Source: Hyphomicrobiales bacterium
GTDB taxonomy: Bacteria; Pseudomonadota; Alphaproteobacteria; JAPOUT01
Assembly: GCA_026708505.1 (NCBI GenBank)
Contig: JAPOUU010000011.1
Location: 1 to 64,000 of the forward strand
Length of the DNA: 64,000 nucleotides
Reading direction: 5' to 3'
The position numbers and the translations under genes are program-made. Positions 1 through 64,000 of this stretch are shown in pieces. Every line of letters starts with the position of its first letter. The first letter of the stretch is position 1. The notes beneath the pieces were generated by a model that was given only the letters and a program-made list of their open reading frames with translations, did not search any database and was not told where the DNA came from.

Positions 1-398
1 CCGCCGAGTCTTAAACCGCCCGAACCATTACAACCGTTGACAGACAAGCCAATTCGAGTTATACTAGGAGCAGAAATTGGATGGGAATGCGGCCGGGAGA
101 CGCCAAAACCGGCAACGCCGACAAACATCGTAGAAAAGATGTGCATACACGCCGACGAGGCGGTTTTTCTTAAAGATTTATTTTGTATCCGCTTGATGCG
201 TCCTCGGAATTTCCGCAAGACGTAGAGGAAACAGGCCGACTATTGTGCTCGGCGCACTTTCCCGACGGCGCGGATCCACCGGGAAACCGGGCGGCTTGCC
301 GGTAGACGGAAAGGCTTGGGCGATGCCGGGCAGAAGAATCGCGCAAAGAATTAAAGTCGTACAAGGAATTAACGCAATGCTACACAAGGAAGAAAAAG
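1..398. other. Gene-free leader region
   Basis: I see no convincing coding sequence here; the short open frames on both strands lack family character. The stretch holds a consensus-like promoter (37-65), a weak GC stem (CGCC/GGCG) followed by a T-run near 155-176, and a GC-rich, potentially structured segment around 265-340. It may be a long 5' leader for the secreted protein that starts at 399, or carry a small RNA of about 105 nt ending at the T-run. Confidence 0.4.
37..65 (+). promoter_or_regulatory. Sigma-70 promoter, near consensus
   Basis: TTGACA at 37-42 and TATACT at 60-65 are separated by exactly 17 bases. The start point would be near 72. The next gene begins 330 bases later, so the transcript is either long-leadered or an independent small RNA. 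Confidence 0.55.
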
Positions 399-920
399 AT
401 GAAGACTTGGATGACTTTAACGACCTTCGCAATCTCTTTAATGGTGATCGGGTTTGCAGGAACAACTCCCTCTCACGCAGGCCCCGTTGTTATCAATAAG
501 GGCGACGAGAAACTGAAGTGTATGGAAAACCTTAAATCATTCTCCGATCATTGCCGGCAAATCACCGCGCTCAAGCCGCTGGACGCCGAGAACAATGCGC
601 AAAGCGCGGCAGCGGAGCAAAACCCGGAAACCTTCAACAACCGGAATGCCGGCATTGAGCCGGGCGGTTTCTCGCTGGCTCAACAGTTCCTGATGGAAAC
701 GATGTTCGACTCTCACATCAATGAAGCCTTCACGGACATTGCACTGCTCGAACCTGCCGTTCCCCTGAGCGGAGATTTCTCCCTTGTCGGCAAAATCGGG
801 TACTTTAACTTCAACAACGCCCTCGGGACAAACGAACCTTTCGGAATGAATGAACCTTTCTTGTTTCAATTTGACGCGGACGCCGAAATAATGAAAGTGT
901 TCGAGACGGAACAGCAATGA
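399..920 (+). CDS. Secreted protein of unknown family
   Basis: This 173-residue protein starts with a typical Sec signal peptide (basic start, hydrophobic core, cleavage after SHA near residue 27), so the mature part is probably periplasmic or released. A purine-rich site (AAGGAAG) about 8 bases upstream supports the ATG. The mature protein is acidic, has two cysteines close to its start (CMENLKSFSDHC) and a repeated NEPF motif in its C-terminal half. I do not recognise a domain. The next operon follows after about 170 bases and has its own possible promoter, so no functional link is visible. Confidence 0.6.
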   Translation: MKTWMTLTTFAISLMVIGFAGTTPSHAGPVVINKGDEKLKCMENLKSFSDHCRQITALKPLDAENNAQSAAAEQNPETFNNRNAGIEPGGFSLAQQFLMETMFDSHINEAFTDIALLEPAVPLSGDFSLVGKIGYFNFNNALGTNEPFGMNEPFLFQFDADAEIMKVFETEQQ

Positions 921-1013
921 TCGTTTCGAAGCTGTAGCGCCTGCAACCGCGCCGCGATCGCGGCTTTCTCAACAGCCGAAGGACAAGTCGGAAAAATTGA
1001 CACGGGAATCGCT

Positions 1014-1044
1014 TTGCCATAAGCAGTAACGATGTCAATATAAT
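1014..1044 (+). promoter_or_regulatory. Possible promoter of the oxidase/TRAP operon
   Basis: TATAAT at 1039-1044 is a perfect -10 box about 48 bases before the FAD oxidase start codon. The best -35 match, TTGCCA at 1014-1019, has a long 19-base spacer, so the -35 assignment is uncertain. Confidence 0.4.
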
Positions 1045-1091
1045 CTCTGATTAACCCGAAACGAGGACGGGTCTGTCAGGGGAGGAAGAAC

Positions 1092-2330
1092 ATGTCCGAA
1101 AAGATTGTGGTTGCAGGCGCGGGTATTGTCGGGGTTTCGACCGCCATCTGGCTGCAACGCGCAGGCTATGAAGTTATGCTGGTGGATAAAGAAGGACCGG
1201 CGGCCGGCACATCGCACGGAAATGCCGGCGTTCTCGCCGCGGCCTCCATCACGCCGGTCACAATGCCCGGCCTGATCGGCAAGGCTCCGCTGATGCTGTT
1301 GGACAGAAACTCCCCCCTTTTCCTTCGACTCGGCTATCTTCCCCGGTTGATTCCTTTTTTGGGGCCCTACCTCTCGCATTGTAACGAGCGGGATGTAAGA
1401 CGTTATGCCGACGGGATGACGCCCCTCATTTATGACACGGTCGCCCAGCACAGGGCGTTAGCGGCGGGCACGGGCGCGGAGTCGTTCATTGAGGACGGCG
1501 ATTATTGTTTCGGCTATGCAAGCCGCGCAGAATTCAAGGCGGACGAATTTGCCTGGAAGCTGCGCAACGAGCGGGGCATTGCCTATGAAATCTGTTCGGG
1601 TGAAGAATATGCCGAGACGGACCCCTTTTATGCGGGCAATTTCGACACCGTCGTCCGATGCGCCAACCACGGGCGGATTTCGGATCCCGGCGCCTATGTG
1701 AAAGCGTTGGTCGAGCATTTTGTTTCCGAGGGAGGCGGTTTCATTCGAGCCGCCGTCTCGGATATCGAGATAAACGAATCGGGAAGAGCCGGACTGGTGA
1801 CGGATGAAGGGCCCATAGGAGGTGACAAAATCGCCCTGACAACGGGCGTTTGGTCGAAGCCGTTATTGACCAAATTCGGACTGTCCATCCCGCTTGAAAC
1901 AGAACGCGGCTATCACATAGAACTGGTTGCTCCCGACAGCTATCCGAAAAATTCCATGATGGTGGTCTCCGGCAAATTTGTCGTCACGCCAATGCGCGGG
2001 CGGATAAGATGTGCCGGCATAGTGGAATTCGCGGGACTCAAAACGGCAAGCAGACAGCAACCGCTGGACATGCTCAAACGCAGAATTAAGCAACTGTTTC
2101 CCAATCTCAAATATCGGGAGCAGTCGGAATGGCTCGGCCACAGGCCCGCCCTTACCGATTCGCTGCCGATGATCGGCAGAGTAACCGATGAAGCCGAACT
2201 GTTTACAGCCTTTGGCCATCAGCATCTCGGTTTAACGGGAGGTGCAAAAACGGGCAGGATCATGGCTGATTTAATGTCCGGAGCACAAATGACCGTCAAT
2301 GTGATACCATACAGGACAGATCGGTTCTAA
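1092..2330 (+). CDS. FAD-dependent D-amino-acid dehydrogenase-like oxidoreductase (DadA family)
   Basis: This 412-residue protein belongs to the DAO/DadA flavoprotein family, which oxidises amino or imino acids and passes electrons to the respiratory chain. The N-terminus carries the dinucleotide-binding GAGIVG motif (residues 9-14) followed by an acidic residue closing the first beta-alpha-beta unit. A C-terminal FAD-contact segment with GHQHLGLTGG also fits the family, and length matches DadA. A GGGAGG ribosome site precedes the ATG. It begins a co-oriented series with a TRAP transporter and an Asp/Glu racemase-like gene, which suggests that the transporter brings in its substrate. The exact substrate (D-amino acid, hydroxyproline, N-methyl amino acid) cannot be read from sequence. 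Confidence 0.85.
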   Translation: MSEKIVVAGAGIVGVSTAIWLQRAGYEVMLVDKEGPAAGTSHGNAGVLAAASITPVTMPGLIGKAPLMLLDRNSPLFLRLGYLPRLIPFLGPYLSHCNERDVRRYADGMTPLIYDTVAQHRALAAGTGAESFIEDGDYCFGYASRAEFKADEFAWKLRNERGIAYEICSGEEYAETDPFYAGNFDTVVRCANHGRISDPGAYVKALVEHFVSEGGGFIRAAVSDIEINESGRAGLVTDEGPIGGDKIALTTGVWSKPLLTKFGLSIPLETERGYHIELVAPDSYPKNSMMVVSGKFVVTPMRGRIRCAGIVEFAGLKTASRQQPLDMLKRRIKQLFPNLKYREQSEWLGHRPALTDSLPMIGRVTDEAELFTAFGHQHLGLTGGAKTGRIMADLMSGAQMTVNVIPYRTDRF

Positions 2331-2383
2331 CACCGGCGCATGAAATGCGAAATCGTAAAATATACAAGCAGGGAGAAAAGACA

Positions 2384-3361
2384 ATGAAACTACACAAAGT
2401 ATCCATGATAGCTGCGGCAGTTGCGTTGATGTTTTCGTCAACGGCCGCATCGGCGGAAGAATGGGACATGCCCATGGCCTATGCCGCTACAAATTACCAT
2501 TCGGAGCACGGGGTCATTTTTGCCGACAAGGTGAGGGAATACACCAACGGAGAGGTTGATATCACGATCCATCCGGGCGGCTCTTTGTTCAAGGGCGGCG
2601 AGATTAAGCGCGCCGTTCAAACGGGACAGGCTCCAATCGGCGAGCGTTTCATGTCGGCACACGCCAATGAAGCGCCCCTTCTGGGATGGGACAACCTGCC
2701 CTTCCTGGCAACGACCTACGAAGAAAACGAGAAACTCTGGGAAGCCGCAAAAGAAAAGGTCAACGCGCAACTGGCCGACTTGAACCTGGTTACGCTCTAC
2801 ACCTGTCCGTGGCCGGGCCAGGGCTTTTACTTCAACAAGGAAGTCGACTCCAGCGCGGATACACAGGGCGTAAAATTCCGTTCTTACAATTCGGCAACCG
2901 CGACTTTCGCCAAGGAGTTGGGGATGCTGCCCGTTCAGGTCGAAGCCGCCGAGTTAAGCCAGGCACTGGCAACGGGCGTCGCCGAAGCCTTCATCTCGTC
3001 GGGCTCAACGGGCTACGACAGAAAAGTATGGGAGCATCTGAGCCATTACTACAAGGTCAATGCCTGGTTGCCGCGCAACTATGTCATCATCAACAAAGGC
3101 GTTTATGAAGGGCTGAGCGGCGACACTCGTGCGGCTTTGCACAGGGCCGCGAACGAAACGGGCGCTTCTTGCGCCGCGGAATCGGCCAGGTTGGCAAACT
3201 GGTATTTTGAGCAGTTGGAAGGCAACGGCATGATTGTGCAGGATGCAGGTCCGGCTTTCCTGAAAGAACTCAAAGATATCGGGGCGAAAATGCAGGACGA
3301 ATGGCTGGAGTCGGTCGGTGCAGACGGACAAGCCATCATTGACGCCTACAAAAGGATGTAA
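2384..3361 (+). CDS. dctP: TRAP transporter substrate-binding protein, DctP family
   Basis: A 325-residue periplasmic receptor for a tripartite ATP-independent (sodium-driven) importer. The chosen ATG is preceded by GGGAG at 2371-2375 and gives a clean signal peptide ending in ASA near residue 24; an in-frame ATG 39 bases upstream would only add a polar extension. The family arginine that binds a substrate carboxylate is probably the one in KFRSYN, followed by the usual GMLPVQV-type segment. Q, M and a flavoprotein gene flank it, so the ligand is probably the amino/imino acid oxidised by the neighbour. Confidence 0.9.
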   Translation: MKLHKVSMIAAAVALMFSSTAASAEEWDMPMAYAATNYHSEHGVIFADKVREYTNGEVDITIHPGGSLFKGGEIKRAVQTGQAPIGERFMSAHANEAPLLGWDNLPFLATTYEENEKLWEAAKEKVNAQLADLNLVTLYTCPWPGQGFYFNKEVDSSADTQGVKFRSYNSATATFAKELGMLPVQVEAAELSQALATGVAEAFISSGSTGYDRKVWEHLSHYYKVNAWLPRNYVIINKGVYEGLSGDTRAALHRAANETGASCAAESARLANWYFEQLEGNGMIVQDAGPAFLKELKDIGAKMQDEWLESVGADGQAIIDAYKRM

Positions 3362-3388
3362 CCTTTCGATCGCTTCTGTAAGCAACGT

Positions 3389-3417
3389 GCCTCCGGCGGC
3401 TTTACGGCGCCGGAGGC
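3389..3417 (+). promoter_or_regulatory. Stem-loop between dctP and dctQ
   Basis: A perfect 10-bp GC-rich stem (3389-3398 with 3408-3417) has a 9-base loop and no T-run after it. Such hairpins between receptor and permease genes commonly protect or attenuate the message so that the receptor is made in excess. That role is inferred here. Confidence 0.55.
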
Positions 3418-3448
3418 AGGCTTGCCCGGCGTCCTGTGAAGTGAAGCG

Positions 3449-4162
3449 ATGAAAGACTGGCCCGTCCTACTCGGCCTGCCGCTTTGGTTCTGGCTTTTTG
3501 TCGCACCCGTCGTGCTGGCGGCCCTTTTGTTCTTCTCGCGGCGCGGGCTGTCGCCCGTGTTGCCGCGCGCTTGGGCCGTGCTTGACCGAATTTATTTTGT
3601 TTCCGGCGTCCTTGCGGCCGTTTGCATGGTCGGCATCCTGCTGATCATTGTCGTTCAGATGATTGCCCGCTGGACAGGTTTCACGTTTGAGGGTTCCACC
3701 GAATTCGCCGGCTATGCAATGGCGGCTACGTCCTTTTTCGCCCTCGCCCATGCGCTCGGCAGGGGCGCGCACATACGCGTGTCCATCTTTTTGAATATCA
3801 ATAATTTTACAAAACTCTGGCTGGACGGTTTCGCCCTTTTGGTAGCCGCAATCACCGCAACCTACTTCGCCCGGTTTGCAGTGAAGACAAACTTCATATC
3901 GGAAATGCTGAACGATAGAACACAAGGCCAGGATCAAATACCCGAATTTTTCGTGACATTGCTCGCGCTCCCGGTCACATCGCCCGCCGACTGGCCGGAA
4001 CTGCTCTCACAAAACGGCGGCGAGTGGATTTACACTCCCGTTTGGGTGCCGCAAATTGCCATGTCCATCGGCACGATATTGCTCGCGTTGTGTTTGTGGG
4101 ATCATTTCATCAGGCTGATCGTAACGGGACACTCCGCCATTAAAAAGGAGAAGGTCGAGTGA
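3449..4162 (+). CDS. dctQ: TRAP transporter small permease, DctQ family
   Basis: This 237-residue membrane protein has four to five hydrophobic segments and the DctQ signature region (VVQMIARWTGFTFEGSTEFAGY), with the following conserved stretch around ALGRGAHIRVSIF. It is longer than the common 160-190 residues because of an extra N-terminal transmembrane segment and an inserted loop near residues 155-185. It overlaps the large permease gene by 4 bases (ATGA/GTGA-type junction), which implies translational coupling. Confidence 0.87.
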   Translation: MKDWPVLLGLPLWFWLFVAPVVLAALLFFSRRGLSPVLPRAWAVLDRIYFVSGVLAAVCMVGILLIIVVQMIARWTGFTFEGSTEFAGYAMAATSFFALAHALGRGAHIRVSIFLNINNFTKLWLDGFALLVAAITATYFARFAVKTNFISEMLNDRTQGQDQIPEFFVTLLALPVTSPADWPELLSQNGGEWIYTPVWVPQIAMSIGTILLALCLWDHFIRLIVTGHSAIKKEKVE

Positions 4163-5469
4163 CGGAGATTTACGCAACCGGCTTGTTTTTGTTCGTGCTG
4201 TTTTTCCTGCTCGGCAGTTCCGTCTGGGTGGGGCTTGCACTGATCGGCGTGGCATGGGTCGGCATGGAATTATTCACCTCGCGCCCCGCGGGCGATGCCA
4301 TGATCACGACCATTTGGACGGGAGCGTCCAGCTGGACGTTGACCGCGCTGCCCTTGTTTATCTGGATGGGCGAAATCCTGTACCGGACGCGCCTGTCGGA
4401 AGACATGTTTCGGGGATTGTCGCCATGGATGAGGCGGCTCCCGGGCGGGCTGCTGCACACAAACATTGCAGGCTGCACCCTGTTTGCCGCCGTTTCGGGA
4501 TCGTCCGCCGCAACGCTGGCAACGGTGGGCAAAATGTCCATCCCCGAGTTAAGACAGCGGGGCTATCCCGAATATATGATTATCGGCACGCTGGCCGGGG
4601 CGGCAACGCTGGGCTTGATGATACCGCCGTCACTAACATTGATTGTTTACGGCGTCACCATCAACGAGTCCATCACCAAACTGTTCATAGCCGGGGTGCT
4701 GCCGGGGCTTGTGCTCGCAAGCCTTTTCATGACCTACATCATCGCATGGCATTACGTCAGGCGAAGCGAGAGGCCCGCGCAGGTTGAAAGCATGTCGCTT
4801 ATGAAAATGATAAAGGAAAGCCAGTTTCTGATCCCCGTGATACTGCTTGTGATTGTCGTGATCGGCTCCATGTATTTCGGCTGGGCGACCGCAACCGAGG
4901 CCGCCGCGGTGGGAGTGGCGGGCGCGTTGATATTGGCCGCAAGCCAGGGATCGCTCACTTGGTCGAGTTTCTCGGCGAGCCTGATGGGCGCAACACGCAC
5001 GTCCGCTATGATTGCATTGATTTTGATGGGAGCATCGTTTTTGTCCCTATCAATGGGCTTTACCGGACTGCCGCGCGCCCTTGCCAACTACATAGATATG
5101 CTCAACCTCTCGCCCCTTGTGCTTATAGCGGCGTTGACGATTTTCTACATCATCCTGGGCATGTTCCTGGACGGCATTTCCTCCGTTGTGCTAACCATGG
5201 CCATTGTCGAGCCGATGATAAGGCAGGCCGGCATTGATGTGATCTGGTTTGGCATTTTCATCGTGGTCGTTGTTGAGATGGCACAAGTCACGCCGCCTAT
5301 CGGATTTAATCTGTTCGTGCTTCAAGGAATGACCAACCACGAAATCTCCTATATCGCCAAAACCGCTGTTCCTATGGTGGCATTGATGGTTTTGATGGTC
5401 GTGATTCTCGTCGCCTGGCCCGAACTGGCGACATGGCTGCCCGATACCGTGAGACAAAGCCGGAACTGA
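4159..5469 (+). CDS. dctM: TRAP transporter large permease, DctM family
   Basis: A 436-residue, strongly hydrophobic protein with about twelve predicted membrane spans, the size and pattern of the DctM translocation subunit. Typical motifs include PLFIWMGEILYRT near residue 70, AAVSGSSAATLATVG near 115, GTLAGAATLGLMIPPSL near 150, and a late TPPIGFNLFVLQGM segment near 378. The start codon is GTG, overlapping dctQ. Together with DctP and DctQ it forms a complete TRAP importer. Confidence 0.93.
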   Translation: MTEIYATGLFLFVLFFLLGSSVWVGLALIGVAWVGMELFTSRPAGDAMITTIWTGASSWTLTALPLFIWMGEILYRTRLSEDMFRGLSPWMRRLPGGLLHTNIAGCTLFAAVSGSSAATLATVGKMSIPELRQRGYPEYMIIGTLAGAATLGLMIPPSLTLIVYGVTINESITKLFIAGVLPGLVLASLFMTYIIAWHYVRRSERPAQVESMSLMKMIKESQFLIPVILLVIVVIGSMYFGWATATEAAAVGVAGALILAASQGSLTWSSFSASLMGATRTSAMIALILMGASFLSLSMGFTGLPRALANYIDMLNLSPLVLIAALTIFYIILGMFLDGISSVVLTMAIVEPMIRQAGIDVIWFGIFIVVVVEMAQVTPPIGFNLFVLQGMTNHEISYIAKTAVPMVALMVLMVVILVAWPELATWLPDTVRQSRN

Positions 5470-5481
5470 CAGGCATACGCG

Positions 5482-6153
5482 ATGGCTGTTCTGCGCATAT
5501 TGCAGTTGGATACCTCCTTTCCAAGGCCGGCAGGAGATGTTGCCAGCCCCCTCAGTTACCGTCTTGATGTTGATATCAGCATCATTCCGCAGGCGTGCGT
5601 CGACAACATCGTCACAAAAGACGCCGACAATTTTGATATTTCCGCGTTCAAACAGGCCGTTACGCAGGCCGAAGAGCCCCTCGTTATCACATCGTGCGGT
5701 TTCATGATTTACTGGCAGGATGTCCTCGCGGAAGCGGCAACGGGAGAGTTTATCAGTTCGTCGCTCACGGCCCTGCCCGCGCTTTGCCAACGCTTTGACC
5801 CGCGTCGGATATTGGTGCTGACCTTTGATGATACGGTTTTGTCGTCCCCTTTGTTTTCGAGCCATCTCGATGGTTTCTCCGGTCATGTCATGGGGCTGGA
5901 TGCAACCTCCCACCTTTATCGGGTGATTGCGCAGGATTTAACGGAACTTGATACGAACAGGGCGTCAAAGGAACTTTGTGCGCAACTAGCACCTGTCCTG
6001 CAACAACACGACATCGGACTCATCTTGCTGGAATGCACGAATCTGTCCGTTTACAAGAAAGACTTGAGGCGGATTTTTGATGGTGAAATTGTTGATATGT
6101 TGAGTTTGGTCGAAGCGCGGCGGCCGGGACTTGTCAAACAAACCTATCTGTAA
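5482..6153 (+). CDS. Asp/Glu racemase-superfamily protein
   Basis: This 223-residue cytoplasmic protein has the two-cysteine arrangement of the aspartate/glutamate/hydantoin racemase superfamily: TSCGF with Cys72 and LLECTNL with Cys185, in the usual positions of the two catalytic acid-base cysteines. Overall similarity to any named member looks low, so it could be a racemase, a decarboxylase or a maleate-isomerase-like enzyme. It follows dctM by 12 bases and probably ends the operon. A racemase beside a D-amino-acid dehydrogenase-like enzyme and an importer would make biochemical sense. Confidence 0.6.
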   Translation: MAVLRILQLDTSFPRPAGDVASPLSYRLDVDISIIPQACVDNIVTKDADNFDISAFKQAVTQAEEPLVITSCGFMIYWQDVLAEAATGEFISSSLTALPALCQRFDPRRILVLTFDDTVLSSPLFSSHLDGFSGHVMGLDATSHLYRVIAQDLTELDTNRASKELCAQLAPVLQQHDIGLILLECTNLSVYKKDLRRIFDGEIVDMLSLVEARRPGLVKQTYL

Positions 6154-6339
6154 CGGCACGGTCCCGGACGGTAAAATGCGGACATGAAAAGAGACATCAC
6201 ACACGATTGCAATTAACGCGCAGCATGGAGATGATTAGGGGACGGCGGGGGAATGTTAGGTAAATTCAAAGAAGATTTTCCAATGAACTCTCCGCTACCC
6301 GTTTGGCGTGGCAGGAAACTCTTGCGGGTGATTTGGAAT

Positions 6340-8517
6340 TTATTGCACAGTCAATGTGCCGATTGAAGAGGTTCCAAGTTCTACAAGATTCATGCTTGGG
6401 CCATCAGGTGCAATGGCGAGGATAATGGTTAGCCCGCTAGATAATCCTGATGTAACAACTTCTATGTCGACTGTAGTTTGTCCCGCCGGGATGGGAATGG
6501 AGCAATGCGGCGTGATATCCGCACAAATAGTAGAAATGTTACCAACAAGGATGAACTCATCAGGCGGCTCCTCGCCTGGCGGAACAGGGTTATACCATAA
6601 TTCCCAAGCTCCCCCCATAGCACCGCCGGCATGGTAAGGTGCATTGCCTGTATGGGTCATATTTACGGTAATGGGCTGGGTTATAGCCCGGTTTAAATCG
6701 ATTCTCATTCGGATTTCCTCATGCGATGCGACGGTTTGACTCCCGTCATAACTTATAGAAATGGTTGGAGGATCTTGAATGGTGAAATTCAGGCTCGTTG
6801 AACTTCCGCCTGTCACAATGTTGACGCTGCCCGAATCAACCTCAACGGAAACAGTCACGGTTTCAGAAGGCGATTCGAGGGTTGAATCACTGTTGGCTTC
6901 AAGAGTCACTTCAGCTGTTGTGCGGCCTTGTGTAATCGTTACTTGGCAAGGGCTGGTCTCGCTTGCCGTATTGCAATCAACTCCGCCGACACTTAAATTC
7001 CAATCAGTGCCGTACGTCGCTCCTGCCTCGCCGGCAATAAGATTAAATGTGGCATCGTTCGGAAGATCCTCGTTCAATGTAAGCGTTATGGTCGCCGTAT
7101 CTCCCTCCTCTACAATGTTTGTGCTGCTGCTCAAATTGACGGTTGGCAACGGCGGGTCGGCGGGGATCGTAAAAGTGAAAGGAGCGCCAATCATCAAATC
7201 CGTATCGCCGGTTGACTCAATTTCCATGGAAAGAACTATGTCCTCAGGAGGTTCGTCGGTACGCCCGTCATCATTGATGGCAATCATCACACCGCTAACA
7301 CCGGTTTCACCGGTAGTGATGGTTACCTGGCAATCGGTTCCCTGGACGGAGTCACAATTGCCATTGCCGTTATCCAGCAACCAGTCGCCACCATCGCTAA
7401 TCTCTCCATAAGTTGCAACGCCGCTTCCCACCAGATTAATCGTCACATTCTCATCCAACGCTTCGTTCAATTGGATGTCTAATTCCAGCATATCGCCTTC
7501 CCCGACACTTTCGCTTCCGGTGCGAACTATCGAAACTCTTGGACCCGACTCTCGTTCCTCATACAAAATCCGCTTCTCCCGGTCGACAATCTTATACAAG
7601 TCCGTCGACTTCGAGCCGCCGGCATAACTCTGTCCCTCAAAGCCGGGCAAAGAGAACCGAAACGCCAAGCCCAGTTTAAAACGCTGGTCGAGCGCGAAGT
7701 CTTCCTGATGCTTCTCCCAATCAGCCTCAAAGAAAACACCCGGAATAATCCGATACCCCGCATCAAAACCAACCGAAGACCTCCAGTCATCCGCAATCTC
7801 TTCTCCCCCGTCAAATCGCCATAGGCCAACACGAGCCCCCGCGCGCACCCAGCTCCTTTCAAGCGCAACCCGTAAATCCACTCCCTTCAAGGGTTCCTCT
7901 ACAAAACCCTCCCGTCCGTCCTCTTCATTGCTCAAAGGGTGGTAATAGTTAAATGCGCCGTGGAAATTATCCGTCTGTACGTCCGCGCCGATGCTGATAC
8001 GCTCATGGCCAACCCGATGAAAGTCGTAATCGTAGAACAATGAAACGCCTCCGATCGCATCAATGCCGACAGGCGTGTTTGCAAGGTCGGTGCGGTAAAC
8101 AATTCCAAAGTTGGCGTCAATGCGTTCTTCTTCCCCGTGCCCTTCCCAGAAAACCAACCCGGGCTGCGTGAATATTACATGCCCGTTTTTATTCAGCAAC
8201 GGGAGCGCGGCATCAATCCCGCCGTCAATGCTTGTAATATCTTCCCCGAAAACCCAGCCCAAGGACGAGTCAATTTGGAAACCCTCGCCAAGCAGCGCAA
8301 CACCTCCGGCCCTCAAAGCATCCTCAACAGTCTCAACAACCAACTGGGAAGCGGTTTCCCGAAGGTTTAAAGTTCGATCTTCGATTACCGAAAACGAGGG
8401 ATGGGAATTGGGTGATGCCGAGCCGGGGGAGACGGCATTCAATGTCGTAGCCTGTGCCAGCCCGAACGGAAGCATTAGAGCCACGGATGCGTAAGCGATG
8501 AAACGGGATAACTTCAT
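6340..8517 (-). CDS. Inverse autotransporter with Calx-beta-like passenger repeats (shorter paralog)
   Basis: This 725-residue outer-membrane protein has a signal peptide (cleavage after LAQA near residue 23), then an intimin/invasin-type inverse autotransporter beta-barrel at roughly residues 45-320 that ends with the ILYEERE segment. The exported C-terminal part contains about three repeats of 110-130 residues, each with an EGDTATITLTLNE-like strand pattern of Calx-beta domains. Most repeats carry one cysteine pair that could form a disulfide. The protein is closely related to the upstream neighbour over barrel and repeats, so the pair arose by duplication. Likely role: surface adhesion or self-association, inferred from family. 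Confidence 0.8.
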   Translation of the reverse strand: MKLSRFIAYASVALMLPFGLAQATTLNAVSPGSASPNSHPSFSVIEDRTLNLRETASQLVVETVEDALRAGGVALLGEGFQIDSSLGWVFGEDITSIDGGIDAALPLLNKNGHVIFTQPGLVFWEGHGEEERIDANFGIVYRTDLANTPVGIDAIGGVSLFYDYDFHRVGHERISIGADVQTDNFHGAFNYYHPLSNEEDGREGFVEEPLKGVDLRVALERSWVRAGARVGLWRFDGGEEIADDWRSSVGFDAGYRIIPGVFFEADWEKHQEDFALDQRFKLGLAFRFSLPGFEGQSYAGGSKSTDLYKIVDREKRILYEERESGPRVSIVRTGSESVGEGDMLELDIQLNEALDENVTINLVGSGVATYGEISDGGDWLLDNGNGNCDSVQGTDCQVTITTGETGVSGVMIAINDDGRTDEPPEDIVLSMEIESTGDTDLMIGAPFTFTIPADPPLPTVNLSSSTNIVEEGDTATITLTLNEDLPNDATFNLIAGEAGATYGTDWNLSVGGVDCNTASETSPCQVTITQGRTTAEVTLEANSDSTLESPSETVTVSVEVDSGSVNIVTGGSSTSLNFTIQDPPTISISYDGSQTVASHEEIRMRIDLNRAITQPITVNMTHTGNAPYHAGGAMGGAWELWYNPVPPGEEPPDEFILVGNISTICADITPHCSIPIPAGQTTVDIEVVTSGLSSGLTIILAIAPDGPSMNLVELGTSSIGTLTVQ

Positions 8518-8859
8518 TTGAAAGCCCTCTTTATGTTGAGAAATAACCTAGGGAGCAATTCTATCCATTTCTTGATGATAGTCAAGCAACTAAATCAAGG
8601 ATATTAGCGGGTTGCATTGAATCGTTCGCCGGTCGTTTGTTGCGAGATTCTCCCGGGAACTCTTCGCGGGAACGGTCATGATGCCATCAATACCGGATTC
8701 GCCTGTAACGGCTTGATAGTTTCCTCCAACGTTCCCTCGCCGCTCATTCATATTATATCCAATCTTGGAAACATTGCCGATCAATTCAGCAAGGTTATTG
8801 TATGGTCTTCGCTATCATGTATTTCACTATTGGGTGATATTTGGAAGCATCGTGGCAAG
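8518..8859. other. Spacer between the two autotransporter genes
   Basis: This 342-base gap carries the promoter of the shorter autotransporter near its left end. Small open frames are present on both strands but have no good ribosome site or family character. I see no terminator of the usual stem plus T-run form behind the longer autotransporter. Confidence 0.4.
8558..8585 (-). promoter_or_regulatory. Promoter of the shorter inverse autotransporter
   Basis: On the minus strand TTGACT (8585-8580) and TAGAAT (8563-8558) are 16 bases apart. They lie about 40 bases ahead of the start codon, which has an AGAGGG ribosome site. Confidence 0.55.
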
Positions 8860-11800
8860 TTAGTCGTTATCGTTGATGGTAAGAGTAACCGTGTTGTTGC
8901 TAGGGTCAATTTCCCATGTTTCAGTCGGGAAAGAGACACCTCCTGGAGCGTCCAATTCCATGGTAAGGGTGAAAGCTTCCGTGCTCTCACTTGTACTGTC
9001 ATCGGTAACGGTGACAGTGAACGGGACAAGTCCGCCGGTGAAACTCCTGCCCTGAAAGATGGACACTACACCGGTATTGAACCAAACGCCGTCATTTCCA
9101 TCGGTAAAACTGACGCTGAAATCACTACTATTGGTGTCACCGCTGGTTCTCACCCTGAAGTTCATTGGGGAGGGAACAGAAAGCGTGTAAGGCGTTCCAT
9201 CAGCATTGGAGAGCTGCATCATGAGTGAAGTCGTTCCGACATTTTCACCAACAGTTATCGTTTGACTCGCCGTAGCAAAACCAACTTTGTTCTTGGTAGA
9301 GGGGGGGTCTTCGATGGTGAGTTGCAAAGTCCCCGAGTTTCCAAGCGCCACGATGCTTCTGCTTCCCGAATCAGAATCAATTTCGACAGTAATCGTAATG
9401 TTTTCAGTCATCTCGACAGTCATGTCCGCGTTGGTTTCAATAATTACTTCGGCAGTTGTAGCACCCTGCATAATCGTTACCTGGCAAGGGTTGGTGGAAG
9501 TTGCCGTAGGACAATCAGTTCCGCCAACACTTAGATTCCAATCATCGTTAGCACCGGTGCCGTATGTCGCTGTTCTGCCGAAACTGAAACTTCTGAGATT
9601 GAATGTTGCATTGCCTCCAAGAGCCCCACTCAATGTAAACGTAATTTTTGCCGTTTCTCCTTCTGTGATTGAAGTGACATCGGCCTCCCATGAAACCGTA
9701 GGCAATGGGTCCTCTGCAGGAATGGTGAAATCCAACGTGGATGGACTTCCAAGCGCTACAACGCCTCTGCTTTGTGAATTAATCGTAAGAGAAGTAGCAA
9801 AGGTTTCGGCAGTCGTCTCGTTTCTCGAATCTTCATCGACATTAACGGTTACTTCAAAACTGCTCTGCCTTGCCGGAATTATTACCGAGCACGCACGAGC
9901 ACAAGTAACCCCGCTGTGACTGAGGGTATAATCTTGCGAAACTCCGTATGTTGCACTATTCGTGCTGCCGGTAAGAGTAAATGCAGTTTGTTCTTCAAGA
10001 GCCTCACTCAATGCAACCGTTATGGTCGCGGTTTCTCCTTCCACTATGGTCGTTTTATCAACCCTCAGCGAAACCGTAGGCAATGGATCCTCTGCAGAAA
10101 TGGTGAAATCCAACATGGACGGACTTCCAAGCTGCACTATGTCTGTGCTTGTCGGGTTAACCGTAAGAGAAGTGGTAAAGGTTTCGGCAATCGTCTCGTT
10201 CATTGAATCTGCAGCGACTTGAACAGTTAGGTCGACACTGGTTTGTCCCTGTGGAATCGTTATAGTGCACAATCTGGCGCAATTAACTCCGTCATTACGA
10301 ACTATGTAATAATCGTCACCGGTAAAAGTGCCGTATGTTGCACTGTCTCTACTACTGGTAAGAGTAAATGTAGCCTGTCTTCCGAGAGTTTCGCTCAATG
10401 TAACCGTTATGGTCGCGGTTTCTCCTTCCGCTATGGTCGTTCCACTGGCACTCAGTGAAACCGTTGGCAGAGGCGGATCCGCGGGAATGGTGAAATCCAC
10501 ACTTGAACGGCTTCCCGCCTGCACGATGCTTGTGCTTCCGGAATCAACCTCGACGGAAACGGTAAAGGTTTCGGAGGTTGTCTCGGTGGTCGAGTCCGCA
10601 TGGACTTCAACGGTCACTTCGGCAGTTGTGCCGCCCTGCGAAATAGTCACCGGACAAGGGTTGCTCTCGCTTGCCATGCCGCAATCGGTTCCGCCCACAC
10701 TTAAATTCCAATCGGCAGAAGTTCCGTATTCCGCACCTCCGCTCCCGATAAGATTAAATGTTGCATTCTCTTCCAACATTTCGTTCAGGGTGAGCGTCAG
10801 GGTCGCCATACCTCCCTCCGTGATTTCCGTGCTGGACGCGCTCAATGAAACGGTCGGCAGAGGCGGATCCGCAGGAATGTTGATAACCAGAGCGCCGCCG
10901 GGCAACAAACCCGTATCGCCCGCATCGGCAACGACGGGCGAAAGAATTATGATCTCTTCCGATTCTCCCCTCCCGTCCTCGTTTATGGCAATGGCCGCAC
11001 TGGCACTTATCTGGCCCGCCGGTATGGTTATCTGGCAATTATCCTCCGTGACCGCGGGACAAACTCTTCCGCCGGCCGATACCGTATAGTCGTCGTTATA
11101 TGTTGCAGTGCCGCTCCCGATTAAATTCAAAGAGACGTTTTCTTCAAAAACTTCATCCAGTTGAATTGTCGCGGTTATTATTCCTCCCTCCGCAACAATC
11201 TCGTTCGCATTGCTGCGAATAACCGAAACTTTCGGACCCGCTTCCCTCTCCTCGTATAATATCCGCTTCTCCCGCTCGACAACTTTGTGCAGGCTCGCGG
11301 ACATCTCTCTGCCGCCATAGCTTGCGCCTTCAAAATACGGCAGGGAGAACCGAAACGCCCAGCCGATATTCCAACGTTCACCAAGCGATTTGTCGGAATC
11401 ATGGCCTTCCCAGCCGCCTTCCAGAAAAAGCCCCGGAAGAAACCGAAATCCCGCATCAAGGCTGTAGGAAAACTCCCACTCGTCCTCAACATCGTCCTTT
11501 CCTTGAAACTTCCAATAGCCGATGCTCCCGCCGACGCGTATCACTTCCCTTTCAATAACAAGACGGGCATCCCCGCCTTGCAGGGCATCTTCGATATATC
11601 CTTCCCTGCCGTCCTGGGTGTCGCCGAGCGGGTAGTAATAATTGAGAGCCGTTCGAAAATACCCGCTCTGCAAATCAATGCCGCCGCCGACGCGGGAATG
11701 TCCTATTGCAAAATCATGATCGTAGAAAGTCGAAATGCCGCCGATAAGATTTTCGGTCAGGTTGGTCCGGTAAACCAATCCGATGTTTCCGTCGGCGCGC

Positions 11801-12165
11801 TCTTCGTCTTCCAGTCCGGTCCAGAAAACGGCGCCGGGCTGCAAGAAAACCGCATGCTCGTCAAAATTCAGCAAGGGAAGCACAATGTCCAATTCGCCTT
11901 CAACATTGTCTTCATCTTTTCCGAATTCATAAATCAGCGATGAATCAAGTTGAAATCCTTCTCCAAACAGAGCAAGACCGCCCTGCCGCAAAGCATCTTC
12001 GATGGTCTCGGTGACCAACTTCGATCCGACGGCCCGCAAATCCAATGTACGGGAGTCGGTTAAATGGGGAAGAGAAGGGGCGGAATTCTCCGCTGTCGCA
12101 GTCGCCGACGATCCAAACGGAACCAACAAAGCCGCCGCGATAACGGCGGAACGAAACAAGTTCAT
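8860..12165 (-). CDS. Inverse autotransporter with about six Calx-beta-like repeats (longer paralog)
   Basis: A 1101-residue outer-membrane protein: signal peptide (about 25 residues), inverse autotransporter barrel (roughly residues 40-320, ending ILYEERE) and a C-terminal passenger of about six Calx-beta-like repeats. Recurrent motifs are PLPTVSLSAS, EGETATITVTLSE, WNLSVGGTDC and a SETFTVSVEVDSGS-like strand. Five repeats contain a cysteine pair 9-16 residues apart, which predicts one disulfide per domain. The last repeat is cysteine-free and diverged. The start is supported by AAGGAG 9 bases upstream. The repeats are similar enough at DNA level to allow expansion and contraction by recombination. 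Confidence 0.82.
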   Translation of the reverse strand: MNLFRSAVIAAALLVPFGSSATATAENSAPSLPHLTDSRTLDLRAVGSKLVTETIEDALRQGGLALFGEGFQLDSSLIYEFGKDEDNVEGELDIVLPLLNFDEHAVFLQPGAVFWTGLEDEERADGNIGLVYRTNLTENLIGGISTFYDHDFAIGHSRVGGGIDLQSGYFRTALNYYYPLGDTQDGREGYIEDALQGGDARLVIEREVIRVGGSIGYWKFQGKDDVEDEWEFSYSLDAGFRFLPGLFLEGGWEGHDSDKSLGERWNIGWAFRFSLPYFEGASYGGREMSASLHKVVEREKRILYEEREAGPKVSVIRSNANEIVAEGGIITATIQLDEVFEENVSLNLIGSGTATYNDDYTVSAGGRVCPAVTEDNCQITIPAGQISASAAIAINEDGRGESEEIIILSPVVADAGDTGLLPGGALVINIPADPPLPTVSLSASSTEITEGGMATLTLTLNEMLEENATFNLIGSGGAEYGTSADWNLSVGGTDCGMASESNPCPVTISQGGTTAEVTVEVHADSTTETTSETFTVSVEVDSGSTSIVQAGSRSSVDFTIPADPPLPTVSLSASGTTIAEGETATITVTLSETLGRQATFTLTSSRDSATYGTFTGDDYYIVRNDGVNCARLCTITIPQGQTSVDLTVQVAADSMNETIAETFTTSLTVNPTSTDIVQLGSPSMLDFTISAEDPLPTVSLRVDKTTIVEGETATITVALSEALEEQTAFTLTGSTNSATYGVSQDYTLSHSGVTCARACSVIIPARQSSFEVTVNVDEDSRNETTAETFATSLTINSQSRGVVALGSPSTLDFTIPAEDPLPTVSWEADVTSITEGETAKITFTLSGALGGNATFNLRSFSFGRTATYGTGANDDWNLSVGGTDCPTATSTNPCQVTIMQGATTAEVIIETNADMTVEMTENITITVEIDSDSGSRSIVALGNSGTLQLTIEDPPSTKNKVGFATASQTITVGENVGTTSLMMQLSNADGTPYTLSVPSPMNFRVRTSGDTNSSDFSVSFTDGNDGVWFNTGVVSIFQGRSFTGGLVPFTVTVTDDSTSESTEAFTLTMELDAPGGVSFPTETWEIDPSNNTVTLTINDND

Positions 12166-12210
12166 CGGAATTTCTCCTTTTCTGACCTAACTGATTGCCG
12201 ATACCCCGGC

Positions 12211-12238
12211 AGTCTAGCACATCCCGACCGCCCGTCAC
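12211..12238 (-). promoter_or_regulatory. Promoter of the longer inverse autotransporter
   Basis: TGCTAGACT on the minus strand (box at 12216-12211) is an extended -10 element. GTGACG lies 16 bases upstream as a weak -35. The start codon is about 46 bases downstream. Confidence 0.4.
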
Positions 12239-12417
12239 CCGCGTTCTGCCACCCGCGTTTTGTTCCCCGGATTCGTCTCGTTGGGGGACGATTTCCTGAT
12301 TCAGCAGGGGGACAATCACCGCGGAAGCCCGGGGGCGGATTGTCCCCGCGCGGCGTGTTCAAAACGGCGAATCGAACACCTTGGCCGGGCTTCAACTCGC
12401 CTGAACCGTTATGCTTG

Positions 12418-12446
12418 TTGATAGGCGCATTGATTCAGGCTACACT
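12418..12446 (+). promoter_or_regulatory. Promoter of the yejBEF operon
   Basis: TTGATA (12418-12423) and TACACT (12441-12446) are separated by 17 bases. The yejB start codon is about 80 bases downstream. Confidence 0.5.
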
Positions 12447-12526
12447 GGACGGGCATTGGATGGGAAACAAAACGGAATTGGGGGAACTTCGGTATATAAC
12501 CCTCCCTAAAAAAACAGGCGAATTTC

Positions 12527-13636
12527 ATGGCGGCTTACATCCTGCGGCGGCTGTTGCTCATGATTCCCACCATTCTGGGAATCCTGCTGATCAGTTTCAT
12601 CATTGTGCAGTTTGCACCCGGTGGCCCGGTGGAGCGCATCATCGCGCAAATCACCGGCACCGAGGTTGCCGCAACCGCCCGCTTCGGCGGAGGGCAGTCG
12701 GGAGACATCAGTGCGGGCGCTCAAAGCCCGGGGGCGCAAGGCACCGAAGTTGCGGGCAAATACCGGGGCGCGCAGGGACTCGATCCTGAATTCATCGCCG
12801 AACTCGAACGGCAATTCGGCTTCGACAAACCCGCGCACGAACGCTTCTTCCTGATGCTGTGGAACTACCTGCGCTTCGACTTCGGCGAAAGCTACTACCG
12901 GGACGTCAGCGTCATCGACCTCATCGCCGAAAAACTTCCCGTTTCCATCTCGCTGGGATTGTGGACGACGCTGCTCACCTATCTCATCTCCATACCGCTC
13001 GGCGTTGCCAAAGCCGTGCGCGACGGCTCCCGCTTCGACATTTGGAGCAGCGCCGTCATCATCATCGGTTATGCAATCCCCTCCTTTCTGTTTGCGGTGT
13101 TGTTGATCGTGCTCTTTGCCGGGGGAACCTATTGGAACATCTTCCCGCTGCGGGGGCTCACATCCGAAAATTGGGAGGAACTCTCGTGGGCCGGACGCAC
13201 CCTTGATTACCTCTGGCATATCATCCTGCCGGTCATATCGATGATGATCGGGGCTTTCGCAACGATGACGCTGCTTACGAAAAATTCCTTCCTCGACGAA
13301 ATCCGCAAGCAATACGTCACGACCGCGCGCGCCAAGGGCCTGACCGAACGGCGCATCCTGTACGGCCATGTGTTCCGGAACGCCATGTTGATCGTGATCG
13401 CGGGATTTCCCGGGGCGTTCATCGGCGCGTTCTTCGGCGGAGCGCTGCTCATCGAAACCATCTTCTCGCTGGACGGACTCGGACTCCTCTCCTATGAAAG
13501 CATCATCAACAGGGATTATCCCGTGGTGTTCGCCACGCTCTATATTTTCGGACTGCTCGGCCTGCTTATCGCGCTGCTGAGCGACATCTCCTACATGCTC
13601 ATCGATCCGCGCATCGATTTTGAATCGCGGGACTGA
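12527..13636 (+). CDS. yejB: ABC transporter permease YejB (microcin C/peptide-type importer)
   Basis: This 369-residue inner-membrane permease is of the DppB/OppB class and closest in layout to YejB. It starts with the conserved [15 protein letters not shown] segment and has a large periplasmic loop with [22 protein letters not shown], which is characteristic of YejB. The permease EAA region ([21 protein letters not shown]) is near residue 265. It imports short peptides or peptide-like antibiotics with YejE and YejF. The receptor gene yejA, usually directly upstream, is absent here; the upstream gene is an unrelated divergent autotransporter. Confidence 0.9.
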
Positions 13637-13639
13637 CCG

Positions 13640-14680
13640 ATGATGCGCCTCTCCGCTCTCAACCAAAGACGCCTGCAAAACTTCAAGCGCAACCGCCGCG
13701 GCTACTATTCTTTTTGGGTGTTCTCCCTGCTCTTCGTCGTCTCGCTGTTCGCCGAATTCATCGCCAACGACAACCCCCTCTATGTTAACTACAAGGGCGA
13801 ATCCTACTTCCCCGTGTTTGTCGCCTACCCCGAGACCGCGTTCGGCGGCGACTTTGAAACCCGGGCCGACTATCGGGACCCCTTCGTGCAAACGCTCATC
13901 GAAGAGGACGGCGAAGGCTTCATCGTCTGGGCGCCCATCCGGTACGGCCCCTCCACCATCAATCTCGACCTGCCCAGCCCGGCGCCCTCGCCGCCCACGA
14001 CGGAAAACTGGCTCGGCACCGACGACCAGGGCCGCGACGTCGTCGCGCGCGTCCTGTACGGCTTCCGCATCTCGGTGCTGTTCGGAATCACGCTCACGCT
14101 GTTTTCCTCGGTGGTCGGCGTTGCCGCGGGAGCCGTGCAGGGATACTTCGGCGGATGGACCGACCTCATCTTCCAGCGCGTCATCGAGGTCTGGAACTCC
14201 GTGCCCTACCTTTACCTTCTCATCATCATTGCTTCGGTCATCGAGCCGAACTTCTGGATACTTTTATGCATACTCCTGCTGTTTAGCTGGGTTGCGCTGG
14301 TGGGAGTCGTGCGCGCGGAGTTTCTGCGCGGACGCAACTTCGAATATGTAACCGCCGCCCGGGCAATGGGAGTGGGCAACGCTTCGATCATGTTCCGCCA
14401 CCTGTTGCCGAACGCGATGGTCGCAACGCTGACCTTCACGCCGTTCCTGCTGAACGCATCCATCACGACGCTTACGGCTCTCGACTTTCTCGGCTTCGGG
14501 CTGCCGCCGGGCTCGCCCTCTCTGGGAGAGCTGCTCGCGCAAGGCAAGGCGAATCTGCAGGCGCCGTGGCTGGGATTTGCAGGATTTATAACCATCGCGG
14601 TGATGCTGTCGCTGCTGATATTCGTGGGCGAGGCCGTGCGCGACGCTTTTGACCCGCGCAAGACCATCGAAGCGCCATGA
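13640..14680 (+). CDS. yejE: ABC transporter permease YejE
   Basis: A 346-residue DppC-class permease. The N-terminus (NQRRLQNFKRNRRGYYSFW) and the long first periplasmic loop with NLDLPSPAPSPPTTENWLGTD followed by GRDVVARVLYGFRIS are typical of YejE. The EAA motif (TAARAMGVGNASIMFRHLLPNA) sits near residue 240. It begins 3 bases after yejB and overlaps yejF by 4 bases (ATGA), so the three genes are coupled. Confidence 0.92.
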   Translation: MMRLSALNQRRLQNFKRNRRGYYSFWVFSLLFVVSLFAEFIANDNPLYVNYKGESYFPVFVAYPETAFGGDFETRADYRDPFVQTLIEEDGEGFIVWAPIRYGPSTINLDLPSPAPSPPTTENWLGTDDQGRDVVARVLYGFRISVLFGITLTLFSSVVGVAAGAVQGYFGGWTDLIFQRVIEVWNSVPYLYLLIIIASVIEPNFWILLCILLLFSWVALVGVVRAEFLRGRNFEYVTAARAMGVGNASIMFRHLLPNAMVATLTFTPFLLNASITTLTALDFLGFGLPPGSPSLGELLAQGKANLQAPWLGFAGFITIAVMLSLLIFVGEAVRDAFDPRKTIEAP

Positions 14681-16287
14681 CCGATTCGCCCCTGCTCGAC
14701 GTCAAAGACCTGAGCGTGCATTTCCGCTCGCAGGAAGGCGATGTTGCGGCCGTGCGCAATATCTCCTTTCACATCGGACGGGGCGAAACCGTCGGAATCG
14801 TCGGCGAATCGGGCTCGGGAAAATCGGTGAGCGCGCTTTCGGTTCTACGGCTGCTGCCGTATCCGTCCGCATACCACCCCTCGGGCAAGATTCACTTCGG
14901 CGGACATGACCTCCTAAGCATCGCCCCCGAACGCTTGCGCAAGATTCGCGGCGGACGCATCTCAATGATTTTCCAGGAGCCGATGAGTTCGCTCAACCCC
15001 CTTCACACCATCGAGCGCCAGATTGCCGAGGCGCTCGTCCTGCATACGGGCTGCGGACGCGCCCGCGCGCGAACGCGCGTGCTTGAGCTGCTTAATCTTG
15101 TCGGAATCAACAATCCGGAAGAACGACTCGACTCGTACCCGCACCAGCTTTCCGGCGGACAGCGCCAACGCGTGATGATTGCGATGGCGCTGGTGAACGA
15201 GCCCGAACTTCTCATCGCCGACGAGCCCACCACCGCGCTGGACGTCACCGTTCAGGCGCAAATCCTTCGACTGCTCGAACGTCTCAAGCGCGAGATGAAT
15301 ATGTCGATGCTGTTTATTTCACACGACCTCGGAATCATTCGAACCCTCGCCCAGCGCGTCTATGTGATGACCGAGGGACGCGTCGTCGAAGAAGGCGCAA
15401 GCGAACGGATTTTTTCCGAACCAAAACATCCCTACACCCGGCACCTGATCAACTCCGAGCCCTCGGGCACGCCCCCCGCGCTCAAACCCGATGCCAAACC
15501 CGTTGTCGAGGTGGATAATTTGAAGGTATGGTTCCCGATTCGCCGGGGCGTGATGCGGCGCACGGTGGGGCATGTCAAAGCAGTCGACGGGGTGTCGTTT
15601 TCCATCCGCAAAGGCGAAACCCTCGGACTCGTGGGAGAATCCGGCTCGGGCAAAACAACGCTGGGACTCGCCATACTGCGACTGCTGGCAAGCGAGGGAC
15701 GCATCCGCTTCGACGGCGAAGACGTCAACGCCCTCAAGGAATCGCAAATGCGGGCAATGCGGGCACGCATGCAAATTGTTTTCCAGGATCCTTACGGTTC
15801 GTTAAATCCGCGTTTGTCGGTCGGAGAGATTGTCGGCGAAGGACTGGCGGTGCATGCACGCTCCGAGCGCGGCAGCGATGCGCACATAACGCGCATTTGC
15901 GATGCTCTCGAAGAAGTCGGACTTGATGCACAAATGCGCACGCGCTATCCCCACGAGTTTTCCGGAGGACAACGCCAGCGCATTGCGATTGCGCGGGCGA
16001 TTGTACTCAAACCCGACTTCCTCGTGCTGGACGAACCGACATCGGCGCTGGACATGTCCGTCCAAGCGCAGATTATTGACCTGTTGCGCGATCTTCAGGA
16101 CCGCTACGGCCTCGCCTACCTCTTTATCAGCCACGACCTGAAGGTCGTGCGCGCGATGGCGAACGAATTGCTGGTGATGCAGGGGGGAAAAGTCGTTGAA
16201 CAGGGCTCCTCGGGGCAGGTTTTCTCATCGCCCAATATGGACTATACTCGAGCATTGATGCGAGCGGCGTTTGAATTGGAAGGATAA
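14677..16287 (+). CDS. yejF: ABC transporter ATPase YejF with two nucleotide-binding domains
   Basis: This 536-residue protein carries two complete ATPase domains in tandem, as in YejF. The first has Walker A GESGSGKS near residue 45, signature LSGGQRQR and Walker [10 protein letters not shown]. The second has GESGSGKTT near 325, FSGGQRQR and [12 protein letters not shown]. Each is followed by the SHDL switch histidine. It energises YejB/YejE import. Its stop codon overlaps the next start (TAATG). Confidence 0.95.
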
Positions 16288-16748
16288 TGATGGCAAAACA
16301 ATTTGAAGATGTGCACGTTGGCGACAAATTCGAGACAAGCAGCAAACGTCTCGAAGGGGACGCGATGAAAGACTTCGCGCGCGCCTACGACCCGCAACCG
16401 ATTCACCTGGATGAAGCCGCGGCAAAGGATTCGCTTCTCGGAGTCCTGGCCGCAAGCGGCTGGCATGTGTTGTGTGAATCAATGCGCCTGGTCGCGGACA
16501 GCAAGCCGTTCGGTGCAACGCCCTTGATCGGGATGCTGCTCGAACAAATTCGATTTCATCAACCGGTATTGCCGGGAACGGAGATTCACTGCCGTGGTGA
16601 AATTCTTGAAACGCGCAAGTCGGAGTCAAAAACGGACAGGGGTTACGTGCTGATGCACGTTGAAACACTCGATGCTTCAAACGACGAGGTTTTGATTTCG
16701 CAGAATTGGCGCATGGTGGTCCCGGCGGGCGCGGAGGTGCAAAGATGA
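16287..16748 (+). CDS. MaoC-like (R)-specific enoyl-CoA hydratase family protein
   Basis: A 153-residue hot-dog-fold protein. The catalytic dyad of MaoC hydratases is visible in YDPQPIHLDEAAAK (Asp and His near residues 33-38), followed by the usual GVLAASGWHV segment. Such proteins hydrate enoyl-CoA or related thioesters; substrate is unknown. It overlaps yejF and the next gene (ATGA) and so sits in the yej operon, though no functional link to peptide import is obvious. A second ATG 3 bases in is an alternative start. Confidence 0.8.
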   Translation: MMAKQFEDVHVGDKFETSSKRLEGDAMKDFARAYDPQPIHLDEAAAKDSLLGVLAASGWHVLCESMRLVADSKPFGATPLIGMLLEQIRFHQPVLPGTEIHCRGEILETRKSESKTDRGYVLMHVETLDASNDEVLISQNWRMVVPAGAEVQR

Positions 16749-17266
16749 TGCGGCACAGACCCTCGGAACCGTTGCAGCGTTTTATGGAACTCATCCTCAA
16801 AGCCGTGATAGCCCTTTCGATAGGGCTGTTTGGCTTGTTGACGGGCATCGGCAATATCATCGATTTCGACACCAACTGGCAGTTTGTACAGCATGTTCTC
16901 GCCATGGACGCCTTCGAAGAGTGGTTTGATCCCGCCGCCGTCCAAGCCCGTGCAATCACTTCAACGAGCGTGCAGATAGCTTTTTATATTGCAATCATTA
17001 CAGGCGAGATCGTTACCGGATTGCTGTTTTTCGTCGGGGGAGCCTTGATTTTAAGCTCCGCGTTTCTCCAATATCCCCCCGCGGCCGGCAAGATCTTTGT
17101 CGTTGCAGGCGCGATTGTTGCAATCCTTGTGTGGTATACGGGATTTGCGGTCATAGGCGCCGAATGGTTCGTTATGTGGGCAAGCCAGTGGAACGCCCAG
17201 GACAAAGCCTACATTTTCGCAATCTTTATTTTGCTCGCCGTCCTCTACATCACCCGCGAAGAATAA
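16745..17266 (+). CDS. DUF2165-family integral membrane protein
   Basis: A 173-residue protein with about four transmembrane segments. It matches the small DUF2165 membrane family in layout: an early FGLLTGIGNIIDFDTNWQFVQHV region, and a late GFAVIGAEWFVMWASQWNAQ segment. Function is unknown. I place the start at the ATG overlapping the preceding stop (ATGATGA); an upstream in-frame start would overlap maoC by 40 bases and lacks support. It ends 13 bases before the convergent MFS gene. Confidence 0.75.
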   Translation: MMRHRPSEPLQRFMELILKAVIALSIGLFGLLTGIGNIIDFDTNWQFVQHVLAMDAFEEWFDPAAVQARAITSTSVQIAFYIAIITGEIVTGLLFFVGGALILSSAFLQYPPAAGKIFVVAGAIVAILVWYTGFAVIGAEWFVMWASQWNAQDKAYIFAIFILLAVLYITREE

Positions 17267-17279
17267 CAGCCCGGAACGG

Positions 17280-18563
17280 CTAGGCGGACTTCTTGCGAGA
17301 ACGTCGACGCTGCATGCGCCTGCCCAGCCGACGCGACTGCCTCGCCATGTCTTTGGCAAGGGTTTTAGCGGCAATGGGAGTTGCGCGCATGGGCAGCGGA
17401 ACGTAATCGAGGCGCTCTTCGACGGATGCACGCTTCGTGGTTCGATAGATTCCAAACACCGAAATAAGCACGTGAACGGCTGCGAGGAACAGAAAGAAGC
17501 TTCCATAGCCATACCAGTCCATCGTGAATCCGACGATGAGCGGCCCGAGAGTCGCGCCGAGTCCGAAAATCATCACCAAACCGGAGCATACCGACAGCAT
17601 TTGCTCGGGCCTGGCATTGTCGTTGGCATGGGCGATGAGGAGCGAATACATCGGATAACTTAGCCCCCCGTAAACGGTTATGACCAAGAAGAGAAGGGAG
17701 ATGTTGTTATCGAAGACTATAAAGCCCATCATCGCAAAAATCGCCGATCCCGTCGAAGTGAGAATGACGACTTTGCGGCGGTCGAGTTTGTCGGAGAGAA
17801 ATCCGAGCGGAAAGAGCAACAATATGCCTCCGATAAAAGGCATGGACGCGAAGAAGGAAACAGCAACAACACTAAGCCCGATGAGACTTGCAAACACGGC
17901 ACTCATGCCGAACAAAACGCTTTGCACCATTCCGAGCAAAAACAATCCGATAACTCCGAACGGCGAGATCTGGTAAAGGTCTTTCCAGCTGACCGATTCG
18001 GTTTTCTCGACCGTCGGCGCGGAGATGTTTGTGAGCGCAACGGGCACGAGGGACAGCGAAATAAGCACGGAGGTGAGCAAGAAGAGATCGTATCCGCTCG
18101 GACTTGCGAGGTTGAGAAGAAGCTGCCCGAGAGCTACGCCGGTGAGCTGGAGCGTGGAATAGATGGCAAGCAGGGTTCCGCGGGTGTTGTTGTCGGCCTT
18201 GTCATTAAACCAACTTTCAACGACGACGTAGAGTCCGGACATGCACATGCCTGTAACGAAGCGCATGAAAACCCAGGTAACGGGTTCAACGAAAGCGGCC
18301 TGCGTGAGGATGCATGTCGAAGCGATGGAAGCAAAGGCGGCAAAGACGCGGATATGCCCGACCTGCCGCACAAGTTTCGGGGCGATGTAAGAGCCGAAGA
18401 GAAGTCCGGCAAAATACCCGGACATGATGAATCCGGTAATCGTTGAATTAAAGCCTTCCGTGACGGCCCTTACGCCAAGAAGCGGTCCTTGCAATCCGTT
18501 TCCCATCATCATGAGGGTGACGGCAACTAGGAGGATCCATGTGGATTTGAGAAGAGCTTTCAT
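17280..18563 (-). CDS. Major facilitator superfamily transporter
   Basis: A 427-residue permease with twelve predicted spans, resembling the YcaD/DHA-like branch of MFS. Motifs include GNGLQGPLLGVRA near residue 20, a loop-2-like RQVGHIRVFA and a central GFLSDKLDRRKVV near residue 250 (motif A duplicate). The C-terminal 40 residues are very basic (RRLGRRMQRRRSRKKS), presumably cytoplasmic. The start is set at MKALLKSTW, because an upstream in-frame extension is polar and non-conserved in look. Substrate is not predictable. Confidence 0.8.
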   Translation of the reverse strand: MKALLKSTWILLVAVTLMMMGNGLQGPLLGVRAVTEGFNSTITGFIMSGYFAGLLFGSYIAPKLVRQVGHIRVFAAFASIASTCILTQAAFVEPVTWVFMRFVTGMCMSGLYVVVESWFNDKADNNTRGTLLAIYSTLQLTGVALGQLLLNLASPSGYDLFLLTSVLISLSLVPVALTNISAPTVEKTESVSWKDLYQISPFGVIGLFLLGMVQSVLFGMSAVFASLIGLSVVAVSFFASMPFIGGILLLFPLGFLSDKLDRRKVVILTSTGSAIFAMMGFIVFDNNISLLFLVITVYGGLSYPMYSLLIAHANDNARPEQMLSVCSGLVMIFGLGATLGPLIVGFTMDWYGYGSFFLFLAAVHVLISVFGIYRTTKRASVEERLDYVPLPMRATPIAAKTLAKDMARQSRRLGRRMQRRRSRKKSA

Positions 18564-18667
18564 AATGAAATTGCTTTTAAGGGTTTTTACGGCCGGGTCA
18601 AGAAAATTATTGCGATCAACGCCACATTGGAATCGCTGGAATTTACCGGACGCAAAACCCGCCCCCC

Positions 18668-18717
18668 AAAAAAAGAGCACTTCCTCCCTGATTGGATGGG
18701 GGGGCGGGAGGAAGTGC
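18668..18717 (-). terminator. Rho-independent terminator of hsp20
   Basis: A perfect 12-bp stem (18717-18706 with 18688-18677) is followed on the minus strand by TC and seven T residues. It lies about 60 bases behind the hsp20 stop codon. Confidence 0.88.
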
Positions 18718-18776
18718 CTTGGTTTTGATTCTAACCGATTCGAACCGGTTGGAAAAGAGAGAGCCCCCCGAAGCGA

Positions 18777-19250
18777 CTAGGCCGCCTCAACGACTTTGGA
18801 GGAATCCTCTTTGGCCGGGGCGAGGCCGCTCCGCACGGGGATTTGCCGCGGCTTCTTTTCTTCCGGGATTTCCTGGACAAGGTCGATGTGGAGCATTCCG
18901 TTCTCAAGGTGTGCGTCCGCGACCTTGACGTGGTCGTTGAGCCGGAAGCGCCGTTCGAAGCTTCGGCTGGCAATTCCCTGGTAAAGGAATTCCTCGTTCG
19001 CCTCGTCGGTCTTTTGCTCAATCGACCCCGTGACTCGAAGCTCGTTGTTCTCGATGGTAACGCTGACGTCACTTTCGGAGAACCCGGCAACGGCCATGGA
19101 GATGCGATATGCATGCTCGCCGACTCGGGCGATGTTGTACGGGGGATAACCGCTTTGCTGGTTGCTTTGATTCATTTCACCAAGCAACGCGGCAAGGCGA
19201 TCGAATCCTACAGTTGAGCGGTACAGGGGGGAGAGGTCAAAATATGCCAT
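18777..19250 (-). CDS. Hsp20/IbpA-type small heat shock protein
   Basis: This 157-residue holdase chaperone binds unfolding proteins during heat stress. The N-terminus (YFDLSPLYRSTVGFDRL) and the alpha-crystallin domain (about residues 35-130, with AVAGFSESDVSVTIENNEL and FERRFRLNDHVKV) are typical of proteobacterial IbpA-like proteins. The C-terminal RQIPV supplies the I-x-I/V anchor used in oligomer assembly. The gene is monocistronic, with a sigma-32 promoter, a ROSE-like thermometer leader and its own terminator. Confidence 0.95.
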   Translation of the reverse strand: MAYFDLSPLYRSTVGFDRLAALLGEMNQSNQQSGYPPYNIARVGEHAYRISMAVAGFSESDVSVTIENNELRVTGSIEQKTDEANEEFLYQGIASRSFERRFRLNDHVKVADAHLENGMLHIDLVQEIPEEKKPRQIPVRSGLAPAKEDSSKVVEAA

Positions 19251-19336
19251 GGTTTCATCCTTTCTTTGAAGCGATGTTTATGTTGCGCCATTCCGGCGCG
19301 GTTATGGTGCGAGAACCCAAAACGGCGTCCTTGCAA
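19251..19336 (-). promoter_or_regulatory. ROSE-like RNA thermometer in the hsp20 leader
   Basis: Just before the start codon the message can fold a 21-nt hairpin: CAUC pairs with GAUG and CUU with AAG, leaving a single G bulge within the pentamer UCGCU. The 3' arm is the AAAGGA ribosome site. The U(U/C)GCU motif with its critical G opposite the Shine-Dalgarno is the hallmark of ROSE elements of alphaproteobacterial small heat shock genes. A second stem (GCGCC/GGCGC, loop GGAAU) sits directly upstream. Low temperature should mask, and heat expose, the ribosome site. Confidence 0.8.
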
Positions 19337-19341
19337 GATTC

Positions 19342-19370
19342 ATATGGGGATGGTGAACGGGGTTTTCAAG
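19342..19370 (-). promoter_or_regulatory. Sigma-32 heat-shock promoter of hsp20
   Basis: On the minus strand CTTGAAA (19370-19364) and CCCCATAT (19349-19342) are separated by 14 bases, matching the RpoH consensus in both boxes and spacing. The start point would be near 19335, giving a leader of about 85 nt. Confidence 0.88.
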
Positions 19371-19642
19371 AGGCAATATTAAAAAACCGGGAAAGGTATT
19401 TTGGCTGCGTCGACCTGCCGACGATTTATTTATTCTGCAACGCTCGCGCCCGTCTATGCGGAAAGAAAAGCGTCAATGGGATTCCCCTTCGCTACCCATT
19501 AACAAACTTCCGAGATTGGAAGTCGTCGCCGATGGTGTCAAATGATCGAAAGAATCGGCTCGTTTCTAGAATTCCTACAAATCCATCCTCGCAACCAGCG
19601 ATATAGGGACCGGCTCCGCCTGATTCGTCATCGAATCATGCT
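19371..19642. other. Spacer between hsp20 promoter and aldehyde dehydrogenase gene
   Basis: I see no gene in this 270-base stretch. It is richer in A+T than its neighbours and holds no clear terminator for the aldehyde dehydrogenase gene, which is transcribed toward it. Confidence 0.4.
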
Positions 19643-21079
19643 TTATGCCTGGTGTCCTGCGATGGCTTTGACTTCGAGATATTCCTCAAGCCCGAGCGTC
19701 CCGAACTCGCGCCCGTTTCCGGACTGCTTGTATCCGCCGAAGGGCGCCGAACTATCGGGAGGCGCTCCGTTGATGTAGATATTGCCGGCACGTATGCGCG
19801 AGGCAACGTGACGGGCGCGCGCAAGATCCCCCGACGAAACATATCCCGCCAGCCCGTAGGGCGTGTCATTGGCGAGTGCGATGGCTTCGTCCTCGCTTTT
19901 ATAGGGAATCATGGACAACGCCGGTCCGAAGATTTCCTCGCGTGCAACGGTCATCTCGTTGTGGACATCGGCAAACACCGTCGGGCGAACGAAATAGCCC
20001 TTATTAAATCCTTCGGCCCGGCCGGGACCGCCGACAACCACCCGCGCGCCTTCCGAGACTCCCTTCTCCAACAATCCCTGAATCTTGTCATATTGTATTT
20101 GCGACACCACCGGACCGATGTCTTCGGCTTTGGCATTGTCATCAAGGGGCTGGCGATTGGAGACTCCCTCGGCGGTGTTCTTTGCAATCTCAACGGCTTC
20201 TTCATAACGCGATGCGGGAACGAACATTCGGGAGGGAGCGTCGCAGGACTGTCCCGCATTACCGAAACAACCCAGCACGCCGCCGCTCACGGCGGTTTCC
20301 ATGTCGGCATCATCAAGGAGGATGTTGGGAGACTTGCCGCCGAGTTCCTGGGTCACGCGTTTGATGGTTCCCGCGGCGGCCTTCGCGACCAGAATCCCCG
20401 CGCGGGTTGAGCCGGTAAAGGAGACCATATCAACGCCCGGGTGTCCCGCCATATACTCGCCGACATCGGGGCCCGTGCCGTTGACAAGATTGAAAACCCC
20501 TGCCGGAACGCCCGCTTCATGGAGAATCTCGGCAACGACAAAAGCGTCCAACGGCGCAATTTCCGAGGGTTTCAGCACCATCGTGCAGCCCGCCGCCAAT
20601 GCGGGCGCAACCTTCGCGGCGATTTGGTTGAGCGGCCAATTCCACGGAGTAATCATGGCGCAAACACCGATCGGTTCGCGGGACCAACGTGTTGAACCAT
20701 GATCCTCTTCGAAATCATACGCCTTCAGAGTTTCAAGAGTCTGCTGGAAATGTCCCAGGCCCGAAGGCACTTGTTCGGAGCGGGAAAACCCTATCAGCGA
20801 ACCCATCTCTTTTGAAACCAATTGCGCCAATTCTTCTTGGCGGGATTCATAACAACCAACGATGCGTTCCAAAAGAGCGATGCGCTCGTCTTTGGTGGTG
20901 ACGGAAAAATCTGCAAACGCCCGCCTCGCAGCGGCAACCGCCTTGTCGACATCGGCATGACTTCCCAAAGAAATCTTGCCCGCCGCCGACTCGCTGGCGG
21001 GATCAATTACCTCAAGGGTCTGCGCGCTCTCCGCGTCCGTCCACTTGCCATCGATGTAAAACTGACTGTGCGAACTCAT
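19643..21079 (-). CDS. NAD(P)-dependent aldehyde dehydrogenase
   Basis: A 478-residue ALDH-superfamily enzyme that oxidises an aldehyde to the acid. The catalytic cysteine is in GNAGQSCDAPSR near residue 280 and the general-base glutamate is in VTQELGGKSPN near 246. PWNWPLNQ near residue 145 is the NAD-site motif. The start was set at MSSHSQFYIDGKW, the normal family N-terminus; 33 extra in-frame codons upstream look non-coding. The substrate class cannot be fixed from sequence. Confidence 0.9.
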   Translation of the reverse strand: MSSHSQFYIDGKWTDAESAQTLEVIDPASESAAGKISLGSHADVDKAVAAARRAFADFSVTTKDERIALLERIVGCYESRQEELAQLVSKEMGSLIGFSRSEQVPSGLGHFQQTLETLKAYDFEEDHGSTRWSREPIGVCAMITPWNWPLNQIAAKVAPALAAGCTMVLKPSEIAPLDAFVVAEILHEAGVPAGVFNLVNGTGPDVGEYMAGHPGVDMVSFTGSTRAGILVAKAAAGTIKRVTQELGGKSPNILLDDADMETAVSGGVLGCFGNAGQSCDAPSRMFVPASRYEEAVEIAKNTAEGVSNRQPLDDNAKAEDIGPVVSQIQYDKIQGLLEKGVSEGARVVVGGPGRAEGFNKGYFVRPTVFADVHNEMTVAREEIFGPALSMIPYKSEDEAIALANDTPYGLAGYVSSGDLARARHVASRIRAGNIYINGAPPDSSAPFGGYKQSGNGREFGTLGLEEYLEVKAIAGHQA

Positions 21080-21373
21080 GCTGTCAAGATAACACGGTCC
21101 GGTGCTTTTTTCCAGTGAAAAACCCCCTTCCGAGTCGCAATTTCGGACGGCATTTGCCGCCTCCGTGTGCATTCTCACGCCCGAATTTCAGCAAAAATAT
21201 GGCGAAACTTCCAACGAATCCCCGCCAATCCGCTCCGATAAGCGCCCCCGCCCGAGATTTTGTCTTGACGAATATACATAAATGCCTGTATTGATTCGGA
21301 TACCTATGGCGTCAATATAGCCGCTTGGGACGAACTCTTTATCTTTCACACCGCAACATTTGGGATTATAAGA
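21080..21373. promoter_or_regulatory. Intergenic region with probable promoter of the HU-like gene
   Basis: No gene is seen. On the plus strand TTGACG (21265-21270) and TATTGA (21289-21294), 18 bases apart, form a plausible promoter about 80 bases before the HU-like start codon. Confidence 0.35.
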
Positions 21374-21664
21374 ATGAGCAAAACAGACCTAATCAGCAAC
21401 GTCGCAACGAAGGAAAACATTTCGAAAGCCGAGGCCAAACGACTCGTCGAAACCGTACTCGGTGAAATCGAGAACGGACTCAAGGAACTCCGGAAAGGAA
21501 CCGACGAGACGTACAACATCGGAAACTTCGGAACCTTCTACATCACGACACGGAAGGCTCGCACGGGCATCAACCCGCGCACGCAGGAGCCCATCAAGAT
21601 CAAAGCTTCCAAAAACCTCCGCTTCCGTCCATACGCCCAGCTCAAGCGCTCGGCAGGTTGCTAA
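21374..21664 (+). CDS. HU/IHF-family DNA-binding protein
   Basis: This 96-residue histone-like protein bends and compacts DNA as a dimer. The start MSKTDLISNVATKENISKAEA, the GNFGTFYITTRKARTGINPRT arm and the IKIKASKNLRFRP tail are all diagnostic. Arm residues near 60-75 contact DNA, with the intercalating proline in GINPRT. It lies upstream of glnE, whose TTG start overlaps its last codons. Whether it is HU or an IHF subunit cannot be decided from this copy alone. Confidence 0.93.
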   Translation: MSKTDLISNVATKENISKAEAKRLVETVLGEIENGLKELRKGTDETYNIGNFGTFYITTRKARTGINPRTQEPIKIKASKNLRFRPYAQLKRSAGC

Positions 21665-24618
21665 CAACCACACAGATAGAAGCAAACAACAAGACATCCT
21701 CCATCCCGGATGAATCCGGGACCGGCGCGGAAGCGTCCGCGCCGGGGAGGTGTCTCCCCCCTCTCTTCCCCAAACGCGCCGAGGATAGACTCGGCGAGAT
21801 CATCCAGGCCGAGCCGCCGCTGGCGGACGTGCTGGAATCCACCCAAACGCGCGAACTCGTGCTCTCGATTCTGGGCGCCTCGCCGTTCCTGTGGCGAATC
21901 GCCTCCGCCGAGCCCCAATCCCTCGCCGATTTCCTGCGCGCCGCCGACAAGCCCGAAACCGAGCGCCTTTTCCGCGTCCTGCTCAAGGAGGCGCGCAACG
22001 CCCTGGATTCAACCGAGCGCAACCAGCTGATGGTGCGGCTGCGCGAGATTCGCAGGCGCGTCGCCCTGCTCGTCGCCCTCGCCGACATGCGAAACATCTG
22101 GAGCCTTGAGGAGGTCACCGATGCACTCAGCCGCTTTGCCGACGCCGTCATTGAGACAAGCCTCTCGTGGCTGTTGAACGATGCATTCAACCGCAATGAA
22201 CTCACCGAATCGATCAAGGCGCAAAACTGCGCGCTCACCATCATCGGAATGGGAAAATACGGCTCGCGTGAACTCAACTATTCCAGCGACATCGATATCA
22301 TCGCGCTCTTCGAACCCGGCAAGGCCCCTCTCGCCGAACACGTCGACGAGAAGAACTTTTTCATACGAATCACCCGCGACCTTGCCGCCATCCTCACCAC
22401 GCCGACTTCGCTGGGGCACGTCTTTCGGGTTGACCTGCGCCTGCGTCCGGATGCGGGATCCTCCGCCGTTGCCATCTCCATACCCGCGGCCGAGAGCTAT
22501 TACGAAAGCATCGGGCGGAACTGGGAGCGCGCCGCATTCATCAAGGCAAGCACCGGGGGCGGAGACAAGGACCTCGGCATAGACTTCATCAAAGCCATGC
22601 GGCCCTTTGTCTGGCGCAAATATCTCGATGCCAACACCATCCGCGACATCCACGCAATGAAAGAACAAACCCACGCCCTTAAACGCGCGCGGGACGCCGC
22701 TTCCGGGCAGGGATACGACATCAAGCGGGGCGCGGGAGGCATACGCGCCATCGAATTCTTCGTCCAGGCGCAGCAACTCATCGCCGGCGGTAAAGACGAA
22801 TCCCTGCGCTCAAGGACAACCTGCGGCGGACTTGCGGCCCTGCTGCGGTCGGGATGGATCGATTCCGAAACCGCAAACAAACTCAGCAGGCAATACCATT
22901 TCCTGCGAATGCTCGAACACCGGCTCCAAATGGTCAACGACGAACAAACCCACGCGCTTCCGCGAAGCGCCGAAGAGATGGATTCGCTCGCGCGCTTTTC
23001 CGGTTATGAAAACGGCACGGAATTATGGCGCGACGTATCCGGGCGACTCGATGAAGTCGAACGCCTCGTCTCCGGATTGTTCTCGAAAAAAGCCGGCAAG
23101 AAGGACAAGCTCCCCGAACTCGTCTTTCCCGCCCTTGAGGACGACCCGCCCACCTTGAAAAAACTCCATTCCATGGGGTTTGTCGATGCCGAGAAAATCT
23201 CGGGCATCGTGCGCGAGTGGAGCCACGGGAACATGCCCGTGGCCGCATCCGAGCACAACAGAAACCTGCTTGCCAAACTCCTCCCCGAAATCCTCAAAGC
23301 CGCCGCCGACAACATCGAGCCCGATGCAAGCATCGCAAATTTCAACACCCTGTTGCGCGCGCTGCCCGCCGAGGTCCAGCTCCTTTCCCTGTTTGACACA
23401 AATCCGAAAATCCTGACCTTCCTCATGCAAATCTGCAGTTCGGCCCCGCGGCTTGCAAACTATCTCGAACGCAACGTCTCCGCGATCGACAGCATCATTA
23501 ACCCCGACGAACTTCCCGATGCGAACAAACTGCTCGAGAGTTTCAACATCCGCCTCAAAAGCGTAAATAGTTTCGACGCCAAGCTCGGCGCGGTGCGCGA
23601 GAGGGTTTATGAAGAGCGATTCCGCCTGGGCATGCAACTCCTCGCATCAAGACTCTCGCCGCGCCGCGCCGGACAGCATTACGCCGATCTGGGCTGCGCC
23701 GTCATCCGGACCCTTGAGTCCGTCGTCGTTGAACAAGAGACGCAAGTGCTTCGGGAAAAATCATCAAGCGAAAACATTAACGCCGAGATGCCCACGGTCG
23801 TCGCAATGGGTAAACTGGGAAGCGGAGAGATGTCGCCGGAATCCGACCTCGACATCATCATCATCCACGACAGCGACAACGACGACTCCGGCTGGTTCCA
23901 GCGAATCACTCAAAAACTCATCAAGGCTTTGAGCATACCGACCGTCGGCGGCAAACTCTTCAGCGTCGACATGCGCCTGCGTCCCTTTGGAGCATCCGGA
24001 TCCATTGTCACCTCCCTCGAGCGCTTCCGCGAATATCAGCGCGACCACGCATGGACATGGGAACACATGGCGCTCACGCGCGCCCTGCCTCTCACGGGCC
24101 CGGAGCGCGCGCAAAACCGAATGAGGGACGCCATCAACGAGGTGCTTTGCCGGCGGCGCAATCCCGCCCTGCTCGCCGCGGACGTCGTCGATATGCGCGA
24201 GCGAATCAAGAAGGAAAATCCAAGCACCGATCCCTGGGAACTCAAGCACGCAAGCGGCGGGTTCATCGATATGGAATTCATCAGCCAATACATCCAGCTT
24301 GCACACGCATACGACACTCCGCAGGTCCTCGTGCGCAACAATCGCGACGCCTTCAAGCGTTTCGCCGAACTCGGCGTGCTCGGCGAAAGTGAAGGCAATC
24401 TGCTCAAACGCCACTGGGACCTGCTTCATGCACTCACCCATGCGCTTCAAATCTGCATTGAGGGAAAAATCCAAACCGACACAATCCCCAAAGAGTTTCA
24501 TCAGCTGCTCGCACGCGCGGGCCAAGTCGAGAGTTTTGATGAACTCAATCGCAAGCTCGCCGACTCGCAAAAGCAAGTGCACGATCTCTTCGAAAAAATA
24601 ATCGTCGCGGCGAAATAA
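21658..24618 (+). CDS. glnE: Glutamine synthetase adenylyltransferase/adenylyl-removing enzyme
   Basis: A 986-residue bifunctional enzyme that adenylylates and de-adenylylates glutamine synthetase in response to PII. It contains the two expected nucleotidyltransferase domains: the N-terminal one with GMGKYGSRELNYSSDIDII near residue 197 and the C-terminal one with AMGKLGSGEMSPESDLDII near 717. Each has the paired aspartates for metal binding. The first 40 residues look non-conserved. I list the TTG overlapping the HU-like stop as start, but no ATG exists in the first 120 codons, so the true start is uncertain. Confidence 0.93.
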   Translation: MLTTTQIEANNKTSSIPDESGTGAEASAPGRCLPPLFPKRAEDRLGEIIQAEPPLADVLESTQTRELVLSILGASPFLWRIASAEPQSLADFLRAADKPETERLFRVLLKEARNALDSTERNQLMVRLREIRRRVALLVALADMRNIWSLEEVTDALSRFADAVIETSLSWLLNDAFNRNELTESIKAQNCALTIIGMGKYGSRELNYSSDIDIIALFEPGKAPLAEHVDEKNFFIRITRDLAAILTTPTSLGHVFRVDLRLRPDAGSSAVAISIPAAESYYESIGRNWERAAFIKASTGGGDKDLGIDFIKAMRPFVWRKYLDANTIRDIHAMKEQTHALKRARDAASGQGYDIKRGAGGIRAIEFFVQAQQLIAGGKDESLRSRTTCGGLAALLRSGWIDSETANKLSRQYHFLRMLEHRLQMVNDEQTHALPRSAEEMDSLARFSGYENGTELWRDVSGRLDEVERLVSGLFSKKAGKKDKLPELVFPALEDDPPTLKKLHSMGFVDAEKISGIVREWSHGNMPVAASEHNRNLLAKLLPEILKAAADNIEPDASIANFNTLLRALPAEVQLLSLFDTNPKILTFLMQICSSAPRLANYLERNVSAIDSIINPDELPDANKLLESFNIRLKSVNSFDAKLGAVRERVYEERFRLGMQLLASRLSPRRAGQHYADLGCAVIRTLESVVVEQETQVLREKSSSENINAEMPTVVAMGKLGSGEMSPESDLDIIIIHDSDNDDSGWFQRITQKLIKALSIPTVGGKLFSVDMRLRPFGASGSIVTSLERFREYQRDHAWTWEHMALTRALPLTGPERAQNRMRDAINEVLCRRRNPALLAADVVDMRERIKKENPSTDPWELKHASGGFIDMEFISQYIQLAHAYDTPQVLVRNNRDAFKRFAELGVLGESEGNLLKRHWDLLHALTHALQICIEGKIQTDTIPKEFHQLLARAGQVESFDELNRKLADSQKQVHDLFEKIIVAAK

Positions 24619-25320
24619 TCAGGGAAAAGGCCGGCAGCGCAAGTGCGGCACGTCCCCCTCCACGCTGACGGACGCGAGATAAAGTCCGCCTTCCCGCGCA
24701 GACCAGGAGATATCGCGGGTTTTGAACTTTTGCGTTGAACGCGGCGGCATGTTTCTCTTTGCGCCAAGCAATTGCACGCCGTAGCCGGACGCTTTGGAGA
24801 GCGACTCAAAGCGGCTCCAAAGACGCAAAAATTCCTCATCGCGCTTTTGCGGCTCCAATTGTTCGAGTTGTTCGCATTGTTCGGAGCTAAAATATCGATG
24901 CGCAATCTTCATCAGTTTTGGAACCGGACGCATCCGCTCCACATCAACGCCGATGTCGCGCCCGAGAGTCATCGCCACCAAAGCCGTTGAACCGCTTCGG
25001 GAAACATTGAAACGAAGGTCCCGGGTGTTGCCTTGCCGCCGTGCGAGAGCCGGCTTGCCGTGCGCGCCGGCATCCAAAACAACATCCTCGGGCGAGCATC
25101 CCAGATACGCTCCCAGCAACAGCCGCAGCGCGCCCCGCGACAATCCGCGCTCCCCCGGCGCCGCCTCGGCGGCAGGCAGAAGGCTTAACAGAGCCGTTTC
25201 ATGCGCACCCAGCGCGCGCAAATCCACGCGCCAGACATCCAGCATCGAAGCCGCAAAACTCGAGCCCGCATGAAACACGCCCGGTAGCACTCCAACATCG
25301 CTGTAAAAATCTTTCGTCAT
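24619..25320 (-). CDS. 4'-phosphopantetheinyl transferase (Sfp/AcpT-like)
   Basis: A 233-residue enzyme that transfers phosphopantetheine from CoA to a carrier-protein serine. The two family motifs are present: DIGVDVERMRP near residue 115 (metal-binding Asp) and LWSRFESLSKASGYGV near 165, where the usual WxxKEA is relaxed to WSRFESLSKA. No polyketide or non-ribosomal peptide cluster is nearby, so the target is unknown. The second of two candidate ATGs is used. It is convergent with glnE, with no space between them. Confidence 0.85.
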   Translation of the reverse strand: MTKDFYSDVGVLPGVFHAGSSFAASMLDVWRVDLRALGAHETALLSLLPAAEAAPGERGLSRGALRLLLGAYLGCSPEDVVLDAGAHGKPALARRQGNTRDLRFNVSRSGSTALVAMTLGRDIGVDVERMRPVPKLMKIAHRYFSSEQCEQLEQLEPQKRDEEFLRLWSRFESLSKASGYGVQLLGAKRNMPPRSTQKFKTRDISWSAREGGLYLASVSVEGDVPHLRCRPFP

Positions 25321-25353
25321 AACCAAAACTTTTTATGTATAATCCCGGAACAT

Positions 25354-25429
25354 GGGGCTGTAGCTCAGTCGGGAGAGCGCAACGTTCGCAACGTTGAGGT
25401 CAGGGGTTCGATTCCCCTCAGCTCCACCA
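25354..25429 (+). tRNA. tRNA-Ala (anticodon CGC)
   Basis: A complete 76-nt cloverleaf including the encoded CCA. The acceptor stem has the G3:U70 wobble pair that identifies alanine tRNAs. The anticodon loop TTCGCAA (anticodon 25387-25389) is closed by a 5-bp CAACG/CGTTG stem; the T arm is AGGGG TTCGATT CCCCT. A TATAAT box at 25338-25343 is probably its promoter. Confidence 0.95.
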
Positions 25430-25513
25430 TCGAAGAGCCGAGATCGGGGGTTCGATTCCCCTCGGCCCACCATCGAAGAGCCGAGGTCGGGGGTTCGATT
25501 CCCCTCAGCCCAT
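25427..25513 (+). repeat. Two tandem 43-bp copies of a tRNA 3' half
   Basis: Directly behind the tRNA, a 43-bp unit occurs twice (starting at 25427 and 25470). Each has a 15-base spacer containing CGAAGAGCCGAG, then a variable-loop/T-arm/acceptor tail (GGGGG TTCGATT CCCCT, ending in CCCA) nearly identical to the tRNA 3' part. The copies differ from each other at two positions. No 5' halves or anticodon arms are present, so they are not functional tRNAs. Confidence 0.85.
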
Positions 25514-26044
25514 TCAAAAATCACCCGAATCAACCCCCCACAACCCTTTGCGCAAAACCCATCCACGGCGCTCGCCCGCGGTGACACGACACCATGCCTC
25601 CGCGCACGACAATACTTCCAGCACAACCCCCGGCTCCAACAGCGCAACGGCGGCGGCACCGGCATCGGCATCCGCAAGCAGCGGCAGGGGCGCCCCGGCA
25701 TCTTCGGCGCCGACGCGCCGAACGATCGCCCCGCGGGCGGTGCTGTCCAGCAGGGCGAAGTGCACCCAGCCTTCATCACCGTCCACATCGCGAATACGGC
25801 GCCAGTGCTCAAAACGCTCGATAACCGCCACCGGAACGCCGCTGCGCCGGTATACCCACTTCACCGCATGGTCAAAACTCGGCCCCAAACGAACATTCGC
25901 AGGGGAGGCCTTCACCACCGCAAACACGGAAGCCTCCTGGCTCAACGCCGTCCGGGGCGCGCCCGCAAGCAAGCACGCAAATAACACCAGTGATATCGGC
26001 GCAAGCATCCGCGCGGAAAAAATGACCATGGCACAGCCTAGCAT
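25514..26044 (-). CDS. Secreted protein with bacterial SH3 domains
   Basis: A 176-residue exported protein with two SH3-like domains, the first starting at SPANVRLGPSFDHAVKWVYRRSG and the second near LLEPGVVLEVLSCAEAWCRV, ending GWVLRKGLWG. Such domains usually bind peptidoglycan or other envelope ligands. The start is set by an AGGGG site 5 bases upstream and yields a signal peptide ending near SQ; several internal ATGs are alternatives. Its stop abuts the tRNA-derived repeats. Confidence 0.72.
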   Translation of the reverse strand: MLGCAMVIFSARMLAPISLVLFACLLAGAPRTALSQEASVFAVVKASPANVRLGPSFDHAVKWVYRRSGVPVAVIERFEHWRRIRDVDGDEGWVHFALLDSTARGAIVRRVGAEDAGAPLPLLADADAGAAAVALLEPGVVLEVLSCAEAWCRVTAGERRGWVLRKGLWGVDSGDF

Positions 26045-26134
26045 AAATCCCCCTCGAAAGCCTTGCCACAAGCGCAACATTGCGCCAATATGCTCTTAGC
26101 GTTTTACAAACCTTGGACATCCGCGTAATCAAAG

Positions 26135-27211
26135 ATGAAATTGCCTTCTTTGCAAACCGTCCTCCAGGCTTTCATCCGCAACGTAGTTCGGTGGAGCAAT
26201 AATCGAATTTTCGCCGGATGCATATGCGTTGCGGGACTCTTCATTCTCGCAGTCGCCGTATACCTTGGAAGCCAGGGCTTCAAAAACGTCGATAAAGTCT
26301 CCTTCTTCCGCATCGCAACGGGACCGACCTCCGGCACGTATTTTTCCGTCGGCAAGACGATCGCCTCGGTCGTCTCGCATCCGCCCGGCGCCGAACCCTG
26401 CGAAGTCGGAGGAAGATGCGGCGTGCCCGGACTCATCGCCATTGCGCAAACAACGCAAGGCTCCGTTGCGAACATGCGCTCCGTCAACGCAGGACAATTC
26501 GAATCCGGACTCGCACAAGCCGACATTGTATATGCATCCTTCTGGAGCGAGGGAGTCTTCAAGGGAGCGCCCCCGCTCGATCGCGTGCGCGTCATAGCAA
26601 ACCTCTACCGCGAGGCCATCCATCTCGTTGCGCGCTACGACTCCGACATCAACAGCGTCGAAGACCTGCGCGACAAACGCGTCTCTCTCGACATCCCCGG
26701 ATCGGGAACTCACGCCGATGCAATCGCCATTCTCCAAGCCTTCGGACTTGGCCGCAACGACATCCGGCTGCGGGAGATGGACTCGTCCGCCGCCGCGGAC
26801 CAAATCCTCAACAACAACCTCGATGCTTTCTTTTTGATTTCGGGGCCGCCGAACCCCTCCATCGCAAATCTCGCCGAACGCGGCGCCATCCGACTCATCC
26901 CCATTGACGGAAAACCCGCCCGGAAACTTATTCGCGAAAACAATTTCTTCTCCCCCTTCACCCTGCCCGCGCAACTCTACAAATACAGCGGCGAAATCAA
27001 AACTCTCGGCGTCGGCGCGTCATGGATCGTGAACGAAAGCGTTGATGACGATCTCGTCTATGAAATCCTGCGCGCGTTCTTCAACCCCGCCAACCGCGAA
27101 CGGCTGCGGCCGACCTCGGGACATATCAACATTTCCATTGACGACACGCCCATCTTCCTGCATCCCGGAGCCAAACGGTATTATCTCGAGGCCGGGATAA
27201 TTGAAAATTAA
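26135..27211 (+). CDS. TRAP transporter solute receptor, TAXI family
   Basis: This 358-residue receptor is held by an N-terminal membrane segment (about residues 28-45), followed by a periplasmic TAXI domain. Diagnostic elements are ATGPTSGTYFSVGKTIASVV near residue 65 and a QADIVYASFWSEG segment near 130. TAXI receptors normally serve a fused TRAP permease, but none is encoded nearby, so it would have to use one located elsewhere. The ligand is unknown. Its stop overlaps the next start (TAATG). Confidence 0.85.
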   Translation: MKLPSLQTVLQAFIRNVVRWSNNRIFAGCICVAGLFILAVAVYLGSQGFKNVDKVSFFRIATGPTSGTYFSVGKTIASVVSHPPGAEPCEVGGRCGVPGLIAIAQTTQGSVANMRSVNAGQFESGLAQADIVYASFWSEGVFKGAPPLDRVRVIANLYREAIHLVARYDSDINSVEDLRDKRVSLDIPGSGTHADAIAILQAFGLGRNDIRLREMDSSAAADQILNNNLDAFFLISGPPNPSIANLAERGAIRLIPIDGKPARKLIRENNFFSPFTLPAQLYKYSGEIKTLGVGASWIVNESVDDDLVYEILRAFFNPANRERLRPTSGHINISIDDTPIFLHPGAKRYYLEAGIIEN

Positions 27212-28043
27212 TGACCGGCGAACTCGACAAGCGAAGACACCCCTACCGCGACGACATCGCCGCGGAAGAGTTGCGCGGACGCGTGGAAGCCGAGCGATTC
27301 GTACCGGCGCGCGAGCACCACGTCGGCGCGGCGCTCGCGAACCTGTGCAGGCATCCGCGCGCCGATTCGCCCCTCGATACGCAGATGCTTCTCGGCGAGG
27401 GCTTCCGGGTCTATGACGTTGCCGGCGAATGGGCGTGGGGACAGGCCGTTCTGGACGGTTATGTCGGCTATGTGCGCACGCAGGATTTGCGCGAGGGGCT
27501 TCGAACGCCAACGCACCTCGTACGCGCACTGCGCACCTTCTTTTATCAGGACGCCGATTTGAAATCACCGGTGCTGATGTCAACGGGGATGAACGCAAAA
27601 CTGTCCGTCGAAAAAACGGAGGGAAGTTTCTCGCGAACGTCCGAAGGCTATGTATTCACGAAGCATCTAACCGATGTCGACACGCGCGTGGATGATTATG
27701 TAGGCGTGGCGGAGCGGATGCTCGGCGTTCCCTATCTGTGGGGCGGGCGCGACTCTCTCGGACTTGATTGCTCCGCATTGCTGCAATTATCACTGGAGTG
27801 GGCGGGAATCCCGTGTCCGCGCGATACCGACATGCAAGAACGCGAGCTGGGCGTTGAGACCGACGGCTTCGCGCGCGGCGACTTCGTCTTCTGGCGCGGG
27901 CATGTCGGAATCATGCAAAGCGAAACTCAATTCCTTCACGCCGAAGCAAACAGCATGTGCGTTACAAGCGAGCCCATCGAACAGGCCATCCAACGCATCC
28001 AAAAAATCGAAGGGGATGTTCGGTGCATACGCCGGCTGGCGCG

Positions 28044-28047
<4 letters not shown>
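27211..28047 (+). CDS. NlpC/P60 (C40) cysteine peptidase with SH3-type N-terminus
   Basis: A 278-residue peptidoglycan endopeptidase candidate. The C-terminal NlpC/P60 domain has the catalytic cysteine in [24 protein letters not shown] near residue 188, preceded by PYLWGGRDS, and the histidine in GHVGIMQ near 230. The N-terminal half resembles bacterial SH3 repeats of the dipeptidyl-peptidase VI type. No signal peptide is apparent, so it may work on cytoplasmic muropeptides. It is translationally coupled to the TAXI receptor and overlaps the convergent 5-oxoprolinase gene by 4 bases. Confidence 0.87.
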
Positions 28048-31679
<3,632 letters not shown>

Positions 31680-31723
31680 CGCGCTAGCCTACCACGTTCC
31701 GCCGTTCGTGCTATCCTGCGGGA

Positions 31724-32977
31724 ATGGAACTAAGATCTTCAATTCTGCGCGAGCTGCAGGCTCGCGATTTCATCCATCAATGCACGGACTTTGAAGGACT
31801 GGATGACGGCATCTTCCAACCTCCTGCCACCGCTTACGTCGGCTTCGATTGCACCGCACCCTCGCTCCACATCGGCAATCTCATCTCGATAATGATGTTG
31901 CGATGGTGGCAGAAAAAGGGGCATCGCCCCATCGTTCTGCTCGGCGGCGCAACCACCCGCATCGGCGATCCTTCCGGCAAGGAGGAAACGCGCAAACTCC
32001 TTGATGAAGAAAGCATTGAGAAGAACATCCAACGCATCAAAAATTGCTTTCAGAAATACCTTAAATTCGAGGACAGCCCCGCCGGCGCCTTGCTGGTTAA
32101 CAATCGCGACTGGCTGGACGACCTCAACTACATCAACTTCTTGCGCGACTACGGACGCCACTTCTCCGTCAATCGAATGCTGGGATTTGATTCCGTCAAG
32201 ACGCGCTTGGAAAGAGAACAGAATCTCAGCTTCCTCGAATTCAATTACATGGTCTTCCAGGCTTATGACTTCCTCGAACTCTCCCGTCGGCATGATTGCA
32301 TCTTGCAGATAGGCGGCGCCGACCAATGGGGCAATATCGTTAACGGCATGGAACTCGCGCGCAGGATTGACCAAAAACAGATCTTCGGCCTCACCTCCCC
32401 CCTCATCACGACGGCAAACGGACAGAAAATGGGCAAGACCGCTTCCGGTGCCGTATGGCTTGATGCCTCAATGACTTCGCCTTGGGATTACTGGCAATAT
32501 TGGCGCAACGTGGATGACAAGGATGTCGGACGCTTCCTGCGCCTGTTTACCGACATACCCGTCGAAAAGATTGTTGAGATGGAAAGGCCCGAATACGGAA
32601 TTAACGACGCGAAGATATCTCTTGCCGATGAGGCAACGTCCATGTTGCACGGAGCGGAAATCTTGTCGGAGATTCACGCAGGCGTGGAAGCAAGTTTCGG
32701 CGGCGATTCGGACAAGGAAAGCAGCGCGATTCCCTCGGTGGGGATTTCCCGGGAAACACTGCAGCAGGAATACGGCTTGTTGAAGGCTTTGGTGGCGGTA
32801 AAACTTGCCGACACCAACAGCGAAGCGCGCCGCCATGTGCGCGACGGAGCCGTGCGCGTCAACGGAGAAATCATTAAAGACGAGAAGCATCACCTCATGA
32901 CGACGGACATAACCCCGAACCAAACCATCAAACTAAGCGTCGGCAGAAAGAAACACGCGCTTCTTCGTATAGAGTGA
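31724..32977 (+). CDS. tyrS: Tyrosyl-tRNA synthetase
   Basis: A 417-residue class I synthetase charging tRNA-Tyr. The HIGH-type signature is PSLHIGNL near residue 45, the tyrosine-site region follows as QAYDFLEL near 180, and the KMSKS-type loop is KMGKTASG near 231. A C-terminal S4-like RNA-binding domain starts near 350 (SEARRHVRDGAVRVNGE). The start is ATG and length is normal for TyrRS. It converges on the AsmA-like gene with a 2-base gap. Confidence 0.97.
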   Translation: MELRSSILRELQARDFIHQCTDFEGLDDGIFQPPATAYVGFDCTAPSLHIGNLISIMMLRWWQKKGHRPIVLLGGATTRIGDPSGKEETRKLLDEESIEKNIQRIKNCFQKYLKFEDSPAGALLVNNRDWLDDLNYINFLRDYGRHFSVNRMLGFDSVKTRLEREQNLSFLEFNYMVFQAYDFLELSRRHDCILQIGGADQWGNIVNGMELARRIDQKQIFGLTSPLITTANGQKMGKTASGAVWLDASMTSPWDYWQYWRNVDDKDVGRFLRLFTDIPVEKIVEMERPEYGINDAKISLADEATSMLHGAEILSEIHAGVEASFGGDSDKESSAIPSVGISRETLQQEYGLLKALVAVKLADTNSEARRHVRDGAVRVNGEIIKDEKHHLMTTDITPNQTIKLSVGRKKHALLRIE

Positions 32978-32979
32978 GT

Positions 32980-35900
32980 TTAGGGTCTCTCCCGATCCGG
33001 TTGTATGTCGAGAGTGTCGGTCTCGTTCTCGCCGAACTCGATGAACCGGCGCAAAAATCCCGGAGTTAAAACCGAAAGCGGATTCGCCACTATATCGACA
33101 TCCTCGACCGGGCCCTTTATCAGAAAGGTCACGCCGAAGATGCCCTCGCCCTGACGACCGATAATCAACTCGCCCAGCACGGGGATATTCCCCAACAGCG
33201 AATTCAACGTATACGACGGCACCAGCGTGCCTTGCAAATCAACATGCTTTTCGGAGCGATTAATGCTCCCGCGCAACGTCAACCCGAGCGAAGGGCCGTT
33301 CATGTCACCGTCCAGCAGACGAATCTCCTCGGGACTCATCTCGAAGGGCAATTCCAGCTCCTGAAAAAAAATCCCGCTCTGTGCAAGCAATTCCCCAATC
33401 CCCGACAGCGATGCCAGCGATAACAATCTCGCAAACGCGGGTGCATTCAGAACGCGAAACGATCTGCCCGTGATACGCCCGCGAATCTTCAAAGGCTCGT
33501 CAATCGGCGACAAATCCGCCTCCACGGACAACGCGCCTTCGGCAACGTGCGGATACAAGTCGAGTCCTTTGAGGGTTGCTCCGCCGTTACCCGAAGAGAT
33601 TTTCAGTTTGCGGCCTCCCTTGTCCGCCAGCGTATCCAGGCGCAGATGGAGGTGCGACTCTCCGATTTTTGCATCCAACTGCGAAGCAACGACGTGGTCT
33701 CCGGATTGGCGCAGATAAAAAACCGCATCGTCTACCTCAACGCCGTCATGACTCAACAATCTCTTGATTCGCCCGCGCGTGACGAACTGTTTGTCATACT
33801 CGCCGTCCTCGTCAGCCTCGCCAGTCTCGCCGCCCTCGCCGTCCTCGCCGGCATCGTCCTCCTCTTCGGCGGTTTCTTCGGCATCGTCTTCAAGCAACCC
33901 TTCACCGCTCAATATGTTATCGATCATATAGCGGATATCGAGGGAACTGCCGCCGATATCGAGCGTAAACACATCGCCCACCCCCCTGTGCGCATAGGCG
34001 CTGAGAGACGTATCCGCGCCGACCCGGATAACCGGAAGAGACACCTCGGTCACCTTGTTGTCGGCATCAATGCTAAAACTGCCGCGCACTTCAACGTCTT
34101 CGCTTTGAAGCAGCAAATCGGGAACCTCAATGACCCCTTCACCGGGCAATTTGAAACGCATGTCCAGGGATGCGGCTTGTTCTCGCGGCTTGTTCCAGCC
34201 GATGAGCGCCTCTTCAAACGAAACGGGCGTCAGGTCCATCCGCATTCGGCCTTCGTGGATGCCGTTCTCGTCGCCGCGCAGGCTCAGGGATGTGGGAATG
34301 CTTCCCGCAACATCAACGGGCAGGTCCGTGCCCAAATTTTCGAGTTGCGCGGCGTCCAACATGCCGCCGATGTCGATGCTGACCGCGTCTTCGCCGATGA
34401 AGTCGAATTGCTTGTGAAAGTCGAGTTCTATCCGGATGTCGTTGATGCGTGCATGTCCTTTGGCGCGCATCTCTTTCAGGCTGCCGGTAAAATGAAGGTC
34501 CGCTTGGGAGAGCCGGAAATCGCCTTCGGACAAGGGCAGCAAAAGACCCTCGCCCCGGGCGTCAATGGCAAGGTCAACATGATGGGCTTCGATGTCGTCG
34601 TAAAGCCGCATGGCAAGCGACAAATCGCCGCTTATGAAACCCTCGCTTTGGAGCGCCTCAATGCGCGCGCCTTTTTGACGCAACCCGATTGCCTCGCTTT
34701 GGAGCAACGAAAACAGGGCGTTCGCTTCGCCTTGAAACGAGAGGCTCATGCTCGAGGGCGGGTCCTTGATGTAAATCCCGTCCACGATGAAACGAAGGTC
34801 TTGCAGATTAATATCGGAAGTATCGGCGGAGGGACTCACCGTCGCGTTGTCCGCCCATGCCTCGAAATGACTGTCCCGAATGCGCAGGCCGCCGTTCGCG
34901 TTTTCAATTTTCGGCAACGGAGGAAGATAATCAAGAACAACATCGTACAAATCCGTCTGAATCAACAGCGAGTCTTGCGGCAGCGGTTTTTCTTCCACCA
35001 ACACATCCGCGAGCACGCCGCCGTCCATATTCAAACGAATGAGAACATTTTCCAAACGCGCGGACAAAATATGTTCGCCCACCCACTCGCGCGTGAAAGT
35101 CTCGAGAGGAACAGGCCACAGCGCCATCAACTCGTCCTTTCGCAACGCCTCGGAGGAAATCGAAACGCGCAGTTCCGGCGATCTCGGCGCCGGGCGGAGG
35201 CTCCCGAAGATATCGACATTGTGCCCGGGAAGTTCCAGGCGCAACGCCTCAATATCGAATTGCGCCTCGGATAAATTCACGCTCGGCAGGCGAAAATTCC
35301 CGCGTAAAGAAAATTTGTCAACGGCAACACTCGACTGCGTAACGCCTTTGATGTGAACGGCAAGTTTTTCACCTTGAAATTCAATCCGGTGCAGAAGATC
35401 TTCGGAAAACTCGATGATGCCGTTCAGGGCGATTTGGTTTTCCCCCATTTGCAAAGCTATTTCGTCAACGACCACGCGGCGCGCATCCGCGTCAAAATGC
35501 GCTTGCAGCCGGGCCGAATCGGCAGAAATCCCGTTGCCGCCGACGCGCCTAAGGCGTATATCCATGTCCGCATGCAAAGGCTCGAAATCCTGGCGTCCGC
35601 TTCCCGCCAGATTCCAACTATCGTTATTAGCGCCGATTCGCGCCGAAATCTCCCATTCAACGCCTTGTCCCGCGCGCTGAAACTTCAGGCGCAGGTTTTC
35701 CATATGCAAACGCAAGCCGCTCTTGCTGTCGTGAAACAAAAAATCGGCGCCGCGAATCTCGAGTGTTTCGAGCGTTTCGAAAAAACTGATGGATTGCGTC
35801 AGTTTTCCCAAAATCTTCGGCAGAATTGCAGGCGAGGCAAACGCAAAAATGTCTTCGGCTATCTGCGTGTCCGGCAGGGTGTGCACGAGCACGTCACCCT

Positions 35901-36369
35901 CCGCACCGCCATCGTCAATGGTCCGGGCAACATCGAAGTCGAAAGAGCCGTCGGGCAGGCGCTTGATGTCGACAAATCCGCCGACCAAAACCACATGGGT
36001 CAACCGAATCCGTCCCTGCAGCAACTGCCACAACTCCACATCCAGCAGCAGGTTCGAGAATTCGGCCACCGGCGTTCCGCCTTCGGCAAAGATGTGCGTG
36101 TCGTGCAAATGCAGCAACATCGTTGAGGCGTCCATGTCCCATTCAAGGGTGGCGGCGCCGATGTCGATGCGTTGGCCGGGCAGGCGCGATTCGAAAGCCT
36201 GCTCGAATCGGGGCTGTAGAAAATTCAGGGGAATCCCCCCGTGCGTAAGTTTCCAGGCGCCCGCGCCCGCTGCAATCACAACGAGGCATGCGAGCGCAAG
36301 CAACACGCGCCCAAGGGTGAAGCGGCGGCGTTTCAAATCAGCGGGGTTGGGGAATTTCTCGGTGTTCAT
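32980..36369 (-). CDS. Large AsmA-like/DUF3971 envelope protein
   Basis: An 1129-residue protein with one N-terminal transmembrane segment (about residues 18-40) and a long mainly beta periplasmic part ending in an AsmA-like C-terminal domain (from about 930, GATLKGLDLYPHVAEGALSVEADL). This is the architecture of the AsmA/YhdP/TamB-type bridge proteins implicated in phospholipid transport and outer-membrane homeostasis. A highly acidic low-complexity insert of about 35 residues (around 823-858) interrupts the domain. Function is inferred from architecture only. Confidence 0.75.
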   Translation of the reverse strand: MNTEKFPNPADLKRRRFTLGRVLLALACLVVIAAGAGAWKLTHGGIPLNFLQPRFEQAFESRLPGQRIDIGAATLEWDMDASTMLLHLHDTHIFAEGGTPVAEFSNLLLDVELWQLLQGRIRLTHVVLVGGFVDIKRLPDGSFDFDVARTIDDGGAEGDVLVHTLPDTQIAEDIFAFASPAILPKILGKLTQSISFFETLETLEIRGADFLFHDSKSGLRLHMENLRLKFQRAGQGVEWEISARIGANNDSWNLAGSGRQDFEPLHADMDIRLRRVGGNGISADSARLQAHFDADARRVVVDEIALQMGENQIALNGIIEFSEDLLHRIEFQGEKLAVHIKGVTQSSVAVDKFSLRGNFRLPSVNLSEAQFDIEALRLELPGHNVDIFGSLRPAPRSPELRVSISSEALRKDELMALWPVPLETFTREWVGEHILSARLENVLIRLNMDGGVLADVLVEEKPLPQDSLLIQTDLYDVVLDYLPPLPKIENANGGLRIRDSHFEAWADNATVSPSADTSDINLQDLRFIVDGIYIKDPPSSMSLSFQGEANALFSLLQSEAIGLRQKGARIEALQSEGFISGDLSLAMRLYDDIEAHHVDLAIDARGEGLLLPLSEGDFRLSQADLHFTGSLKEMRAKGHARINDIRIELDFHKQFDFIGEDAVSIDIGGMLDAAQLENLGTDLPVDVAGSIPTSLSLRGDENGIHEGRMRMDLTPVSFEEALIGWNKPREQAASLDMRFKLPGEGVIEVPDLLLQSEDVEVRGSFSIDADNKVTEVSLPVIRVGADTSLSAYAHRGVGDVFTLDIGGSSLDIRYMIDNILSGEGLLEDDAEETAEEEDDAGEDGEGGETGEADEDGEYDKQFVTRGRIKRLLSHDGVEVDDAVFYLRQSGDHVVASQLDAKIGESHLHLRLDTLADKGGRKLKISSGNGGATLKGLDLYPHVAEGALSVEADLSPIDEPLKIRGRITGRSFRVLNAPAFARLLSLASLSGIGELLAQSGIFFQELELPFEMSPEEIRLLDGDMNGPSLGLTLRGSINRSEKHVDLQGTLVPSYTLNSLLGNIPVLGELIIGRQGEGIFGVTFLIKGPVEDVDIVANPLSVLTPGFLRRFIEFGENETDTLDIQPDRERP

Positions 36370-36478
36370 GTTCGGGGGCTACGAAACGTTCCCAAGGACT
36401 TAATGGACGGGAAAGGCAGAGGCGCAATCGCGGACAGCCTAGCACATTTGCAAAAAACGGGCATCCTTCTTTTTTAAT

Positions 36479-37510
36479 TTAATTGGAGGATGCGCTGCCT
36501 TTTTCCAGTGTCTCGGCGAATTGGTTAAGCGCTTTCCCGGCGCCGATGTTGTGACGGCGGAGAACTTTTTGAACCGCAATGAGACATTCATCGCGCACGC
36601 GTTCGAGCTCGCGAATGGAGCGGCCTTCGGCTTGCTCTTTTGTTCCCTCTATAAACTTTTGCGCGAGAGCGTCATCCAAAACCGGCGCCTTCAAGTGCGT
36701 CCATGGAAACTCCAGTGCCGGACCGAATTGCTCGAGAAAGTGCTCTGCGCCCCCTTCGCCGCCGCCGAGCATATAAACCTGGTTGACCCCCATCAGCGCC
36801 CATCGCAGCCCGGGACCGTAGACAAGGGCGTCGTCCAGCTCGCGCGTTGTTGCAATATCGTCGTTGAGGGCGTGGAGACTCTCGCGCCAGAGCGCCTCTT
36901 GGAGACGGTCGGCGATATGTCCCGGAGCTTCCTTGCGAACCCGCAACGGATACATTCCGAGTTGGAGATAGATCTTCGATGCCTGCTCGAGAACCTGCGG
37001 AGATGTTTGCGCGCCGCCCACGACCTCGACCAGCGGGACCAGATAGACCGGATTGAACGGGTGTCCGACAAAAATGCGCTCGGGATGCGTCATGTCCTTT
37101 TGCATCTCGGAAGGCATAAACCCCGACGTGCTTGATGCAATGAGAACATCTTCGCTCGCGCTCGCGGAAAGTTCCGCAAAAAAATCCCGCTTAAGTTTCA
37201 ACTGCTCCGGAATGTTCTCCTGGATGAAACTTGCACCGGACGCCAGCGCCTTCAGGTCGGTGGTGAAGGACAGCTTCCCCCGTTCGGGAAGCGCCATGCC
37301 TTCGGTCAGGGAATCGAGCGCGGGCCTCGCATGCTCAATAGCGGCATGCAGACGCGCTTCCATCGCGCCGTCAACATCAAAAGCGATGACATCAATTCCC
37401 ACATGGAGCGCCCGGGCCGCCCACCCGGCGCCGATGACGCCGCATCCGGCGATGCCGAAAGTTTGGGTCTGCTTAGACAAAACGCTCGGCGACCCAACTG
37501 TGGAAGACAT
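36479..37510 (-). CDS. 3-hydroxyacyl-CoA dehydrogenase family enzyme, L-carnitine dehydrogenase-like
   Basis: A 343-residue NAD enzyme of the 3-hydroxyacyl-CoA dehydrogenase fold. The N-terminus has the Rossmann GCGVIGAGWAAR motif, then the catalytic-region HPFNPVYLVPLVEVV near residue 143 and a C-terminal domain with GPGLRWALMG. The shape and motifs resemble L-carnitine dehydrogenase. I set the start at the ATG at 37510; this overlaps the upstream Rieske oxygenase gene by 38 bases, and a TTG 30 bases further in is an alternative. Pairing with a Rieske oxygenase suggests carnitine or betaine breakdown. Confidence 0.72.
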   Translation of the reverse strand: MSSTVGSPSVLSKQTQTFGIAGCGVIGAGWAARALHVGIDVIAFDVDGAMEARLHAAIEHARPALDSLTEGMALPERGKLSFTTDLKALASGASFIQENIPEQLKLKRDFFAELSASASEDVLIASSTSGFMPSEMQKDMTHPERIFVGHPFNPVYLVPLVEVVGGAQTSPQVLEQASKIYLQLGMYPLRVRKEAPGHIADRLQEALWRESLHALNDDIATTRELDDALVYGPGLRWALMGVNQVYMLGGGEGGAEHFLEQFGPALEFPWTHLKAPVLDDALAQKFIEGTKEQAEGRSIRELERVRDECLIAVQKVLRRHNIGAGKALNQFAETLEKGSASSN

Positions 37511-38621
37511 GCGTGGGGCTGTCCATGACCGGCGAGAATTTGCCGCCATCGAAACGGTCGCAGTGCCGGCCGCGCTGCATTCCCTCCACCACGCCGATGT
37601 CCTCGGAAAAAACCTGTTGCCACAGATCGCGGTTGTTGACGAGCAGTTCTTGCGCCTGTTCGTCGTCCTTAACGTCTTCGGCATAGAAGATTTCCAAGCG
37701 TTCGATGGTGTGCCCGCAATCAACGGGCTGCAACAACATTGCGAAAGTGTGGTCGCGATGGACGCCGAGCAGCACGTTGGGGAAAAACGAAATATACTCG
37801 GATTTCTTGTCCCACTCGCTGCCGAGACCCGCAAAATCGGGAAGGCGCCGTCCGTCCTTCGACAAGACCGGCGAATAAACCCGCGAGCCTTGCCCGGAAA
37901 ATTCTCCCGGCTGCTCGATGTGGTAATGATCCTCAAGCCTGGAGTAACTGTTGAGGCCGGGATGGATAAAAGGAAGATGGTAGCTCTCGCAATAGTTTTC
38001 AACGGCGAGTTTCCAATTGCACGCGACGTTCATCGTGACCGAACCGAGCGAGCCTCCCGAATGCAGCGGCAGATCAAAGGCGTGCCAGCGTTGCAGCAGC
38101 GTTTGCGCATATTCTTCAAAGGGCTTTGCCGCGCCGTCCATGTTAACGAAGATGGCGCCGAGGAATTCGTGCGCGCGCACTTCGAGGAGCCCGAGGTCCT
38201 GCTTGCAGATTGCCGGATGGGAATGGTTGTCCGGGCCTCCGACGTGGGGAGTTGCCTGGAGCGCGCCGGTGAGATCGTAACTCCACGAATGATAAGGACA
38301 ACGAATGAGCTTCGAGAGTTTTGCCTTCTCGCTCACCAAAATCATGCCGCGATGCCGGCAAACGTTTTGGAAGACCCGCAACTGTTTGTCGGTGCCGCGC
38401 ACAACGAGCAGCGGCGTTCCGAGAAAATCAACCGGCATAACGCATCCGGGTTCGGGAACATCCGAGCCAAAGCCGATGCAACTCCAGCTGCTTTCAAAAA
38501 TTTTATGCTTCTCCTCCTCGAAGACGTCGGGGTCGGTGTAGAAGCGATTGGGGAGGCCATGCGCACCTGCAATGTCGCCTCGGACGCTCTGCAAATCGGC
38601 GCTGTCGGTAGCGATATTCAT
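37473..38621 (-). CDS. Rieske non-heme iron oxygenase, quaternary-amine type candidate
   Basis: This 382-residue oxygenase alpha subunit has the [2Fe-2S] Rieske ligands Cys88, His90, Cys108 and His111, and the mononuclear iron ligands His215 and His220. The residue bridging the two centres is Glu212 (ENYCESYH) where aromatic-ring dioxygenases use Asp; a Glu there is seen in carnitine and glycine-betaine monooxygenases. With the overlapping carnitine-dehydrogenase-like gene this points to oxidation of carnitine, betaine or a related amine. No reductase subunit is adjacent. Confidence 0.78.
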   Translation of the reverse strand: MNIATDSADLQSVRGDIAGAHGLPNRFYTDPDVFEEEKHKIFESSWSCIGFGSDVPEPGCVMPVDFLGTPLLVVRGTDKQLRVFQNVCRHRGMILVSEKAKLSKLIRCPYHSWSYDLTGALQATPHVGGPDNHSHPAICKQDLGLLEVRAHEFLGAIFVNMDGAAKPFEEYAQTLLQRWHAFDLPLHSGGSLGSVTMNVACNWKLAVENYCESYHLPFIHPGLNSYSRLEDHYHIEQPGEFSGQGSRVYSPVLSKDGRRLPDFAGLGSEWDKKSEYISFFPNVLLGVHRDHTFAMLLQPVDCGHTIERLEIFYAEDVKDDEQAQELLVNNRDLWQQVFSEDIGVVEGMQRGRHCDRFDGGKFSPVMDSPTHVFHSWVAERFV

Positions 38622-38706
38622 GGGTCAAGTATACCACTTTTAAAAAAACAATCGAAGCCCTTCGTATGCCTTGACGCGAGGGCGTGAAAACCCTACAAAT
38701 TTGCCT

Positions 38707-40416
38707 ATGAACGAAAATCTCACAGCCCGGCAAGGAACCGTGCTCGCGCCGCAGGAGCGCGAAGCAATGGAATATGATGTTGTGATCGTCGGGGCGGGCC
38801 CGGCGGGGCTCTCCGCGGCCATCCGCCTGAAACAACTTGCCGCCAAGCACGGAAGCGAGATTTCCGTTTGCGTGATTGAGAAGGGCGCGGAGGTTGGCGC
38901 GCATATCCTGTCGGGAGCGGTGATTGACCCGATCGGCCTGGATGCGCTGCTGCCGGAATGGCGCGAGGCGGACATCGCCGGCAAAACCCCCGTGCATGCC
39001 GACAAGTTCTTGATGCTGGGGCGCAAAGCCGCCATCCGGATTCCAAATTTTCTTTTGCCCTCAATGATGCGCAACGAGGGTTCCTATATTGCGAGCCTGG
39101 GCAATCTCTGTCGCTGGCTCGGCGAGCAGGCGGAGGCTCTCGGCGTGGAGATTTATCCGGGCTTTGCCGCCGCCGAGGTGCTGTTCGATGACAACGGCGC
39201 GCTCAAAGGCGTTGCAACCGGTGACATGGGCGTCGGGCGCAACGGCGAAAAGAAAGACGGTTATACCCCGGGCGTCGAACTTCACGGCAAATACACTTTC
39301 CTCGCCGAAGGCGCGAGGGGCTCTTTATCAAAATATCTGATTTCGCATTTCAAACTGGACGCCAAAAGCGAGCCGCAAAAATACGGCATCGGCATCAAGG
39401 AAGTCTGGGAGGTTCCCGCGGAGCAACATTCCCGCGGACTCGTGCAGCACACGCTGGGCTGGCCCCTGGACAACGCAACCGGCGGCGGGTCGTTCCTGTA
39501 TCACATGGACAACAATCTGGTTGCGGTCGGTTTTGTCGTCCATCTCAATTACAGCAATCCGTATCTTTCTCCGTTCGAGGAGTTTCAACGCTTCAAGACC
39601 CATCCGGCCATTCGAGCGACGCTTCAGGGAGGTCGCGCGATTTCCTACGGCGCCCGCGCGATAACCGAGGGCGGCTGGCAATCGATTCCCGAGCTGGTGT
39701 TTCCGGGAGGCGCGTTGATAGGCTGCGCCGCGGGCTTTGTGAATGTTCCGCGCATTAAAGGTTCGCACAATGCGGTTGCAACGGGAATGATGGCGGCGGA
39801 CGCTGCGGCGCAAGCATTGCTGGACGGACGCGCGCGGGATGTTCTCGATGCCTACCCGAAAGCGTTTGCCAAGAGTGCCGTGGCAAAAGAATTAAAACGC
39901 GCGCGCAACCTCAAACCCCTGTGGAGTCGTTTCGGATTGTTCCCCGGCGTTATGTTTGCGGGCCTGGATTTGTGGTTGAACCAGTTCGGATTGGGATTGC
40001 CCTGGACGTTTAAGCACGGCAAGTCGGATGCTTTGAACCTGTCGGAGGCGAAAAAATCGAAGCCGATAGACTATCCCAAAGCCGACGGCAAAATCTCCTT
40101 TGACCGATTGACCTGCCTGGCGCTGTCGGGAGTCAATCACGAAGAAGATCAACCGGTGCATTTGCGCCTGGGCGACAACTCCGTTCCCGTCAACGTGAAT
40201 CTTCCCCGTTTCGCCGAACCCGCGCAACGTTACTGTCCCGCCGGCGTTTACGAGATTCTCGAGGAGAAAGGCCGGTCCGGCGAGGACATTGTTCGTTTTC
40301 AGATCAACGCGCAAAACTGCGTGCACTGCAAGACGTGCGATATCAAGGACCCGAGTCAAAACATCGACTGGACGGTTCCCGAAGGCGGCGGCGGCCCCAA
40401 CTACTCGGGCATGTAG
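38707..40416 (+). CDS. Electron-transfer flavoprotein-ubiquinone oxidoreductase
   Basis: A 569-residue inner-membrane-associated protein that passes electrons from ETF to ubiquinone. The FAD-binding VVIVGAGPAGLSAA is near residue 30. The C-terminus has the four cysteines of the [4Fe-4S] cluster (CPAGVYEI, then NCVHCKTCDIKDPSQNI). Length matches the family. The ATG of MNENLT is chosen; MEYDVV further in is possible. It would serve acyl-CoA, dimethylglycine or sarcosine dehydrogenases, which suits the neighbouring carnitine/betaine-type genes. Confidence 0.95.
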   Translation: MNENLTARQGTVLAPQEREAMEYDVVIVGAGPAGLSAAIRLKQLAAKHGSEISVCVIEKGAEVGAHILSGAVIDPIGLDALLPEWREADIAGKTPVHADKFLMLGRKAAIRIPNFLLPSMMRNEGSYIASLGNLCRWLGEQAEALGVEIYPGFAAAEVLFDDNGALKGVATGDMGVGRNGEKKDGYTPGVELHGKYTFLAEGARGSLSKYLISHFKLDAKSEPQKYGIGIKEVWEVPAEQHSRGLVQHTLGWPLDNATGGGSFLYHMDNNLVAVGFVVHLNYSNPYLSPFEEFQRFKTHPAIRATLQGGRAISYGARAITEGGWQSIPELVFPGGALIGCAAGFVNVPRIKGSHNAVATGMMAADAAAQALLDGRARDVLDAYPKAFAKSAVAKELKRARNLKPLWSRFGLFPGVMFAGLDLWLNQFGLGLPWTFKHGKSDALNLSEAKKSKPIDYPKADGKISFDRLTCLALSGVNHEEDQPVHLRLGDNSVPVNVNLPRFAEPAQRYCPAGVYEILEEKGRSGEDIVRFQINAQNCVHCKTCDIKDPSQNIDWTVPEGGGGPNYSGM

Positions 40417-40426
40417 CCGTAGCCCT

Positions 40427-41212
40427 CTACTCTTCCTCCCCTTCCAACTTCGCAAGATAGCGCGTCGCCCATGCGGAAAGAACGTCGGCGACATAGATGG
40501 CGTCTTTGCGTTTCGATAACAGATGGTCGGCGTCATCAAGCGAGATGAAACTCTTCGGGTGGCGTGCGACCCGGAAGATTTGCGCGGCGTTATCGATTTT
40601 GACGGTTGCATCGCCGGGTGCATGAAACACCAGCAACGCCTTGTTCATGTTTGCGATTCTCTTGGAGACATGCTGTTCGGCAATGTCTTCGAGAAATTGT
40701 TTCCGGATGTGGAAAGGCCGTCCCGCGAGCAGAACTTTCGCCTCGCCCTTTTCTTCGATGACCTCCAAGCGGTCGCCGAACTGGTGGGCGACATGTTCGG
40801 CGGTCGCGGGCGCGCCTACGGTTGCAACCGCAACGGCTTCGGGAACTTGTTCCGCGGCCGCGAGGACCGCCGCGCCGCCGAGCGAATGCCCGATGAGAAT
40901 GGCGGGCGGCTGGTATTCCTTTCGCAAGAAATCGGCCGCGCGCACGAGGTCTTCAACGTTTGAGGTGAAGTTTGTGTTGGCGAAATCCCCCTCGGACGCG
41001 CCAAGCCCCGTGAAGTCAAAACGCAGAACGGCAATGTCCTGCTCGGCAAGCGCGGTCGCAATCCGGGCGGCTGCGAAAATGTCCTTGGTGCAGGTGAAGC
41101 AATGGGCAAAAAGCGCAAAGGCGCGCGGAGCTGATTCGCCGCGGTCGAGCCGTCCCGCGAGCATCTCGCCGGAGGAGCCGGGGAAGGTTACTTTTTCGGA
41201 TAGGACGGACAT
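40427..41212 (-). CDS. Alpha/beta hydrolase
   Basis: A 261-residue hydrolase-fold protein. The nucleophile elbow is GHSLGG near residue 104, the oxyanion region HCFTCTKD near 37, and a late aspartate/histidine pair (PGDATV and DDADHLLS) completes the triad. It resembles the hydrolase half of the alpha/beta hydrolase-OsmC fusion proteins, here without the OsmC domain. The start is set at [10 protein letters not shown]; a longer in-frame version would run into ccmH. Confidence 0.82.
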
Positions 41213-41261
41213 GGATGTTCTCCCGATGTTTGTTTGTGTTGTGCGATGCGACTTGGACGCA

Positions 41262-41663
41262 TTAACCTTGGGCGCGCCAGCGTCGATAATACCACCACGC
41301 AACGATGGATGCGAATGCCAACGCCAACAACGGCGACAGCCATAATACCAGATTGACTCCTTGGGTCGTCGGTTTTAGCAGGATGAACTCGCCGAAGCGG
41401 GCGACCAGAAAGGCTCGAACTTCTTCATCCGTGTCCCCGGCCTCAAGGCGGCTCCGCAGGAGCAACCGGACATCCCGCGCGAAAGGCGCGGACGAATCGT
41501 CAATGGATTGATTCTGGCAGACGAGGCAGCGCATTTCGGCCGCAAGGGCCCGGGCGCGGGCCTCAAGGGCGGGATCGTCAAGACGTTCGTCGGGCTGCAA
41601 CGCCATTGATGCGTCCGCAAACGCGAAAACCGCCGCCGCGAAAAGAACCAACAGCCGCTTCAT
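41262..41663 (-). CDS. ccmH: Cytochrome c maturation protein CcmH
   Basis: A 133-residue System I thioreductase that reduces the apocytochrome CxxCH cysteines before heme attachment. It has a signal peptide, the [14 protein letters not shown] motif (redox cysteine pair near residues 47-50) and a C-terminal membrane anchor. It overlaps ccmF by 4 bases. No ccmG or ccmI is adjacent. Confidence 0.95.
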
Positions 41664-43636
41664 TGAATCTCTTCAACGGAGAGATTCTCCTGCCGGCTCT
41701 CCCATCCGCGTTTCGCTTCCGGGCGGCTTGCCCGGTAGCGCCGGTCCGCAAGACAGCACCCTCCCCCGATTGCCATCAGCGCCGCGCCCAGCCAAATCAA
41801 CGAGACCAGAGGATTCCAATAAAAGCGAAACACGCGCGCCTCGGCATCGGCAATCCAATTGTCGCCGAGCACGACATAGAGATCGCCGGCAAGCGAGTAG
41901 TTGATGGCGCTTTCCGAAGTTGACGTTGCACGTATCGGATAGACGCGCCGCTCCGCGGTGAGATCAAAAACTTCTCCGTTGCCCGAACGCACCCGCAGCA
42001 ACGCCTGTTCGGCAAAGAAATTGTCACTGCGCGTGAAGGCGGTGTTCTCGAATGTGATATTGAAACCCGCGACATCGAGAGAATCGCCGGGGCGCAGGGA
42101 TTCAATGCGCTCAATGCTCCAGGCGGAATGCGCGACGACTCCAAGCAGCAGCACGCCCATGCCCGCATGGGCGAGGCTCATGCCCCAGAAGGACGCGCCC
42201 GGACGCGATTCGCTCGAACGCAGGCGTTGGAAGATTTCGCAGCACACGCCGACGAGTATCCATACGCCCAGGCCGAAGGCGAGCGACGCCCACAGCGGCG
42301 CGGCGCCCTTATACGCGAGAGTGCCGATGATTGCGGCCAAACCGACGAGAACCGCAAGTTGAATCCGTTGCAACGCGCCGAGCAAGGAGCCTTGCTTCCA
42401 TGCGAGCACGGGACCGAGCGGCAACAGGAAAAACAACGGCAGCATGAGCGGTGCAAAAGTTAAATTAAAGAAAGGAGCACCGACCGAAACCTTCGCGCCG
42501 TTTAAGGTTTCAAGCGCAAGGGGATAAAGCGTTCCGACGAACACGGATGCGCACCCGCAGCAAAGCAGCAGATTGTTAACGAGCACGGCGCCTTCGCGCG
42601 AGACCGGCGCGAACAAAGAATCGTCGCGCAAACGCGCGGCGCGCGCCGAGAACAACAACAACGCGCCGCCGCTCACGCACACGAGGATGGCAAGGATGAA
42701 AATTCCGCGCGTCGGGTCCGTTGCAAAACTATGCACCGAAACGAGCACGCCGGAGCGCACAAGAAAGGTTCCCAGCATGGCCAGCGAGAAGGCGATAATA
42801 GCGAGAAAGATGCTCCACTGCCGGAATGCACCGCGTTTTTCGACGATGACGGCGCAATGAAACAGGGCGATGGCAATGAGCCACGGCATGAGGGAAGCGT
42901 TTTCAACGGGATCCCAAAACCAGAACCCGCCCCATCCGAGCTCGCGGTATGCCCACCACGAACCCAGCGCAATGCCGATGGTAAGCGCGCTCCACGAAGC
43001 AAGGGTGGTGATTCGCAGCCAGCGCGCCCAGGCGGATGAAATGCCGCCCTCCAGCAGCGCGGCGACGGCAAGGGAGAAGGGCAGCGAAAGTCCGACGTAG
43101 CCGAAATAAAGAAAGGGAGGATGAATTGCGAGGGCGGGGTCCTGCAGGACGGGATTGAGCCCGAACCCGTCTAGCGCGGGAGTCGGGAGTCGTTCGAACG
43201 GATTGGAGGCAAACAACAAAAAACCGGTAAAAAGCACGCCGAGCGACCCTTGAATCCCCAATGCGCGCGCCCGGAGTCGCGGCGCCAGTGATTCGCCCAG
43301 AATCGCCAATGCGCCGCCGGCAAGCGCCAGCACCAATACCCACAATGCGAGAGACCCCTCGTGGTTTCCCCAACTGGCCGCGAATTTGTAAAGAAACGGT
43401 TTGGCGGAGTGGGAATGCGCAACGACGAGCGCGAGCGAGAAGTCCGAACTCAAAAAAGCGATGACCAGGCAGGCAAAAGCAAGAGCGAGCAATGCGGCCT
43501 GCATCAATGCGGCGTTGCGTCCGACCTGCATGAGCCTGTCGTGATGCCGCTGCGCGCCCCACAGGCTTGCACCGCTTTGCAACAGGGCAATCGGAAGCGC
43601 GAGAGCGAGGGCCAGCAGTCCGATGTTCGCAATCAT
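41660..43636 (-). CDS. ccmF: Cytochrome c heme lyase subunit CcmF
   Basis: A 658-residue polytopic membrane protein that ligates heme from holo-CcmE to apocytochromes. The tryptophan-rich WWD motif is clear (WGGFWFWDPVENASLMPWL, near residue 235). Early AHSHSAKPFLYKFAASWGNHEGS and further conserved histidines serve as heme ligands. About fourteen spans are expected. It overlaps ccmE by 4 bases. Confidence 0.97.
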   Translation of the reverse strand: MIANIGLLALALALPIALLQSGASLWGAQRHHDRLMQVGRNAALMQAALLALAFACLVIAFLSSDFSLALVVAHSHSAKPFLYKFAASWGNHEGSLALWVLVLALAGGALAILGESLAPRLRARALGIQGSLGVLFTGFLLFASNPFERLPTPALDGFGLNPVLQDPALAIHPPFLYFGYVGLSLPFSLAVAALLEGGISSAWARWLRITTLASWSALTIGIALGSWWAYRELGWGGFWFWDPVENASLMPWLIAIALFHCAVIVEKRGAFRQWSIFLAIIAFSLAMLGTFLVRSGVLVSVHSFATDPTRGIFILAILVCVSGGALLLFSARAARLRDDSLFAPVSREGAVLVNNLLLCCGCASVFVGTLYPLALETLNGAKVSVGAPFFNLTFAPLMLPLFFLLPLGPVLAWKQGSLLGALQRIQLAVLVGLAAIIGTLAYKGAAPLWASLAFGLGVWILVGVCCEIFQRLRSSESRPGASFWGMSLAHAGMGVLLLGVVAHSAWSIERIESLRPGDSLDVAGFNITFENTAFTRSDNFFAEQALLRVRSGNGEVFDLTAERRVYPIRATSTSESAINYSLAGDLYVVLGDNWIADAEARVFRFYWNPLVSLIWLGAALMAIGGGCCLADRRYRASRPEAKRGWESRQENLSVEEIQ

Positions 43637-44061
43637 TGCATCTCGGGGGGTTTGTAGTTTTCGTCGTGCTTGGCAAGGATGCGCTCGGCATCAAGGCTGC
43701 CTTTCGCGCCGAGCGTTCCCTCGGCAATGACGCCTTGTCCCTCGGCAAACAAATCCGGAGTGATTCCCTTAAAGGCGACGGAGATTGTGTTGGAAAAGTC
43801 GGTTACAAGAAAGCGAATCGTGCCGTCGGGATCGGAGTTGATGGATCCCTGGACGACCATTCCGCCGATGCGAACGGATTCGCCCGTAGTTACGTTTTTC
43901 TCAAGCAGTTCGGTCGGTGTGTAGAAGTAGGTGATGGAGTCTTCGAGGGCGACGGCGATCAGGGCAACGCTTGCCGCCAGCAACACCATCGAGCAACCAA
44001 GAAAGAAAATTCGCTGTTTGCGCTTTCGTCCGTAAAGCGATTCGGGAGAAGATGGCGGCAT
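43633..44061 (-). CDS. ccmE: Heme chaperone CcmE
   Basis: A 142-residue periplasmic heme carrier with an N-terminal membrane anchor (about residues 17-38). The covalent heme-binding histidine is His132 in the conserved KHDENY motif, with Tyr136. The beta-barrel core contains VRIGGMVVQGSI. Its start overlaps the thiG stop by one base (TAATG), so the ccm genes are read from the thiG side. A longer in-frame extension upstream is thiG antiframe and was excluded. Confidence 0.95.
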   Translation of the reverse strand: MPPSSPESLYGRKRKQRIFFLGCSMVLLAASVALIAVALEDSITYFYTPTELLEKNVTTGESVRIGGMVVQGSINSDPDGTIRFLVTDFSNTISVAFKGITPDLFAEGQGVIAEGTLGAKGSLDAERILAKHDENYKPPEMQ

Positions 44062-44855
44062 TAATCCACCAAGCCCGTGCGCGGTGAACTTGCATCGCCG
44101 TATTGCCGCTTTGCCATGCGCCCTGCGAGATACGCGCGTCGTCCCGATTCGACGCCCAGGCGCATTGCGTGCGCCATGGCAACGGGGTCGCGCGCCTCGG
44201 CGATGGCGGTGTTCATAAGCACTCCGTCGCAGCCGAGTTCCATGGCGACGACGGCATCCGATGCGGTCCCGACTCCCGCATCGACAAGCACGGGGACCTT
44301 TGCCTGCTCGACGATGAGCTGGATGTGGACGGGATTGCAAATTCCCAGCCCCGATCCTATCGGTGCGGCAAGGGGCATGATCGCGCAGCACCCCATCTCC
44401 TCCAAGCGCTTGGCGGCCACGGGATCGTCGGCGCAATAGACCATGACCTCAAAACCGTCGGCAAGGAGGGTTTCACATGCGCGGAGGGTTTCCTGCATGT
44501 TGGGATAAAGCGAGCGCTCTTCGCCGATGACTTCGAGTTTGACGAGCGACCAGCCGCCCGCCTCGCGCGCCAGGCGCAAGGTTCGAACGGCATCCTCCGC
44601 GGTATAACACCCGGCGGTGTTCGGGAGAAAAGTGTATTGTTCCGGACTGATGAAGTCGGTGAGCCTCGGCTCGGAGGGATTCGACAGGTTGACACGGCGC
44701 ACGGCAACGGTGATGATTTCGGCACCCGATGCTTCCAGAGCATCGGCATTTTGCTGGAAATCCTTGTATTTGCCCGTCCCGACGATGAGGCGCGAGCGGT
44801 ACGTCTTTCCGGCAATCTCCAGCGTGTCCTTGTCGGTGAAATCGTCCTGTTTCAT
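44061..44855 (-). CDS. thiG: Thiazole synthase ThiG
   Basis: A 264-residue enzyme that makes the thiazole phosphate of thiamine from deoxyxylulose phosphate, dehydroglycine and ThiS-thiocarboxylate. Family motifs are [13 protein letters not shown] near residue 22, TVAVRRVNL near 50, [14 protein letters not shown] near 106 (Schiff-base lysine region) and [13 protein letters not shown] near 190. thiS, thiO, thiE and thiC are not in the window, so it is separated from its usual partners and instead leads ccmEFH. Confidence 0.96.
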
Positions 44856-44872
44856 TTTTCTCTCATAACTCT

Positions 44873-44900
44873 ATGACAAAATGCCGTCACATTGTAGAAT
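44873..44900 (+). promoter_or_regulatory. Promoter of hslU
   Basis: ATGACA (44873-44878) and TAGAAT (44895-44900) are 16 bases apart and lie about 45 bases before the hslU start. It looks like a sigma-70 rather than sigma-32 promoter. Confidence 0.45.
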
Positions 44901-44942
44901 CAAACTCGCAACTTCCCAAGAGTTTCCGCAGGAGCACTAACT

Positions 44943-46259
44943 TTGTCTGATTTTTCGCCTCGTGAGATTGTCTCGGAACTTGACCGCTATATCGTCGGGC
45001 AGGTGAAGGCAAAGCGTGCGGTTGCGATAGCGCTGCGCAACCGCTGGCGGCGGCGGCACTTGTCCGATCCCTTGCGCGAGGAAGTTACGCCGAAAAACAT
45101 ACTGATGATAGGCCCCACGGGAGTCGGCAAGACGGAGATATCGCGTCGGCTGGCCCGCCTCGCAAACGCGCCGTTTTTGAAGGTTGAAGCGACAAAATTC
45201 ACCGAGGTCGGCTATGTCGGGCGCGATGTAGAGCAAATCATCCGCGACCTTCTCGAAACCGCAATCAATATGATTCGCCACCGCAAGCACAAGCAAGTTG
45301 AGGCGCAGGCGCACCTCAACGCGGAGAATCGCGTGCTGGACGCCCTGGTCGGCGAGGGATCTTCCGATTCGACTCGCGAGAGCTTTCGCACGCAATTGCG
45401 TTCGGGCGCACTCGACGAGAAAGAAGTCGAACTCGAAGTCACCGAGAACAAGCCGATGATGATGGGGCAGGAACTCTTCAACATCCCGGGAATGCAGGCA
45501 AGCGTGATGAATTTTTCGGATTTGTTTTCGAAAGCGCTGGGCGGAGCGCCCACGCGCAAGCGGCGCATCCGTGTGAGCGAGGCCCACCCGATTCTGATTG
45601 CCGAAGAGTGCGACAAACTCCTCGATGAACAGCAGATTATCAGCGAGGCCATCGAGGCAACACAAGATAACGGAATCATCTTTCTCGACGAAATTGACAA
45701 GATTTGCTCGCGGGGAACGGGCCAGGGTGCAAGCGCCGACATCTCGCGCGAAGGAGTTCAGCGCGATCTGCTGCCGCTAATCGAAGGAGCAACGGTTTCG
45801 ACGCGGCACGGAAGCGTGCAGACCGACCACATCTTGTTTATCGCGTCCGGCGCTTTCCACGCCACCAAACCCTCCGACCTTTTGCCGGAGCTGCAGGGAC
45901 GCCTGCCGATTCGCGTCGAGCTCGAAGCGCTGACCCGCGACGATTTTCGGCGCATCCTGACGGAGCCCGAAGCGAATCTCATTCGGCAGTATCAGGCATT
46001 GATGGAAACCGAAAACGTTCAATTGAAATTCACCGAAGATGCCATTGATGCGCTCGCCAACATCTCCGTCGACATCAATACCTCGGTCGAAAACATTGGC
46101 GCCCGTCGACTCCATACGGTCATGGAACGCGTTCTCGAAGAAATAAGCTTTACGGCAACCGATAAAAGCGGTGAAAAAATCACCATTGATGCGGAATTTG
46201 TTGAGCGCAATCTCGGAGCGTTGGCCCGAGATGCCGATATCTCGCGCTTTATCCTTTAG
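44943..46259 (+). CDS. hslU: HslU ATPase subunit of the HslUV protease
   Basis: A 438-residue AAA+ unfoldase that feeds substrates to HslV. Walker A is GPTGVGKTE near residue 58, Walker B is IIFLDEIDK near 245, and the C-terminal [10 protein letters not shown] tail, which activates HslV, is intact. The pore motif GYVGRD is near residue 90. The start is TTG, supported by GGAG 9 bases upstream. hslV, normally directly upstream, is absent from the window. It overlaps the convergent smr gene by 11 bases. Confidence 0.96.
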
Positions 46260-46602
46260 ATTTGCTCCGGGCGCGGCTGCGCAACCGGACATACCACGCG
46301 CCCTCCCCGCCATGCGAGATGTTTGCTTGCCGCGGCGGCGGGAGGACATAGGGCGCGATTTCCTTGTCTTCAAGCATCGCGCCCAGAGAACGATGCAGCA
46401 CGCCTTCCGGCTTCTCCCACTCCCAGACTTTGCGCCCCCTTCCGGTCACCACGAGAATCTCGCGTAATCCGTTTTGACAGGACGTCCTCACGAAGGCACG
46501 CAATGCTTGCAATGCCTGTTCGCGCGATTTTCCATGCAGGTCTATTTTGTTAGCACCACCAAAATGAGTCTTTTTGATGCGTCGATACTCACGCCGCTCC
46601 AT
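46249..46602 (-). CDS. Smr-domain protein, short form
   Basis: A 117-residue protein consisting of little more than a Smr domain (MutS2-type nuclease fold): [11 protein letters not shown] near residue 20, [11 protein letters not shown] near 50 and [14 protein letters not shown] at the end. Alphaproteobacterial homologues usually carry 60-80 further N-terminal residues, missing here. It starts 9 bases after the timA stop, so both are probably co-transcribed. Nucleic-acid binding or nicking is inferred from family. Confidence 0.85.
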
Positions 46603-46611
46603 CGTGGTGCT

Positions 46612-47283
46612 TTACTCGTGACTGGACTTGACTAACCGCCAGTTGGGATTGGTGTCTCGAGTATTTCGCTCGAAAGTCCAGATGTCTTCGGCTCGATAGG
46701 GATGCTCGGCATTCCCGTCGATAATGCTGCCTTCTTTGTCACGCACACTCGAGAGTAAATCCGCATGAAACCGAACGGTGACTCTTGCCGCCGTGCCGCG
46801 CATGCGCGCCTCCGTAATATCCGCGCTTTGTATGGCGACAACTTCGCATTGGGCGGTTTCGCCTTTTTGTTCCCGGGAGCGCATGACGGCATCGAAGCGT
46901 TCGAAGGCATCGGCTCCCAAGAGCGCCTGGAGTCGTTCGCGATTGCTTGCGGCAAACCCCGTGACGATTTGTTCGTAAGCGATTCGGGCGCCTTCGAGGA
47001 ATCGCTCCCGGTCGAACGACCTGTCCGCCAACGAAATCTCCCGCAGCCCTCGCTGCAGAGGCGTGAGGGATGCGCTCTCCTCGCGCGGGGGCGTCTCCGC
47101 CTCCGCGCTTGCAGATTCGGATTCAACCACTTCCGGTTTTGAGGGTTTGCTTGCGAACCACCCGCGGTTTTGGGGAGGCTGCTCGTGTCCGGTGCGCCTG
47201 CCCAGGACGCTCCGCAAACGCAACAGCACGCCAATTGCCACAGCTAGAAACAAAAGATTAACTAAGTCAAAAACTCCATCCAC
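46612..47283 (-). CDS. Tim44/TimA-domain membrane protein
   Basis: A 223-residue protein with an N-terminal membrane segment (VNLLFLAVAIGVLLRLRSVLGRRTG), a charged linker and a C-terminal Tim44-like domain (about residues 85-220, with LGADAFERFDAVMRSREQKG and the late VWTFERN-like strand DIWTFERNTRDTNPNW). Related proteins of alphaproteobacteria (TimA) are the ancestors of mitochondrial Tim44. It is divergent from fxsA and followed by smr. Confidence 0.88.
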   Translation of the reverse strand: MDGVFDLVNLLFLAVAIGVLLRLRSVLGRRTGHEQPPQNRGWFASKPSKPEVVESESASAEAETPPREESASLTPLQRGLREISLADRSFDRERFLEGARIAYEQIVTGFAASNRERLQALLGADAFERFDAVMRSREQKGETAQCEVVAIQSADITEARMRGTAARVTVRFHADLLSSVRDKEGSIIDGNAEHPYRAEDIWTFERNTRDTNPNWRLVKSSHE

Positions 47284-47378
47284 TATATTTTCTCCGTTTC
47301 TTCATCCCCCCAACCACAATCTTATTGTATAAGATAGGGTGTAAATCGATTTTTTTCCATAAGAAAGTTTTGGTTGCG

Positions 47379-47813
47379 ATGCTGTTATTCCGGATTCTCC
47401 CTGTGCTGGTGCTGGTTCTGCCGCTGGTCGAAATATCCCTATTTGTGGCAATTGGCGGGCAGTTGGGGGTCGGCTGGACGATTCTGGAGGTATTGGGGAC
47501 GGGAATCGTGGGGCTCGTGCTGCTGCGGCGGCTCGGAATTGAGAGTTTCCGCCGCACCCAAAAAGCCTTGCGAGATGGCGAGAATCTCCTTTTCGGGATG
47601 CTGGATACGACCTTTTTGGCGGCGGGAGGCGTCCTGTTGATTGTTCCGGGTTTCTTTACGGATGCTGTTGGTTTATTGTTAATGATGCCGTTGCTTCGCG
47701 GGCTTGTGATTCGGCGGATGCTTTCGGGCGTCCGGGCGCGCCGCGAGCGCGAGGCCGGCGTGATTGAAGCCGACTATCGTATCGAGAGCGAGAGCGAAGA
47801 AAAGAAAGAGTAG
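47379..47813 (+). CDS. fxsA: FxsA-family membrane protein
   Basis: A 144-residue inner-membrane protein of the FxsA family, with four hydrophobic segments and the motifs LPLVEISLFVAIGGQLG near residue 12 and LLIVPGFFTDAVGLLLMMP near 80. E. coli FxsA counteracts phage F exclusion; the general role is unknown. ATG at 47379 gives the normal N-terminus, while an upstream TTG would add an unlikely basic extension. It is next to secB as in many alphaproteobacteria. Confidence 0.9.
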   Translation: MLLFRILPVLVLVLPLVEISLFVAIGGQLGVGWTILEVLGTGIVGLVLLRRLGIESFRRTQKALRDGENLLFGMLDTTFLAAGGVLLIVPGFFTDAVGLLLMMPLLRGLVIRRMLSGVRARREREAGVIEADYRIESESEEKKE

Positions 47814-47820
47814 ACAAACC

Positions 47821-48324
47821 ATGGCAAAAAACGACAAACCCAGCACCCCCGCGAATGACGCCAACGGAAAAGCCCGCAAGGAGCCGCAATTGCGGATATT
47901 GCGCCAGTACGTCAAAGATTTGAGTTTTGAGAATCCCCGTGCCGTTGAGCGGGAGGGCTGGGGAACGAAAAAGCCCGAGATTGAGATCAACATGGAAGTT
48001 AGCCGCAAGCACATTGGGGAGCATGATTACGAGGTTGCGCTGAAACTAATAGCGAAAGCGACCCTTGAGAGCGATGTTGTTTTTATTGCAGAAGTTCTTT
48101 ACGGAGGATTGTTTCAGGTCGAAAACGTTCCTGCCGACAAGCTTGATGCGGTGATATCGATTGAGGGACCCCGTCAGCTATTCCCGTTTGCGCGCAGGAT
48201 ATTGGCGGACATGGTTCGCGATGGAGGATTTCCGAGTTTATTGCTTTCGCCCGTGGATTTCTCCCAACTCTACCGCTCCGCCGCCAAAAAGAACGAAGAG
48301 AAACCCCAGCCGAACAGCGAGTGA
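47821..48324 (+). CDS. secB: Protein-export chaperone SecB
   Basis: A 167-residue cytosolic chaperone that keeps preproteins unfolded and delivers them to SecA. Family motifs are VKDLSFENPRA near residue 35, EVALKLIAKA near 75, YGGLFQVENV near 98 and ILADMVRDGGFPSLLLSPVDF near 128. It starts 7 bases after fxsA. The basic extension upstream of the chosen ATG is only fxsA sequence in another frame. Confidence 0.96.
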   Translation: MAKNDKPSTPANDANGKARKEPQLRILRQYVKDLSFENPRAVEREGWGTKKPEIEINMEVSRKHIGEHDYEVALKLIAKATLESDVVFIAEVLYGGLFQVENVPADKLDAVISIEGPRQLFPFARRILADMVRDGGFPSLLLSPVDFSQLYRSAAKKNEEKPQPNSE

Positions 48325-48476
48325 TTCTCCAGGCCCGGACGAGGCCCGGGTACATTCTCTCCGTTTCTGGCAAGAAAAACCCCTATCGACCCGAGAACCG
48401 ACAGAGGTTGCTCAACTTTGAAGACAGAATTATTTTGCAGATCGTGCGTGGTAATGTCTGCCGCTTGCAACTGAAG

Positions 48477-48632
48477 CTACCGACCTGCTGCTTTTGGGGC
48501 GGTTGATTTGCCCGAATTACCCGCAGGCTTCCGAGAGTTCTCTCTGTCGGACAGTTCTTTGGCAAACTTGTAAACCTCTTCCCTGAATTCAGGAGAAAAA
48601 CTTTCCATTTTTTCTTTAAGAGTGATGCTCAT
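48477..48632 (-). CDS. Short antitoxin-like protein, probably truncated
   Basis: A 51-residue ORF with a strong ribosome site (AGGAAGAGGG). Its first half, TLKEKMESFSPEFREEVYKFAKEL, looks like the N-terminus of HigA-type antitoxins that accompany Gp49/RelE-like toxins. The helix-turn-helix expected next is replaced by a short low-complexity tail (GNSGKSTAPKAAGR). It starts 13 bases behind the reconstructed end of a toxin-like remnant. I infer a decayed antitoxin; a short functional form cannot be excluded. Confidence 0.5.
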   Translation of the reverse strand: MSITLKEKMESFSPEFREEVYKFAKELSDRENSRKPAGNSGKSTAPKAAGR

Positions 48633-48645
48633 GTCCCTCTTCCTT

Positions 48646-48889
48646 TTATTCATCGTTCTCATAGTACTCATCTAACTTCCGTTCTGCAGTCCTGATTAAC
48701 CTAGTATAAAATCGTTGTTCCGTCTGATTTGTTACCCGCTACCAACAAGATAATAGCTTTAGACGCTTTATCAATTCCGAACGCGATTCGCCATCTTCCA
48801 TCTTTCCCATAAAACTTAATCTCTTTTGATCCGTCTCCATAACGAGAGCCATGCAACCGCTTCACCAAGGGCCTCCCAGTAACGGACCT
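48646..48889 (-). pseudogene. Remnant of a HigB/Gp49-type RelE-family toxin gene
   Basis: One minus-strand frame reads TGRPLVKRLHGSRYGDGSKE, then IKFYGKDGRWRIAFGIDKAS and an AIILLVAGNKSDG stretch, the core of Gp49/HigB-like toxins. Just after this, near 48720, the reading shifts by one base into RFYTRLIRTAERKLDEYYEN and a stop at 48646, the normal C-terminus of the family. The frame is closed by a stop codon at its 5' end (48890-48892) and no start codon or N-terminal third is found. It is therefore a frameshifted, 5'-truncated relic directly upstream of an antitoxin-like ORF. Confidence 0.65.
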
Positions 48890-48955
48890 TCACTATTTTG
48901 ATTGATTTAAGTGCTTGAAATTACTAGAAAATTCAAAATTAGGCGATAAGTATCC

Positions 48956-49858
48956 CTAAAGCGCATCTGCCTCAAGCCGCTTCTCCAACCAGTCCAGCAC
49001 TGCCTCAACACCGCCCAGCGGAAAGAAATGCGGCGCAATGATGCCGCCTGCATCCCCCTTTTTTACGGCGATTTCCCCCAGCGAATCGATAATTTCGTCA
49101 GGAGTGGAGACTTTCAGCAGCCGATGAACTGCTTTTGCCTGCTTTCGAATCACCCGAATCGAGGGGCCCACCCCGCACATCAACGAATAATGCAACAAGG
49201 TCTTGAGCTTTGCCGGCCCGGCAAACCCAACCCGAATCGGCAGAGTAATGCCCTCGGCCTGGAGCCGTTGCGCCCACTTTGCAACGGCATCCATATCGAA
49301 CGCGAACTGCGTAACCAAATAAGTCTCTATGCCGGCATCCTTGGCGAATGCAATTTTGTCCTTGAGAATCTGAAGGAGGAGCTGCTCGTCGCCCTCTTTA
49401 GAAATGTCTTTATTCCCCTCGACATGTCCGGCAAAACCAAGGCGCTTAATGCCGAATTCCTGAAAAAACCCCGTCTCCAACATCTCCATGACGGAATGAA
49501 ATTCTCCATAGGGCTGGGGCGCACCTCCGCCGAGCGCGAGAATCTCGACCACTCCGGCTTCTTCAACCAAGCGCCTCAAATGTAGTTGCAGGTCGGGGAC
49601 ATTCCCCATAAATCGTGCGGGCAGATGCGGTACGGGCTCAAGACCAACGCGCCGCAACGCCGCCGCCATCTCCACTTGTGCGGCTATTTCCGCCGGATCC
49701 ACCAGCGCAATATAGACGCGCCGGCCCTTTCCCAGTCTCGGCGCGATTTTATCTGCGAGCAGGGGCATGTGTCGCGGCAGCATCTCGAGAGAGAAGCCAT
49801 CAAGGAACTCCTTTGCCCAAGCCTGTGCGGCGGCCTTGTTTGCGACTTCTTCGTTCAT
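48956..49858 (-). CDS. Methylenetetrahydrofolate reductase-like protein
   Basis: A 300-residue protein with the TIM-barrel pattern of the MetF family: HLPARFMGN near residue 79, EILALGGGAPQP near 105, GFAGHVEGNKDI near 140, and the YLVTQFAFD segment near 180 that binds folate and flavin. It lacks part of the canonical N-terminus of E. coli MetF, so it fits the divergent MTHFR-like group found with betaine, DMSP and other one-carbon catabolism genes. Whether it serves methionine synthesis or methyl-group oxidation is open. It appears monocistronic. Confidence 0.8.
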   Translation of the reverse strand: MNEEVANKAAAQAWAKEFLDGFSLEMLPRHMPLLADKIAPRLGKGRRVYIALVDPAEIAAQVEMAAALRRVGLEPVPHLPARFMGNVPDLQLHLRRLVEEAGVVEILALGGGAPQPYGEFHSVMEMLETGFFQEFGIKRLGFAGHVEGNKDISKEGDEQLLLQILKDKIAFAKDAGIETYLVTQFAFDMDAVAKWAQRLQAEGITLPIRVGFAGPAKLKTLLHYSLMCGVGPSIRVIRKQAKAVHRLLKVSTPDEIIDSLGEIAVKKGDAGGIIAPHFFPLGGVEAVLDWLEKRLEADAL

Positions 49859-49989
49859 GGGGCGGAACTATATTTTCACCATTAAAAAAAAGCAATGAAA
49901 AAAGCAACAGAAAATTAACTTCTCACGCGTAAAAAAGACATGTTGGGACGAAATCCCGATGCAACAAAAACAAACCTTTGGAGATAGCT

Positions 49990-50805
49990 ATGAGAAAACT
50001 TTCCTTTCTTTCTTTGGTGTTCGGCGCGGTGCTGGTGTGCGCAACAGCTACACCCGCGTTTGCGGACAACCGGAACGAAAACAGTCCGGCTGAGCGTGCG
50101 GAGAATGACCGCGGAGAAGCCCGGGGTGGTGAAAACAAACCGGAACGCAACGTTCCTGAACGCGACGTTCCCGAGATAGACAAGCCTGAACGCGACATTC
50201 CCGAGCGCGACGTTCCCGAGCGAGATGTTCCCGAGCGAGATGTTCCCGAGCGAGATGTTCCCGAGCGAGATGGAAAAGAAGTTGAACTTCCCGAGGTAGA
50301 GCTTCCGGAGATTGAACTTCCCGAGATCGAGCTTCCGGAAATTGAGATTCCCGAGAGCAAACTTCCAGAGAACGAACTTCCCGAGAGGAATGTTCCGGAG
50401 TTTGCGAAAAACCAACGCGAGAACGGTCCGATTGAGCGCAAAGAAGGCCGGAACAATGAAGACAAGGCAGCAAAACTTGAGGGTATCTTCGAGCGTGTCC
50501 TGCCCGATTTTGTGGAAGACCTGCTTGAAGGAAATCCAGTTGATCGCTCACGGAATGACCGCAAAGAAGACCGGAGCGATGAAGACAACGCAGCAAAACC
50601 CGAGGGCGTGCCCGAGAGTGTCGTGCCCGAGTTCGTAGAAAGCCCGCGCGAGAAAAGTCCGACCGAGCGCACGAAAAACGACCGCACAGAAGCACAGAAC
50701 GGTGAAAGCAGCGCAACAGCATTTGCAAGCGTATCCCGTCGTGTCGATCAAGACTGGGGCGACTGGCGCGGTTATGGCAGTTGGAAAAGTTCGCGCGGAC
50801 GTTAA
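49990..50805 (+). CDS. Secreted proline/glutamate-rich repeat protein
   Basis: A 271-residue protein with a clear signal peptide (cleavage after AFA near residue 25) and an extended, highly charged mature part. A block of pentapeptides of the VPERD type is followed by ELPEI-type pentapeptides (about residues 50-135). A second half contains two imperfect copies of a segment with NDRKEDRSDEDNAAKPEGVPE. The protein is predicted disordered and has no cysteine in the mature part. GGAG 6 bases upstream supports the ATG. I do not recognise a family; a cell-envelope or matrix role is a guess. Confidence 0.65.
   Translation: MRKLSFLSLVFGAVLVCATATPAFADNRNENSPAERAENDRGEARGGENKPERNVPERDVPEIDKPERDIPERDVPERDVPERDVPERDVPERDGKEVELPEVELPEIELPEIELPEIEIPESKLPENELPERNVPEFAKNQRENGPIERKEGRNNEDKAAKLEGIFERVLPDFVEDLLEGNPVDRSRNDRKEDRSDEDNAAKPEGVPESVVPEFVESPREKSPTERTKNDRTEAQNGESSATAFASVSRRVDQDWGDWRGYGSWKSSRGR
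50175..50390 (+). repeat. 15-bp tandem repeats encoding VPERD and ELPEI pentapeptides
   Basis: At least four near-identical 15-base units (GTTCCCGAGCGAGAT type) are followed by degenerate 15-base units coding for E-L-P-E-V/I. The array leaves both opposite-strand frames open, explaining long spurious antisense ORFs. Confidence 0.8.
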
Positions 50806-50927
50806 TAACTCCGCGCGTTTGTAGAGTGGTGCGTTCGTGCGTAGTGCGTGCGTAGCGTCTGTCGCGTTCGTGCGTACGTAGCGTTCGTAGCGTTGTAAGT
50901 TGTGCGTAGTAGAGTAAGTAGCGTGGG
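50806..50927. repeat. Low-complexity GCGTTCGTGCGTAG-type repeats
   Basis: This noncoding stretch behind the repeat protein is built of irregular copies of GCGTTCGT and GTGCGTAG. It may be slippage-prone, or derived from a decayed array. No gene is seen. Confidence 0.6.
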
Positions 50928-50970
50928 CGTCGTCGTTCCTCCACAGGGGGGACGGCGGCGCTCTTTTTTT
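50928..50970 (+). terminator. Rho-independent terminator behind the repeat-protein gene
   Basis: A 15-bp stem (50928-50942 with 50946-50960) has a 3-base loop and is followed by CTC and a run of seven T. Several G-U pairs exist only in the plus-strand RNA, so it acts on the plus strand. The T-run touches the rpsD stop codon on the other strand. Confidence 0.85.
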
Positions 50971-51586
50971 AAAGCGAGTAGAACTCGACGACGAGTTTTG
51001 GCTCCATCGTAACAGGATAGGGAATTTCGGCGAACTCGGGACGCCGCACTAACTTCGCCTGCATCTTTGCGCCGTCAACTTCCAAGTAATCAGGGACGTC
51101 CCTTTCCTCCGATTCGGTTGCCTGTACAACCATCGGAATGGCCCGGGATCGCTCACGCACCTCAACAACATCACCGGGACGGAGACGGTGGCTTGGAATG
51201 TTTGCTCGTCTCCCGTTGACCCGAACGTGTCCGTGATTAACGAACTGGCGTGCGGCAAAGACGGTCGGAACAAACTTGCAGCGATAGACAATCGCGTCCA
51301 AACGGCGCTCGAGAAGTTCCGTCAGGTTCTCGCTGGTATCCCCGCGCATTCTCGCGGCTTCCTTGTAGATGCTGCGAAACTGCCTCTCGGTGATATTTCC
51401 GTAATAGCCTTTGAGTTTTTGCTTGGCTCGGAGTTGAACGCCGAAGTTGGAAAGCTTCCCGCGCCAACGCTGACCGTGCTGGCCGGGGCCATATTCCCGA
51501 CGATTAACCGGAGACTTTGGGCGTCCCCAGAGGTTCTCGCCCATTCGCCGGTTGAGTTTATACTTACTCGCGACTCGCTTGCTCAT
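50969..51586 (-). CDS. rpsD: 30S ribosomal protein S4
   Basis: A 205-residue primary 16S rRNA-binding protein. It has the typical S4 start [20 protein letters not shown], the [18 protein letters not shown] segment, and an S4 domain with [20 protein letters not shown] near residue 115. Isolated rpsD genes are common in alphaproteobacteria. It ends in VVEFYSL, as full-length S4 does. Confidence 0.97.
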
Positions 51587-51604
51587 GGGGATGTTGTAGC
51601 CTGG

Positions 51605-52342
51605 TTATTCACCCCTGTCAACGCCCTTCCCCCGCAGGGCCGAGACAATCCCGCGAAGCATCCGCAATTGCCGAGCATTTGGGCGGGCATTGGAGAAGAA
51701 ATTTCGGATTTTCCGCACGGTTGCGGCACGCATTTCCTCGGGATGGAAGAATTTACTCCCTTCCAGACCCCCCTCAAGTTGCTCGAAAAAGCCAAGCAAA
51801 TCCTCGCGTGTTGCTGGAGGCTCGCCATCATCGGCGGCGCCATCCAAATGCTCGCCCGTCAAAAAATACTCATATGCCAACAGCAAGACACACTGCCCCA
51901 AATTGAGCGACGAGAACCCCGGGTCCGTTGGGACTTTTATAAGCGCCTCCGCCAGCACCAGTTCGTCGTTCTCCAAGCCTGCACGCTCGGGTCCGAACAG
52001 AATGCCGGCACGCGAATCACTTGAGGCAGCCGCACGCAGACGCATTGCGGCGTCCTTGGGTGTTATCTCCTCTTTCATCATTTCGCGCCGCCGTGCACTT
52101 GTTGCCAGCAGCACGGACAAATCTGCAACGGCGCTTTCGAGATTATCGAAAACTTGTGCACGCTCGACTATCGATTCCGCCCCCGATGCCATTTTTAATG
52201 CCGAAGCGGACGGGTGCCGTCCCCGCGGAGTGACAAGGCGCAGTTCATCAAGGCCGAAGTTTGCCATTGCACGAGCCGCCGCGCCGATGTTCCACCCCAA
52301 CTGCGGGCGCACCAATATAATAACCGGATGAAAAACCATCAT
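51605..52342 (-). CDS. TrmJ/LasT-type SpoU-family RNA methyltransferase
   Basis: A 245-residue 2'-O-methyltransferase of the SPOUT class. Motif 1 is NIGAAARAMANFGLDELRLVTPR near residue 18, motif 2 LFGPERAGLENDEL near 115 and motif 3 SLNLGQCVLLLAYE near 144, in the circularly knotted SAM site. TrmJ methylates position 32 of tRNAs. The assignment to TrmJ rather than another group-1 member is likely but not proven. It precedes rpsD by 18 bases in the same direction. Confidence 0.88.
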   Translation of the reverse strand: MMVFHPVIILVRPQLGWNIGAAARAMANFGLDELRLVTPRGRHPSASALKMASGAESIVERAQVFDNLESAVADLSVLLATSARRREMMKEEITPKDAAMRLRAAASSDSRAGILFGPERAGLENDELVLAEALIKVPTDPGFSSLNLGQCVLLLAYEYFLTGEHLDGAADDGEPPATREDLLGFFEQLEGGLEGSKFFHPEEMRAATVRKIRNFFSNARPNARQLRMLRGIVSALRGKGVDRGE

Positions 52343-52361
52343 GTCTCCTTTGTCTCACACG

Positions 52362-52435
52362 AAAGAATGGAATAAGATTGCAAAAACTTCAAACTAGTAA
52401 AATATAAAATATGTCTACAAAACTTTCTGAATTCA
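52362..52435 (+). repeat. Leader repeat copy 1 (before the 194-aa gene)
   Basis: The 49 bases before this gene and its first codons (ATGTCTACAAAA) are similar, base for base with few gaps, to the 50 bases before icd and its first codons. Both begin AAAGAATG and contain a CTTCAAA core. Confidence 0.55.
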
Positions 52436-52995
52436 ACCGCATTTTTGAATGTAACATCAAGCGGCGGCGTAAGTTTTCGTTGCCCGAATACAAAAACCTC
52501 ACAGAAGCATGCAACGGAGACTTTGATGGCGAATATGTAACGCCACTCCAAATCGAAGCGCGCTCCGCAACGGGCCCTTGTTTGATTGCGCATAATTGGC
52601 TTGATGCTAAGAGGTTGGAAGAATTTTGTCTCTGCCCGGAAAAATATAGACTTTTAAAAAAGCACGGCTATGCACCTTGGATACCCTTTAACCAAATTCT
52701 AGATCTCGCGCTTGAGCGAGCCGATATTCGACGCCAAGGCACTTACATGACTCAAGCATTTCACTTATTACCTTTGAAAGGAAAGCCAAAACCAAAGGAT
52801 GTTCAAAAATCGTTTGAAAGAATCACACAACATGAAGTTCGAGGACGCAATGTCGTTGCCTTGGGTGTTCCTGCTCAGAAAGTTTGTAAAAAATTTGGTA
52901 TTGCATTTCTTCCTGCTCCTCATCCATCCGATTGGAACATTCCCCGCCACAAGCGCGTAGCCGACATTGCCGAAGCTATCAAGGGCGCCCGTTGA
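52411..52995 (+). CDS. Unassigned protein, possibly uracil-DNA-glycosylase-like
   Basis: A 194-residue soluble protein that I do not firmly recognise. The end of the chain, RNVVALGVPAQKVCKKFGIAF followed by APHPSDWNIPRHK near residue 168, recalls the ALG and HPS/N motifs of the uracil-DNA glycosylase superfamily, and TYMTQAFHLLPLK could be the preceding core strand; the N-terminal GQDPY-like motif is not seen. The gene is richer in A+T than icd and rpsD. Its leader and first five codons resemble those of icd, which suggests insertion or duplication at this site. Confidence 0.5.
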   Translation: MSTKLSEFNRIFECNIKRRRKFSLPEYKNLTEACNGDFDGEYVTPLQIEARSATGPCLIAHNWLDAKRLEEFCLCPEKYRLLKKHGYAPWIPFNQILDLALERADIRRQGTYMTQAFHLLPLKGKPKPKDVQKSFERITQHEVRGRNVVALGVPAQKVCKKFGIAFLPAPHPSDWNIPRHKRVADIAEAIKGAR

Positions 52996-53012
52996 GTATT
53001 TTGCATTACATA

Positions 53013-53088
53013 AAAGAATGAAGTAACATTACCGAAACCTTCAAATCACGAAAGACGAAAAAATGTCTACAAAAATCTCTGTACGCAA
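53013..53088 (+). repeat. Leader repeat copy 2 (before icd)
   Basis: The second copy of the roughly 75-base leader plus start-codon region described before the 194-residue gene. Identity is highest from AAAGAATG to CTTCAAA and from ATGTCTACAAAA onwards. Confidence 0.55.
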
Positions 53089-54283
53089 CCCTGTGGTCGA
53101 GCTTGACGGTGACGAGATGACCCGGGTCATCTGGCAACTCATTAAAGATAGACTCATCACACCAAACCTCGACATCGCACTCGAATATTACGACCTTTCC
53201 ATTCAATCGCGCGATGCCACCGGAGACCAAATCACCATTGACGCGGCAAAAGCAATTCAAAAACATGGTGTCGGGGTCAAATGCGCAACTATCACGCCGG
53301 ACGAGGCGCGGGTGGAGGAGTTTTCGCTGAAGAAGATGTGGAAGTCGCCGAACGGAACCATTCGCAACATTTTGGGAGGGACGGTCTTTCGCGAGCCGAT
53401 ATTGTGCCGAAACATCCCGCGGCTTGTTCCGGGCTGGACGATGCCCGTCGTCATCGGACGACACGCTTTCGGAGATCAATACCGCGCGACCGATTTTCTC
53501 ATTCCGGCAAAAGGAAAACTCACCGTCAAGTGGGAAGCACAAGACGGCAGCGAAACAATCGAGCATGAAGTCTATGATTTCCCCGGTTCGGGCATTGCGC
53601 TTTCAATGTTTAATCTTGACGACTCTATTCGCGACTTTGCACGCGCATGCATGAATCTCGCACTCGATAGAAAATGGCCGTTGTATCTTTCGACCAAAAA
53701 CACAATCCTCAAAGCTTACGATGGACGTTTCAAAGACATCTTCCAGGAAATTTACGAATCCGAGTTTCGCGAACGCTTCGAGGCCGGCAACACCACATAC
53801 GAACACAGATTGATTGATGACATGGTTGCCTCGGCGTTGAAATGGAACGGTGCGTATGTCTGGGCGTGCAAAAACTATGACGGAGACGTTCAGTCCGACT
53901 CTCTGGCACAGGGATTTGGATCGCTCGGCCTGATGACGAGCTTTCTGCTAACTCCGGACGGGAAGGTAATGGAGGCGGAAGCCGCGCACGGAACGGTCAC
54001 ACGACATTTTCGAGCGCACCAGCGCGGAGAAGAGACCTCGACCAACTCGATTGCCTCCATCTTCGCTTGGACGAAAGCGCTGGCATACCGCGGAAAACTC
54101 GACAATAACGGAGATCTCGTAGAGTTCGCCGAAATGCTCGAGAAAGTCTGTGTCCGCACTGTCGAAAGCGGATTCATGACAAAAGACCTGGCGTTGCTCG
54201 TCGGAGCGGAGCAAGGGTGGCTTTCAACGGAAGGATTTCTCAATAAGGTAGCGGAAGGTTTGGAAAAGAAGAGGGGAAAATAG
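53063..54283 (+). CDS. icd: NADP-dependent isocitrate dehydrogenase, eukaryote-like type
   Basis: A 406-residue TCA-cycle enzyme converting isocitrate to 2-oxoglutarate with NADP. It is of the type shared by mitochondria and many alphaproteobacteria: [22 protein letters not shown] near residue 9, [20 protein letters not shown] near 92, the [20 protein letters not shown] loop near 270 and [20 protein letters not shown] near 308. Catalytic Tyr and Lys positions appear normal. Start and length fit the family. Confidence 0.97.
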
Positions 54284-54396
54284 GGGGAAGTTCGGCTAAA
54301 TTTCGCAAGATTCGCCCGCTGTTTAAATAAGAAATTACAAAGACAAAAGTATTTTCTCCATAATTCTCAAAAAATTTTCACCTAAATGGAATAAGA

Positions 54397-54406
54397 GTGA
54401 TATACT
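54397..54406 (+). promoter_or_regulatory. Extended -10 promoter of the molybdoenzyme operon
   Basis: TGATATACT (TGn plus TATACT at 54401-54406) is an extended -10 element in an A+T-rich gap, about 90 bases upstream of the first peroxidase gene. No good -35 is seen. The following genes are spaced 3-15 bases apart and probably share this promoter. Confidence 0.45.
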
Positions 54407-54498
54407 GGAGTTGGAATCGTTATTGACCATCCTACTCACGGGACTTTAAAATGTGGATGATGAAAGCGATAGGGCAATGTAGAGTGAAGGAGGAATCC

Positions 54499-55575
54499 TT
54501 GAAGAACTTGGCGACTCTAACGGTTGTGGCATGGTTAAGCCTTACCCCTGCTCTCGCACAAGATGTGACGCCGGAACCCCCTTTGGATGTTAACGCGGCC
54601 AAGGTCGAATTGGGTAAACGGCTGTTCTACGATGTACGGCTATCCGGTGATACCACATTGTCATGTGCCAGTTGCCATCAGCCCGAAAATGCGTTCACCG
54701 ACGGTGAAGCGTTGTCGGCCGCCTACACCGGAGCGGCACACTTTAGAAACACCCCTACACTAGCCAACAGCGGTTTTCGCGATGCTTGGATGCACGATGG
54801 GCGCCTCGGCACCAATCTCAACGATGTAGTGCGGGAGATGATTACCGAAACGTACCTGATGAATATGGACATGCGCGTCATGCAGGAGCGTTTAAAGCAG
54901 GACCCTTTGTATGTCGAGATGTTTGCCGCGGCAGGAATGGGCGAACCATCGAATGGCGGGGCGCGCAGCGCACTTATGGAATTCATGAAGACAATTCAAT
55001 CACGCAACACGCCTTTCGACGCGGGTGCAATGTCGGCGGCGGCAAGACGGGGGCAGGCTATTTTCGAGGGTAAGGGAAATTGTTCCTCCTGCCATACGGG
55101 CACTCGCTTTACAGACGACAGGCCTCATAATACAGGCGTGCCGAACAATCCTGACATTTGGTCTGATCCGGAACGCCATTCTGCATTCGTCACCTACGCA
55201 AAGTTCATGGGTATCGAGAATTACATGAACATTCGCGAAGATTTAGGCGCCTACATCCGGACGCACCGTGACGAGACCAAACGCAGCTTCCTTACCCCAA
55301 CGCTCCGTGAACTGAAGTGGACCGCACCTTACATGCACAACGGAGTTTTTGCCACGCTTGAAGAAGTTATTGATTTTTATGATGCCGGCGGAGGCGAGGA
55401 TTCCCTTAAGGATTCCCGGTTGCGTCCGCTTGGCCTCATACCGTCCGAAAAAGCTGATTTGATAGCGTTTCTTGAGAGTTTGTCGGGTGACACGTTCGAC
55501 ATTGATGCCTACGTCTGGCGGAACGATGACTTCGATTACGAACTAATCGAAGATTGGCGCAACACCGAGAATTGA
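54499..55575 (+). CDS. Di-heme cytochrome c peroxidase-like protein, candidate IdrP1
   Basis: A 358-residue periplasmic protein with a signal peptide and two CxxCH heme sites (CASCH at 56-60, CSSCH at 195-199) in the arrangement of bacterial di-heme peroxidases and MauG. Further family elements are FRNTPTLANSGF and LKWTAPYMHNGVFATLEEVI. I chose a TTG start because AAGGAGG lies 5 bases upstream and the signal peptide then begins directly; an upstream ATG adds 16 odd residues. In iodate-reducing bacteria two such proteins accompany IdrAB, probably removing peroxide or hypoiodous intermediates. Which of the two is P1 is arbitrary here. Confidence 0.82.
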   Translation: MKNLATLTVVAWLSLTPALAQDVTPEPPLDVNAAKVELGKRLFYDVRLSGDTTLSCASCHQPENAFTDGEALSAAYTGAAHFRNTPTLANSGFRDAWMHDGRLGTNLNDVVREMITETYLMNMDMRVMQERLKQDPLYVEMFAAAGMGEPSNGGARSALMEFMKTIQSRNTPFDAGAMSAAARRGQAIFEGKGNCSSCHTGTRFTDDRPHNTGVPNNPDIWSDPERHSAFVTYAKFMGIENYMNIREDLGAYIRTHRDETKRSFLTPTLRELKWTAPYMHNGVFATLEEVIDFYDAGGGEDSLKDSRLRPLGLIPSEKADLIAFLESLSGDTFDIDAYVWRNDDFDYELIEDWRNTEN

Positions 55576-55586
55576 TGAGGACTAAC

Positions 55587-56714
55587 ATGATGCTTCGTTT
55601 CCTTGCTGTTTTTCTCACGGTCTCAACCATGGCTTGGGGAGCCGCGGCACAAGAGAACCTGCGCCCCGAAACTTTGGCGGCTCTTGAGCCTCCGGCCATT
55701 CCAAGTGACAACCCGATGACACCGGAAAAAATCGAATTGGGGAAGATGCTATTTTTCGACCCCATCCTGTCGGGGAATTTCGGCATGCCTTGTTCGGCTT
55801 GCCATTTGCCCGAGGCGGGATGGGCTGTACAAGCGCCGATTAGCATCGGTTACCCCGGAACGACTCACTGGCGCAACAGCCAGACGATAATTAACTCGGC
55901 CTATTACGGTAAACTTTTTTGGGCTGGTGCATCGAGATCACTGGAGTCCCAGGCTCGCTCCGCCGCGCGCGGCGCAGTTGCCGGAAACGGCGAGGATGAC
56001 ATGATGGAGGCGCGGCTTGCGTTTGTTCCGGAGTATCGTGAAGCCTTTAGAGAAGTCTTTGGCGACGATTGGCCGAATATCCGTCACGCCTACATGGCCA
56101 TTGCTGCATTTGAACGAACGCTGGTGCAAACCGACACGCCGTTTGATAATTACATGCGTGGGGACGATGACGCCCTTACCGCCCAACAAAAAAGGGGACT
56201 GGAACTGTTCGCGGGCAAGGCGGGGTGCACCTCTTGCCACAGCGGAGCAATGTTGACGGATCAAGCTTATTATAACATCGGTGTGCCGCCGTATGACGGT
56301 TGGGAAAACGACGAGCTCGCGCAAATCACTTTCCGCTACGAATTATATTCCAAGGGCGTAAGTGAAGAAAAATATCGCAAATTCAAGGACGACCCCGGGC
56401 TGTTCTTCCGGACAAAACAAAAAGCCGATTTCGGAAAGTTCCGGGTGCCGAGTCTGCGGTATACCAAATTCACTTATCCCTACATGCATAACGGGATGCT
56501 TGAAACGCTGCGCGATGTGGTCGTTTTTTACAATGAAGGCGGCGGCGAAAACGAGTTTTCCGCCACGAAATCCGAGATGATCCAACCTCTAGGCCTGAAC
56601 GAAGAAGAAATCGATGCGATCGTCGCGTTCCTTGAAAGCCTCTCGGGCGAGGAAATTCTGATCGATGAGCCCGACCTTCCCGAAATGCAACCGCTGCCCA
56701 TGGAACAGAACTGA
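55587..56714 (+). CDS. Di-heme cytochrome c peroxidase-like protein, candidate IdrP2
   Basis: A 375-residue paralog-like periplasmic protein with signal peptide (cleavage near GAAAQ), heme sites CSACH (69-73) and CTSCH (214-218), and the same late YPYMHNGMLETLRDVVVFYNEGGG segment. GAGGA 5 bases ahead supports ATG at 55587; an ATG overlapping the previous stop is an alternative. It is only distantly similar to the preceding gene product, so the two are not a recent duplication. Role as for its neighbour, inferred from the operon. Confidence 0.83.
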   Translation: MMLRFLAVFLTVSTMAWGAAAQENLRPETLAALEPPAIPSDNPMTPEKIELGKMLFFDPILSGNFGMPCSACHLPEAGWAVQAPISIGYPGTTHWRNSQTIINSAYYGKLFWAGASRSLESQARSAARGAVAGNGEDDMMEARLAFVPEYREAFREVFGDDWPNIRHAYMAIAAFERTLVQTDTPFDNYMRGDDDALTAQQKRGLELFAGKAGCTSCHSGAMLTDQAYYNIGVPPYDGWENDELAQITFRYELYSKGVSEEKYRKFKDDPGLFFRTKQKADFGKFRVPSLRYTKFTYPYMHNGMLETLRDVVVFYNEGGGENEFSATKSEMIQPLGLNEEEIDAIVAFLESLSGEEILIDEPDLPEMQPLPMEQN

Positions 56715-56718
56715 AGGA

Positions 56719-57315
56719 ATGAAAATGGAAACACGACTCGATCCCAAGATAGTGCAAGCCATAAACGGCGAGAACGACGAGGCGAAAAAGGCAGGAACCC
56801 GCCCATGCCTCATGAATCGACGGCAGTTTCTTCTCACCGGGGGAATTGCAACGACCGTGGTGATGGTCGGAATCCCGAACATGGCGGAAGCGCAAACTCC
56901 GGCTGTCATTTCAACATATCCCCGCAAATTCATTACAAAGCTTAGTTCGCTGAAAGTCGATGAACCTTTTGATTTCTTGTATCCGGATGAAGGCGACTAT
57001 TCGGAATCGATGCTGGTCAAACTCGGCACCAAGGCGGGAGGAGGCATTGGTCCCAAAGAAGATGTCGTTGGCTTCAATTACACCTGCACCCACCAAGGCG
57101 GTCCCTTGCAAGGCACCTACCAGGCGGCCGATAAGGCACTCGGACCATGTCCGCTGCATCTTACGACTTTTGATCTCACCCGGCACGGCATTTTCATCTC
57201 CGGTCAAGCATATCAATCGTTGCCTCAAGTGTTACTGGAACTCGAAGGCGATGACATTTTTGCCGTTGGTATGTTCGGCTTGATTTACGGCCGTTTTGAC
57301 AATCTTCGAGGATAG
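56719..57315 (+). CDS. Tat-exported Rieske subunit, AioB/IdrB family
   Basis: A 198-residue small subunit with a Tat signal (NRRQFLLTGG, residues 33-42) and a [2Fe-2S] Rieske fold using Cys123, His125, Cys144 and His147 (CTHQGGPL and CPLHLTTFD). It passes electrons between periplasmic c-type cytochromes and the molybdenum subunit, and would bring the latter through the Tat pore. The N-terminus before the twin arginine is unusually long (about 32 residues). It lies directly upstream of the catalytic subunit gene. Confidence 0.88.
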   Translation: MKMETRLDPKIVQAINGENDEAKKAGTRPCLMNRRQFLLTGGIATTVVMVGIPNMAEAQTPAVISTYPRKFITKLSSLKVDEPFDFLYPDEGDYSESMLVKLGTKAGGGIGPKEDVVGFNYTCTHQGGPLQGTYQAADKALGPCPLHLTTFDLTRHGIFISGQAYQSLPQVLLELEGDDIFAVGMFGLIYGRFDNLRG

Positions 57316-57324
57316 GAAAAAACT

Positions 57325-60000
57325 ATGTCGACACCATATTACATTCCTGAAGAATCTGTACCACTGCCGCCCCCGGACGCCGATGTTATCTCCACGGCTT
57401 GTGATTATTGCGTTGTGGCCTGCGGCTACAAAGTATACCGCTGGCCGGTAGCGGGCGGCAAAGTCGGCGGCCCCAAAGCCGAGGAAAACGCTTTTGGAGA
57501 AGATTTTCCCGTTGCACCACTCGGGAATTGGATAGCGCCGAACCAGCATAATATCGTGCTTCACAACGGCGAGCCGCACCACGTGGTCATTGTTCCCGAC
57601 AAGGGCACCGACTTCGTCAATTTTGACGGCAACTCCTCGATCAGGGGCGGAGCTCTGGCGAAGAAGGTCTACAACCCGCAGACGCCCACACGCGACAGGT
57701 TGAAATCGCCGATGATCAGGATGTTCGGAGTATTGATGCCGGTTACATGGGATTTTGCATTGGATATTGCGGCCGAGGTCGGCAACTATGTATTGAAACA
57801 ACACGGCACCAACGCTTACGGCGTCAAGACGTTCTCCTACGGCTACATGGAGAATACCTACGCCATCACAAAGTATGCTCTGCGCCACGTTCGCACCGCG
57901 AATTTCACGTTCCACGACACGCCGTCCGATGTAACTTCGACGCCGGGGTTTCGGGATGCCGGCTTCGACAATTTCGGACCGAGCTACGATGATTGGGCCG
58001 ACGCCGACACATTGTTGATGTGCGGCACGGACCCATACGAAACCAAAACAATCCTGTTTACGAATTTTATCATGCCGGCAATCCAGAATGGACAGAGGGC
58101 TATTTTCATGGTGCCGCGCAAGACAGCGGGGGTGGCCTATGCCGAGAAGAATGGCGGTTTGTACATCGACATTCAGCCGGGCACCGACTTGCCCGTGGTG
58201 CTTGCAATAGCACGGGTGATTGTCGAGAATGGCTGGGAAGACGCGGAATGGATCCAGCAGTGGGTCAACAACAAATGGGAATCGTCTTCCGGATTTGGTC
58301 AAGGTACGCGCAACACGCCTTGGCAATGGCGCACAACTTGGGGCAAGTTCCAAACAGCCGGTTTCGAAGACTGGAAGAAATGGCTGCTGGCGCAGGAGTA
58401 TTCGAAACCTGAAGTCGCCGCCGAAATGGCCCAGATTGACGTTGCAAAAATCTTTACCGCAGCGCGCTGGATGGCCGCACCGCGTGAAGACGGGTCGCGG
58501 CCAAAAACCTCCATCATGATCGAGAAAGGCTTTTATTGGTCGAACAACACCGGAAACACACAAGCCATTTCGGCCCTTGGCATCGTGTGCGGCTGCGGCG
58601 GTCGACCGGGCCAGGTCATTGGCCGCGCAGGAGGACATCAGCGCGGCGGACTGCGTGGCGGCGGGTATCCGCGCAACAAATCGCCCGAAAAACTACCGGG
58701 GCGGCGCCGGCGCGCTATCGACACAGACCGGTATTTGATGTCCGGACACACGCGACTCGCGCACGTAATAGGCACGACTTGGGTTCAAGCCATGTGCGGC
58801 ACACAATCGCTGCAGGCCAAGTTCGACGAACTGACCACGCGGAACCCGCATCAGGTGGCAAGCTTCAGCAAACAAGACATCATAGATACGCTGAAACGGC
58901 GTGTGGATTCCGGGGGCATGGTTGTCTGGAATCAGGACATTTATTTGGTTGATCCCATCGGCGCGCGTTATGCCGACATAGTTTTCCCTGCCTCGGGCTG
59001 GGGAGAGGACACTTTCACCCGTGCCAACGGCGAGCGTCGAATACGACTGTATCCCAAATTTTACGATGCGCCGGGCGAGTCCAAACCCGACTGGTGGATT
59101 ATTGCAAATCTCGCAAAGAAGATGGGCTTCGAGGGTTTTGACTGGAAAGACTCCAACGAGGTTCTTGAGGAAGGTGCAAGATTCTCGCGCGGCAGCCGCA
59201 AGGACTTTTTTATGGTCAAGGTTGCAGCGCAGCGCGAAGGCAAGACGTTGCACCAGAAGTTCGGCGAATTCGGCACCAACGGCATTCAAGGTCCCGTGCT
59301 TATGGACAGGGACGGCAATCTAATTGAAACAAAACGGTTGCATGACGTGAACCGTTCGCTTCCCGAAGAGGGTCCCATCGGTAGCGCCGTCTTCAACAAA
59401 AAACTCACGCACTTCAACAGCCAGACCGGCAAATGCAACATACAAAAAGCACCATGGGATTTATTCTCCAGCTACTGGGAGTGGCTGAAGCCGCGCGAAG
59501 ATGAAATCTGGATTAGTTCCGGTCGTATTAACGAACGCTGGCAGTCCGGTTATGACGATCGACGCAGACCCTATATCGTACAGCGCTGGCCGGAAAACTG
59601 GATCGAGATACATCCGAAAGTCGCCGCAGCCAGAAACATAGAATCCGGTGATTACGTACAGGTTTACTCCGACCGTATTCCGGTGCAAAACAACACGATT
59701 GTCGGTGTCGAAGGATCGGATTTTGATTTCGCTACGTTGCTCAAGAACGGGCATATTGAATTGACTCGTGCATCAATCACGGCGGTTGCAATTGTCACCC
59801 CGGCAGTGAAGGAAAACCTGGGGTATATGGATTTCCTCCATACCGCCCAGCCTGCAAACGCGCTTGCAGGCCGGGTCGTTGACTGGATCAGCGGTAATTA
59901 CAACTACAAAATGGGTGTGGGGAAAGTGCAAAAGATAGGCGAAAGTCCCTACAAAAAACAGTTTAGGTCAATGTCCTTCGCACGTCGCGATATCGCCTGA
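57325..60000 (+). CDS. Molybdopterin oxidoreductase of the AioA/IdrA family, candidate iodate reductase catalytic subunit
   Basis: An 891-residue bis-MGD enzyme. Cys26, Cys29 and Cys33 (CDYCVVAC) bind a [3Fe-4S] cluster, with serine (104/105) where a fourth cysteine would be, as in arsenite oxidase. The active-site segment GRAGGHQ (Arg434, His438) matches AioA, but the other pocket segment is FSYGYMENTY, with Tyr172 where AioA has FDHGG and an arsenite-binding histidine; Glu176 is retained. With about 890 residues it is longer than typical AioA (about 825) and close to IdrA. Context of two di-heme peroxidases and a Rieske subunit supports IdrA. It has no signal of its own and would be co-exported by the Rieske subunit. 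Confidence 0.8.
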   Translation: MSTPYYIPEESVPLPPPDADVISTACDYCVVACGYKVYRWPVAGGKVGGPKAEENAFGEDFPVAPLGNWIAPNQHNIVLHNGEPHHVVIVPDKGTDFVNFDGNSSIRGGALAKKVYNPQTPTRDRLKSPMIRMFGVLMPVTWDFALDIAAEVGNYVLKQHGTNAYGVKTFSYGYMENTYAITKYALRHVRTANFTFHDTPSDVTSTPGFRDAGFDNFGPSYDDWADADTLLMCGTDPYETKTILFTNFIMPAIQNGQRAIFMVPRKTAGVAYAEKNGGLYIDIQPGTDLPVVLAIARVIVENGWEDAEWIQQWVNNKWESSSGFGQGTRNTPWQWRTTWGKFQTAGFEDWKKWLLAQEYSKPEVAAEMAQIDVAKIFTAARWMAAPREDGSRPKTSIMIEKGFYWSNNTGNTQAISALGIVCGCGGRPGQVIGRAGGHQRGGLRGGGYPRNKSPEKLPGRRRRAIDTDRYLMSGHTRLAHVIGTTWVQAMCGTQSLQAKFDELTTRNPHQVASFSKQDIIDTLKRRVDSGGMVVWNQDIYLVDPIGARYADIVFPASGWGEDTFTRANGERRIRLYPKFYDAPGESKPDWWIIANLAKKMGFEGFDWKDSNEVLEEGARFSRGSRKDFFMVKVAAQREGKTLHQKFGEFGTNGIQGPVLMDRDGNLIETKRLHDVNRSLPEEGPIGSAVFNKKLTHFNSQTGKCNIQKAPWDLFSSYWEWLKPREDEIWISSGRINERWQSGYDDRRRPYIVQRWPENWIEIHPKVAAARNIESGDYVQVYSDRIPVQNNTIVGVEGSDFDFATLLKNGHIELTRASITAVAIVTPAVKENLGYMDFLHTAQPANALAGRVVDWISGNYNYKMGVGKVQKIGESPYKKQFRSMSFARRDIA

Positions 60001-60008
60001 GACTACTC

Positions 60009-62132
60009 TTGCCAAGAGCACACGGCGACACACTGATTTCAGTTGAAACAAATGAAGCGGCAGGCGGCATCGCCCGTTTGCTGAGTCAAGATAACGAGTT
60101 GATTCGTAGCGCCGCCCTTCGTGCGTACACAGTGCTGGCTTCGGATGCAGACGTGCGCGAGGCTTTGAGGACGGCATTAACGGACCAGGATCCCGACATT
60201 CGTTCCGATGCCATGGAACGTCTTGTGACACTCGCCCGCCCGGAGGACGTTTCCACGCTGATGGCATCCTTGGAAGGCGACCCCGTTCGCGAGGTAAAAT
60301 TGGCGGCGATTCAGGCGCTTTCCAACATTGATGGCAGGGATTCCATTGCTCTTCTCCGCAAACTCGTTCTATCAAAAAGTGAAAACAGCATTGCTTGGGA
60401 AGATGAAGGTAGTGATTGGGACGATTGGCTTGATGTGCAAATAGCCGCAATTGCCGCGCTCGGACAGATGGGAGCGACCGAGGCAATAGAGGACATTCTT
60501 GCGGCACGCGCGGATGAATTTGCGCAGGACCTTGATGTTGTCGCATTCGAAGCTTTCTGCAAAATGGGACCGAACGGGATTGGTGCACTGCTGGGAATTC
60601 TCCGGGACGAAAGGGATTCTGATTTCCGGCGCGCCGCTACTGCTATCGCGTCGGCTTCGGTTGAAGCATTGTCTCCGCACATCGATGCCCTGCTCCGCTC
60701 AAAGGACCCTGATGTTAGAATCATAGCGCTCAACGCTTTACCTCCCGATGATTCGCGCGTCGAACAATTGGCTCTCTCGGACCCGTCAAGCGATGTGCGG
60801 AAACGGGCTCTGCGTCATGCGGGCAAAATAAACGCAAAACTTATTGAAGAGGTTTTGAGCGATCCCGACGAAAATGTACAGGCGGAAGCATTGTTGCTTC
60901 TGGATGGGAAAATTTCATCTCATTTGCACGAGGTGCTTGTTGAAAACATGTTGCTTTGGCTTCGCCATGCGGGTGCGAATCTTGCCACTGCTGCGGCAAG
61001 CGCCTTGCCGTGTTTTGCGCCGGACCGCTCTAAAGCGCCGCTACTGGAATTAATCGCCGATACCGAACGGCCGCTTGAAGCACGAGTCGAGGCAGTGAAA
61101 GCATTGGCTGAAATAACACCTCCGATTTCGTCCGACAGCTATGCGGATATCTTAACGAACCCTGCCCAGCAGGTGCGGGTCGCTGCACTAAAACAATTGT
61201 CCCGGTATGCGGAAACGGATGACCGTTTGGCAACAAACACCATTGCAGTCGCTATAAGCGGAGCGCTCGTGCAAACGTCTGCGGCCGCCCAGCGCAACAG
61301 CGAAGACGACCAATATGATGTTGCAATGCCTAAGGGAGAAGACGGGCCACTGCGGATTCGCATTACCAGGGAAGGCGATATTGTAGAGGGCGAAAACGCT
61401 GATCGAGAATCAACGTTGCAAAAAATTATCTCGGCAGGAGAATCTGCCGTTGAAGAAGCTCCAAACGCAGAAGCCGAGGACACACCGGAGGAACGGCCCG
61501 CAAAACGTCTCAAGCGAAAACCGGTTGAAGGTCCAATGGATGTTGCGCCTTCCCTTCAACTCGATTCAATTCGAATTTGTGGAACCGTAGTCAATGGGAA
61601 AATAAAAGAAGCTATATTGAACAAGGCCTGCGACGGTAAAGACGAAATCAGACAAGCTGTCTGGTCGGCAATCGCAAAATGGCCACGAGAAGAAAATTAC
61701 TCCGACGAGGTTTTGGTCGCGGCAAAATCGGCGATGACGGACACTATCCCCATCGTGCGTCAAGCTGCATTTGGCGTTCTGGCAAAAACGGATATCCCGG
61801 CAGAATGTTTAAAACAGGCATTGGGAGATGAAGATGCGCTCGTACGAACCGAAGCCGTTGCCCGCCTGTCGGCAAAAGCCGCACTCGACTTTATGGCCGA
61901 CTCTGCTCCACCTGTTCGTCGGGCGGCCATTGCACGAATAGTCGCAGATAAAAACCTTGAATTGGCAAAAACGGCAGCCAGTCTACTGCTCAAAGCGGAG
62001 CATGTTGACACCTTGGGAGATCTTTTCAAGGTTTCGAAAGATGCGCGATTAACAAGCATCGCCAATATTTCAAAATTGGAATCCGGAAAGCAATTGCTGG
62101 TTTTGCTGGAGGCTCTCGCAAAATCGGCTTAA
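60009..62132 (+). CDS. HEAT-repeat protein coupled to the molybdoenzyme
   Basis: A 707-residue protein made of HEAT/PBS-lyase-type helical repeats in two blocks (about residues 15-420 and 530-700), joined by an acidic, probably disordered linker (about 425-515, with EEAPNAEAEDTPEERPAK). Typical repeat phrases are DPVREVKLAAIQALSNI and DPSSDVRKRALRHAG. It has no signal peptide or membrane segment and so is probably cytoplasmic. The gene starts (TTG) 8 bases after the catalytic subunit, implying co-expression. A dedicated maturation or Tat proof-reading scaffold is my inference; the exact start is uncertain because no ATG is near. Confidence 0.75.
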   Translation: MPRAHGDTLISVETNEAAGGIARLLSQDNELIRSAALRAYTVLASDADVREALRTALTDQDPDIRSDAMERLVTLARPEDVSTLMASLEGDPVREVKLAAIQALSNIDGRDSIALLRKLVLSKSENSIAWEDEGSDWDDWLDVQIAAIAALGQMGATEAIEDILAARADEFAQDLDVVAFEAFCKMGPNGIGALLGILRDERDSDFRRAATAIASASVEALSPHIDALLRSKDPDVRIIALNALPPDDSRVEQLALSDPSSDVRKRALRHAGKINAKLIEEVLSDPDENVQAEALLLLDGKISSHLHEVLVENMLLWLRHAGANLATAAASALPCFAPDRSKAPLLELIADTERPLEARVEAVKALAEITPPISSDSYADILTNPAQQVRVAALKQLSRYAETDDRLATNTIAVAISGALVQTSAAAQRNSEDDQYDVAMPKGEDGPLRIRITREGDIVEGENADRESTLQKIISAGESAVEEAPNAEAEDTPEERPAKRLKRKPVEGPMDVAPSLQLDSIRICGTVVNGKIKEAILNKACDGKDEIRQAVWSAIAKWPREENYSDEVLVAAKSAMTDTIPIVRQAAFGVLAKTDIPAECLKQALGDEDALVRTEAVARLSAKAALDFMADSAPPVRRAAIARIVADKNLELAKTAASLLLKAEHVDTLGDLFKVSKDARLTSIANISKLESGKQLLVLLEALAKSA

Positions 62133-62234
62133 CCCATCGTGTAAACGCTCGCCGCGACTCTCTCGCCTTTTACAAAGACAGGCATGTTGGGTATTTCACT
62201 TCCGTGTCAGCGCCGGATTTACGCTTCAAGAGAT

Positions 62235-62708
62235 TTATTCTTTTGCGCCTTCTTCACGCATGTAGGTAATCACGTCCAAGCGATCCTGCTCTTTGCGCAA
62301 TCCTCCGAACGTCATTTTCCCACCTTTCAAAAATTCTCTCGGCTTGCGTAAATATGCATCCAAACTCTCTACATCCCAAACCAGCCCCGCTTCAGCCCGC
62401 TCAATCAACGCCTTTGAGTATTTGAACCCTTCCACAGCGCCGGCAGCATTATCCACTATACCCCAAAGATTAGGACCAATCCGGCTTCGACCATCTTTTT
62501 CCACCGTGTGACAAGCCTTGCATTTGCGGAAGACTTTTTCTCCCCGCATCGCGTCGCCGGAAACGGCATTTTCCGCAGTTTCTTGGGTGCCGTCTTGGGC
62601 AAGCAGATCTTCCGGCAGGACAGCAGCCAATCCAACCAAAAGAAGAAATACCGCCATCGCAACGAAAGCTCGTGGCCGGGACAGATAATCAAAGATTCTC
62701 CAATTCAT
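62235..62708 (-). CDS. Membrane-anchored class I cytochrome c
   Basis: A 157-residue cytochrome with an N-terminal anchor (about residues 14-32), heme site CKACH (63-67) and axial methionine Met132 (GGKMTFGG), similar in layout to the c552/CycM type that links the bc1 complex with terminal reductases. It converges on the HEAT-repeat gene with about 100 bases between. It is a plausible electron donor to the Rieske/molybdenum complex, but could equally be a general respiratory carrier. Confidence 0.85.
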   Translation of the reverse strand: MNWRIFDYLSRPRAFVAMAVFLLLVGLAAVLPEDLLAQDGTQETAENAVSGDAMRGEKVFRKCKACHTVEKDGRSRIGPNLWGIVDNAAGAVEGFKYSKALIERAEAGLVWDVESLDAYLRKPREFLKGGKMTFGGLRKEQDRLDVITYMREEGAKE

Positions 62709-62981
62709 TAGAACGCACCTTTCTTAAAGCAAATTTCATCTCATTCGGTTATCTTCCGATTATAGATTCCCAATTTTAAAATTCAACAACTGCTGTAATC
62801 ACAACATCAAGAGATAAGAAAACCGCTCTCGCCCGTAATGCCGGGGTCAATACAGGTAATCCGAATCGGCTCCCCGAAACGGCTAACATGGTTTTTACTG
62901 AACCGCGGGAGCAATGGCACCCCCTCCGAAGTGGTTCGGCGCGCTCGGGAACGGACAATATCCCTCGAAAACCTCTCAAAA

Positions 62982-63049
62982 CCCCCGCAAATCGCCCGAA
63001 AATTGCCTCTATCCCGGTATATCCCGCAATTTTCGGCGAAAAACGGGGG
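62982..63049. repeat. Long imperfect inverted repeat
   Basis: Arms 62982-63006 and 63026-63049 pair over about 20 bp (6 bp CCCCCG/CGGGGG, an internal loop, 4 bp with a one-base bulge, then 10 bp CGAAAATTGC/GCAATTTTCG) around a 19-base loop. On the plus strand it is followed by a T-rich run, so it could act as a terminator or be part of a small RNA. Confidence 0.65.
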
Positions 63050-63078
63050 GATTTGTTATTTTTCCCGCTTCGGCATAA

Positions 63079-63119
63079 TTTGAGATTTTCCCGCGATTTG
63101 CGCGGGATTTTGAGATTTT
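63079..63119. repeat. Hairpin bracketed by direct repeats
   Basis: CCCGCG (63090-63095) pairs with CGCGGG (63101-63106). The hairpin sits between two copies of TTTGAGATTTT (63079-63089 and 63109-63119). Confidence 0.6.
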
Positions 63120-63317
63120 TACGGGTTTGGGGTATAAATCACCTAAAGGGAGCGAAAGCCCCGTCGGCGATTTGGGAGCGAGACCTCTGAATTTGTTGTT
63201 TGTTTCGTTTTTTTAAAAAATTTGCGGAATAAAACAAGGCAAATTCGTAAAAACAAATAGACTGGAAGACCGAAAAAACAAACTCAACCGATTCAAGATA
63301 CCGCCTGCTCTATTCTG

Positions 63318-63346
63318 TTGGAAAATTGAGGGGGCGGGGGTATAAT
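63318..63346 (+). promoter_or_regulatory. Promoter of the nuo operon
   Basis: TTGGAA (63318-63323) and TATAAT (63341-63346) are 17 bases apart, about 27 bases before the nuoA start codon. Confidence 0.7.
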
Positions 63347-63372
63347 CCACATAGATTTAACACAAAATTCCC

Positions 63373-63738
63373 ATGACCGACTTTCTTCTCTCCTATCTGC
63401 CTATACTCATCTTCGCAGGCATCGCAGCCGTTATCGGAATTGCGCTGATGGCGTCCGCTTTCGTGCTCGCACCCAACAACCCTGACACGGAAAAAACTTC
63501 CATATACGAGTGCGGGTTTCCGGCTTTCGATGATGCGCGGATGAAATTCGATGTTAAATTCTACCGTGTTGCAATTTTATTTATCATCTTTGATCTCGAA
63601 GTTGCATTTCTGTTTCCCTGGGCTGTTGCGTTTAACGATATCGGTGCGTTTGGATTCATATCGATGATGATTTTCCTCGCAGTACTCACCATCGGATTCA
63701 TATACGAATGGAAAAAGGGAGCTCTCGAATGGGATTAG
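63373..63738 (+). CDS. nuoA: NADH-quinone oxidoreductase subunit A
   Basis: A 121-residue membrane subunit of respiratory complex I with three spans. The conserved loop [20 protein letters not shown] (near residue 47) contains the complex I cysteine that is exposed in the deactive form in mitochondria. The late FLFPWAVAF segment is also diagnostic. It opens the nuo operon and overlaps nuoB by 10 bases. Confidence 0.97.
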
Positions 63739-64000
63739 AAAAAAACAACCCCGCGGCGCTCCCCGACTCGCCGCCTTCCGACCTGCGTGCCGCGGAAGAA
63801 TGGGCAAGGCAGGTCACCGGTAGAGGCGTTATGCTTGCTGCCGCGCAAGACCTCGTCAACTGGGCGCGGACCGGTTCCCTTCACTGGATGACTTTCGGGC
63901 TTGCTTGTTGCGCCGTCGAGATGATGCAAAGTTCCATGCCGCGATACGATCTTGAACGCTTCGGATTCGCGCCGCGCGCATCGCCTCGACAATCCGATGT
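63729..64000 (+). CDS. nuoB: NADH-quinone oxidoreductase subunit B, cut by the window end
   Basis: The first 90 codons of nuoB. The vicinal cysteines that bind cluster N2 are visible in [27 protein letters not shown], and the sequence continues with [12 protein letters not shown], the normal NuoB path. The ATG overlaps the nuoA end, as is usual for this operon. Confidence 0.96.

Follow-up and report, generated by a model that had tools for sequence, protein, structure and literature searches.

Marine bacterial iodate reduction helps to set sea-surface iodide, and iodide affects ozone. To our knowledge, the strains for which genetics or growth has proven iodate respiration are beta- or gammaproteobacteria. 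Iodate reductase (Idr) clusters consist of four genes, published in the order idrP2–idrP1–idrB–idrA (PMC10149662). IdrAB draws electrons from cytochrome c to reduce iodate to hypoiodous acid, and oxidants are cleared by the two peroxidases (PMC8692401). The motifs described for Azoarcus sp. DN11 are CX2CX3CX70S in IdrA, CXHX18CX2H together with a Tat signal in IdrB, and two CX2CH per peroxidase (PMC10149662). Among the Alphaproteobacteria, iodate reduction has been shown for Aliiroseovarius sediminilitoris, Roseovarius azorensis and Notoacmeibacter marinus; the aerobic species tested reduced iodate under low oxygen and did not grow on it anaerobically, and a role for iodate as an electron sink was suggested (PMC11445184).

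Here we describe an operon of this known kind, horizontally acquired, in a lineage not known for iodate reductase. It lies in a 64,000-nucleotide stretch of DNA (the window) at the left end of a contig of 144.5 kb, in a genome of 2.25 Mb (121 contigs, 93% complete). The locus is very probably a periplasmic Idr operon, acquired by horizontal transfer and inserted, as 8.9 kb of DNA, between icd and nuoA. It carries the iodate-reductase trait to another small-genome lineage, by a clean insertion for which the empty site is available.

Gene cluster and genomic island

The features of the locus are as follows.

53063–54283, + strand: icd, left flank (sister-genome protein 94% identical)
54287–63232, no strand: acquired island (blastn of the flanks against contig 25 of genome G001)
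54451–55575, + strand: di-heme cytochrome c peroxidase-like protein in the idrP2 position, Sec-type N-terminus (CCP_MauG, E = 3e-38; in other idr loci, the first peroxidase is its positional counterpart)
55590–56714, + strand: di-heme cytochrome c peroxidase-like protein in the idrP1 position, Sec-type N-terminus (CCP_MauG, E = 2e-42)
56725–57315, + strand: idrB, Rieske [2Fe–2S] subunit with twin-arginine signal (arsenite_ox_S above cut-off; RRQFL; CTHx18CPLH)
57325–60000, + strand: idrA, molybdopterin catalytic subunit with [3Fe–4S] motif, 891 aa
60009–62132, + strand: HEAT-repeat protein gene, 707 aa, cytoplasmic; the fifth conserved gene
62235–62708, − strand: single-haem class I cytochrome c (Cytochrom_C) within the island, candidate electron donor
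63373–63738, + strand: nuoA, right flank (sister-genome protein 98% identical)

The first-pass annotation of this DNA had described a co-directional, tightly spaced peroxidase pair, Rieske subunit and molybdoenzyme. This description is confirmed: the reading frames between 54451 and 60000 are intact, all on the + strand, and separated by about 9–14 bp. The limits it gave, 54397–60000, hold approximately on the left, where the edge falls a little before the first start codon, and fall short on the right, where they exclude the fifth gene. The order P1-P2-B-A has to be corrected, because in published usage the first gene is called idrP2 and the second idrP1, and the window thus has the order P2-P1-B-A of published idr clusters. 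The reading frame of idrB is open from 56665, and the start at 56725 is more likely from ribosome-binding-site spacing. Across the five-gene run from idrP2 to the HEAT gene the intergenic gaps are about 8–14 bp, so short that co-transcription is likely. Since the identical four genes recur in identical order in dozens of independent genomes, their arrangement is not due to chance.

That an island had been inserted at the icd–nuo core junction, as previously suggested, can be seen directly in the sister genome G001, which belongs to the same genus. There, icd and nuoA are still together, 264 bp apart, whereas the window has 8946 bp at the same site; the flanks align to contig 25 of G001 at 86% nucleotide identity up to position 54286 and again from 63233. 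The empty site in the sister genome establishes a real insertion. IdrA was found in one of the four genomes of the order, that of the window, and the island cytochrome c has relatives of only 44–58% identity elsewhere in the order. With core genes on either side of the island in one long contig, misbinning is unlikely. The island genes have a GC content (0.50–0.55) close to the 0.554 of the window. No tRNA or notable repeats were found at the island borders, as published for Aromatoleum (PMC8801600), and the mobile-element marks sought there were absent.

Many alphaproteobacterial idr loci (within L016–L095) have an adjacent response regulator and PAS histidine kinase, and others in this set have Crp-type regulator, MoeA or DUF2478 genes nearby. 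The window island has none of these; moaA was found in the window genome. A family of secreted proteins of about 160–200 aa occurs within about 5–6 kb of idrA at alpha- and gammaproteobacterial loci (L018, L041, L071, L092, L111, L124 and 15 others; the L092 member has no Pfam match). From its H...C..H....M pattern it looks like a type I, pseudoazurin-like copper protein and would be a candidate electron donor; it was not seen in the window island. The idr locus of an Anaerolineae MAG (L083) is nearly the same as the alphaproteobacterial L072, so that its contig is probably misbinned rather than evidence of a Chloroflexota iodate reducer. Elsewhere in the window, the reading frame at 49978–50805 (+ strand) has a start resembling a signal and acidic repeats in tandem (ERDVPERDVPE..., ELPEIELPEIELPE), predicting a low-complexity, possibly exported product.

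A conserved HEAT-repeat partner

The fifth gene of the run is apparently an unnamed fifth partner of the alphaproteobacterial idr system. Among 80 named IdrA loci, sequence extends for at least 690 bp downstream of idrA in 77, and all 77 carry the HEAT gene there, on the same strand. In a class-wide sample of 385 genomes, the family was found in 10 of the 11 with IdrA and in none of the other 374 (at least 170 bits in carriers, next best 57 bits; Fisher p about 6e-19, with kinship among genomes ignored); in the eleventh, idrA lies at a contig end. A natural case of idrA and the HEAT gene being apart is provided by contig 119 of genome G287, where the HEAT gene is kept about 13.5 kb downstream of idrA, on the same strand. 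In an independent, phylum-wide sample, the family occurs only in the window genome and in the other genome with a close IdrA (G666), and is absent from three genomes whose IdrA is more distant and from four that have AioA, the catalytic subunit of arsenite oxidase. It is likewise absent from the beta- and gammaproteobacterial idr loci, including those of Vibrio, Azonexus and Thiothrix, and from the AioA loci. A deeply branching alphaproteobacterial IdrA (L123, 56% identity) is accompanied by a diverged copy. HEAT distances track IdrA distances (Spearman 0.69, 65 loci), and the HEAT protein evolves far faster, with a mean identity of 31% against 82% for IdrA. In the searched texts of idr papers, other than the 2020 Pseudomonas SCT paper, a HEAT partner is not mentioned; the gene may be drawn without comment in that paper or in figure panels.

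The window HEAT protein has no signal-like hydrophobic N-terminus. Pfam finds HEAT repeats only, and the NCBIfam matches are generic and all below cut-off. Its AlphaFold model (pLDDT 87) consists of two α-solenoid lobes with a disordered, acidic linker between them, a HEAT solenoid rather than a TorD/NarJ fold, and a motif of tryptophan and acidic residues, W[ED]...W[DE].W, is present in 69 of 73 family members.

We tentatively propose that the HEAT protein may be specific to this system and assist, in the cytoplasm, the assembly of IdrBA ahead of its Tat export. As it is predicted to be cytoplasmic whereas the enzyme is periplasmic, it would most likely act before export, in cofactor insertion, IdrA–IdrB pairing or Tat proofreading. 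It would not be needed for the chemistry itself, because the beta- and gammaproteobacterial systems work without it. It is about as probable, however, that the protein is instead a regulator or a scaffold for signalling, which is the main rival reading, or a passenger carried along with the island: HEAT solenoids have many binding partners, the fold search returned only generic HEAT/ARM scaffolds (PP2A-A, karyopherins, CAND1), the sequence evolves fast, and the IdrB signal region shows no clear difference between HEAT-bearing and HEAT-less loci, with extended N-regions in both. Yet a mere passenger would not persist with the distribution found (77/77 loci; 10/11 IdrA genomes against 0/374 others), nor is retention at a distance of about 13.5 kb what a passenger would show, and no DNA-binding domain was found.

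In a wider and still more tentative proposal, alphaproteobacterial Idr would be a five-gene system and the HEAT protein, with its fold unlike TorD/NarJ, a dedicated factor of a new class for molybdoenzyme assembly or export proofreading, needed for active IdrBA. As a candidate for a part still missing from the Idr system, the HEAT gene is strong and easy to test, and this conserved partner is the part of the locus that deserves follow-up. As a genetic marker it also tells the alphaproteobacterial form apart from the beta- and gammaproteobacterial form, in which respiration was proven.

Enzyme identity and substrate

All the motifs published for the Idr proteins of Azoarcus DN11 are present in the window proteins. 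Each peroxidase has CCP_MauG and cytochrome c domains and two CxxCH motifs (at residues 72 and 211 in the product of 54451–55575), and a hydrophobic N-terminus judged by inspection to be a Sec signal. The best PDB match of the 55590–56714 product is the bacterial cytochrome c551 peroxidase 1eb7 (E = 6e-48). Both match, in order, the peroxidases of other idr loci, including those of Azonexus (44 and 57% identity), and not unrelated MauG proteins. IdrB has an RRQFL Tat signal and the Rieske motif CxHx18CxxH, and the [3Fe–4S] motif of IdrA is formed by C26, C29, C33 and S104.

The window IdrA is 75–91% identical to IdrA of dozens of marine Alphaproteobacteria (85% to that of an Aliiroseovarius) and about 50% identical to Azonexus IdrA, the nearest sequence compared of the beta/gammaproteobacterial respirer type; identity to AioA is about 27–30%. 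A maximum-likelihood tree of 48 proteins, with AioA represented among others by NT-26 and Thermus thermophilus HB8 and with IdrA sequences other than the reference proteins of Pseudomonas SCT, Denitromonas and Azoarcus DN11, splits into AioA and IdrA-type groups, both with support of 100. The 57325–60000 protein falls on the IdrA side, in neither the AioA clade nor a third one, within a supported 15-row clade that contains an Aliiroseovarius. In AioA structures, a set of His, Glu, Arg and His residues forms the substrate pocket. At the position of Glu207 in NT-26 AioA, all 8 AioA have Glu and none of 92 IdrA does (Ser in 87, Asp in 4, Ala in 1), and the His, Arg and His that neighbour it do not vary across the alignment. 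The window IdrA accordingly has Ser205 in place of the glutamate and keeps the other three.

It is improbable that this clade reduces another oxyanion, such as bromate or chlorate, or performs another iodine redox step, with iodate as a side substrate. The substrate assignment for most of the alphaproteobacterial IdrA clade rests on sequence, and its aerobic members do not grow on iodate, but idrA transcription in R. azorensis responds to 0.1 µM iodate, the level of seawater, and three alphaproteobacterial species reduce 2 mM iodate (PMC11445184). More improbable still is a variant AioBA arsenite oxidase acting on arsenite or antimonite in the periplasm: although both subunits exceed the NCBIfam cut-offs (arsenite_ox_L, 405 against 359; arsenite_ox_S, 115 bits against 96) and AioA is the nearest solved structure to the catalytic subunit, an arsenite oxidase identity is contradicted by the low identity and fully supported separate clade, by the pocket residue, and by the neighbourhood, the AioA loci examined having aioX/aioR- or glp-type neighbours and no peroxidase pair, as the earlier contrast between aio and idr operons had anticipated. 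An Azonexus plasmid copy of idr is annotated as arsenite oxidase. Because automatic annotation gives Idr enzymes this name, iodine cycling is probably under-counted in genomes.

Proposed function

The scheme given here combines the gene content, order, clade, island and co-occurrence described above with catalysis and a peroxidase role taken from the literature and a HEAT role that we infer. IdrA, carrying Mo-bisMGD and [3Fe–4S], and the Rieske subunit IdrB would be assembled in the cytoplasm, perhaps with the HEAT protein as their specific assembly factor, and exported jointly by means of the Tat signal of IdrB. Electrons from the bc1/cytochrome c pool would reach IdrAB, possibly via the island cytochrome c, and IdrAB would convert iodate to hypoiodous acid and finally iodide, while the two di-heme peroxidases would dispose of peroxide or other oxidants.

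The first-pass annotation had favoured dissimilatory iodate respiration or iodine redox chemistry. Clade, peroxidases and motifs uphold the idr system. Dissimilatory respiration goes too far for this organism, because the tested aerobic relatives did not grow anaerobically on iodate; its likely use of the enzyme would be oxygen-limited iodate reduction as an electron sink.

Comparison with known systems

The idrABP1P2 island of Pseudomonas sp. SCT, Denitromonas sp. IR-12 and Azoarcus sp. DN11 shares with the window the four genes in the order P2-P1-B-A, the metal-binding motifs, the export signals and an island-like acquisition. The window differs in having the HEAT gene after idrA and a cytochrome c gene on the opposite strand, and in having no adjacent two-component system or moaA. 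The idr of the marine aerobic Alphaproteobacteria (Roseovarius, Aliiroseovarius and Notoacmeibacter), compared here via another Aliiroseovarius species, belongs to the same clade and, in that Aliiroseovarius, has the same five-gene order including the HEAT gene; particular to the window are the 2.25-Mb genome, an order represented by four genomes, and the icd–nuoA site. AioBA resembles the window enzyme in its Rieske and molybdoenzyme architecture, its [3Fe–4S] motif and three of the four substrate-pocket residues, whereas the window protein lies in a separate clade, with serine for glutamate, a peroxidase pair and no aioXSR. Finally, the TorD/NarJ chaperones offer a parallel, as yet a proposed one, of a cytoplasmic and all-helical protein, encoded in the operon, that partners one exported molybdoenzyme, but they differ in fold, the window candidate being a HEAT solenoid of about 700 aa.
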